From assembly GCA_017552715.1 (NCBI GenBank), contig JAFZOW010000094.1, positions 1 through 38,541 of the forward strand: 38,541 nucleotides of DNA, in the 5' to 3' direction. How positions within the stretch are numbered: position 1 is the stretch's first letter; every line of letters starts with the position of its first letter. The stretch is from Lachnospiraceae bacterium (GTDB lineage Bacteria > Bacillota > Clostridia > Lachnospirales > Lachnospiraceae). The notes below the pieces were generated by a model. That model saw only the letters and a list, made by a program, of their open reading frames with translations, did not search any database and had not been told where the DNA came from. A program made the translations under genes and the position numbers. Of this stretch, positions 1 through 38,541 are shown piece by piece.

Positions 1-11
1 GTCGCCTGTAA

Positions 12-104
12 GGAAGACCGTGTGAAGATGCGCAGCCCTGGAGAGAGTCCGCAGACTCGCGGACGCATTTGGTAGGGCAGGCACGAGACGGCAGGGATGC
101 CGTC
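12..104. repeat. 93-bp direct repeat, copy 1 (two hairpins)
   Basis: This stretch matches 157-249 over 93 bp with only four differences, all transitions (19/164, 29/174, 38/183, 75/220). It contains a 6-bp hairpin, GTCCGC/GCGGAC at 47-64, and a 7-bp hairpin, GACGGCA/TGCCGTC at 87-104, closed by a GGGA loop of the GNRA type. All four differences lie outside the two stems, which is what a conserved structured RNA or protein-binding element would show. The family was not recognised and the transcribed strand is unknown. Confidence 0.75.
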
Positions 105-156
105 TTCGCCGACAAGTTCGATTTCTGAGCCTGCGGCGGATTCTTGCTGCCGGTCG

Positions 157-249
157 GGAAGACTGTGTGAAGACGCGCAGCCTTGGAGAGAGTCCGCAGA
201 CTCGCGGACGCATTTGGTAAGGCAGGCACGAGACGGCAGGGATGCCGTC
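157..249. repeat. 93-bp direct repeat, copy 2 (two hairpins)
   Basis: Second copy of the element at 12-104, offset by 145 bp. Both hairpins are intact (192-209 and 232-249). Sequences flanking the two copies are not alike, so this is not a simple tandem array of 145-bp units; only the 93-bp module is duplicated. Confidence 0.75.
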
Positions 250-412
250 GAGAGGGAGGGCCGGTGCATGGATGCAGCGTCCCGACCGCTGCCGGACAGA
301 AGCATTTTTTGGTATGCGGCCGCATGAGACTGCGAGACGAACGGAACGGCGGAGCGTATGCACACGGCTTACCGACCGGTCTACAAAGTCATTCTGCCTC
401 GGAATCCAATGG

Positions 413-441
413 TTGACATATATATTATGTCGTGATAAAAT
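413..441 (+). promoter_or_regulatory. Sigma-A promoter of rpsO
   Basis: TTGACA at 413-418, a 17-bp spacer, and TAAAAT at 436-441. The predicted transcript has a leader of about 90 nt before rpsO. Confidence 0.85.
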
Positions 442-465
442 ATCGTCTGTTGTGTTATTGACTGC

Positions 466-497
466 GTCTGAGCTTTCGGACACTCCGACCGATGTCC
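466..497 (+). promoter_or_regulatory. Possible rpsO leader switch (two exclusive hairpins)
   Basis: In the rpsO leader, a 6-bp hairpin (466-481, loop GCTT) and a 5-bp hairpin (GGACA 478-482 with TGTCC 493-497) share the bases 478-481, so they cannot form together. S15 is known in several bacteria to bind its own leader and repress translation through alternative structures. That this leader works the same way is inference. Confidence 0.35.
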
Positions 498-536
498 CGG
501 ATGCAGCCCAAACAGTAAATAAGGAGGAAAAAGAAT

Positions 537-803
537 ATGATCTCTGCAGAGAAGAAGCAGGCAATCATGAAGGAGTATGCCCGCAGTGAGGGCGACACCG
601 GTTCACCCGAGGTACAGGTAGCAGTGCTCAGTGCCCGTATCGAAGAGCTTACGGCACACTTGAAGGAGCATCCCCTGGATCACCACAGCCGCCGCGGTAT
701 GTACATGCTGATCGGTAAACGGCGCGGTCTCCTGAACTACCTGATGGAAAAGGATATCGAAAGATATCGTGCTCTGATCGAGAAGCTGGGGCTTCGTAAG
801 TAA
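537..803 (+). CDS. rpsO: 30S ribosomal protein S15
   Basis: Primary 16S rRNA-binding protein of the 30S platform; it binds the three-way junction of helices 20-22 and starts assembly of the central domain. The 88-residue product has the full family length and its hallmarks: the [12 protein letters not shown] stretch near residues 19-30, the DHHSRRGM loop near residues 48-55, and the [12 protein letters not shown] helix near residues 57-68. The start at 537 follows a strong AAGGAGG site about 10 bp upstream. It has its own promoter and a hairpin terminator immediately downstream. The rpsO-pnp order is conserved across many bacteria. Identification is very secure. Confidence 0.98.
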
Positions 804-813
804 GAAAAGAAGG

Positions 814-850
814 ACGGACGCAGGGCGGCAACGTTCTGTGTCCGTTTTTA
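814..850 (+). terminator. Terminator after rpsO
   Basis: A 10-bp stem (814-823 with 836-845, one G-T pair) is followed by TTTTT. It lies 11 bp after the rpsO stop and probably limits, rather than abolishes, readthrough into pnp. Confidence 0.75.
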
Positions 851-884
851 CTTTTACAGCCAAAGGAAAGATCGTCAGCGAGAC

Positions 885-925
885 CACTGAAGAACGCTGC
901 GTGAGGCAGTGCTGTTCAGTGTTTT
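885..925 (+). terminator. Imperfect hairpin followed by T4 in pnp leader, possible attenuator
   Basis: CACTGA at 885-890 pairs with TCAGTG at 916-921, and inner segments pair around GCTGC/GCAGT. A short TTTT run follows. This may be a second attenuator between rpsO and pnp, or an RNase III-type processing hairpin like the one upstream of pnp in E. coli. No independent promoter for pnp was evident. Confidence 0.4.
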
Positions 926-961
926 CGGGACCTTCTTTCCGGAGGTGGCAACCATTCACAA

Positions 962-992
962 GGCCGAAAGGCCGGTATGTTGGCGAAAGCCA
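962..992 (+). promoter_or_regulatory. Two GAAA-loop hairpins just before pnp
   Basis: Two near-identical 12-nt hairpins lie back to back: GGCC-GAAA-GGCC at 962-973 and TGGC-GAAA-GCCA at 981-992. The second ends at the ribosome site of pnp. PNPase autoregulates through its leader in well-studied bacteria; a similar role here is inference. Confidence 0.5.
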
Positions 993-1007
993 GGAAAGAG
1001 AGGCAAT

Positions 1008-3104
1008 ATGTACAAGACATACAGTATTGAGATCGGCGGACGTACGCTCTCCGTGGATATCGGCAGGGTATCCGCGCAGGCCAGCGGCGCCGCATTCATG
1101 CACTACGGCACCACCACGGTGCTGTCCACGGCAACGGCTTCCGAAAAGCCCAGGGACGGGATCGATTTCTTCCCCCTTTCCGTGGAGTATGAAGAGAAGA
1201 TGTATTCCGTGGGAAAGATCCCCGGAGGCTTTAACAAGCGTGAGGGTAAGGCCAGCGAGAACGCAGTGCTGACCAGCCGTGTCATCGACCGCCCCATGCG
1301 TCCGCTGTTCCCTAAGGATTATCGTAACGATGTGACCCTGGACAATCTGGTAATGAGCGTGGATCCGGAGTGCCGTCCCGAGCTGGTGGCAATGCTGGGC
1401 AGCGCTATCGCTACCTGCATTTCCGATATCCCCTTTGACGGCCCCTGCGCCATGACCCAGATCGGCATGGTGGACGGAGAACTGATCGTGAACCCTTCCC
1501 AGAAGCAGTGGAAGGAAGGGGATCTGAAGCTTACGGTGGCATCCACCGCCCAGAAGGTGATCATGATCGAAGCAGGTGCCAATGAGGTACCCGAGAGCAA
1601 GATGCTGGAAGCTATCTACAAGGCTCATGACATCAACCAGGAGATCATCGCCTGGATCAATAAGATCGTTGAGGAAGTAGGCAAGCCCAAGCACAGCTAT
1701 GAAAGCTGCGCCATCCCCGAGGAGCTCTTCGCAAAGATGAAGGAGATCGTTCCTCCCGAGGAGATGGAAGTTGCGGTATTCACCGATGAGAAGCAGAAGA
1801 GAGAGGCCAATATCTCCGAGATCCGCGGCAAGCTGGAAGAAGCTCTGGCGGATAACGAGGAGTGGCTTGCCATTCTCGGTGAGGCTCTGTACCAGTACGA
1901 GAAGAAGACGGTTCGTAAGATGATCCTGAAGGATCACAAGCGTCCTGACGGCCGCGAGATCACCCAGATCCGTAAGCTGGCTGCAGAGGTGGATATCATC
2001 CCCCGTGTACACGGTTCCGCCATGTTTACCCGCGGACAGACCCAGATCTGCAACGTGACGACCCTTGCACCTTTGAGCGAAGCTCAGAAGGTGGACGGCC
2101 TGGATGACAACGTAAAGACGAAGCGTTACATCCATCACTACAATTTTCCTTCCTATTCCGTAGGTGAGACCAAGGTCAGCCGCGGTCCCGGAAGACGTGA
2201 GATCGGCCATGGTGCTCTGGCGGAGCGTGCTCTGCTGCCCGTGCTGCCCAGCGAGGAAGAGTTCCCTTATGCGATCCGTACCGTAAGTGAGACCTTTGAG
2301 TCCAACGGTTCTACGTCCATGGCAAGCACCTGCGCATCCTGCATGTCCCTGATGGCTGCAGGCGTACCCATCAAGAAGATGGTGGCAGGTATCTCCTGCG
2401 GTCTTGTGACCGGCGAGACGGATGATGATTTTGTACTGCTCACGGATATCCAGGGTCTGGAGGACTTCTTCGGCGATATGGACTTCAAGGTGACCGGTAC
2501 CAAGGACGGCATCACTGCCATCCAGATGGATATCAAGATCCATGGCCTTACCCGTCCCATCGTGGAAGGCGCCATCGCACGCTGCCGTGATGCAAGACTC
2601 TTCATCATGGAGAACTGCATGAAGCCGGCTATTGCCGAGCCCAGGACCAGCGTGAACGAGTTCGCTCCCAAGATCATCCAGATCACCATCGATTCCGAGA
2701 AGATCGGTGATGTGGTGGGTCAGCGCGGCAAGACCATCAACGAGATCATTGCCCGTACCGGCTGCAAGATCGATATCACGGATGACGGTGCGGTAAGCGT
2801 ATGCGGTACCGATCCCGTAGCCATGGAGCAGGCCGTGAAGATGATCGAGATGATCGTGACCGAGTTTGAAGAGGGTCAGATCTTTACCGGTAAGGTAGTG
2901 AGCATCAAGGACTTCGGTGCTTTTGTGGAGTTCGCTCCCGGTAAGGAAGGCATGGTACATATTTCCCGTATCGCCAGCCGCCGTATCGATAAGGTTGAGG
3001 ATGAGCTGAGCCTCGGGGATGAGGTACGCGTGATCTGCCTGGGCAAGGATCCCAAGAATCCGGGCCGCTTTACCTTCTCCATCAAGGATTGCCCGGAAGC
3101 GTAA
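1008..3104 (+). CDS. pnp: Polyribonucleotide nucleotidyltransferase (PNPase)
   Basis: Trimeric 3'-5' phosphorolytic exoribonuclease of the RNA degradosome; it releases nucleoside diphosphates from RNA. The 698-residue product has the full domain order: a first RNase PH-like domain (about 1-230), a helical linker, a second catalytic RNase PH domain (about 310-540, with the RGQTQ and GPGRREIGHG motifs), a KH domain (DSEKIGDVVGQRGKTINEII, about 560-615) and an S1 domain (FTGKVVSIKDFGAFVEF onward, about 625-695). An upstream in-frame start at 909 would add 33 residues with no family similarity. The ATG at 1008, behind a GA-rich ribosome site and giving MYKTYSIEIGG, is the natural start. Downstream comes a structured RNA, then efp. 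Confidence 0.97.
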   Translation: MYKTYSIEIGGRTLSVDIGRVSAQASGAAFMHYGTTTVLSTATASEKPRDGIDFFPLSVEYEEKMYSVGKIPGGFNKREGKASENAVLTSRVIDRPMRPLFPKDYRNDVTLDNLVMSVDPECRPELVAMLGSAIATCISDIPFDGPCAMTQIGMVDGELIVNPSQKQWKEGDLKLTVASTAQKVIMIEAGANEVPESKMLEAIYKAHDINQEIIAWINKIVEEVGKPKHSYESCAIPEELFAKMKEIVPPEEMEVAVFTDEKQKREANISEIRGKLEEALADNEEWLAILGEALYQYEKKTVRKMILKDHKRPDGREITQIRKLAAEVDIIPRVHGSAMFTRGQTQICNVTTLAPLSEAQKVDGLDDNVKTKRYIHHYNFPSYSVGETKVSRGPGRREIGHGALAERALLPVLPSEEEFPYAIRTVSETFESNGSTSMASTCASCMSLMAAGVPIKKMVAGISCGLVTGETDDDFVLLTDIQGLEDFFGDMDFKVTGTKDGITAIQMDIKIHGLTRPIVEGAIARCRDARLFIMENCMKPAIAEPRTSVNEFAPKIIQITIDSEKIGDVVGQRGKTINEIIARTGCKIDITDDGAVSVCGTDPVAMEQAVKMIEMIVTEFEEGQIFTGKVVSIKDFGAFVEFAPGKEGMVHISRIASRRIDKVEDELSLGDEVRVICLGKDPKNPGRFTFSIKDCPEA

Positions 3105-3114
3105 GAGTATATTT

Positions 3115-3349
3115 ACGGCCCGACAGCATGTATTCAATGCGAGGACCGTATCGAGCCGTCGGTGCTTGGCGAAGTTTTCTTGAGCCTAGCACCGCTACGA
3201 GCCTGCCACGAGGAGGGGCCCGATGCCTGGAGCACTTGAGGGGTCCCCACGTATGTGGGGAGAAGTGCGACCGCTTAGGCAGCGGGAAGATCCTGTGGCG
3301 AGATCCGTGCGCGAGCTGAGTCCGAGCATGAATACATGTGACGGGCCGT
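3115..3349 (+). ncRNA. Structured non-coding RNA of unidentified family, about 235 nt
   Basis: The ends close on themselves: 3115-3122 pairs with 3342-3349 (8 bp) and 3127-3135 with 3330-3338 (9 bp), continued by GGAC 3143-3146 with GTCC 3320-3323. Inside are an 11-bp hairpin with one mismatch (3160-3170 with 3184-3194), a two-part hairpin (GCACTT 3232-3237 with AAGTGC 3263-3268, enclosing CCCCAC-GTAT-GTGGGG 3245-3260), and a possible long-range CTGCC 3203-3207 with GGCAG 3278-3282. This is a multibranched fold with a long closing stem, not a terminator or an ORF. It lacks the conserved motifs of RNase P, tmRNA, SRP RNA and T-box leaders. The raiA-motif RNA of Firmicutes is a candidate by size and architecture only; I could not verify its consensus. 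The strand is chosen because pnp and efp read that way. Confidence 0.7.
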
Positions 3350-3403
3350 GTGAATAAACTCATGCGCTGTATAAAAATATGAACGGCCGATCAAAAAAAT
3401 AGC

Positions 3404-3432
3404 TTGCCTTTTTTATAACAGTAGTATATAAT
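3404..3432 (+). promoter_or_regulatory. Sigma-A promoter of efp
   Basis: TTGCCT at 3404-3409, a 17-bp spacer, and a perfect TATAAT at 3427-3432, about 48 bp before the efp start. This shows that efp is transcribed separately from the RNA upstream. Confidence 0.88.
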
Positions 3433-3479
3433 AGCCGAGTATTGTCGATGAAAAAGAATATTGCCAGGAGGAGAGGACG

Positions 3480-4037
3480 ATGATTTCTGCAGGGGATTTC
3501 AGAAACGGCATGACCATCGAGCTGGATAACAGTGTATACCAGATCATTGAATTTCAGCATGTAAAGCCGGGCAAGGGTGCTGCCTTTGTCCGTACCAAGT
3601 TAAAGGATGTCAAGAACGGGGGTGTGGTGGAAAAGACTTTCCGTCCCACTGAGAAATGCCCGCAGGCGCGCATCGACCGTAAGGAGATGCAGTACCTCTA
3701 CTCCGATGGAGATCTTTATAACTTCATGGATACCGAGAGCTATGAGCAGATCGCTCTGAACGCCGATACCATCGGTGATGCCCTTAAGTTCGTGAAGGAA
3801 AACGAGATGGTGAAGGTATGTTCCCATAACGGCAATGTGTTTGCCATTGAGCCGCCCCTTTTTGTGGAGCTGGAGATCACGGACACAGAGCCCGGCTTCA
3901 AGGGAGATACCGCTACCGGCGCATCCAAGCCTGCTACGGTTGAGACCGGCGCAGTTGTTCAGGTGCCCCTTTTTGTGGATAACGGCGATAAGATCAAGAT
4001 CGATACAAGAACCGGTGAGTATTTAAGCCGCGTCTGA
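3480..4037 (+). CDS. efp: Translation elongation factor P
   Basis: EF-P binds between the ribosomal P and E sites and rescues ribosomes stalled on polyproline stretches. The 185 residues match the usual family length and contain the N-terminal KOW-like domain (1-65) followed by two OB domains. The [10 protein letters not shown] loop near residues 29-38 carries the conserved lysine that is modified in many bacteria. The C-terminal signature region ([23 protein letters not shown]) is intact. The start follows an AGGAGG-type site. It stands alone between its own promoter and a strong terminator. Confidence 0.97.
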
Positions 4038-4080
4038 TCCGTCATCCGAGACCCCGTTCGGGGGATCCAATGAACCTTAT

Positions 4081-4116
4081 GAGACAAAGGAATCTGATTT
4101 CCTTTGTCTCTTTTTC
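4081..4116 (+). terminator. Terminator after efp
   Basis: A 12-bp stem formed by GAGACAAAGGAA and TTCCTTTGTCTC (4081-4110) is followed by a run of five T. A small CCCC/GGGG hairpin lies just before it (about 4050-4065). Confidence 0.92.
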
Positions 4117-4157
4117 TTTTCTGTTTCGGAAAAAACACATTTGGAGGATGATCACAG

Positions 4158-5156
4158 ATGGAAATGAATGAATTTCAGAAGAAAGTCGAAAAAGCCATGA
4201 AGGAGTATGCCGGGGAGGACAGGATACTGAATTTTACCCGCGTACGAAAGAATAACGGGATATTGCTGACGGGAGTTTCCTGCTTTGCCGCAGGAAGCAA
4301 TATCACTCCCACGGTGTATCTGGAGGAATACCTGGAACGTTATAATGAAGGGGAGACCTTCGGTTCTGTGATGCGCAGGATCATACAGACCCTGGAGCAG
4401 AGCAGTATGCAGACCGGATTTGATGTGGATGATTTTCAGCTCTGGGAGAACGCAAAGGACAGGATAGCCTATAAGCTGATCAATGCGGATAAGAACCGGG
4501 AGCTGTTGGATGAGGTACCGCATATAAAGCTCATGGACCTGGCGCTGGTCTTTTACTACCTTTTGGGGGAGGAAAGCTTCGGACACGCCACGATACTGAT
4601 CTATAAGAGCCACATGGAGCACTGGGGGGTAAGCGCGGAGGAACTGTACGCCTGCGCCCACAGTAACACGAGACGGCTCCTTCCCGAAGCCTTGCAGGAT
4701 ATGGCGGAACTGATGCGTGAGATCTTCCTGGAGGATGTGAAGAGGAAACTGAAGGAAAAAGGGGAGGAGGACGGCGAGGAACTGCGCTGTGCCGATATGC
4801 TGGCGGACGAGATGCTGAAGGTGGCTATGGACGGCAGGGAGGATATACCCATGTATGTCCTGAGCAACAGGACCCGCTACTTCGGGGCGGCTGCCTTATT
4901 ATATCCCGGCGTGCTAAGGGATTTCGCCGAGCAGCTGGGCCGGGATCTGTATATCCTCCCTTCCTCCGTTCATGAGGTGATCCTGCTTCCGGATGACGGG
5001 CTGGAGGAGCCCGGGAGGCTTAACGAGATGGTGCGGGAAGTGAACGCCACCCAGGTACCGGCAGAGGAGATACTCTCGGACCGGGTATACTATTACGACA
5101 GGCGGAAGGATGAGCTCAGGCCGGTCGAGCAGGATGTGCTGGCAGATGCGCTCTGA
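4158..5156 (+). CDS. DUF5688 family protein, function unknown
   Basis: A 332-residue soluble protein with no signal peptide or membrane segment. The C-terminal part, with the pattern MYVLSNRTRYFGAAALLYPG and then LYILPSSVHEVILLPD, is characteristic of the DUF5688 proteins that occur in many copies in Lachnospiraceae genomes. The N-terminal half is helical, with a predicted coiled segment around residues 185-215 (LEDVKRKLKEKGEED). The start at 4158 is preceded by TGGAGG. It is monocistronic: the efp terminator lies upstream, and a hairpin without a T-tract (GGGGGAT 5191-5197 with ATCCCCC 5207-5213) lies downstream. The family has no established biochemical role; assignment rests on recalled sequence pattern. 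Confidence 0.75.
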   Translation: MEMNEFQKKVEKAMKEYAGEDRILNFTRVRKNNGILLTGVSCFAAGSNITPTVYLEEYLERYNEGETFGSVMRRIIQTLEQSSMQTGFDVDDFQLWENAKDRIAYKLINADKNRELLDEVPHIKLMDLALVFYYLLGEESFGHATILIYKSHMEHWGVSAEELYACAHSNTRRLLPEALQDMAELMREIFLEDVKRKLKEKGEEDGEELRCADMLADEMLKVAMDGREDIPMYVLSNRTRYFGAAALLYPGVLRDFAEQLGRDLYILPSSVHEVILLPDDGLEEPGRLNEMVREVNATQVPAEEILSDRVYYYDRRKDELRPVEQDVLADAL

Positions 5157-5261
5157 GACCGGAAGATATTGGGTACGACCGGGGCGGAACGGGGGATGTT
5201 TCTTTGATCCCCCGCGGCCTTCGGGAGCCTGATACGGCAGAGCGGCAAGATGATAAAAAAC

Positions 5262-5290
5262 TGGACAAACAAGAGAACTTATGTTAATAT
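5262..5290 (+). promoter_or_regulatory. Promoter of tRNA-Arg and probably the following gene
   Basis: TGGACA at 5262-5267, a 17-bp spacer, and TAATAT at 5285-5290, about 10 bp upstream of the tRNA. No other promoter is visible between the tRNA and the gene at 5395. Confidence 0.7.
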
Positions 5291-5300
5291 ACAAAAGCAT

Positions 5301-5372
5301 GCACTCGTAGTCTAATGGATAGAATGATGGCCTCCGACGCCATTGATGCAGGTTCGATCCCTGCCGGGTGCA
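5301..5372 (+). tRNA. tRNA-Arg (anticodon CCG)
   Basis: A complete cloverleaf. The acceptor stem GCACTCG pairs with CGGGTGC, including one T-G pair. The anticodon loop CTCCGAC gives anticodon CCG, reading CGG. The T-arm is GCAGG-TTCGATC-CCTGC. A discriminator A ends the gene at 5372, and CCA is not encoded. The next gene starts only 22 bp later, with a short T run between them. Confidence 0.93.
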
Positions 5373-5394
5373 TCTTTTTAGTGGAGAAAAAAAC

Positions 5395-7512
5395 ATGAGC
5401 AGGAAGAGAAAGAAAAACTATTCCCAGAACAATCAATCCAATAAGCCCCAGGGGGCGGGAAATGCCGCTGAGCAGGTAAAGGAAGAAGCGATAGCGGAAC
5501 CTGCCGGGGATAAGCCGCAGGAAGAAGCCGTGGAAAAAGCCACGTCTGTATCCGAAGAGAAAGCGCCTGCGGTAGATGAAGAAAAGGTACAGGAGGCTGT
5601 GACTGATGCTCCTGCGGCTGCACCCGAAGCCGAGGAGACGGCCGGGCCGGAGGAAGCCTTAGCCGGTGAAAGTGTACTGGCGGCAACCGCACCGCTTCCC
5701 GCAGAGTTAAGAACGGTCTCTGCGCCCCTTATGCAGCCGGCTGAAGAAATCCCTGCTCCCGCGGAGTTTTTGCAGGAGCATGTACCGGCGGATCTGCCCC
5801 CTGCTTCGCAGGAGATCTATCAGGATACGGTTTCTGCTGCGGAGGAGAGTATTACGGGCCTGGGCTATACCCGGCCGGGGGACAGGACCGAAAGACTGCA
5901 TCGAGGAAAGCTGAATGCAGCGCTGGATGCCCTTGGGAATCCCGAGAGGGCTGCCGGCAGGGAGGAAGAAGTCCGTATCGGCATCACTGCCCGGAAGGCC
6001 GGACTTCTGTCCGAGATCACCCAGGAACTGAGTGAGGGGATCCCGGATGACCCCGTGCCCATGGACCTGGATGCGGAAGATGACGATGATCTGTTCTTCC
6101 TGAATGCGGAAAAGCCTGCTGCTCCGGTAAAAGAAGAAGCACCGAAGCAGAAGGAGAAGAATCATAAGAAGAGCAGCGCTCCTGCCCGCGAACGTAATAA
6201 GGAAAGCAAGGCCGGAAAGACCGAGCGCAAGGCCCAGACAAGCGATATCGCCCGCTGGTTTTCCGAGAACCGAAGCTTTGTCATCGGTGTCGGGGTTCTG
6301 TTTGCGGCCAGTATCATACTGCTGGTGGTCGTAGGTGTGGTAACAAAACAGAAACGTACTACCGAGGCGGAGCAGAGTGTGTCAGTGGATAAAGTGTTCA
6401 GCAGCCCGGACGGCGGCGGAAGCCTCATCGAAGTACCTGCGGATCCCCTTACGGAAAGCGAGGATGAGGAGCTCAAGACCCTGATCTCGGCTTATTTCAA
6501 AGCCAGGGAGAGCGATGATATCGAAAGCTATAAGAAGCTTCGCAGTTACACCGATTCCCTGGAAGAGGCCAAGCTTGAGTCGAAGAGCGAGTATATCGAA
6601 GGCTACCGTAATCTGAAGCTGTATACAAAGCCCGGGCCTTACGAGGATTCAAGCATGGTCTATGTGGCTTATGATCTGAAGCTCAGGGAATTTGACCAGA
6701 CCATGCCCGCCGTGGAGACCCTGGTGGTCTGCCGCAAGGAGGGTACGGAGGAAGCTCCCGGGGAGCTGTATGTGTATACCGGCGGCTTTGATGAGAGCGT
6801 AGTGGAGTATATCCGTGCCGTGACCGCACAGGATGATGTGGTGGATCTCTTTAAGCGTGTGGACGCCGCATATAAAGAGATCATGGACAGCAATCCGGAA
6901 TATTCGGAGTATATGGCATCCTTAAAGCAGCTGATCCGGGACGGCGTGAGCGAAAGACTTGCAGCAGCAGCCACGGGACAGACTACGGATAAGGATGATG
7001 CGGACCCGGCTGCCGAGACCGATCCGGAAGACGCCGAAGCTAAGACGGATACCGAAGAAGGAAAGGAAGAAGACGGCGAAGAGGGGAAGGAAGAAGACAA
7101 GGCCGACAATAAGAAGGAGTTTGAGGTTGAGGTGACGGATTATGTGAATGTCCGTGCCTCCGACAGCGAAAATGCCGACCGTATCGGAAACGTGGGGCCT
7201 GGAACCCGTCTGAAATGCAAGGAACAGCTGGCCAACGGCTGGAGCCATGTGATCTATGAGGAAAAGGACGCCTATATCAAGTCCGATTATCTGGTGGTAC
7301 TGAATTCCGGCGACCAGAAGGTGATAGGAAAGGTTACCGTTACGGAAGCTGTAAATATCCGCTCCAGGGCCGGTACGGACTCCCAGGTGCTGGGAACCGC
7401 TTCGGTGGATGCCGAATACGATCTGCTGGAAAAGGATAAAGACGGCTGGACCAAGATCCTTTATGACGGAAGAGAAGCCTATATCAAATCGGATTACGTA
7501 AAGATAAAATAA
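5395..7512 (+). CDS. Single-pass membrane protein with two C-terminal SH3b domains
   Basis: A 705-residue protein. Residues 1-295 form a long, low-complexity, acidic (Glu/Ala/Pro-rich) tail predicted to be cytoplasmic. A transmembrane helix (FVIGVGVLFAASIILLVVVG) lies near 296-318. A roughly 150-residue globular region and an acidic linker follow, then two tandem bacterial SH3 domains near 576-640 and 643-705. Each has the VNVRA/VNIRS and AYIKSDY signatures typical of cell-wall-binding SH3b repeats. With no signal peptidase site, the C-terminal part should face the wall. No catalytic domain was found, so a wall-sensing or scaffold role is inferred. The start at 5395 has GTGGAG upstream; an earlier in-frame start at 5368 would lie within the tRNA. 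It probably shares the tRNA transcript. Confidence 0.82.
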   Translation: MSRKRKKNYSQNNQSNKPQGAGNAAEQVKEEAIAEPAGDKPQEEAVEKATSVSEEKAPAVDEEKVQEAVTDAPAAAPEAEETAGPEEALAGESVLAATAPLPAELRTVSAPLMQPAEEIPAPAEFLQEHVPADLPPASQEIYQDTVSAAEESITGLGYTRPGDRTERLHRGKLNAALDALGNPERAAGREEEVRIGITARKAGLLSEITQELSEGIPDDPVPMDLDAEDDDDLFFLNAEKPAAPVKEEAPKQKEKNHKKSSAPARERNKESKAGKTERKAQTSDIARWFSENRSFVIGVGVLFAASIILLVVVGVVTKQKRTTEAEQSVSVDKVFSSPDGGGSLIEVPADPLTESEDEELKTLISAYFKARESDDIESYKKLRSYTDSLEEAKLESKSEYIEGYRNLKLYTKPGPYEDSSMVYVAYDLKLREFDQTMPAVETLVVCRKEGTEEAPGELYVYTGGFDESVVEYIRAVTAQDDVVDLFKRVDAAYKEIMDSNPEYSEYMASLKQLIRDGVSERLAAAATGQTTDKDDADPAAETDPEDAEAKTDTEEGKEEDGEEGKEEDKADNKKEFEVEVTDYVNVRASDSENADRIGNVGPGTRLKCKEQLANGWSHVIYEEKDAYIKSDYLVVLNSGDQKVIGKVTVTEAVNIRSRAGTDSQVLGTASVDAEYDLLEKDKDGWTKILYDGREAYIKSDYVKIK

Positions 7513-7552
7513 AAGAACGGATATCGGAAAGGGACAGGATCCCGCAGAAGTA

Positions 7553-7596
7553 AAAAAATAACAGGTCGGAAGCAGAAGCTTCCGGCCTGTTTATAT
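7553..7596. terminator. Bidirectional terminator between convergent genes
   Basis: A 13-bp stem with one G-T pair (7561-7573 with 7578-7590) and an AGAA loop. An A-run lies on the left (U-run for the minus-strand transcript) and TTTATATAT on the right. It serves both the SH3b gene and the minus-strand gene ending at 7604. Confidence 0.85.
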
Positions 7597-7603
7597 ATCC
7601 TGC

Positions 7604-9145
7604 TTACTTCAGATCCAGGAAGAACTCCAGGAGCTTGTCCTCCAGGATGTAGTCACGGATCATATCTTCGCCGTAGGTTGCAATGAATTCGTCCGTCTTT
7701 CCTTCATAGCCGTTTTCCGATGCCACCTTTTCGATATCTTCCTGTGTGGCAGTGATGTTCTCGCGGGACGCGATGGCCTTGTAAAGAGTAGAATGCTCTA
7801 TAAAGGTAACGGAATCATTCATCAGCTGATCCTTAAAGGAAGCCAGATCCATACCAGTGCTCATGCCGATCAGGCTTTCCGCATCCATACCGTAGGAAAG
7901 GGAAGCGGCGTCTACCTGTTCCATGGTCTTGTTGTAGTAGTCGATCACGCTGTCCTCGTCGATATGGCTTACATAGGCATCTGCGTCGATGAAATTCCAG
8001 ATGGATGTGCTGCGTAGGCTTTTTGTTATAAAATCCTTATAGGCGGCTACGGTTGTGTATTCGCCGGAGGTCTTTTCCGATACCAGCGCATCCGTCAGTT
8101 CCGGAAGCTTGTTCCCGTGCAGGATGGAGTTTAAGGTGATGGCAAAGACCGCCGGTTTTCCGGCCAGCTCCGCAGCCTGATAGTCCTCGGGGAATACCAC
8201 ATGCACATCCTTTGTTTCCCCGATGCTCATGCCGACGATGCCCTCGGTAAAACCGTCGATAAAGGCGCTGATACCTATGGTGAGCTCGTAGTCGCTGGCT
8301 TCGCCGCCGTCAAAGGCAACACCGTCCATGGTGCCCAGGAAGTCGATGTTTACTGTATCGTACATCTCGGCTACCTGCCGGTCCGTCTGGACTTCCTCCA
8401 GGCTTCCGGAAAGGAGCTGGGAGTTGATGGCCTTTTCGATGGAGCTTTCACTCACACCGGTCTCGCTGAGGAAATAAGCGGTGTCGGTATAATTGCGGAC
8501 ATAGATCTCGATACCGTCTGCGGAAAGATCCAGCATTTTCCCTTCAGCCACGAGAGCCACATAATCCACAGCGCTGTTTTTGGTGGGCTGGGTCACGGGA
8601 GGAATGCCGACGAACAGGGCACTGTTGTCGATCTCCGTTGCAGCTGCGCTGTCACCGCTGACGGCGGTGATAACGGGATCGGCCGTATTCTCGGATAAAG
8701 CCTTGGACTGCTGGGCCTGCTTGATGACGATGGCTACAACGATGACGAGCAGCGCTACGCCGGCAAGAGCCAGTTCGATGATGATGGTGCGGCGCTTTGC
8801 GGCCAGATCTTCTTTATCGGACACGTCATTTTTGGCCTTTTCTCTGGAAGCTTTTTTCTGCTCCTTTTTTTCGTCATCATCGGATGCTTTTTCTTTATCC
8901 GTATCCTCTTCGGAGTCGGAAGTCTCTTCATCCTCCGCGCCTTCTTCGCTGTCGGGGCTTTCATCCTCATCCTGCGAGGCTTCATCTTTCGCAGTTTCGG
9001 GGCTTTCTTCTTCGGTGCTCTCTTCGTTCTCCGTGCTGTCCTCTTCTTCAGGGGTTTCTTCGGAGTCTTTCAGCTCCTTTTCATCCTTTGTGCTGTCTTC
9101 CGCCTTCAGGATCTCCTCTTTTTTTCTGTTCTTGTTCTTTTTCAT
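7604..9145 (-). CDS. Membrane-anchored FKBP-type prolyl isomerase, trigger-factor-like
   Basis: A 513-residue protein. Residues 1-118 are a strikingly acidic Glu/Asp/Ser tail. A transmembrane helix lies near 119-141, followed by an extracytoplasmic part with an FKBP fold near 255-345 (VNIDFLGTMDGVAFDGG, IDGFTEGIVGMSIGE and VVFPEDY motifs). A helical C-terminal domain (346-513) resembles the substrate-binding arm of trigger factor. Cytoplasmic trigger factor has no such membrane anchor, so this is probably a chaperone/isomerase for exported proteins. Not seen: the N-terminal ribosome-binding domain of true trigger factor. The start is supported by a perfect GGAGG site. It is divergent from the EAL gene and convergent with the SH3b gene, which has the same acidic-tail plus single-helix plan. 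Confidence 0.85.
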   Translation of the reverse strand: MKKNKNRKKEEILKAEDSTKDEKELKDSEETPEEEDSTENEESTEEESPETAKDEASQDEDESPDSEEGAEDEETSDSEEDTDKEKASDDDEKKEQKKASREKAKNDVSDKEDLAAKRRTIIIELALAGVALLVIVVAIVIKQAQQSKALSENTADPVITAVSGDSAAATEIDNSALFVGIPPVTQPTKNSAVDYVALVAEGKMLDLSADGIEIYVRNYTDTAYFLSETGVSESSIEKAINSQLLSGSLEEVQTDRQVAEMYDTVNIDFLGTMDGVAFDGGEASDYELTIGISAFIDGFTEGIVGMSIGETKDVHVVFPEDYQAAELAGKPAVFAITLNSILHGNKLPELTDALVSEKTSGEYTTVAAYKDFITKSLRSTSIWNFIDADAYVSHIDEDSVIDYYNKTMEQVDAASLSYGMDAESLIGMSTGMDLASFKDQLMNDSVTFIEHSTLYKAIASRENITATQEDIEKVASENGYEGKTDEFIATYGEDMIRDYILEDKLLEFFLDLK

Positions 9146-9175
9146 AATATACCTCCAAATTTACAGACATGTGGT

Positions 9176-9204
9176 ATTTTATCACTCGGCTGCCCCATGT
9201 GCAA
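9176..9204 (-). promoter_or_regulatory. Promoter of the FKBP-like gene
   Basis: Read on the minus strand: TTGCAC (9199-9204), a 17-bp spacer, and TAAAAT (9176-9181) with an extended TGA before the -10. Its -35 box is only 4 bp from the -35 box of the divergent EAL promoter. Confidence 0.75.
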
Positions 9205-9208
9205 GTGC

Positions 9209-9237
9209 TTGTATAAGTTGTAGAAATATGGTATTAT
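9209..9237 (+). promoter_or_regulatory. Promoter of the EAL-DHH-TIR operon
   Basis: TTGTAT at 9209-9214, a 17-bp spacer, and TATTAT at 9232-9237, followed by GGAGG and the start codon at 9260. A small inverted repeat (CAAG-TG-CTTG, 9202-9211) lies between the two divergent -35 boxes and could be a shared operator. Confidence 0.65.
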
Positions 9238-9259
9238 ACGATGGGTTTCGGAGGTTCTT

Positions 9260-12200
9260 ATGGCGGCACGAAAACGCATCGCTCTGCTGATGGCGCAGGC
9301 GGACGAAAACTATCAGGAAAAGTTCATCCGGGGTTTTCTGCGGCCGCTCTTCGCGGAAGATTTCGATGTCTGCATTTTTTCCATGTATATAAAATACCAG
9401 GATACCACCACCCGTGAGGTGGGGGAATCCAATATATATTCCCTTGTGAACTACAGCCTTTTCGATGCCGTAGTACTCCTTTCGGATACCATACAGACTC
9501 CGGGAGTGCTGCAGGCTCTGGAAGAGAAGATCCACGAATGCTATACGGGGCCGGTTCTGGTGGTGGATGCCCGAAGCACTTATTTCCCCAGCATCTGGAC
9601 CGACAGCTACACGCCCTTCCGCAGCCTTGTGGATCATCTGATCGAAGTACACGGCTATAAGGATATAGCTTTTTTAAGCGGGCGCAGATGGCATCCCCAT
9701 TCCAGACAGAGGCAGAAGGCCTATGAAGATGCACTGGCGGCCCATGGCATCCCTTTACGGGAAGAAAAGGTGTTTTACGGGGATTTCTGGTATACCAGCG
9801 GGAGCGGCTGCGCGGAAAACCTCTTGAGAGAGGGGAGCAGTCTGCCCGAGGTTGTGATCTGTGCCAATGACCAGATGGCCATCGGCCTTGCAAGAACCCT
9901 GGAAGAGAACGGGGTTAATATACCGGAAGATATCGCGGTAGTTGGTTTTGACAGTATCGAGGAGGGACGTACCAGTCCCTGTCCCATCAGCAGTGCCTAT
10001 ATACCGGCCGCATCCACCGGCCAGCACGCTGCGCATTCGATCCTGCAGCTTATGCGGGGGGAGGAGATCAGTGATCCGGATACGACGGTGGAGCTTTTTA
10101 TCGGAGGCAGCTGCGGCTGTGATGCGGAAAAAGTCCGTTACCGCGATATACTGCGCAAGAGCTGGGCTTCCGGACAGTCCGACGGGACCTATCTTTCCCT
10201 GCATAACAAGATGCAGGAGAATATCATGATACAGACCCGCCTTCACGGGGGGATCGACGTGATCTATGATAACCTGAGTCAGATAAAGGGATATAAAAGC
10301 TTTCATATCTGTCTCTGTGAACAGTGGGCCACACCGGCAGCCCTGTCCAGAGGCATGCTTTCCAGCCACGGTTATCCGGAGCATATGCTGCATGCCCTGG
10401 CATCATTCGGTGATGATCCCACCCGGGACGTGATCGATCTGCAGGACAGCTTTGATACGGTGGATCTGCTTCCAGATCTGCATAAGGAACGGGAAGAGCC
10501 TGCGGCCTATATCTTTACTCCGCTGCATTTTGAGGACAGCTGCTTCGGTTATGCCGTGGTGGATTACGGCAGCCGCATCCGCAGTTATGACGAAACCTAC
10601 CGTATGTGGATGCAGGGGCTGATGCGCGCCCTGGAGAGCCTGCGGCGTACCTGTATCGTGCAGGAGCGTCACGGGAATACCCTGCCGGATGTCAGCAGTG
10701 AAACGGATATCTCCTCCGAGGAGCTGCGTATGATGAAGGAGGTCGGATCCATATTGGATGAGAACCGGCTTCATTATTATTACCAGCCCATCGTGAGTGC
10801 CGTGGACGGAAGCATCTTTGCTTTTGAAGCCCTGATGCGGGCAAAGAGTGACATGAAGGTCTCGCCTTTGCAGATCATCAGTTTTGCCGCAAAACTCAAA
10901 CGTCTTGCGGATGTGGAAAAGGCAACCTTCCTGAATGTCCTGGAGCAGATGGAGACGGAAGGCGATGCTTTCGGGGAAGCCCATATCTTCATCAACAGCA
11001 TACCGGGTACCCGGCTGGATGAAATGGATTACCGGCGTATCGAAGAGATGCTGAAAAAACGCGGTTCCAAGGCGGTTGTGGAGCTTACGGAACAGACGGA
11101 ACTGGATGACAACGAACTGGCGGATATGAAGGACCGCTTTGCACGTATGGGGATAGATACGGCCGTTGATGATTACGGTACCGGATATTCCAATGTTTCC
11201 AATCTGCTCCGCTATATGCCCAATTACGTGAAGATAGACCGTTCCCTTTTATCCGGCATTCAGGACAGTCCCCAGAAGCAGCATTTCGTAAGGGAGATCA
11301 TCAACTTTTCCCACGACAACGGCATACAGGTGCTGGCGGAAGGAGTGGAGACCGGAGAGGAACTCCGAACGGTCATCATCCTGGGCTGTGACCTGATCCA
11401 GGGCTATTACACCGGACGTCCCGCTCCGGAGGTGATTCGCAGCATCGATGGTGCTATAATAGAAGAGATCTGCCGCTACCAGAAGGAAAGGCAGGACGGC
11501 GGCCTGCGCCGGGTGTTCGTCAGCGGCAAGACCAACCGTTTCTCCGCCACCGGCTTAAGCCGCGAAGGCTATACCGAGATCGAAAGCCGGCCCGGGGAGG
11601 GGACTTTCCGCGATTATACCTTGAGCGGGGCCCTGGGGCAGAAGGCAGACCTCAGGCTGGTGATATGCGAAGGCTACGAAGGGCAGATCACACTGGAACA
11701 TGTTCACCTCAACAGCCCCAAGCAGTTGCCGCTCATCGAGCTGAAGCCCGGAGCAAAGCTTACGCTGGTGCTGACCGGGGATAATATCTTAAGCGGCGGC
11801 GGTATCCACGTGCCCGTAGGAGCGGAACTGACCCTGCGGGGAGAAGGGGATCTGAACATCAAGCTCAATTCGGATGATTATTTCGGTATAGGCTGCTTAA
11901 GCGGAGCCGCAGGGAAACTGGAATTCTATCAGAACGGAGCTGTGAGCATAGAGGCCCGGGGGAACCGGGGCGTGGGCATCGGAGGCGAAACGGCAGCGAG
12001 TATCCTGATACACAGGGGGCGTTTCCTGCTCCAGCAGATCGGCGGCATTGCCGTGGGCATCGGCTGCATGGAAGGGGATGTGGAGCTGGATGTACACGAC
12101 TGCGAACTGGATATGACTTATACAGCCGGTGAGTGCTGCGGCCTGGGATCTTATGCGGGCTGCGCCGGGATCGATATGCGCAAGGTCTTCCTGCACTGCT

Positions 12201-12568
12201 TCGGCAGCGCGGATGCGCTGGTGGTGGCCGGCAGTATAAGAGGTGATAAAGCGGAAGTGCGCTATCATGAGATGGGCACGAATATCGATGTGAGAGCGGA
12301 ACAGGCCAGCGGAGCCGGAACTCTTAAGGGAGAGTCTTCGGTGATCCTGGATAATGTGTCTTACCGTTTCTCCGCAACAGGAAAAGAGGCTTATGCCTAC
12401 GGCGGCTGCAATAATGCCGGCGGGCTTATCGCGATGAACTCAAACATCTCGGTACGTATAAGGAACGAAAACGGGCGGATCGCCGCATGGCAGGACAATT
12501 ACATGAGTTACACCGACTGCCGCGGAGATCTTACATTGAACGGGAAAGTGTATAACGGGTTTGATTGA
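9260..12568 (+). CDS. LacI-type sensor + EAL c-di-GMP phosphodiesterase + Gly-rich beta tail
   Basis: A 1102-residue multidomain protein without signal peptide or membrane helix. Residues 1-290 are a periplasmic-binding-protein-like sensor as in LacI/GalR regulators (DAVVLLSD, VVICANDQMAIGLARTLEENG, DIAVVGFDS), but with no DNA-binding domain. Residues 295-480 are a linking domain of unclear fold. Residues 490-740 are an EAL domain with the catalytic set intact: E523-A-L, N579, D637-D638 in DDYGTG, K658 and E694 in EGVET. It should therefore hydrolyse cyclic di-GMP to pGpG. Residues 750-1102 are rich in Gly, Asp and short beta strands with repeated G-I-G patterns (FGIGCLSG, GVGIGGE, AVGIGCMEG, CGLGSYAG), suggesting a parallel beta-helix or carbohydrate-binding-like module, which is unusual on a cytoplasmic enzyme. 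The next gene starts 2 bp after the stop. Confidence 0.85.
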   Translation: MAARKRIALLMAQADENYQEKFIRGFLRPLFAEDFDVCIFSMYIKYQDTTTREVGESNIYSLVNYSLFDAVVLLSDTIQTPGVLQALEEKIHECYTGPVLVVDARSTYFPSIWTDSYTPFRSLVDHLIEVHGYKDIAFLSGRRWHPHSRQRQKAYEDALAAHGIPLREEKVFYGDFWYTSGSGCAENLLREGSSLPEVVICANDQMAIGLARTLEENGVNIPEDIAVVGFDSIEEGRTSPCPISSAYIPAASTGQHAAHSILQLMRGEEISDPDTTVELFIGGSCGCDAEKVRYRDILRKSWASGQSDGTYLSLHNKMQENIMIQTRLHGGIDVIYDNLSQIKGYKSFHICLCEQWATPAALSRGMLSSHGYPEHMLHALASFGDDPTRDVIDLQDSFDTVDLLPDLHKEREEPAAYIFTPLHFEDSCFGYAVVDYGSRIRSYDETYRMWMQGLMRALESLRRTCIVQERHGNTLPDVSSETDISSEELRMMKEVGSILDENRLHYYYQPIVSAVDGSIFAFEALMRAKSDMKVSPLQIISFAAKLKRLADVEKATFLNVLEQMETEGDAFGEAHIFINSIPGTRLDEMDYRRIEEMLKKRGSKAVVELTEQTELDDNELADMKDRFARMGIDTAVDDYGTGYSNVSNLLRYMPNYVKIDRSLLSGIQDSPQKQHFVREIINFSHDNGIQVLAEGVETGEELRTVIILGCDLIQGYYTGRPAPEVIRSIDGAIIEEICRYQKERQDGGLRRVFVSGKTNRFSATGLSREGYTEIESRPGEGTFRDYTLSGALGQKADLRLVICEGYEGQITLEHVHLNSPKQLPLIELKPGAKLTLVLTGDNILSGGGIHVPVGAELTLRGEGDLNIKLNSDDYFGIGCLSGAAGKLEFYQNGAVSIEARGNRGVGIGGETAASILIHRGRFLLQQIGGIAVGIGCMEGDVELDVHDCELDMTYTAGECCGLGSYAGCAGIDMRKVFLHCFGSADALVVAGSIRGDKAEVRYHEMGTNIDVRAEQASGAGTLKGESSVILDNVSYRFSATGKEAYAYGGCNNAGGLIAMNSNISVRIRNENGRIAAWQDNYMSYTDCRGDLTLNGKVYNGFD

Positions 12569-12570
12569 TT

Positions 12571-14082
12571 ATGAGTATTAAATTATCCAGACTTCTTGCA
12601 TTCAATAACATAGTGATCCAGTGCCATGACAATCCCGATGCGGATGCCCTGGCCAGCGGCTTTGCGCTGTGGCGCTACCTGGCGGGACAAGGGGTAAGGG
12701 CGCGCCTGGTATACGGCGGCCGGGCACTGCTCACCAAGTGCAATCTCCTGAGCATGGTGGAGCGGCTCGAGATCCCCGTGGAATATGTAACGGAGCTGGC
12801 ACCTCCCGAGCTTTTGCTTACCGTGGACTGTCAGTACGGGGAAAGCAATGTGACCCACTTTGAGGCGGAGCATATTGCGGTGATCGACCATCACCAGCTG
12901 TCCACCACGCTCCCGGCGCTTTCCGAACTGCGCAGCAATTACGGTTCCTGCTCCAGCGTGATCTTTAAGCTTCTGGAGAACGAGGGCTTCGAGATCAATG
13001 ATGATCCGGATGTGGCGACGGCTCTGTTTTACGGTCTTTATACGGATACCGGCGGGCTTGCCGAGATCTCCCATCCGGCGGACCGGGATCTTCGGGATCA
13101 TGCAAGATACAGCAAAGAAGACATACTGTATTTCCGCAATTCCAATCTTTCCAGAGAAGAACTGGCCATCGCGGGAGAAGCACTGGAGAATGCCATTTAT
13201 GAGGAAGGCTTCCCCTATGCCATGATCGAGTCGAAACCCTGCGATCCCAATCTCCTGGGGGTGATCAGTGATATGCTGCTGGAAGTGGAAGGTCTGGAAA
13301 GCTGCCTGGTATACAGCATCCTTCCCTTCGGGGTCAAGCTCTCGGTCCGCAGCTGCAGCAAGGATGTAAAGGCCAATGAACTGGCGGATTTCCTGACGGA
13401 AGGTCTGGGGGGCGGCGGAGGCCATACCACCAAGGCCGGAGGCATCCTGAAAAAGGATCTTTTTGCCATGCGGGGAAGGACCTTCTCTCCCGGAGCCATA
13501 CGCGAATTCCTCCGGGGGCGTATGCACCGTTATTATTCGGAAAGCATCATACGCTATGCCGGTGTGGAAGACGAAGACATCACAGGCTTTAAGCATTATA
13601 TGAAGAAAGATGTCAAGCAGGGATATGTAGAGGCCAGGTATCTTTCGGAGTACGGCAAGAAAGTACTGATCCGTACCCTGGAGGGAGATGTTGAAGTGGA
13701 AGTGGAGGATGATGTGCTGATCATTCTGGGGGTTGACGGCGAGATCTATCCCTGCCGCAGGGAAAAGTTTGAACGTTCCTATAAGACCAGTGATGATCCC
13801 TATATCTATCCCGGCGAGTATGTACCTGCCGTGATCAATACCGAGACCGGTGAGAGGATCGAACTTCTTCCTTATGCAAAGAGTTGTGTGGCTCTGGGAG
13901 GCAGCTGGATCTATGCCAAGGAACTGGATCACAGACTGAAGCTTTTCACCACCTGGGATACGGACAGCTACTACCTGGGGGTTAAGGGAGATTATCTTGC
14001 CGTGCGACCGGATGATCACAAGGATATCTATATCATCGCCCGGCGGATCTTTGATAAGACCTACGAGGAAGTGGAGGGATGA
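12571..14082 (+). CDS. DHH/DHHA1 phosphoesterase (NrnA-like) with C-terminal extension
   Basis: A 503-residue protein from the ATG at 12571. A TTG at 12565, overlapping the previous stop, would add two residues. The DHH domain has its metal-binding motifs: HDNPDADA near residues 19-26, the VDCQYG aspartate near 86, IDHHQ near 106 and YTDTGG near 157. The DHHA1 substrate domain shows GGGGGHTTKAGG near 280-291. NrnA/GdpP-type enzymes of this class cleave pAp, nanoRNA or linear dinucleotides such as pGpG and pApA. Typical NrnA ends near 310-340; here about 165 further residues follow, containing PGEYVPAV and KGDYLAVRPDD motifs that I could not assign. Sitting just after an EAL gene, its natural substrate could be the pGpG made by that enzyme; this is inference. 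Its stop overlaps the next start (ATGA). Confidence 0.85.
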   Translation: MSIKLSRLLAFNNIVIQCHDNPDADALASGFALWRYLAGQGVRARLVYGGRALLTKCNLLSMVERLEIPVEYVTELAPPELLLTVDCQYGESNVTHFEAEHIAVIDHHQLSTTLPALSELRSNYGSCSSVIFKLLENEGFEINDDPDVATALFYGLYTDTGGLAEISHPADRDLRDHARYSKEDILYFRNSNLSREELAIAGEALENAIYEEGFPYAMIESKPCDPNLLGVISDMLLEVEGLESCLVYSILPFGVKLSVRSCSKDVKANELADFLTEGLGGGGGHTTKAGGILKKDLFAMRGRTFSPGAIREFLRGRMHRYYSESIIRYAGVEDEDITGFKHYMKKDVKQGYVEARYLSEYGKKVLIRTLEGDVEVEVEDDVLIILGVDGEIYPCRREKFERSYKTSDDPYIYPGEYVPAVINTETGERIELLPYAKSCVALGGSWIYAKELDHRLKLFTTWDTDSYYLGVKGDYLAVRPDDHKDIYIIARRIFDKTYEEVEG

Positions 14083-17000
14083 GATACAACGCTTTTATCA
14101 GCTACCGTCATGCAGAACTGGATATGGAAGTGGCTAAGAAGCTGCACAAGGGCCTTGAGACCTTTGCCATTCCGGAGGCGGTGCGGAAAAAGTACGGTAA
14201 GAAGCGTATCGAGAGGGTCTTCCGTGATCAGGAAGAGCTGCCCATCGGCAGTGATCTGGATGACAACATCACGGAAGCACTGAAGGAATCGGAGTATCTT
14301 ATCGTTGTTTGTTCTCCCCGGACACCGGAATCCGAATGGGTCGGCAGGGAGATAGACAGCTTTATAAGTTTTCACGACCGGGATCATGTGCTGGCCGTAC
14401 TGATAGAGGGAGAGCCGGAGGAGAGCTTCCCGAAACAGCTGATCCTGGATGAAGAGGGAAATGATGTAGAACCCCTGGCAGCGGATGTGCGGGGGGCGGA
14501 CCGTAAAGAGCGGAATAAGAAATTCAAGACGGAACTGGTACGCCTGGCAGCTCCCCTGATCGGCTGCGATTATGATGAGCTTCGCCAGAGAAGACGTGAG
14601 CGCATGATAAGGCGCTATGTCACGGCGGGGGCAAGCGTTGCGCTGGCTGCGGCTGTTCTGGGTATCAGTTTTGGTATATATAATGCGCGGGTGGCTCAGC
14701 GTATGATGGATCTGGCAAACGAAAAGGCCACCCTTGCAGCTACCAGTGCACAGCTGGCTCTGGAAAAGACCCAGCTGGCAACAGATGTCTATGATCAGTA
14801 TCTGGATACTCTTAAGAACCAATCCCGATTCTATGCCGAAAAATCCCTGTCCCTTCTGAATGAGGGAAAACGCAAAACGGCAGCCTTGATCGCCATGGCC
14901 GCACTGCCTACGGAAAAGGATGAGCGTCCCTATGTTCCGGAAGCTGAATACGCCCTGAGTCAGGCTCTGCATGTATATGACGACGGAAGTCAGCTGGATT
15001 TCGACCTTCTTCTTCATCATGAACAGATCGTGGATACCATGCAGTTTTCGGGAAGCGGAGAGTATTTTCTGAGCCTGGATCGCGGGGAAAATGTTTATGT
15101 CTGGGAGCCGGAAAGCTGGGAACGTATCGTGATGATCCCCTTCAGGATCAACTCGGACCTGGGGATGGATGATGTGGTCGGGATGGAAGCGGACGATGAA
15201 CATGTCTATGTGGTTACGGAGGAAACATTAGGCATCTATGATCATGAGGCAAAGCTGCTTGTGTCCGTACCGGCAGATCTTTATTATATAGGAGCTTTTT
15301 TTGATGTGACCGAAGGAGTGGCTTTTCTGGTGGAAACCGACTATGTGCGTTGTGTGGAGCTTTCTTCCGGAGAAGTGATATACGAAGTGGAGACAGATTC
15401 GGATAATTCATTTTTATCCAAAGGCGCGGTGCTTGGCGGGGGGCGTTGTGCCGTCTGCCGCTGGGCGGATGAAGATGAGAACTCCATTGTTTGCATAATC
15501 GATGCCAGAGAGGGAAGTAAGAAGGAGATCCCAAGCTCCTGTCCCACGATCCTTCGTATCGCGCCTTCCAAAGACGGCCATTTTGCCCTGATCGGCTGTA
15601 ATTCCGATTATTATATGGGAGGAGTCGGTGTTCAGAAGATGGTCCTGGAATGGATAGACCCTGATGAAGGGGTGATGTGGACCGAAAAACCGAAGATCAC
15701 GGTGAACGATTCCCTGGGCTTTATGGCTTTATTGAAGATACAGGAATATACGGATCAGGAGACGGAAAAGAAACAGATCGTACTGGCGCTGGAAAAAGGC
15801 GTATACGTGTGGGATACAGAGGGAAAAGAAATATCCCGGATCGTCCTGCCGGAAGTGGCTGTGTCTTTATTGCTCTCCCAGACAAGCTCCCGGGGGATGG
15901 TCGCGTACTCAAACGGCGTCATAGACTGGATCGAAACGGAGAGCGGAAGCCTTTGGGACCAGTACCGTATAGAAAGCGGACTGCCTCTCAGAGGATTATG
16001 CTCCTATGACCAGCAGCGCCTGATCCGGAGTGATAAACGTACCGATATATATCTGCTTTCCTATCATAAGGGGATAGGACTGGAGGAGCTGCCCGAGCTG
16101 GCGGAAACACAGATCTCGGCAGGGGTGGAGCCGGAAGGCCGTTATTATGTGACCAAGAGCCTTCATGACAGACTGAAGCTCTGTTTTTATGATCCGGATG
16201 GGAAGCTGCTTTATGTTTTTGACCAAAGTGAAAAGTATTCAAACGGACTTACTTTTCTGGACGGTCTTACGATCCTCGCCACAACGGAGGGGCTCTGGTA
16301 TATCGATCCCCTGAAGCAGAGTGCGGAGCTTAAGAATATTGATGCCTTCGGATCAGACAAGATCTATACGCGCTGCTGCTTCAGTGTGAACGGAAAATAC
16401 TGCTGTATGTGGAACGGCTACTGGCTTGCTGCTATCGATGCGGAGAATAAAAAGCTTCTGTATGAGGAAGTTAGCGAGATCCCCGTGGGCAATGTGGTGA
16501 TGACGAATGACGGGAGCAAACTGCTGATCTCGCTGGAGAATACGCCGCTCATCACCATGGATCTTGCCAGCGGGTAGAAGAAAAGCTTTAACGATGAGGA
16601 TCTTTATGCCGTTTCCGACAACTCCGATTATCAATACCTTTGCGTGAGCTCTTCGGGGAAGCTGGCGGCCATGTTCTGTTCGGACGGAAAGGTAAGGATC
16701 GTAGACACTGAAAGCCTGAACGTGACTGCCGTGATCCATCAGCAGTCCAGATTGTTCGGTTTTATCAGCTTTACTCCGGATGATAAGAACCTGGTGATGC
16801 AGGGGGATGACCACAGCATTCAGATCTGGGATATACGTCTGGGAAAATACCGGAACCGTATCGACGGCACATCGGAACTGCATTTTGTCCTGTCGGACAG
16901 AGAAGACGGCTTTTACCTTTGTGTGGACGAGTACGGGATCAATCTGTTTGAAGCGGAAAGCTTTGCGCGTATCGCATATATCCCCGACGGCATGGCCTTT

Positions 17001-17153
17001 TTTGCCAAAGACAATTCCTTTATCCAGCGGGATGTGAGAACTGTATACCGCTCACATTACATGGATTACCGTGAGCTGATCGAGGAAGCGAAGCGCCAGT
17101 TCCCCGATGCTTTCCTTAGCGAAGCGGAGAAGAGGGAATACAATATAGAGTGA
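14079..17153 (+). CDS. TIR + transmembrane + WD40-like beta-propeller protein, interrupted by in-frame TAG
   Basis: The reading frame runs 1024 codons if the TAG at 16575-16577 (codon 833) is read through; otherwise it yields 832 residues. Residues 1-150 are a TIR domain: FISYRH (6-11), RDQEELPIGSDL (49-60) and WVGRE with the candidate NADase glutamate E91. A basic stretch (RQRRRERMIRR) precedes a transmembrane helix at 180-202, then a coiled-coil-like helix to about 270. From about 300 onward come repeated beta-propeller blades (VYVWEPESW, VYVWDTEG and, after the TAG, IQIWDIRLGKY). The basic residues suggest TIR inside and propeller outside. The post-TAG 191 codons keep the same frame and fold pattern and include the last blades. 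No ribosome site supports separate translation of the C-terminal part. Bacterial TIR domains commonly cleave NAD+; activity here is inferred from E91. It overlaps the DHH gene by 4 bp. Confidence 0.82.
16575..16577 (+). other. In-frame amber (TAG) codon inside the TIR-propeller gene
   Basis: Upstream residues ...TMDLASG and downstream residues KKSFNDEDLYAVSD... read continuously in one frame with no frameshift. The downstream frame stays open for 191 codons and ends with TGA. The next plausible starts downstream (GTG 16644, ATG 16671) have no Shine-Dalgarno sequence. Confidence 0.9.
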
Positions 17154-17161
17154 CATAAAAC

Positions 17162-17189
17162 TTGACAATTATTACAGTGGTGATATAAT
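17162..17189 (+). promoter_or_regulatory. Promoter of the lipoprotein gene
   Basis: TTGACA at 17162-17167, a 16-bp spacer, and TATAAT at 17184-17189 with an extended TG motif (TGATATAAT). It is near consensus, so strong expression is expected. Confidence 0.88.
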
Positions 17190-17251
17190 ACCCGTGTTTC
17201 ATGATGATGAAAGCCTGAAAGAGGCGAACAGAAAAAAGGGAGAAGAAAATT

Positions 17252-18031
17252 ATGAAAAAGAGAGTACTTGCAATGCTGATCTCCGCAGTGCTGAGCGTAG
17301 GAATGCTCTGCGCATGCGGCGGTTCCGAGGCTGCCCCGGAGACCACCAAGACTGAGGAGAAGAAGGAAGAAAAGAAAGAAGAGACCAAGACCGAGACAAA
17401 GGACGAGGGTGGCATCACCTTCGCCGATCTTCAGGAGAACTACAAGACCCTGAAGGAGACCTATGATTCTGTGGAAGAGCTGTACATGAATGATGCGATC
17501 CAGGGTGATGAGAACATCACTGAGCTGCTTTCCCAGTGCAAGGAAGTCATTGATGAGATGGGTGAGCTGACCGAGGCTGATTTCGGCAATCAGCAGGATA
17601 TGGTCGACATGAACAACACCATGGTGAGCCTGCTGGGTTCCCTGGGGCAGATCGTTGATGCTATGCAGGTTGCTGAGCCCGCTGAGCCCGAGTCCGATCC
17701 TGAAGAGACCGATATGCAGTATGTTGACGGTTACTATGCAAATGACGGCACCACCGAGTTCATTATCACATTCTTCAGCGGCAGCGACGGAGATTTCGCT
17801 TATGTTTACGACGGCGAGGCTGAGGCTTTTGCTGAGTACACCGTAGAGAGCGTTTCCTCCACTTCTTCCGATTTCGAAGATTACCTGCTGGTTACCGTAG
17901 GTGCTCTGGAGCTGGGCTACTACATCGATGATGACGGCGATGTATGGATCACCGACGGTGAGACCCTGTATGCTGCTGCTCAGCTTTCCGAGAGCGAAGC
18001 TGACGAGATCATGGAGAGCATGATGGAGTAA
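17252..18031 (+). CDS. Secreted lipoprotein, function unknown
   Basis: A 259-residue protein with a lipoprotein signal: MKKR, a hydrophobic core, then LCAC with the lipidated Cys near residue 22. A Lys/Glu/Thr-rich linker (about 28-52) gives reach through the wall. A helical region follows (about 55-130, acidic, possible coiled coil), then a small beta-rich domain (about 145-245: YYANDGTTEFIITFF, YVYDGEAEAFAEY, YYIDDDGDVWITDG). It is very acidic overall. Codon choice (GCTGAG, CTGCTG) is more uniform than in its neighbours and fits the near-consensus promoter and high expression. It is monocistronic with its own terminator. The family was not recognised; a ligand-binding or surface structural role is possible. 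Confidence 0.85.
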   Translation: MKKRVLAMLISAVLSVGMLCACGGSEAAPETTKTEEKKEEKKEETKTETKDEGGITFADLQENYKTLKETYDSVEELYMNDAIQGDENITELLSQCKEVIDEMGELTEADFGNQQDMVDMNNTMVSLLGSLGQIVDAMQVAEPAEPESDPEETDMQYVDGYYANDGTTEFIITFFSGSDGDFAYVYDGEAEAFAEYTVESVSSTSSDFEDYLLVTVGALELGYYIDDDGDVWITDGETLYAAAQLSESEADEIMESMME

Positions 18032-18067
18032 GCTCTTCCGATCCGAAGCACAGAACGGAATGATAAA

Positions 18068-18096
18068 AGCACCTGCGCAAGCGGGTGCTTTTTTTG
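18068..18096 (+). terminator. Terminator after the lipoprotein gene
   Basis: A 9-bp stem AGCACCTGC/GCGGGTGCT closed by a GCAA loop, followed by a run of seven or more T. Confidence 0.93.
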
Positions 18097-18147
18097 TTAC
18101 AAAAGGAAATGCCGTTTACATGGCAGGCGGCCATGGAGCTCCATGAA

Positions 18148-18176
18148 TTGCAGGAGCTTTGGGCATATGTTATAAT
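18148..18176 (+). promoter_or_regulatory. Promoter of the glycerol-1-phosphate-dehydrogenase-like gene
   Basis: TTGCAG at 18148-18153, a 17-bp spacer, and TATAAT at 18171-18176, followed by AAGGAGG and the start at 18211. Confidence 0.85.
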
Positions 18177-18210
18177 GGCTGACAGTTATGCAACAAAGGA
18201 GGAATATGCC

Positions 18211-19269
18211 ATGAACCGTTTTCGACTGCCTTATCACCTTATCGTTGAGGAAGACGTATTTAAGGATATCCCCGGAGCCATGGGGGATGTGTTCCCGAAG
18301 CTTTCCTCCGGAAAGACCATACTGGTCACGGAAGAAAACCTGAAAGGGATATTTGAAGGGCTCCTTTCGGAGATGATGAAGGATTTCCCCAAGAGCGAGC
18401 TGTACCTGATACAGAAAGCGGATTACGATTCCGCCGTGGCTCTTGCCAAGTATATCACCATGAACGACATACGTACGGTGATAGGCTTCGGCGGCGGCAC
18501 GGTGCTGGATCTGGCCAAGTTTGCCGCCTTTGTATCCAAGACGCAGCTCATCAGCCTGCCCACCACCCTGTCCAACGATTCCCTGGCCTCGCCGGTGGCG
18601 GTACTGGGGACGGAGGGGAGAGCCAGAAAGAGCTTCCGCTGTACCATACCCGATGCGATCCTCATCGACGTGAACGTGGTGAAGAGCGCGCCGGACCGGC
18701 AGCTGCTGGCGGGTATAGGGGATACGGTTTCGAAATATACGGCCCTCTATGACTGGAAAATGGCTGCTTCCAAAGGGCGGGAGAATGTGGATGATTTTGC
18801 CTACATGATCTCGGAGATGGCTTTTGATTCCGTACTGCATGCGGAGGGAGAAGAGCTTAAGAGCACGGGCTTTATACGGAGACTTACCTATGCCTTGGTG
18901 ATGGGGGGCCTGGCCATGGAGATCGCGGGGAATTCCCGGCCTTCTTCCGGCTCCGAGCATCTTTTCTGTCATGCCCTGGAGGAGGATTTTGCCGAGCAGG
19001 TAAATGTTCCCCACGGTATCGCAACAGCCATGGGTTCCTATCCGGCCTGCATCTTCCAGGGGCGGGATACGGATAAGGTGGTGCAGGTCATCAAAACTTT
19101 CGGGATCCCCGTAAAGCCCTCCGCATACGGGATCACGGAAGAGATCTTCATAAAGGCCTGGCAGGCTTCCGCTGCAACACGGGCCGACCGTTACACCATC
19201 TTAAATGAGGCGGATCTGAGTGACGGGAGATTGTCGGAGATCTATAAGGAGATGGAAGAGCTTTTCTGA
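18211..19269 (+). CDS. Iron-containing alcohol dehydrogenase family, sn-glycerol-1-phosphate dehydrogenase-like
   Basis: A 352-residue enzyme of the Fe-ADH/dehydroquinate-synthase superfamily, closest in pattern to AraM/EgsA glycerol-1-phosphate dehydrogenases, which reduce dihydroxyacetone phosphate with NAD(P)H. Visible motifs are GFGGGTVLDLAKFAA (nucleotide binding, about residues 91-105), LPTTLSNDSLASPVA (about 116-130, with the metal-binding aspartate), the GIGDTVSKYTA segment, SGSEH (metal His) and VPHGIATAMG (second metal His). The start at 18211 is chosen for its AAGGAGG site; the open frame extends 42 codons further but through the promoter. G1P-linked lipids are unusual in bacteria, so the enzyme may instead act on a related polyol phosphate. 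It converges on the small gene at 19273. Confidence 0.8.
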   Translation: MNRFRLPYHLIVEEDVFKDIPGAMGDVFPKLSSGKTILVTEENLKGIFEGLLSEMMKDFPKSELYLIQKADYDSAVALAKYITMNDIRTVIGFGGGTVLDLAKFAAFVSKTQLISLPTTLSNDSLASPVAVLGTEGRARKSFRCTIPDAILIDVNVVKSAPDRQLLAGIGDTVSKYTALYDWKMAASKGRENVDDFAYMISEMAFDSVLHAEGEELKSTGFIRRLTYALVMGGLAMEIAGNSRPSSGSEHLFCHALEEDFAEQVNVPHGIATAMGSYPACIFQGRDTDKVVQVIKTFGIPVKPSAYGITEEIFIKAWQASAATRADRYTILNEADLSDGRLSEIYKEMEELF

Positions 19270-19272
19270 GCT

Positions 19273-19536
19273 TCAGTCCTTCCGCACACGGCGGAAGGAA
19301 GTGCGGCCATAGGCGTCGGTGGTTTTTTCGTAATCCCAGGAGGCTTCCGGCGCTTCTTTTTCTTTCCGGTAGATAGCCAGTTCCTCTTCGATACGGGAGA
19401 GGGGCAGGGGATAGGAAAGACGTTTTTCGATCTCTGCCGCATCAAAGCCAAGATCGCAGAGGTGGCGTACGGCTCCTCTGGCGGCGAAATCGTAACTCAT
19501 ATTTGAAAGAGCTTTCTGAAAGGCTTTGTTTTCCAT
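19273..19536 (-). CDS. Small conserved-looking protein, function unknown
   Basis: An 87-residue protein on the minus strand, fitted exactly between its convergent and divergent neighbours (3 bp from the stop at 19269). It contains the segment MSYDFAARGAVRHLCDLGFDAAEIEKRL, which looks like a helical, possibly HTH-type unit, and a charged C-terminus. I have seen similar short proteins in Lachnospiraceae, but they carry no assigned function. No Shine-Dalgarno sequence is present: the -10 box lies 6 bp before the ATG, so a leaderless mRNA is likely (see findings). Confidence that it is real comes from fit, composition and its promoter. Confidence 0.65.
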   Translation of the reverse strand: MENKAFQKALSNMSYDFAARGAVRHLCDLGFDAAEIEKRLSYPLPLSRIEEELAIYRKEKEAPEASWDYEKTTDAYGRTSFRRVRKD

Positions 19537-19542
19537 AAATGC

Positions 19543-19548
19543 ATTATA
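19543..19548 (-). promoter_or_regulatory. Extended -10 promoter directly before the small gene
   Basis: On the minus strand TGATATAAT reads into GCATTT and then ATG. With the usual 6-7-nt distance, transcription would begin at the A of the start codon. No good -35 box is present, as is common with extended -10 promoters. Confidence 0.5.
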
Positions 19549-19569
19549 TCACAGGAAGGGGAGTTTTGT

Positions 19570-20295
19570 ATGCGTATATTGATCACCAATGACGACGGGA
19601 TCAAAGCGGAGGGGCTGCGGCTGCTGACGGAAGCGGCTGCATCCCTTAAGGAGCATGAGCTCTGGATCGTGGCGCCGGCGGAGCAGTGCAGTGCCATGAG
19701 CCAGCGGATCACGCTGCGTGAGGAACTGTTCCTGAAGGAAGAAGATTTTCCCGTTCCCGTACACAGGGCATTTTCTCTTTCCGGAACTCCGGCAGACTGC
19801 GTAAAGGTGGCCTTTTCCCATATCATGAAGGATAAGGCGCCGGACTGTGTTTTTTCAGGTATGAACTTCGGCTACAACAGCGGCTTTGATATTGCCTATT
19901 CCGGTACCGTGGGAGCCGCCATGGAAGGGATACTGCAGGGAGTGCCGTCCTTTGCTTTTTCCAACGAAGCTTATGTTTCCAACGAGCTGGCCATTAAGAT
20001 GCTGCCGGAGCTGATGCGGGAGCTCCTGAAAAAGCCTGTGGACTTAAGCGGCATCTGGAATGTGAACATCCCGGGCTGTCCGCCGGAGGAATGCCGGGGG
20101 ATACTCTGGGATCGGAAACCGGCTACGATCCAGTTTTATGCGGATCATTACGATGCCAGGGATATGGCGGAAGGGCAATGGCTTAAGTGCAACGGTATCC
20201 CCACAGAGCAGCGTATGGAGGAGGGGACGGATATCGCGGCCCTGCAGGATAAGTATGTCTCCATAGGAAGAGTAAAGTGCATGATCTTTGCATAA
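19570..20295 (+). CDS. surE: 5'/3'-nucleotidase SurE
   Basis: Metal-dependent phosphatase of nucleoside 5'- and 3'-monophosphates and short polyphosphates. The 241-residue product has the family landmarks: the N-terminal ILITNDDG with metal ligands D8/D9, VAPAEQCSAMS near residues 36-46, SGTPADCVK near 75-83, the SGMNFGYNSG motif near 97-106 and YSGTVGAAMEG near 111-121. An AGGAAGGGGAG site precedes the ATG. It is divergent from the small gene at 19273-19536, with only 33 bp between the starts. Confidence 0.93.
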   Translation: MRILITNDDGIKAEGLRLLTEAAASLKEHELWIVAPAEQCSAMSQRITLREELFLKEEDFPVPVHRAFSLSGTPADCVKVAFSHIMKDKAPDCVFSGMNFGYNSGFDIAYSGTVGAAMEGILQGVPSFAFSNEAYVSNELAIKMLPELMRELLKKPVDLSGIWNVNIPGCPPEECRGILWDRKPATIQFYADHYDARDMAEGQWLKCNGIPTEQRMEEGTDIAALQDKYVSIGRVKCMIFA

Positions 20296-20304
20296 AAATT
20301 GTTG

Positions 20305-20333
20305 TTGACAAAATGAAAGTGTGGTGATATCAT
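20305..20333 (+). promoter_or_regulatory. Promoter of the SPFH-RHH-yfiH operon
   Basis: TTGACA at 20305-20310, a 17-bp spacer, and TATCAT at 20328-20333 with an extended TGA before the -10. Confidence 0.82.
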
Positions 20334-20342
20334 AACGATATC
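20326..20342. promoter_or_regulatory. Candidate operator overlapping the SPFH -10
   Basis: GATATC-ATAAC-GATATC: two identical palindromic hexamers spaced by 5 bp, with the first overlapping the -10 box. Paired short palindromes of this kind are typical of ribbon-helix-helix repressors such as Arc, and an RHH protein is encoded in the same operon (21412). Binding is inferred. Confidence 0.4.
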
Positions 20343-20392
20343 AAAACGAACCGGGCGTGCAAGCTGTCGCCCCACTCAAAGGAGGTATCGTT

Positions 20393-21412
20393 ATGAATAC
20401 AAATGTACAGGAAAAGATCATCAGCGGTCATAAGACCGGAGGACTGGTCCTTCTGCTCGTGCTGGCGCTTTATGCACTTTGCGTTCCCTGCATGATAACG
20501 GCTTCGGCTATGGGCCTGGGCTGGCTGAATGTGATCGGGATCCTGTGGCTTAGCCTGGGCTGGATCCTGCTTTGCGGCCTGAAGGTCTTAAAACCCAATG
20601 AGGCTCTGGTGCTGACCCTCTTCGGTAAGTATGTAGGTACGCTGAAAGGCGACGGCTTCTTCTGGGTCAATCCTTTCTGCACCGCTTTCAACCCGGCAGC
20701 CGGAACGAAGCTTGGACAGAGCGGGGACGTGGCAGTACCTAACAACATCCTTTCCATCAGCTCTCAGGGAGCAACGGTTACAACGGAGAGTGCCGGCAGC
20801 AAAAAGATCTCCCTTAAGGTGATGACCCTTTCCAACAGCCGTCAGAAGGTCAACGATGTGCTGGGCAATCCGGTGGAAGTGGCGGTGGCCGTGATGTGGC
20901 GTGTACGTGATACCGCCAAGGCGGTCTTCGAGGTGGATAACTTTAAAGAGTACCTTTCCCTGCAGTGCGATACCGCGGTACGTAACGTGGTAAAGGTCTA
21001 TCCTTACGATATGACCGATAATGTGGACACCACCGGTGACGGAGTGGCGGATGACGGCAGCCTCAGAGGTTCCACGGAAGTGGTGGCAGGACGTATCAAG
21101 GATGAGATCCAGAGCAAGGTGGCGGATGCCGGTCTGGAGATCGTGGATGCACGTATCACTTATCTGGCCTATGCGCCTGAGATCGCGGCGGCCATGCTGC
21201 AGAGACAGCAGGCTGCGGCCGTGGTGGATGCCAGAAAGCTCATCGTGGACGGTGCCGTGGGTATGGTGGAACTGGCCCTGGAGCGCCTGAACGAGAAGAA
21301 GACCGTGGAATTGGACGAGGAGCGCAAGGCCGCCATGGTATCGAATCTGCTGGTAGTACTTTGCGGCAACCATGACGCGCAGCCCATCGTCAATTCCGGG
21401 AGCCTGTATTGA
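20393..21412 (+). CDS. SPFH/Band-7 membrane protein
   Basis: A 339-residue flotillin/stomatin-type protein. Two closely spaced hydrophobic segments (about 18-38 and 42-64, including GLVLLLVLALYALCVPCMI and LNVIGILWLSLGWILLCG) anchor it. The SPFH domain follows (about 68-290: VLKPNEALVLTLFGKYVGTL, VAVAVMWRVRDTAKAVFEVDN, VKVYPYD), ending in a helical region with an AAAMLQRQQAAAVVDARK stretch. Such proteins oligomerise at the membrane and scaffold proteases or lipid domains. The start at 20393 has a perfect AAAGGAGG site. Its stop overlaps the next ATG by 1 bp (TGATG). This pairing of an SPFH gene with a small Arc-like gene is widespread in Firmicutes. Confidence 0.9.
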   Translation: MNTNVQEKIISGHKTGGLVLLLVLALYALCVPCMITASAMGLGWLNVIGILWLSLGWILLCGLKVLKPNEALVLTLFGKYVGTLKGDGFFWVNPFCTAFNPAAGTKLGQSGDVAVPNNILSISSQGATVTTESAGSKKISLKVMTLSNSRQKVNDVLGNPVEVAVAVMWRVRDTAKAVFEVDNFKEYLSLQCDTAVRNVVKVYPYDMTDNVDTTGDGVADDGSLRGSTEVVAGRIKDEIQSKVADAGLEIVDARITYLAYAPEIAAAMLQRQQAAAVVDARKLIVDGAVGMVELALERLNEKKTVELDEERKAAMVSNLLVVLCGNHDAQPIVNSGSLY

Positions 21413-21609
21413 TGGCGGAAAAGAAACAGGTTCCCCTGCGCCTGTCGGCCAAACTCTATGATACGATCGCTGCCTGGGCGGAGGACGACTTCCGATCGGT
21501 GAACGGACAGATCGAATACCTGCTGACGGAATGTGTGAAGCAGAGAAAAAAGGACGGGAAGTATGTCGGGCAGCAGATCGACGAAGAACCGGAATTTGAT
21601 ATCAAGTGA
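21412..21609 (+). CDS. Arc-like ribbon-helix-helix protein
   Basis: A 65-residue protein. The VPLRLSAKLYDTIAAWAEDDFRS stretch and NGQIEYLLTECV helix fit the beta-strand plus two-helix fold of Arc/MetJ DNA-binding proteins. A basic tail and an acidic end follow. A TTG at 21409 would add one residue; the ATG at 21412 overlapping the SPFH stop is preferred. It may regulate its own operon through the palindromes at 20326-20342, or act as an adaptor of the SPFH complex. Its stop overlaps the GTG start of the next gene (GTGA). Confidence 0.85.
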   Translation: MAEKKQVPLRLSAKLYDTIAAWAEDDFRSVNGQIEYLLTECVKQRKKDGKYVGQQIDEEPEFDIK

Positions 21610-22379
21610 ATGCTGAAATCGTAAAAAGTACAAAGATCTCCTTTCCTCACGGCTTCTCCACCAGAAGGGGAGGCGTGAGTGAGGGGATCTTTGCATCCTT
21701 AAACCTTGGAATGAACCGGGGGGATGAGGAGGAAAAGGTAAAAGAGAATTACCGGCGTTTTCTGCGCTCCTGCGGAATAGAGCAGGAGCGCTTTGTATGC
21801 GGAAAGCAGGTGCACGGTTCCGAGGTGCTCATCGTGGGAGAGGCGCAGGCAAGACCTCCCTACGGCTATGGAGAACTGATGGAGGCGGACGGCTATGTGA
21901 CGAAGGAAGCCGGGGTGCCCCTGGTGATCTTTACGGCGGACTGTATCCCCCTGCTGCTTGCGGATGAGAAGGCCGGGGTTGTGGCCGCGGTCCATTCCGG
22001 CTGGCGGGGCACCGTTAAGGATATCGAGAAGACTGCTATAGAGCAGATGCTTTTGCTGGGGGCGGAGCGTAAGGATATAAAGGCCTGTATCGGGCCCGCC
22101 ATCGGCCGCTGCTGTTTTGAAGTGGGCGGAGAGGTGATCGAAGCGGTGGAGGAACTGCTGGGAAGAGACCCCACAGCCTTTTATGATGCCAAAGAAAACG
22201 GAAAATACATGCTGGATCTGAAAGGAGTATTGAAGGACTGTCTGCTGCGCAGCGGCATCCCGGAGGAGAACATCGAGACCGTTACCGACTGCACCCTCTG
22301 TATGCCGGAGAAATACTGGTCCCATCGTCAGGCCGGTCTTACCCGGGGCAGTCAGGCTTCGGTGATCATGATACCCTGA
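21606..22379 (+). CDS. YfiH/LACC1 family purine nucleoside phosphorylase (multicopper-oxidase-like fold)
   Basis: A 257-residue member of the DUF152/YfiH family, once called polyphenol oxidase. Characterised members catalyse purine nucleoside phosphorolysis and adenosine deamination. The zinc-binding residues are visible: H in KQVHGSEV (near residue 70), C in FTADCIPLLLAD (near 119) and H in AAVHSGWRGT (near 136). The C-terminal CTLCMPEKYWSHRQAGLTRGSQASVI motif is complete. The start is a GTG at 21606 overlapping the RHH stop by 4 bp; the nearby ATG at 21610 is out of frame. Third gene of the SPFH operon, with a terminator downstream. Confidence 0.9.
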   Translation: MNAEIVKSTKISFPHGFSTRRGGVSEGIFASLNLGMNRGDEEEKVKENYRRFLRSCGIEQERFVCGKQVHGSEVLIVGEAQARPPYGYGELMEADGYVTKEAGVPLVIFTADCIPLLLADEKAGVVAAVHSGWRGTVKDIEKTAIEQMLLLGAERKDIKACIGPAIGRCCFEVGGEVIEAVEELLGRDPTAFYDAKENGKYMLDLKGVLKDCLLRSGIPEENIETVTDCTLCMPEKYWSHRQAGLTRGSQASVIMIP

Positions 22380-22404
22380 GCGCTGCATATGATAAGAGAA
22401 AATG

Positions 22405-22433
22405 CGGCTTCCCTGTAAAGGGGGCCGTTTTTT
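22405..22433 (+). terminator. Terminator after yfiH
   Basis: CGGC 22405-22408 pairs with GCCG 22424-22427, continued by CCCT/AGGG, followed by a run of six T. Confidence 0.8.
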
Positions 22434-22449
22434 GGACGGATGCTTACAG

Positions 22450-22478
22450 TTGAAAAAAAAGAAGCGATACATTATACT
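22450..22478 (+). promoter_or_regulatory. Promoter of tyrA
   Basis: TTGAAA at 22450-22455, a 17-bp spacer, and TATACT at 22473-22478. The leader contains a CCGGC/GCCGG hairpin near 22488-22505. Confidence 0.75.
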
Positions 22479-22536
22479 GTTTCGTGCCGGCTGAGAGATG
22501 CCGGTTCAGAAATCGAAAGGAAGATCTGCGTAAGAG

Positions 22537-23640
22537 ATGTCGGATACGGATTTTAAAAGCTTTTTATTTCTGGGCTTCGGCCTGATCGGAGGCTCCATCG
22601 CCCGGGGCATACGTGCCAGCAGGCCGGATGCGCATATCACGGCCTGGGCAAGGCATAAGGAAAGGATCGAGCCCGCCGTGGCGGACGGCACATTGAATGA
22701 TATCGCGGAAAGCCTCTGTTCGGACGTGGCGAAGGCGGATGTGATCCTGCTCTGTGCCCCCACGGGCAGCAATATCGAAAACTTAAAGACTATCGCACCC
22801 CTTGTCGGAAAGGATACCCTGATCACGGATGTGGGTTCGGTGAAAGGGGATATACAGAAGGCGGCGGAGGAGCTGGGCATAGAAGAGCAGTTCCTGGGGG
22901 GACATCCCATGACGGGCCGTGAGACCACAGGCTATGCCAGTGCGGATGCCCAGATCCTGGAGAACGCTTTTTACATCTTAACCCCCTCGGTACAGACCAG
23001 GCCGGAATATACGGAAGCTTTTACAAAGCTGGTGAAGGAGCTGAAGGCCATACCCCTGAGTGCGGGCCCCGGCTACCATGATTATGCCACTGCGGCCATC
23101 AGCCATGTGCCCCACCTGATCGCGGCAGCATTGGTGGAAATGGTGAAGGGGGCCGACAACGAAGAGCAGTTCATGAAGACCATAGCCGCCGGGGGCTTTA
23201 AGGATATCACCCGTATCGCCTCCTCGGATCCGAAGATGTGGGAGAGCATATGCCGCAGCAATACCCTGAACATACGGGAGTTCCTGGACCGTTACATCCG
23301 GGTGTTGCGCATCATCGATAAAGAACTGGCAGAGGGCCGCTTTGAGAGCATAGGCACCCTCTTTACGGAAAGCGGCAGCTACCGCAATTCCATGAGCGAG
23401 CGCCGCACCACCGCCATTCCCCGGGATTTCCGCCTTTTTGTGGATGTGCCGGACGAAGCCGGACAGATCGCTGCCGTTGCCACGCTGCTGGCAGCTTCTT
23501 CCATCAATATCAAGAATATCGGGATCACCCACAACCGGGAGCAGGCGGAAGGTGCTCTGTATATCGCCTTTTACGATGAGGCTTCCAGAGATGCGGCCGT
23601 TCCCGTGCTTAAGGAGAAGGGGTACCGTATCAGCCGGTAG
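22537..23640 (+). CDS. tyrA: Prephenate dehydrogenase with ACT domain
   Basis: NAD-dependent oxidative decarboxylation of prephenate to 4-hydroxyphenylpyruvate in tyrosine synthesis. The 367 residues comprise a Rossmann domain (FLGFGLIGGSIARGI, about residues 10-24), the helical dehydrogenase domain with GGHPMTGRETTGYASA (about 124-139), the catalytic-site histidine region ISHVPHL, and a C-terminal ACT domain (about 297-365: FRLFVDVPDEAGQIAAVATLL). The ACT domain probably binds tyrosine for feedback inhibition. It ends with TAG; a TGA lies four codons later, overlapping the next start (ATGA). That is compatible with an ordinary stop and does not itself prove readthrough. Confidence 0.94.
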   Translation: MSDTDFKSFLFLGFGLIGGSIARGIRASRPDAHITAWARHKERIEPAVADGTLNDIAESLCSDVAKADVILLCAPTGSNIENLKTIAPLVGKDTLITDVGSVKGDIQKAAEELGIEEQFLGGHPMTGRETTGYASADAQILENAFYILTPSVQTRPEYTEAFTKLVKELKAIPLSAGPGYHDYATAAISHVPHLIAAALVEMVKGADNEEQFMKTIAAGGFKDITRIASSDPKMWESICRSNTLNIREFLDRYIRVLRIIDKELAEGRFESIGTLFTESGSYRNSMSERRTTAIPRDFRLFVDVPDEAGQIAAVATLLAASSINIKNIGITHNREQAEGALYIAFYDEASRDAAVPVLKEKGYRISR

Positions 23641-23651
23641 GGGGAGAACAG

Positions 23652-24641
23652 ATGAACGTTATCGCCAATATGTTTGCCTTTAAGGAGGATTATTCCGCCT
23701 CCACGCAGCTTAAGCAGTCCGATGCGGGCAAACGCTATGAACTGTATATGCAGAATATGGTGGTCTCCCTGGTCTCCGCAAAGCTTAAGAACCCGGAGGA
23801 CGAGGTGCTGCTTGTGGCCACGGACGAGCCTCCGAAGCAGTATCTGGATATCCTTAAAAAGTATCAGATCCGGAACGTGATAGTCCCCTACGAAGAGAAG
23901 TATCAGGCGGGTAAGGAATTCACCTGGTCCCTGATCTTTTACCGTTTCTCCGCCCTGGATTATCTTCTGTCCGTGCCGGAGTATGAGCGGATCTGCCTGA
24001 TCGATACCGATACCCTGTGTACCCGGGAGCTTAAGGAACTCTGGGAGGAATGCTCGGATGCCATGATGCTCTACCCCGTAAATCACAGCTATGAGCATAA
24101 CGAGCGGAAGATGATAAGGGATTTTTACCGGGAGCTTCGGGAGAAAGGCAGTGAGCAGTATGCGCAGTGCCCGGAACAGCTGCCGCTTCCCCATTACGGC
24201 GGGGAATTCTTCTGCGGGCCGGCTAAGGCACTGCGGGAGTTTACGGAGATCGCCAAGGGCATATTCTTTACTTTTAAGGAAAAGGGCTTCCCCGGGAATC
24301 CCAACTTTAATGACGAACATGTCTTTTCCATAGCCGCAGCGCTGTACAGGGCACAGGGAAAGCCCGTGCTGGAAGCCGCGGCTTATATCTGGCGTTACTG
24401 GACGGAAAAGCGTTTCTACCTGGTAGCCACCAATACCGTTTACAATCCGGTGTGTATCTGGCATGTGCCCGGAGAGAAGGATAAAGGGATGCTCCTTCTT
24501 TACCGTTATTTCCTGAAGCACGGGGAATTCCCCGATATCCCCGGGGCGGCAAAGCTTCTGGGCATCGCCCCCGCAAAGCGTCCCTATCCCCTGATGAGTC
24601 TTTATGCGCAGTGGGTCCGCCGCTGTGCGGGGAAGAAATAG
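23652..24641 (+). CDS. Glycosyltransferase, GT8/glycogenin-like
   Basis: A 329-residue cytoplasmic protein with a GT-A-type layout. The N-terminal segment suggests nucleotide-sugar binding (NPEDEVLLVATDEPPKQYL). ERICLIDTDTLCTREL near residues 115-130 carries the DxD metal/nucleotide-sugar motif (DTDT). GGEFFCGPAKALREF near 183-197 and NFNDEHVFS near 217-225 are typical of acceptor and catalytic loops. No membrane helix is seen. Donor and acceptor cannot be read from sequence. It follows tyrA by 11 bp behind a GGGGGAG site, so it is probably cotranscribed although functionally unrelated. It ends with TAG. Confidence 0.8.
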   Translation: MNVIANMFAFKEDYSASTQLKQSDAGKRYELYMQNMVVSLVSAKLKNPEDEVLLVATDEPPKQYLDILKKYQIRNVIVPYEEKYQAGKEFTWSLIFYRFSALDYLLSVPEYERICLIDTDTLCTRELKELWEECSDAMMLYPVNHSYEHNERKMIRDFYRELREKGSEQYAQCPEQLPLPHYGGEFFCGPAKALREFTEIAKGIFFTFKEKGFPGNPNFNDEHVFSIAAALYRAQGKPVLEAAAYIWRYWTEKRFYLVATNTVYNPVCIWHVPGEKDKGMLLLYRYFLKHGEFPDIPGAAKLLGIAPAKRPYPLMSLYAQWVRRCAGKK

Positions 24642-24667
24642 ATTCAGAACATATGTTCGCAAACCCC

Positions 24668-24696
24668 TTGACTTATGTTTACCTATTTGCTATAAT
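24668..24696 (+). promoter_or_regulatory. Promoter of the topoisomerase operon
   Basis: TTGACT at 24668-24673, a 17-bp spacer, and TATAAT at 24691-24696. The roughly 90-nt leader contains pairing segments (GAAGGC/GCCTTC near 24713-24741 and CCTGC/GGCAGG near 24740-24766) that could form alternative hairpins. Gyrase and topoisomerase promoters are often supercoiling-sensitive. Confidence 0.85.
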
Positions 24697-24793
24697 CTGT
24701 ACCGTGCGTGCCTGAAGGCTACTAAATATGGTGGTGCCTTCCTGCGCTCTTTGCGTGCGGGCAGGCATTAATCAAATGATATGCGAGGAGATC

Positions 24794-26725
24794 ATGGCAG
24801 AAGAGATACGAAATGACAGTTACGGCGCCGAGAACATAGTGGTGCTGGAAGGCCTGGAGGCGGTACGCGTCCGTCCGGGCATGTATATAGGAAGTGTTTC
24901 TACCAAAGGTCTGAACCATCTGGTCTACGAGATCGTAGACAATTCTGTGGATGAACATCTGGCGGGGCATTGTGATCACATCTGGGTGACGCTGGAAGCA
25001 GACGGCAGCGCCACCGTGGAGGATGACGGCCGCGGTATGCCCGTGGAGATGCACGCCAAGGGCATAAGCGCCGAGCGTCTGGTATTTACTACCCTGCATG
25101 CCGGCGGTAAGTTTGACGATACGGCCTATAAGACCAGCGGCGGTCTGCACGGCGTGGGCAGCTCGGTGGTGAACGCCCTGTCCAGCCATCTGAAGGTTAC
25201 CATCAAGCGTAACGGCCACATATACGAAGATGAATATCAGCGGGGCGAGCCCATCACGGAGCTTAAAGGAGGCCTGCTTCCCGAACTGGGGAATACGAGA
25301 AAGACCGGTACCCGGGTGAACTTTACCCCGGATGATACGATCTTTGAAAAGACTTATTTCAAAGCCGAAGATATCAAGTCACGCCTCCATGAGACCGCCT
25401 ATCTGAATCCAAAGCTTACCATCTACTTTAAGGATGCCAGGCACGAGGAGCCCGATGAAGTGGAATTCCATGAGCCGGAAGGGATACGGGGCTTTGTGTC
25501 GGCCCTCAACAAGGGGAAGGAAGCCGTGCACGATGTGGTATACTTCTCCGGCGAGCAGGAAGGCGTGGAAGTGGAAGCTGCCTTCCAGTATGTGAATGAG
25601 TTTCACGAGATCGTGCTGGGCTTCTGTAATAATATCTATAACGCCGAGGGCGGTACCCATATCACGGGCTTCAAGACCCAGTTCACCACGGTGATCAATA
25701 CCTATGCCCGGCAGCTGGGTATACTGAAGGATAAGGATGCCAACTTTACCGGCCCCGATGTGCGTAACGGCATGACGGCGGTGATCTCCATCAAGCACCG
25801 GGATCCCCGCTTTGAGGGACAGACCAAGACCAAGCTGGACAATCCGGATGCGGCCCGTGCCGTGAGCAAGGTGACGGGAGATGAGTGCGTTCACTGGTTT
25901 GACCGTAACCTTGAGGTCTTAAAGAACGTCATCGGCTGTGCCGAAAAGGCTGCCAAGATCCGCAAGAGTGAGGAGAAGGCCAAGACCAATCTGCTGACGA
26001 AGCAGAAGTATTCCTTCGATTCCAACGGAAAGCTGGCCAACTGCGGTTCCAGGGATGCTTCGAAATGCGAGATCTTCATCGTTGAGGGTGATTCCGCCGG
26101 CGGCTCGGCCAAGACCGCCCGCAACCGTGAATTCCAGGCCATCCTGCCCATCCGGGGCAAGACCCTGAACGTGGAGAAGGCCAGTATCGACAAGATCCTG
26201 GCCAATGCCGAGATCAAGACCATGATCAACGCCTTCGGCTGCGGCTTTTCCGAGGGCTACGGCAACGACTTCGATATCACAAAGCTCCGTTACGACAAGA
26301 TCATCATCATGGCGGATGCGGATGTGGATGGTGCCCATATCTGTACCCTTCTGCTGACGCTGTTCTATCGTTTCATGCCGGAACTCATCAGCGAGGGCCA
26401 TGTATATATCGCCATGCCGCCGCTGTATAAGGCGGTGCCTTCCAAGGGTAAGGAAGAGTATCTTTACGATGACGCGGCCCTGGCAAAATATCGCAAGACC
26501 CATAAAGGGAACTTTACCCTCCAGCGCTATAAGGGCCTGGGAGAGATGGATGCGGAACAGCTCTGGGAGACCACCCTGGATCCCGAGCGCAGGCTTTTGA
26601 AGCGGGTGGATATAGAGGATCCCATCCTGGCTTCGGATACCACGGAACTGCTCATGGGCAGCGAGGTGGCCCCCCGCCGGAGCTTCATTCACGAAAACGC
26701 CACCGATGCGGTTTTGGATGTATAA
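24794..26725 (+). CDS. parE: Type IIA DNA topoisomerase subunit B (ParE/GyrB)
   Basis: ATPase subunit of a gyrase/topoisomerase IV heterotetramer that controls supercoiling or decatenates chromosomes. The 643 residues are a GHKL ATPase domain (EIVDNSVDE, VEDDGRGMPVE, GGLHGVGSSVVNALS), a transducer domain with the NNIYNAEGGTHITGF and QTKTKL motifs, and a TOPRIM domain (FIVEGDSAGGSAKTARNR, IIMADADVDGAHI) with the C-terminal KGLGEMDAEQLWETT. The start at 24794 follows GAGGAG; a longer frame from 24728 is not supported. The gyrB-versus-parE call rests on the partner lacking a clear GyrA box, so it is tentative. The subunit A gene lies 15 bp downstream. Confidence 0.85.
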   Translation: MAEEIRNDSYGAENIVVLEGLEAVRVRPGMYIGSVSTKGLNHLVYEIVDNSVDEHLAGHCDHIWVTLEADGSATVEDDGRGMPVEMHAKGISAERLVFTTLHAGGKFDDTAYKTSGGLHGVGSSVVNALSSHLKVTIKRNGHIYEDEYQRGEPITELKGGLLPELGNTRKTGTRVNFTPDDTIFEKTYFKAEDIKSRLHETAYLNPKLTIYFKDARHEEPDEVEFHEPEGIRGFVSALNKGKEAVHDVVYFSGEQEGVEVEAAFQYVNEFHEIVLGFCNNIYNAEGGTHITGFKTQFTTVINTYARQLGILKDKDANFTGPDVRNGMTAVISIKHRDPRFEGQTKTKLDNPDAARAVSKVTGDECVHWFDRNLEVLKNVIGCAEKAAKIRKSEEKAKTNLLTKQKYSFDSNGKLANCGSRDASKCEIFIVEGDSAGGSAKTARNREFQAILPIRGKTLNVEKASIDKILANAEIKTMINAFGCGFSEGYGNDFDITKLRYDKIIIMADADVDGAHICTLLLTLFYRFMPELISEGHVYIAMPPLYKAVPSKGKEEYLYDDAALAKYRKTHKGNFTLQRYKGLGEMDAEQLWETTLDPERRLLKRVDIEDPILASDTTELLMGSEVAPRRSFIHENATDAVLDV

Positions 26726-26740
26726 GGTAGGAATAAGATC

Positions 26741-28984
26741 ATGCAGGGAAATGAACGTATACTGAAAAGCGAATACTCCGAGGTAATGCAGAAGAACTAT
26801 ATCGATTACGCCATGAGCGTGATCGTGAGCCGTGCCCTGCCGGATGTGCGGGACGGCTTAAAGCCCGTGCAGCGGCGTGTGCTCTATGATATGTATGAAC
26901 TGGGAGTGCGTTACGACAGGCCTCACCGTAAGAGTGCACGTATCGTGGGTGATACCATGGGTAAGTATCATCCCCACGGTGATTCTTCCATATATGAAGC
27001 ACTGGTGGTGATGAGCCAGGATTTTAAGAAGGGCATCCCCCTGATCGACGGTCATGGGAACTTCGGCAATATCGAAGGAGACGGCGCGGCTGCCATGCGT
27101 TACACCGAGGCACGCCTGGCCCGCATCTCCCAGGAGGGCTTGCTGGCAGACCTGGATAAGGATGTTGTGGACTTTATGCCCAACTTCGACGAAACGGAAA
27201 AGGAGCCTACGGTACTCCCGGCCCGTTTCCCCAATCTGCTGGTGAACGGCAGCGAAGGTATCGCCGTAGGTATGGCCACCAAGATCCCGCCCCACAATAC
27301 GGGAGAGGTGATCGACGCCGCCATCGCATATATAAAGGATGAAAATATCACGACCGAAGGCCTGATGAGGTATGTGAAGGGCCCGGATTTCCCTACGGGG
27401 GGTATCGTGATCAATAAAGACGAACTGACGGAGATCTATGCCACGGGCAGCGGCAAGGTGCGTATCCGCGGTAAGGTGGAGGTGGAGCAGGCCAAGGGCG
27501 GCCATGTGCTGCTGGTGATCAGCGAGATCCCCTTTACCATGGTGGGACAGGGCATCTCCAAATTCTTAAGTGATGTGGCTGCTTTGGCGGAAAGCCGCAA
27601 GACCACGGATGTGGTGGATATCTCCAACCAGTCCTCCAAGGAAGGGATACGTATCGTCATTGAGCTTAAGAAGGATACGGATGTAGAGAACTTCAAGAAT
27701 ATGCTCTACAAGAAGACCCGCCTTGAGGATTCCTTCGGCGTGAACATGCTGGCCATCGCCGACGGCCGTCCCGAGACCATGAGCCTGCGGGACATCATCA
27801 GGCATAATGTGGCCTTCCAGTTTGAGCTGAACCGCAGGAAGTATACCAATCTGCTGGCGAAGGAAAGGGAAAAGAAGGAAGTACAGGAGGGTCTCATCAA
27901 GGCCTGCAATGTCATCGATCTGATCATCGAGATCCTGCGGGGCAGTAAAGACAGGCCCCAGGCCAAGGCCTGCCTGGTGGAAGGCGTCACCGAGGGCATT
28001 AAGTTCAAGTCCAGGGAATCCGAGATCATGGCCGGTATGCTCCACTTTACCGAGAGGCAGGCGGATGCCATCCTGGAGCTGCGTCTCTACCGCCTCATCG
28101 GGCTGGAGATCGAAGCCCTGAACCGTGAATATGAGCAGACCACGGCGAACATCTACCGTTACGAGGATATACTGGACCGCCGGGAGAGCATGGCCAACGT
28201 GATCATCGAGGATCTGCAGGCCATGAAGAAGATCTATGCCCAGCCCCGGAAGACCCTGATCGAGAATGCGGAAGAAGCGGTTTATGAAGAGAAGAAGATG
28301 GAAGAGATGGATGTGATCTTCCTTATGGACCGCTTCGGCTACTGCAAGACCGTGGATCCCGCTACTCTGGAGCGCAACCGCGAAGCCATCGAGGCAGAGA
28401 ACGCCTGGATCGTGGAGTGCAAGAATACAGGAAAGCTCTGTGCCTTTGGGAATACGGGGAACCTCCATACCTTCCGTGTGGCGGATCTGCCCCACGGGCG
28501 TTTCCGCGATAAGGGCGTACCCCTGGATAACGTGAGCGGCTACGATTCCCAGTAGGAGGATATACTCTGTGTGCTGAATCAGGCCGAGATCCCCCTGCAG
28601 AGACTGGTCTTTGTGAGCCGGCAGGGCATGATCAAATTTGTAAGCGGGGATGAGTTCGATGTGGCCAAGCGTACCGTGGCTGCCACCAAGCTGGGAGAAG
28701 GAGATACGCTGGTTAAGGTGGCCCTTCTCTATGACGGCAGTTACCTGGCCCTTTTCTCTCATAAGGGCATGCTGCTTAAGATGGACGGGGAGGAGATCCC
28801 CCAGAAGAAGAAGGCGGCCGTGGGCGTGCGCGGCATGAAGCTGGACGGCGGGGATTATGTGGAGCTGGCGGAAGTTGGCAGCATCCATCAGGACAGGCAT
28901 CTGGTGGAGTTTAACGGGAAGCGTATCGACCTTTCGCTGATCCGCTCCCAGAAACGCGATGCGAAAGGTACAAGACTGAAATAA
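26741..28984 (+). CDS. parC: Type IIA DNA topoisomerase subunit A (ParC/GyrA), interrupted by in-frame TAG
   Basis: DNA cleavage-rejoining subunit. With the TAG at 28553-28555 (codon 605) read through, the product is 747 residues, close to the usual family length; otherwise 604. The breakage-reunion core is complete: YAMSVIVSRALPDVRDGLKP (23-42), GDSSIYEALVVM (80-91, the region where quinolone resistance maps), and the catalytic tyrosine Y121 in MRYTEARLA. Coiled-coil and tower segments run to about 490. The C-terminal beta-pinwheel starts near 510 and continues past the TAG (RLVFVSRQGMIKFV, LALFSHKGMLLKM, KAAVGVRGMKL). No QRRGGKG-type GyrA box was found, favouring a topoisomerase IV-like role. 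AGGAGG overlaps the TAG, with a GTG 11 nt further, so split translation is possible. Confidence 0.85.
28553..28555 (+). other. In-frame amber (TAG) codon inside the topoisomerase A gene
   Basis: ...NVSGYDSQ is followed by TAG and then EDILCVLNQAEIPLQ... in the same frame. The remaining 142 codons encode the last pinwheel blades and end with TAA at 28984. The interruption falls in a predicted surface loop between blades. AGGAGG at 28554-28559 overlaps the TAG, and a GTG is at 28571. Confidence 0.92.
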
Positions 28985-29028
28985 AAGCCCTGCATCATGA
29001 TAAGCCGTGACCTAAGGAGAAGTGTCCA

Positions 29029-29589
29029 ATGCTCAGAGTGATAGCCGGATCGGCAAGATCCTTACAACTGAAGACTCCACCCGGGGACGGCACCCGTCCC
29101 ACTACGGACCGCATCAAGGAAACGCTTTTTAACGTGCTGCAGACCGAGGTGCCGGATGCGGTTTTTGTGGACCTTTTTGCCGGCAGCGGAGCCATGGGCA
29201 TCGAAGCACTGAGCCGGGGCGCGAAGAAGGCCTATTTTTTCGAGAGTGATAAGACAGCTGTGGACTGTATCGAGGAGAACCTTAAGCATACAAAGCTTTT
29301 TGACCGGGGTGTGGTCTTTAAGCAGGATGCGGTAGGGGCCCTGAACTACGGCGTACGGGAGGCGGCGGATATCGTCTTTGCCGATCCGCCCTACGGAAAG
29401 GGCTATGACGAGATGCTTCTGGAAGCTGCATCCAGGAGCCGTGCCGTTACGGAAGATACCATCATCGTCATCGAAGAAGAGAAGAAGCGGGATTTTTCCT
29501 TTGCCGCAGGCTACGGGTTTGACATTATCAAGGAAAAGGTATATAAGTCGAATAAGCATGTATTTCTTAAAAGGAGCGACAGCAAATGA
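29029..29589 (+). CDS. rsmD: 16S rRNA (guanine966-N2)-methyltransferase RsmD
   Basis: SAM-dependent methyltransferase acting on 16S rRNA position 966 during 30S assembly. The 186 residues begin [14 protein letters not shown], which leads to the diagnostic [17 protein letters not shown] stretch (residues 23-39). SAM motif I is [20 protein letters not shown] (near 46-65) and the catalytic motif IV is FADPPYGKG (near 116-124). The ribosome site is CTAAGGAG. It overlaps coaD by 4 bp (ATGA), a pairing conserved across Firmicutes. Confidence 0.96.
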
Positions 29590-30074
29590 AGACGGCGATC
29601 TATCCCGGCAGCTTTGACCCCATGACACTCGGACATCTGGATGTGATCGAGCGCGCAGCCAGCATGTTTGATACGCTGACGGTCTCGGTGCTGAATAATA
29701 AAGCGAAATCCCCGTTGTTTTCTGTGGAGGAACGTGTTAAAATATTGCAGGAAGCGACCGGGCATCTCAGCAATGTACATGTGGATTCTTTTTCCGGACT
29801 CCTCATCGATTATTGCAAAGAGAAGGATGTACATATCGTGATCCGCGGCCTGCGGGCTGTTACGGATTTCGAATATGAACTGCAGGTGGCGCAGACGAAC
29901 CGTATGCTTTCCCATGGGGATGTGGACACGCTCTTTCTGACCACCAGCCTGGAATATGCTTATTTAAGCTCATCTTCCGTTAAGGAGATAGCGGCTTTCG
30001 GCGGGGACATCCGTCAATGTGTACCGGAATTTATGGTACAACGGGTATACGACAAGTTTAAGCGAGGAGAATGA
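29586..30074 (+). CDS. coaD: Phosphopantetheine adenylyltransferase
   Basis: Transfers AMP from ATP to 4'-phosphopantetheine, the fourth step of coenzyme A synthesis. The 162-residue product has the normal length. Motifs are [18 protein letters not shown] with the T-x-G-H nucleotidyl-transferase signature (residues 4-21), the [16 protein letters not shown] segment near 86-101 with the substrate-binding arginine, and the [14 protein letters not shown] motif near 127-140. Translationally coupled to rsmD; the next gene starts 4 bp after its stop. Confidence 0.97.
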
Positions 30075-30078
30075 ACCT

Positions 30079-30729
30079 ATGGCAAGGACGAACAGCCAGA
30101 TCGAAAGCACCATCGAGCAGATGGAGGAACTGATCGAACGCAGCAAACCTGTGTTCCTGTCCAGTACCAATATCTCGGTGGACAGGGAGGAGCTGGAGGA
30201 GCTGATCAAGCAGCTGAGGCTTAATCTTCCGGAAGAGATCGAGCGTTACCGCAAGGTGATCTCCAATAAGGAGGCCATCGAGCGCAGTGCCCAGGAAGAA
30301 GCGGACCGTATGCTGGCCCAGGTACGCCAGCAGGCCAATGAGATCCTCTCGGAATCCGAGATCATGAGCCGGGCCCAGAAGCAGGCAGATGATATGGTTG
30401 CCGCCGCTGCCGCAGAGGCCAACCGCATCGTGGAGGAAGCCCAGTATCAGGGTGACCGCTATATGGCCGCTTCCCAGAAATACTTAAGCGATATGCTCCA
30501 GAGCCTTAACAGCATGATCTATGACTGTATCGATAACGCCAGCCGGAATACCAACCGTCTGCTGGATTCCCTCAACGAGGTGGGCCAGACGGTACAGGAG
30601 AACCTGAACGAACTGAGCGGCCAGCCTGTACAGGAAGCGGCTCCGGCACCGGTGCAGGATATGCAACCGGTGGACAGCCAGGGAATGTACGACACGGGTT
30701 CGCTGAACGATAACGGAGGGCAGGATTGA
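30079..30729 (+). CDS. Coiled-coil protein of the coaD cluster, function unknown
   Basis: A 216-residue, mostly helical protein. Glu/Gln/Ala-rich heptad-like segments span about residues 40-150 (REELEELIKQLRLNLPEEIE, AQEEADRMLAQVRQQANEIL, AAAAAEANRIVEEAQ), followed by a helical end and a Pro/Gln-rich tail. It resembles the peripheral-stalk b subunit of ATP synthases or DivIVA-like proteins in composition, but has no membrane helix. Annotators often call such clostridial proteins ATPase-like. The start at 30079 follows AGGAG; an earlier frame start at 30019 lies inside coaD. Its stop overlaps the next gene. Confidence 0.75.
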   Translation: MARTNSQIESTIEQMEELIERSKPVFLSSTNISVDREELEELIKQLRLNLPEEIERYRKVISNKEAIERSAQEEADRMLAQVRQQANEILSESEIMSRAQKQADDMVAAAAAEANRIVEEAQYQGDRYMAASQKYLSDMLQSLNSMIYDCIDNASRNTNRLLDSLNEVGQTVQENLNELSGQPVQEAAPAPVQDMQPVDSQGMYDTGSLNDNGGQD

Positions 30730-31307
30730 AGGTACTGAAAGGAACGTACGGATATATAAAAGCAGGAAGAAAGCGGGAGTGGATACGGACCCTCCTGCTT
30801 TTTTGCATCTCCCTGAGTCTGCTGCTCATCGGCATGCTGGTGGCAAAGCACAGGAATCCGGATATCAGCTGGGGACAGAGCAAGAACAATCTGCTAACGG
30901 TGGCCGCGGTGCTGGGAGTACTGCCGGCGGCCCGTTTTCTGATCTCGGCCATAATGTTCACAAGGGCTTCGAAGTATAGCTGTCCGGCTTCCCTTCACGA
31001 GGCCCTGCTTCCTCTTGCGGAGGGGCACTGTATCGCCTATGAGCTTTATCTTACCGGCTATCAGGAAAACTTCCCTTTATATGCGGTCTGCTGTACCGAT
31101 AACGAGATACTGGCCCTGCTGGCTGAGGGAAAAGCGGAAGCCGGTGAGGAACACATACGGGAAGCTTTGAAAAGGGAAGGGCTGAAAAACGTGACCGTGA
31201 AGCTCTTTACGGAGGAGGGGGCATTTTTGCGGCGCCTGCAGACGGCCTCCGCCGGAGGGGAAAGTGCCGAAAAGCTTCTGACCCTGCTTTATCAGATCTC
31301 GCTGTGA
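30726..31307 (+). CDS. Two-helix membrane protein, function unknown
   Basis: A 193-residue protein starting at TTG 30726 and overlapping the previous stop by 4 bp (TTGA). Two membrane helices are predicted near residues 22-40 (LLLFCISLSLLLIGMLV) and 58-78 (LLTVAAVLGVLPAARFLISAIMF). A soluble cytoplasmic or external domain follows with the pattern YAVCCTDNEILALLAEGKAE. It is not recognised as a named family. Cotranscription with coaD and the coiled-coil gene suggests a membrane partner for the latter, but this is only positional. Confidence 0.7.
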   Translation: MKVLKGTYGYIKAGRKREWIRTLLLFCISLSLLLIGMLVAKHRNPDISWGQSKNNLLTVAAVLGVLPAARFLISAIMFTRASKYSCPASLHEALLPLAEGHCIAYELYLTGYQENFPLYAVCCTDNEILALLAEGKAEAGEEHIREALKREGLKNVTVKLFTEEGAFLRRLQTASAGGESAEKLLTLLYQISL

Positions 31308-31337
31308 TCACAGTTTTGTATTTACGGGAGGAACGCC

Positions 31338-32285
31338 ATGATCAGAAGAAAGGAGTATACACACGTATCCGGAAGTGACGGCCTGGAGCTTTCGGTACTG
31401 CGGATCGAACCGGAGGATACGGAAGATATCAAGGGAGTGCTTCAGCTGGTGCACGGCATGAGCGAGCATAAGGGGCGTTACGAGCCTTTTATGAATTACA
31501 TGGCCGAACGGGGATATATCTGTGTGATCCACGATAACCGGGGCCACGGAGGCAGCGTTAAAGATCCTTCCGACCTGGGTTATATGTATGAAGGTGGCTA
31601 TGAGGCCCTGATCGAAGATATACACGAGATAACTCTGGAGACCAAGGAATATGCCGCAGAGCTCTGTCCCGGGGAGCGGCTTCCCTTTACCCTGCTGGGG
31701 CACAGCATGGGCTCCCTGGCGGTACGATGCTATATACGCCGTTATGACGACGAGCCGGACAAGCTCTGCGTGCTGGGCTGTCCCTCCGAGATGAAGGGGA
31801 TGACGGCGGGACTGGCTCTGGTGAATCTGCTCATCTCCCTGGAAGGAGATAAGGCCCATTCAAAACTGGTGGATCATATCATCTTCTCGGGTTATAACAA
31901 AAGATATAAGGATGAAGGGATACCCAATGCCTGGGTCAATTCCGGAAGGAGGGAAGTGGAGGAGTATAATGCCGATCCCCTCTGCGGCTTCGGCTTTACC
32001 CTGAACGGCTACCGTAACCTGGTATTGCTGACGAAGCTCTGTTATAAAAAGGACGGCTTTGCCATGAATAAACCGGAGCTGCCCATACGCTTCTTCTCCG
32101 GTGGGGAAGATCCCTGTGCCATCTCCAGAGGGGATATAGGAAATGCGGTCCGGCTCCTTAAGCATGCGGGATACCGCGATGTGAAAGCCCGCATGTATCC
32201 GGGCATGCGTCACGAGATCCTGAATGAAAAAAAGAAGGCCTGGGTTTATAAGGACATTTATGATTTTATCGAGGGGAAAGAATGA
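31338..32285 (+). CDS. Alpha/beta hydrolase, monoacylglycerol-lipase-like
   Basis: A 315-residue serine hydrolase of the alpha/beta fold. The oxyanion region [15 protein letters not shown] (near residues 39-53), the nucleophile elbow LLGHSMGS (Ser near 118) and the late MRHEILNE histidine (near 293) form the expected catalytic set, with an aspartate near GGEDPCA. The helical-cap pattern and HGMSEH motif resemble lysophospholipase/monoacylglycerol lipase (PldB-like) enzymes. Directly upstream of glycerol kinase (ATGATGA overlap), it could release glycerol from acylglycerols that GlpK then phosphorylates; this is inference from context. GGGAGG precedes the start. Confidence 0.85.
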
Positions 32286-33757
32286 TGAGCCGATATGTAC
32301 TTGCTTTTGATGCGGGAACTACTTCCGAGCGGGCGATCCTTTTTGATCATGAGGGAAAGATCGTAAGCCTGGCGCAGAAGGAGATACGCCAGTATTATCC
32401 GCAGCCGGGCTGGGTGGAACACGATCCCATGGAGCTCTGGTCCACGCAGCTGGGAGTAGCGGTGGAGGCCATGTCCAAGGCGGGGGTCTCTGCGGAAGAT
32501 ATCGCTTCCATCGGCATCACCAATCAGCGTGAGACCACTATCGTGTGGGACAAAGAGAGCGGTCTGCCCGTTTATAACGCCATTGTTTGGCAGTGCCGCA
32601 GGACCACGGCCCTCTGCGAAGAGCTGGCCCCTCAGAAGGAAAAGATCCGGGAGAAGACGGGGCTGGTGCTGGATCCCTATTTCTCCGCCACCAAGCTGAA
32701 ATGGATCCTGGAGAATGTGGAAGGGGCAAAGGAAAGGGCAGAGAAGGGAGAACTGCTCTTCGGTACCGTGGAAAGCTGGCTGATCTGGAAGCTGACCAAG
32801 GGCCGGGTGCATGTGACGGATTACAGCAATGCGTCACGCACTATGTTATATAACATCCGCGAACTTAAATGGGATGAGGAGATCTGTGAAATGCTGGGGA
32901 TACCCCCGGTCATGCTGCCCCAGGTGGTCTCCAACAGTGAAGTATACGGGGAAACGGATCCCGCCTATCTGGGGGGAGCCATAAAGATCGCCGGGGCGGC
33001 CGGTGATCAGCAGGCGGCTCTCTTCGGACAGAAGTGCTTTAAGGCCGGCGAGATCAAGAATACTTACGGAACGGGCTGCTTCCTCCTTATGAATACCGGG
33101 GAGCAGGCCATCGCATCGAAAAGCGGTCTGGTAAGCACCATTGCCTGGGGGCTGGATGGCCGGGTCACTTATGCACTGGAAGGCTCCGTATTCATGGGTG
33201 GTGCTCTGATACAGTGGCTCAGGGATGAACTGGGCCTGCTGGGCAGTGCCGCAGAGAGTGAGGAGCTGGCCCAGAAGGTTCCCGATACGGAGGGCTGCTA
33301 TATCGTTCCAGCCTTCACGGGACTGGGGGCGCCTTACTGGAAGCCCGAGGCTAAGGGCATGATCATGGGACTTACCCGGGGCGTAGGGCGTTACCATATC
33401 ATCCGCGCCGCATTGGATGCCATCGCTTATCAGGTGAATGATATCGTGGAGGCCATGGCCCGGGATGCGGGCAGCGACCTTACGGTATTGAAGGTGGACG
33501 GCGGAGCCAGCAGCAATGCGTATCTGTGCCGGGCTCAGGCGGATTACAGCCATGTACAGGTGCAGCGCCCGGAATGTGTGGAGACAACGGCCCTGGGAGC
33601 GGCCTTTCTGGCCGGTCTGGCAACGGGCTTCTGGAAGGATCTTTCGGAGATCGAAAAATGTGGCGGCGGCGGGGTGCACTTTGATCCCTCCATGGACAGT
33701 GCGCTGCGGGATGCGCGGATAAAGGGCTGGAAAGAAGCAGTGGCGATGCTGGGCTGA
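32282..33757 (+). CDS. glpK: Glycerol kinase
   Basis: ATP-dependent phosphorylation of glycerol to sn-glycerol 3-phosphate. The 491 residues form the two FGGY-kinase domains: [15 protein letters not shown] (residues 7-21), [13 protein letters not shown] (about 79-91), AIVWQCRRT, the [13 protein letters not shown] signature near 160-172, the DQQAALFGQ segment near 241-249, and the [18 protein letters not shown] nucleotide-binding motif near 404-421. An adjacent ATG at 32285 is an equally good start, differing by one residue. It overlaps the hydrolase upstream by 4 bp and the methyltransferase downstream by 1 bp. Confidence 0.95.
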
Positions 33758-34560
33758 TGAGTGATATAAGAAGAGTTGAAGATCTTCATATACCCGAGCT
33801 GGAGTTTTTTTCGGAACGCTCGGAGGTGCAGCTGAGACGCTGCAACGAACCGGCACCGGGCTGTTTTATCGCCGAGAGCCTGCGGGTGATCGGAAGGGCA
33901 GTGGATGCCGGCTATGAGGCGGTCTCCCTGCTGCTGGAGGACAGGCATCTTGAGGATCTGCTGCTTAAGCGTATCGGTGATGTTCCCGTATGGATCGGTA
34001 CCAACGAGCAGCTGAGCGGTCTGGCGGGATACAAGCTGACCGGCGGAGCCCTTTGCCTGATGCAGAGAAAGAAGCTGCCGGAGCTTTCGGAAGTTCTTCG
34101 CGGAGCGCGGCGCGTGGTGGTACTGGAAGGGATCAATAATCCTACCAATGTGGGGGCCATCTTCCGGAGTGCGGCGGCCCTGGGAGCCGAAGCCCTGCTG
34201 CTCACACCGGATTGCAGCGATCCCCTGTACCGCAGGGCTGCAAGGGTTTCCATGGGGACGGTCTTTGCCCTTCCCTGGACCTATTTTGGGAGCGAGCGTA
34301 AGAGTGATGTGGCAGCCCTGAAAGGGGAGGGCTTTTGCTGTATGGCCATGGCTCTCGGGGAGGATAGCCGCGAACTGGGAGATACAGCCGGCATGAGTGA
34401 CGGCCGTATAGCGGTCTTTCTGGGAAATGAGAATGACGGACTCTGCATCGATACGGTCAGCAGCTGCGATATGAGCGTTAAGATACCGATGCAGCGGGGC
34501 GTGGATTCCCTGAACGTGGCTGCGGCCAGCGCCGTGGCATTCTGGGAACTGTTTAAATAG
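33757..34560 (+). CDS. SpoU/TrmH-family RNA methyltransferase
   Basis: SAM-dependent 2'-O-methyltransferase of the knotted SPOUT class acting on rRNA or tRNA. The 267 residues contain an N-terminal substrate-binding domain (about 1-105) and the catalytic knot domain with its three motifs: LEGINNPTNVGAIFRSAAALGA (126-147), AVFLGNENDGL (about 223-233) and IPMQRGVDSLNVAAASAVAFWE (about 246-265). The exact RNA target cannot be read. It ends with TAG at the normal family end (AFWELFK). The next gene, with a good GAGGAGG site, starts in the same frame 12 bp later, so here TAG acts as a genuine stop. Confidence 0.92.
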   Translation: MSDIRRVEDLHIPELEFFSERSEVQLRRCNEPAPGCFIAESLRVIGRAVDAGYEAVSLLLEDRHLEDLLLKRIGDVPVWIGTNEQLSGLAGYKLTGGALCLMQRKKLPELSEVLRGARRVVVLEGINNPTNVGAIFRSAAALGAEALLLTPDCSDPLYRRAARVSMGTVFALPWTYFGSERKSDVAALKGEGFCCMAMALGEDSRELGDTAGMSDGRIAVFLGNENDGLCIDTVSSCDMSVKIPMQRGVDSLNVAAASAVAFWELFK

Positions 34561-34572
34561 AGGAGGTCGGAT

Positions 34573-35148
34573 ATGGCAAGAGAATACTGGAAAGCATCGA
34601 ACATGCTCTACCCCGTACCGGCGGTGCTGGTATGCTGTGCGGATGAAGAGGGCCGTGCCAATGTGATGACGGCGGCCTGGGCGGGTACGATCTGCTCGGA
34701 TCCCGTGATGCTCTCGGTATCCATACGAAAGGAGCGTTATTCCTACGATATCATAAAGCGTACGGGGGAGTTTACCGTATGCCTGACCACGGAAGCCATG
34801 ACAAAAGCCGTGGACTATGTGGGAGTGAAGTCCGGAAGGGATATGGATAAATTCGCGTTGGAAGGGGATCTTAAGCTTACAAAGATCCCTTCGCAGAAGG
34901 TGAAGGCCCCCGGGGTGGCGGAGAGCCCGGTCTGTCTGGAATGCGTAACGAAGCAGATCCTGGAGCTGGGAAGCCATGATATGTTCATTGCCGAGGTGGT
35001 CTGCACCAATGTGGATACAAAATATATGGACGAAAACGGACACTTTGATCTGTCAAAGGCAGGTCTTCTGGCTTATTCTCATGGCGAATACTACGGCCTT
35101 GGGGAGTACCTCGGAAAGTTCGGATATTCGGTAAGGAAGAAGGACTGA
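34573..35148 (+). CDS. Flavin reductase-like/flavoredoxin family protein
   Basis: A 191-residue FMN-binding split-barrel protein. VPAVLVCCADEEGRANVMTAAW (residues 16-37) is the family pattern (PVALVTT...N..T.AW), with DPVMLSVSIRKERYSYDII following; both line the flavin site. Members transfer electrons between NAD(P)H or ferredoxin and flavin, and are typical of anaerobes. Ser38/Thr-type residues that hold the FMN phosphate are expected near AGTICSDP. The physiological partner is unknown. Strong GAGGAGG site; its stop overlaps the next ATG by 1 bp. Confidence 0.87.
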   Translation: MAREYWKASNMLYPVPAVLVCCADEEGRANVMTAAWAGTICSDPVMLSVSIRKERYSYDIIKRTGEFTVCLTTEAMTKAVDYVGVKSGRDMDKFALEGDLKLTKIPSQKVKAPGVAESPVCLECVTKQILELGSHDMFIAEVVCTNVDTKYMDENGHFDLSKAGLLAYSHGEYYGLGEYLGKFGYSVRKKD

Positions 35149-36344
35149 TGGTCAGAGTATTTCTGAAAAAAGGAGCAGGGCGCAGCATCAAAGCCGGCGG
35201 TGCCTGGGTATACGATAACGAGATCGAAAGCATCGAAGGAGCTTTCGAAAACGGGGATCTGGCCGAACTCCATGATTTCGACGGCTATTTCATGGGCATC
35301 GGATTCGTAAATACGGCCTCCACCATTGCTTTTCGCATCCTGTCCCGTAAAAAGGATGTGGCCATCGATGAGGCTTTTCTGGAGCAGAGGGTGCGGGATG
35401 CCTGGGAATACCGGAAGCAGGTGATCGACACCTCCAGCTGCCGTATCATCTTCGGTGAGGCGGACTTTCTGCCGGGACTGGTGGTGGATAAGTTTTCGGA
35501 TGTGCTTGTGGTGGAATCCCTGGCTCTGGGGATAGACCGTTTAAAGCCCGTGATCCTGGAGGCACTTAAAAAGGTACTGGCGGAAGACGGCATACTGATC
35601 CGCGGTATATATGAGCGCAGCGATGCCAAGGTACGCCTGAAGGAAGGCATGCAGCCCTGCAAGGGTTTTATCGGGGATGCTTTTGATACAAAGGTGGAGA
35701 TCCTGGAGAACGGGGTCCGCTATATGGTGGATGTACAGGACGGACAGAAGACCGGCTTTTTCCTGGATCAGAAGAACAACCGGGCCTCCATCCATAAGCT
35801 CTGCAAAGGAAAGAGGGTGCTGGACTGCTTCACCCATACCGGCTCTTTTGCGTTGAATGCCGGGATCGCCGGTGCTTCCGAAGTGCTGGGTGTGGATGCT
35901 TCCGAGCTGGCCGTGGCCCAGGCCCGGGAGAATGCGGCTCTGAACGGACTGCAGGATGTGGTGCGTTTCCGGGCGGCGGACGTTTTTGAACTGCTGCCGG
36001 AGCTGGAAGAAGCCGGGGAGCGCTATGACGTGGTGGTCCTGGATCCTCCGGCTTTCACAAAATCCAGGAATTCCGTTAAGCAGGCGGTAAAGGGCTACCG
36101 TGAGATCAACCTCCGGGGTCTTAAGCTGGTACGTAACGGAGGCTTTCTCTGTACCTGTTCCTGCTCCCATTTTATGGATCCGGAGCTTTTTGCCAAGACC
36201 ATACGGGAAGCCGCTACCGGCGCCCACCGACGCCTGAAGCAGGTGGAGTTCCGCACCCAGGCTCCGGATCATCCCATCCTCTGGGCCGCGGATTCGTCTT
36301 ATTATCTGAAATTCTATATCTTCCAGGTGGTGGAGGAGAAGTAG
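35148..36344 (+). CDS. Class I SAM rRNA methyltransferase, RlmI-like
   Basis: A 398-residue homologue of RlmI, which makes 5-methylcytosine 1962 in 23S rRNA. An N-terminal PUA domain (about 1-75) recognises RNA, an EEHEC-like domain follows (FLPGLVVDKFSDVLVVES), and the Rossmann methyltransferase domain shows motif I RVLDCFTHTGSFALNAG (near 224-240), the acidic VDASELAVAQARENA segment, and the motif IV/VI region VLDPPAFTKSRNS with the CTCSCSHF cysteine loop. The C-terminal DSSYYLKFYIFQV is the normal family end, so the TAG here is a true stop. RlmI specificity is inferred from family resemblance. Last gene of the tightly overlapping operon that starts at 31338. Confidence 0.9.
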   Translation: MVRVFLKKGAGRSIKAGGAWVYDNEIESIEGAFENGDLAELHDFDGYFMGIGFVNTASTIAFRILSRKKDVAIDEAFLEQRVRDAWEYRKQVIDTSSCRIIFGEADFLPGLVVDKFSDVLVVESLALGIDRLKPVILEALKKVLAEDGILIRGIYERSDAKVRLKEGMQPCKGFIGDAFDTKVEILENGVRYMVDVQDGQKTGFFLDQKNNRASIHKLCKGKRVLDCFTHTGSFALNAGIAGASEVLGVDASELAVAQARENAALNGLQDVVRFRAADVFELLPELEEAGERYDVVVLDPPAFTKSRNSVKQAVKGYREINLRGLKLVRNGGFLCTCSCSHFMDPELFAKTIREAATGAHRRLKQVEFRTQAPDHPILWAADSSYYLKFYIFQVVEEK

Positions 36345-36373
36345 GACGCCGTAAAAAAGCACAAAAATGTGTG

Positions 36374-36403
36374 TTGCGCAAAGCTGAAGCTTTGTGGTAC
36401 AAT
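36374..36403 (+). promoter_or_regulatory. Promoter of the PTS_EIIC_2 gene
   Basis: TTGCGC at 36374-36379, an 18-bp spacer, and TACAAT at 36398-36403. Confidence 0.65.
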
Positions 36404-36436
36404 TTCGCGGGAAAAAACCATACTTGTGGAGGCATC

Positions 36437-37516
36437 ATGAAAGAGTTTTTAAAGAAGAAGAATATCGAGATCTCACTGAAGCGTTACGGCATCGATGCGC
36501 TGGGGGCCATGGCTCAGGGCCTGTTCTGTTCTCTGCTCATCGGTACCATCATCAACACCTTCGGTACGCAGTTTCATATCGGCTTTCTGATGGAGACGGT
36601 GGCAAAGGTGGGAGATGTGGAATATACCGTTGGCGGCATCGCATCCGCCATGAGCGGTCCGGCCATGGCGGTGGCCATAGGCTATGCATTGAAATGTCCG
36701 CCGCTGGTGCTTTTCTCCATGGTCAGCGTGGGCTTTGCATCCAATGCCCTGGGGGGGGCCGGCGGGCCCCTGGCGGTGCTTTTTGTTGCCATTATTTCCG
36801 CCGAATTCGGTAAAGCCATCTCCAAAGAGACCCGTATCGATATACTGTTGACACCGCTGGTAACCATAGGCGTCGGGATGTTCTTATCCTGGCTCATAGC
36901 TCCCGCCCTGGGGAAAGCGGCTCTGGCCACCGGTGACCTCATCAAATGGGCTACGGAGCTTCAGCCATTCCTGATGGGTATACTGGTATCCGTGATGGTG
37001 GGTCTGGCCCTTACCCTTCCCATTTCTTCCGCCGCGATCTGTGCAGCCCTGCTGCTTACGGGCCGGGCCGGAGGAGCGGCGGTTGCAGGCTGTTGCGCGC
37101 AGATGATCGGCTTTGCGGTCATCTCCTATAAGGATAACAAGATCGGAGGCCTGCTCTCCCAGGGCATAGGTACCTCCATGCTGCAGATGGGAAATATTGT
37201 GAAGAATCCCCGGATCTGGATCGCACCCACCCTTGCTTCTGCCATCACCGGCCCCATAGCGACCTGCATCTTCAAGATGGAGATGAACGGCGCTCCCATT
37301 TCTTCCGGTATGGGAACCTGCGGTTTTGTAGGCCCTCTCGGGGTCTATACCGGCTGGGTGAACGATGTGGCCGCCGGCACCAAGAGCGCCATCACCGCTT
37401 TTGACTGGCTTGGCCTGGTGCTCATCTGCTTTGTTCTGCCTGCGGTATTTTCGCTCATCATCCATGCCTTTGTGGTAAAGGCAGGATGGGTAAAAGAAGG
37501 AGATATGAAGATCTGA
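36437..37516 (+). CDS. PTS EIIC-like sugar permease (PTS_EIIC_2 family)
   Basis: A 359-residue integral membrane protein with about ten hydrophobic segments. The N-terminal KRYGIDALGAMAQGLFCSLLIGTI and the glycine-rich stretches (GGIASAMSGPAMAVAIGYAL, GFASNALGGAGGPLAVLF, GTCGFVGPLGVYTGW) are characteristic of the PTS_EIIC_2 family. No EIIA or EIIB gene lies in view, so whether it works as a phosphotransferase permease, and on what sugar, is unknown. The start at 36437 is chosen for its TGGAGG site; the frame extends 22 codons further but through the promoter. It is monocistronic with a strong terminator. Confidence 0.87.
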   Translation: MKEFLKKKNIEISLKRYGIDALGAMAQGLFCSLLIGTIINTFGTQFHIGFLMETVAKVGDVEYTVGGIASAMSGPAMAVAIGYALKCPPLVLFSMVSVGFASNALGGAGGPLAVLFVAIISAEFGKAISKETRIDILLTPLVTIGVGMFLSWLIAPALGKAALATGDLIKWATELQPFLMGILVSVMVGLALTLPISSAAICAALLLTGRAGGAAVAGCCAQMIGFAVISYKDNKIGGLLSQGIGTSMLQMGNIVKNPRIWIAPTLASAITGPIATCIFKMEMNGAPISSGMGTCGFVGPLGVYTGWVNDVAAGTKSAITAFDWLGLVLICFVLPAVFSLIIHAFVVKAGWVKEGDMKI

Positions 37517-37546
37517 CCGAAGAGAACACATTATATGCGAAGATAT

Positions 37547-37584
37547 GCCCGGTCGGCTTAAAAAGGTGCCCGACCGGGCTTTTT
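37547..37584 (+). terminator. Terminator after the PTS_EIIC_2 gene
   Basis: A 10-bp GC-rich stem (37547-37556 with 37570-37579) is followed by TTTTT. Confidence 0.95.
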
Positions 37585-37624
37585 CATTCCCTTGTGTATA
37601 CAGATGATCACACAGGGCTTCGGC

Positions 37625-37654
37625 TTGTCAGGGGGGCGGGTTCTGATGTATAAT
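37625..37654 (+). promoter_or_regulatory. Promoter of the secreted-protein gene
   Basis: TTGTCA at 37625-37630, an 18-bp spacer, and TATAAT at 37649-37654. The leader to the start at 37770 is about 110 nt and holds no riboswitch pattern I recognise. Confidence 0.75.
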
Positions 37655-37769
37655 AAACATGTTCGTGTAAGGAATACGGGTCGATCATGCCTGCATGAAG
37701 CGGATCATGACTTTGGGACCTGCGGACATAGAAGAGTATATTATTATTACCACTACAGGGGGATCAGGG

Positions 37770-38541
37770 ATGAAGAGAAGAGAGAGGCAGCTGCTGACAT
37801 GGATCATGACGATCGTAATGCTTGTCGGGACAGTGCTCCCGGCGGATCTTAGCTTCGCCGGAGATGCCGGGGAAACAGCGGATGCGGCTCAGCCTGCGCT
37901 GAACCGTAAGAGTGAGTATGCTGTTTTTAACAGCATCAATGAGCTCAACGGCGTTAAGAGCGATGAGAGTTATTACAATACCGGTATAAGCGGCGGTAAC
38001 CGCGGCCTGAATTATACGGAAGACAAGGCGGAGGCTACCCCCGTCAGCCTGGCTTCCACGACCTCTCTTTCCGGAAATTCGCTGAATCTCGACCCCACCA
38101 CCGTGGATGCGGCGGATAAGCGCTGGTCCTATATCATAAACGGCAGCAATGAGCTGGTGGAGATCTACGAATACTATACCGACCAGCCTACCGGATATCC
38201 GGCCCCCGTGGGCATCATCAGCGGGCTGAACCCGTCTCAGGTTTCCTCTGTGGCCAATCTGAACGTGAACCACATGCTCTGCGGGAATTTCGATTATTAT
38301 CTGCCGGATGAGTATACTTCTTACATGTATGATAATTACGAGAAGTACGATTATACGGTGGTGGGGGATCCCAATGAGGAGAAGCCGGTTATCATGACAG
38401 ATCACGGAGTAGCCTATGTTTCGGGCGATCCTTCCATCGTCAAGGGGCAGATGTCCCTTTCCAAGCTGGGAGAGCTGTTTGCCGAAGCCGGAACGATCAT
38501 CGACCTCTACAGGGAGCAGAAACAGAAATACCTGAGTGATA
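37770..38541 (+). CDS. Secreted protein, truncated by the window end
   Basis: An open frame of 257 codons that continues past the window. It starts with a typical signal peptide: MKRRERQ, a hydrophobic core (LLTWIMTIVMLVGTVL), and a likely cleavage site after SFA near residue 30. The mature part is Ser/Asn/Thr/Tyr-rich with Gly turns (YYNTGISGGNRG, SYIINGSNELVEIYEYY, VNHMLCGNFDYYLPDEY), consistent with a large extracellular or surface protein. No catalytic motif or repeat is seen so far and the family was not recognised. An AGGGGG-type ribosome site precedes the ATG. The start is judged reliable; the end is not in the window. Confidence 0.85.
   Translation, partial: MKRRERQLLTWIMTIVMLVGTVLPADLSFAGDAGETADAAQPALNRKSEYAVFNSINELNGVKSDESYYNTGISGGNRGLNYTEDKAEATPVSLASTTSLSGNSLNLDPTTVDAADKRWSYIINGSNELVEIYEYYTDQPTGYPAPVGIISGLNPSQVSSVANLNVNHMLCGNFDYYLPDEYTSYMYDNYEKYDYTVVGDPNEEKPVIMTDHGVAYVSGDPSIVKGQMSLSKLGELFAEAGTIIDLYREQKQKYLSD

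Follow-up and report, generated by a model that had tools for sequence, protein, structure and literature searches.

TIR enzymes have been studied mainly in defense systems whose partner protein is an effector. One of these is Thoeris, a two-gene unit of a TIR protein expected to use NAD+ (ThsB) and a second protein (ThsA), which abstracts describe as a SIR2-SLOG or macro effector. The TIR-SAVED effectors of CBASS also have a TIR domain. TIR domains and beta-propellers are also parts of conflict systems, and DHH is not mentioned in the available portion of that account (PMC7159879). In turn, DHH-DHHA1 enzymes destroy nucleotide messengers, including the second messenger of type III CRISPR, and take part in jumbo-phage counter-signaling. 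The signal there is a cyclic oligonucleotide, and the portion of the source at hand names no TIR partner gene (PMC7824862). Here we describe a membrane protein that carries TIR, the domain through which Toll-like immune receptors signal, and whose gene lies beside that of a DHH enzyme in many gut and rumen Clostridia, mainly Lachnospiraceae. A literature search found no description of this pair.

The window, the whole stretch of DNA that was analyzed, is 38,541 nucleotides from a Lachnospiraceae bacterium. As the first-pass annotation had stated, it contains three real genes in a row on the plus strand. The first (9260-12568) encodes a LacI-type sensor, an EAL phosphodiesterase domain, and a C-terminal region without a Pfam match (Pfam Peripla_BP_3/_1 and EAL, the latter at 2.9e-51). 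The second (12571-14082) encodes a DHH/DHHA1 phosphoesterase of 503 residues, of which about 190 form a C-terminal extension. The third, from 14079, encodes a TIR domain, a hydrophobic span, and a beta-propeller. Their coupling was also as described, because the DHH ATG at 12571 is 2 bp past the EAL stop and the TIR ATG at 14079 overlaps as ATGA. However, the single operon promoter that had been claimed was not supported. A scan of 8900-17400 for the consensus only listed no sigma-70-like site on the plus strand just before 9260, and its best site was at 17162-17189, before the next gene.

The TIR frame had been taken to be open to 17153, but codon 833 is an in-frame TAG (16575-16577). This gives a protein of 832 residues (14079-16577), after which the same frame runs for another 191 codons (16578-17153). 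The continuation is 41 to 48% identical to the C-terminal parts of three intact relatives (L045, 1023 residues; L047 and L048, 1011 residues each), and it continues the propeller. The window has a second in-frame TAG, in a topoisomerase gene, and therefore the one in the TIR gene may be a sequence error. Both could be sequence errors or real lesions. We also considered TAG as a sense codon in this organism and rejected it. In 382 kb of its genome (the window and 20 other stretches), long same-frame continuations followed TAG in 5 of 34 genes, TAA in 14 of 83, and TGA in 10 of 132, which is no excess for TAG.

The DHH protein matches Pfam DHH above the cut-off (3.4e-14; 53.6 versus 28.1 bits) and DHHA1 below it (21.1 versus 25.9 bits). 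Its solved relatives include 3w5w, 4py9, TmPDE (5o1u), NrnA, Mn-pyrophosphatase, and a c-di-AMP phosphodiesterase. Of the 77 DHH proteins available (76 plus that of the window), we aligned 59, mixing TIR-linked and TIR-less members. H19, D25, D86, D106-H107-H108, D159, and G282-G283-G284-H285 were invariant in all 59, and in another alignment H285 was replaced by Asn in two more distant members (L038 and L041). The protein is a probable nucleotide-cutting enzyme. It belongs to the same superfamily as the DHH-DHHA1 enzymes that destroy immune signals, as far as these are described in the available part of PMC7824862, and it has the DHH and DHHA1 motifs of NrnA, GdpP, and TmPDE. However, it differs from the latter three in its linkage to TIR and in its C-terminal extension, and it scored only 17.2 bits against the NCBIfam NrnA equivalog (cut-off 350). 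Part of the extension (13618-13848, plus strand; residues 350-426) matches phrog_419, a phage family of unknown function (3.7e-10), and an internal repeat is weakly indicated (hhalign E 0.0027, probability 11%). PGDYG was tried as a name for this domain and dropped, as no Pfam match was listed at E<=10 and no paper was found. In three genomes (G150, G263, and G232), none with a TIR match of 280 bits, the DHH match stops near position 320 and lacks the extension. Two loci have DHH fused to a HAD phosphatase (L168 by Pfam, L169 by eye), which is expected if DHH releases a phosphomonoester. In L042, a DHH whose motifs are lost is fused to a kinase-like region.

The TIR protein matches Pfam TIR_2 (1.2e-10), has WD40-like propeller matches, and exceeds the cut-off of ThsB_TIR (35.0 versus 21.2 bits). 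The conserved TIR glutamate reported earlier was borne out. S85, W87, and E91, in an S-x-W-x-x-x-E region, were invariant in 42 of 42 relatives (an alignment of 42 of the 44 TIR proteins) and in 29 of 29 in another alignment, as were many residues beyond the active site. The counterpart of E91 in plant TIR domains is their conserved, catalytic glutamate. The active-site motifs of both DHH and TIR are thus conserved and intact. There is one hydrophobic span, predicted to cross the membrane at about residues 180-201 (14619-14681, plus strand), and the hydrophobicity peak (19-residue mean of 1.58 or more) was present in 42 of 42 relatives. Lysine and arginine are commoner before the span than after it in 41 of these and equal in 1. 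This balance puts the propeller outside, but its cysteine content does not match that of exported proteins. The median, 1.64%, is on a par with span-less proteins (1.62%; P = 0.78) and higher than in exported proteins (0.93%; P = 2.5e-5).

Like Thoeris, the DHH and TIR genes form a two-gene unit with a TIR protein expected to use NAD+. However, the partner is a DHH phosphoesterase, the TIR protein is membrane anchored with a propeller, and no defense-island context was seen. It scored 15.7 bits against the Thoeris III model ThcB4 (NCBIfam; cut-off 220), and at E<=1 none of its PADLOC matches bore the name Thoeris. The neighbors in the window encode an FKBP-type protein, EAL, and DHH (by Pfam) and a lipoprotein-like protein (by eye, with weak Pfam matches), and no ThsA effector with SIR2-SLOG or macro domains adjoins the TIR gene there. 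The best PADLOC match of the TIR protein was SAVED_TIR (5e-9), but this covers the TIR part only, and in contrast to CBASS the partner here should degrade nucleotides rather than make them. No MoxR-vWA or STAND partner was seen either, which sets the pair apart from the conflict systems in the available text of PMC7159879. A STALD search of the window's own genome gave 0 matches, but its controls gave 0 too.

The first-pass annotation had proposed a three-gene unit. The conserved unit is DHH and TIR-propeller, not the trio. Among 105 distinct DHH loci, 66 had a TIR-propeller open reading frame on the contig (64 within 225 bp, the others at 594 and 983 bp), or 66 of 95 once TIR-less loci with less than 3 kb on a side were left out. 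The order EAL, DHH, TIR occurred once, in the window. The 63 TIR rows of a quick tree comprised 48 with DHH before TIR, 11 with TIR before DHH, 3 convergent, and 1 divergent, with at least 6 changes of arrangement. Adjacency of the two genes is strongly beyond chance. One locus with the pair (L072) comes from a Butyrivibrio isolate.

We extended the analysis to an order-level sample of 294 genomes, partly overlapping the first. DHH was counted only if the match was near full length, which left out partial matches in five genomes (G120, G149, G150, G232, and G263; none with TIR at 280 bits). TIR was counted if the match included the TIR domain and reached 280 bits or more, with two candidates scored per genome. 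Long DHH was in 58 genomes and TIR-propeller in 45, with both in 33 (P = 3.0e-18, or 2.3e-16 if G294, G328, G256, and G045 are added as TIR only). Co-occurrence thinned by genus remained, with 14 shared of 23 and 20, respectively (n = 144; P = 2.1e-9, recomputed as 6.9e-10). A phylum sample of 299 genomes had DHH in 6, TIR in 5, and both in 4. Three of these four also belong to the order sample, whereas the fourth, G520, comes from outside the order. Among the 33 genomes of the order sample that have both genes, profile matches to the two lay no more than 700 bp apart in 20 (8 DHH before TIR, 3 TIR before DHH, and 9 convergent) and no more than 3.5 kb apart in 24; the other 9 had no pair this close. 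As a control, genomes with only weaker DHH matches (<300 bits) had TIR in 1 of 28, versus 33 of 58 with long DHH.

The dependence is lopsided. Of the 32 genomes whose TIR match reached >=500 bits, 29 had DHH, whereas TIR was present in 33 of 58 with DHH. Because 25 of the 58 lack TIR, DHH also has a role of its own. Ten neighbors of TIR-less DHH genes were scanned and showed no recurrent partner family. Homologous TIR genes with no EAL or DHH partner had been named as evidence against the unit, and TIR genes without DHH do exist. The window's own genome holds a TIR paralogue that has no DHH neighbor, and TIR occurred without DHH in 12 of 45 genomes. The other 33 have DHH, 9 of the 12 were matches of <500 bits, and one counted among the 12 (G255) has a diverged long DHH.

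Defense-island neighbors had been suggested as a further check, but the flanks look like ordinary chromosome, with no enrichment of defense genes (PADLOC at 1e-10). Of 278 proteins flanking TIR-linked loci, 120 were drawn and 119 used (one TIR fragment was dropped); among the best 25 of 37 PADLOC families, mad3 was matched in 4 and others in 1 each. Of 231 proteins flanking TIR-less DHH genes, 120 were drawn and 118 used (a kinase and a near-duplicate were dropped), with mad3 in 7, mad8 in 6, AriA in 3, and three more families in 1. The matches are scattered and generic in both sets. No CD-NTase was found among the window proteins or the flank matches listed. A viral origin was considered, but none of 31 pattern matches in viral_contigs was confirmed; for a plasmid origin, none of 25 plasmid records exceeded 80% coverage. 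There were four phage records, of which two were near full length and lay on unverified and unannotated virome scaffolds. A defense role is not supported by the neighborhood.

We tentatively favor, at somewhat less than an even chance, a chromosomal two-gene module in which a TIR protein, anchored in the membrane and with its propeller as sensor, would be paired with a DHH-DHHA1 phosphoesterase as its off-switch. Once a trigger acts on the propeller, TIR would turn NAD+ into a nucleotide product. DHH, perhaps steered by its C-terminal domain, would hydrolyze this product or what it becomes. TIR might then need DHH because TIR makes an NAD-derived nucleotide that DHH removes, and as DHH would be the off-switch, TIR would seldom be retained in its absence. 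The sequences show that the two genes have stayed adjacent despite several rearrangements, that they co-occur even where they lie apart, and that both have intact catalytic motifs. No separate effector that reads a TIR signal was found.

DHH could itself be that effector if a TIR-made nucleotide binds its C-terminal domain and thereby activates the breakdown of short RNA or of a dinucleotide pool. This accounts equally well for TIR needing DHH. The extension is conserved in the DHH family and missing from the three DHH genes noted above in genomes without a TIR match of 280 bits, and the L042 fusion suggests that the module can be a nonenzymatic sensor. However, the 25 DHH genomes without TIR lack a TIR match that could switch DHH on, and the DHH motifs are invariant in TIR-linked and TIR-less members alike. 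We consider this unlikely. The lopsided dependence, the linkage kept in four arrangements, and the invariant TIR glutamate would also suit a toxin-antitoxin-like pair, with TIR depleting NAD+ upon stress or phage infection and DHH holding it in check by direct contact or through removal of a toxic product. The generic flanks, with or without TIR, the lack of a confirmed viral relative or full-length plasmid copy, and the genomes in which the two genes are far apart argue against this, and we think it distinctly unlikely. Animal TIR domains act as nonenzymatic adaptors, and the many invariant residues beyond the active site might mean that TIR here brings DHH to a receptor complex in the membrane. 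But S85, W87, and E91 are themselves invariant and E91 has its plant counterpart, which makes a mere adaptor improbable.

The original proposal was that EAL makes pGpG from c-di-GMP, DHH removes pGpG, and a nucleotide controls TIR. The gene order and coupling in the window suggested it, and EAL filled about 4 of 210 neighbor places versus about 1 expected (from 18 EAL-region matches, hence about 18 EAL genes, in an estimated 3000 genes), a possible slight excess. However, an EAL gene directly adjoined DHH or DHH-TIR in only 4 of 105 loci: the window, L096 (facing TIR from the other strand), and L144 and L057 (no TIR seen). Among 100 loci with an upstream gene, 53 had one that was complete, on the same strand, <150 bp away, and >=90 residues long, and it was EAL in 2. 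EAL adjacency is thus at most weakly beyond chance. We rejected EAL as a third component; it is most likely an incidental neighbor, and the full circuit seems highly improbable. Because the trio is not conserved, the step from c-di-GMP to pGpG has little support, whereas the coupling of a nucleotide-acting DHH to TIR has strong genomic support because that pair is conserved.

The pairing hints at a TIR-based signaling pathway. In gut and rumen bacteria, a conserved TIR partner that is expected to destroy nucleotides is found in an ordinary chromosomal setting. The pair raises the testable question of which product TIR makes and whether DHH removes it, and DHH provides an enzyme with which to look for that product. 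A bolder and rather doubtful version is a receptor-like chromosomal pathway outside phage defense, in which TIR would write an NAD-derived messenger and a dedicated DHH would erase it. If true, this would be the counterpart, in bacteria, of a Toll-like receptor that comes with its own off-switch. Its DHH eraser would have a sensing domain related to phage proteins, and the pathway would extend across gut and rumen Clostridia. In one genome (G306), a DHH-less TIR gene lies 6 bp before a gene for nicotinate phosphoribosyltransferase, an NAD-salvage enzyme.

The gene positions in the first-pass annotation, which had proposed a trio of EAL, DHH and TIR-propeller genes, were borne out by the window sequence. 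On the forward strand, the DHH gene begins (ATG at 12571) 2 bp past the stop of a LacI-type sensor-EAL gene (9260-12568), and the TIR gene begins (ATG at 14079) in an ATGA overlap with the DHH stop. A single promoter had been assigned to the trio, but a promoter scan listed no promoter-like site on the forward strand just upstream of 9260; the best site of the region (17162-17189) precedes the next gene. The TIR frame had also been read as open to 17153, but its codon 833 is a TAG (16575-16577).

Past this TAG, 191 further codons in the same frame encode a match to the C-terminal end of intact relatives. Nothing points to TAG recoding, because long continuations after TAG were not in excess in 382 kb of the window's own genome. 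The TAG may be a sequence error or a real lesion. Among relatives, one more nonsense codon occurs at locus L145 and one frameshift at L078; at L084 we saw only a run of unknown bases. A topoisomerase IV/gyrase A-like gene in the window (26741-28984, named by eye) carries one in-frame TAG (28553-28555) followed by an intact same-frame continuation, an interruption of the same kind as in the TIR gene.

A DHH-family search of the genome_contigs collection returned at least 476 relatives. We kept 80, which by title are mostly Lachnospiraceae, the rest being other Clostridia, Bacillota or unnamed bacteria. Together with the loci of the window's relatives, these gave 105 distinct long-DHH loci. The DHH-TIR part of the proposed trio is conserved, with a TIR-propeller ORF in 66 of the 105, but the order EAL, DHH, TIR was found in the window alone. 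The conserved unit is the DHH and TIR-propeller pair and not the trio. Eight EAL ORFs are spread over 7 of the 105 loci, and EAL directly adjoins DHH or the DHH-TIR unit in four: the window, L096 (12631-14739, on the opposite strand and facing the TIR gene), L144 (5356-8004, upstream of a DHH gene without TIR) and L057 (7583-10294, divergent, no TIR seen). EAL is the upstream neighbor in 2 of 53 close co-directional cases. Four loci with an adjoining EAL may slightly exceed the number expected by chance, and therefore a loose EAL link may exist. The sensor-EAL protein has 23 further matches in the window's genome, 17 of which cover the EAL part.

DHH and TIR genes lie within 225 bp of each other in 64 of the 66 loci, the others being 594 bp (L136) and 983 bp (L068) apart. 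A quickly built tree of 101 DHH proteins, 63 with a TIR gene, included 48 DHH-then-TIR, 11 TIR-then-DHH, 3 convergent and 1 divergent arrangements, and implied that TIR adjacency changed at least 18 times and the arrangement at least 6 times. Adjacency kept despite changes of orientation is not expected from plain operon hitch-hiking.

We also counted co-occurrence in 294 genomes of the order, a sample partly shared with the loci, accepting TIR-propeller matches of at least 280 bits that included the TIR domain. Long DHH was present in 58, TIR-propeller in 45 and both in 33 (p=3.0e-18). The association held after thinning to 144 genera (23, 20 and 14; p=2.1e-9), among the 60 closest genomes (31, 28 and 26; p=6.9e-10) and among 35 genomes of the window's genus (27, 27 and 25; p=4e-4). 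A phylum sample of 299 genomes had 6, 5 and 4; its part outside the order had 3, 2 and 1, the last (G520) with the genes on separate contigs. In the 33 order genomes with both, spacing was at most 700 bp in 20 (9 of them convergent) and at most 3.5 kb in 24. As a control, TIR occurred in 1 of 28 genomes whose DHH matches were all below 300 bits, and that genome (G255) carries a diverged long DHH. Dependence is lopsided: among the 32 genomes whose TIR match is close (at least 500 bits), DHH is present in 29, and no TIR was matched in 25 of the 58 genomes that carry DHH.

The DHH motifs (H19, D25, D86, D106-H107-H108, D159 and GGGH) are kept in 59 of 59 aligned members; in two more distant members the last motif reads GGGN. 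Relatives of known structure are exopolyphosphatase-like proteins, TmPDE, NrnA, a c-di-AMP phosphodiesterase and Mn-pyrophosphatases. Pfam gave no convincing match for the final 190 residues, and evidence of an internal repeat is weak; residues 350-426 resemble phage family phrog_419 (3.7e-10). In two genomes of one genus, a HAD-type phosphatase is fused to the DHH C-terminus (L168 3449-5794, Pfam HAD_2; L169 4773-6995, by eye). At L042 (5270-8885), the first of two adjacent genes encodes a protein kinase (Pfam), and the second a kinase-like region followed by a DHH module whose catalytic motifs are lost (by eye).

The conserved TIR glutamate that had been noted, E91, is kept in 42 of 42 relatives, as are S85 and W87, and E91 aligns with the glutamate of plant TIR domains. 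The TIR domain is followed by a hydrophobic span and then by about 800 residues that resemble WD40-type propellers. Signs of which side of the membrane the propeller is on disagree: the K/R balance points outside in 41 of 42 relatives, cysteine content inside.

For the pair we have linkage, co-occurrence, lopsided dependence and intact active-site motifs. A plausible mechanism is that TIR would turn over NAD+ and DHH would remove the product. Such clearing would explain why TIR genes seldom persist in genomes that lack DHH, whereas DHH does persist in genomes that lack TIR. DHH may instead be the effector rather than a remover of the TIR product, or it may be an antidote to TIR. A search for defence-island neighbors had been suggested. 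The flank families (25 of 164 listed; 25 of 81 for upstream genes) were tRNA synthetases, acetyltransferases, transporters, regulators and similar. PADLOC matches were scattered alike in TIR-linked (119 proteins) and TIR-less (118) flanks, no relative was confirmed on viral contigs, and no full-length copy was found on plasmids. Therefore, a phage-defence island is disfavored.

By title and abstract, with most subscription papers and preprints outside the scope, we found no description of the pair. The word DHH is absent from the available portions of PMC7159879 and PMC8195603, and those of PMC7824862 name no TIR partner gene. In genome G306, which has no DHH match, a TIR-propeller gene (L147 4970-9784) has a nicotinate phosphoribosyltransferase gene 6 bp downstream, a single case that fits a link to NAD. 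The window's own genome carries a second, shorter TIR-propeller paralogue without a DHH neighbor (L043 6914-9292). Tandem TIR-propeller copies (L161 4731-10852, L162 5000-11109 and L152 1-6701) hint at sensor diversification.
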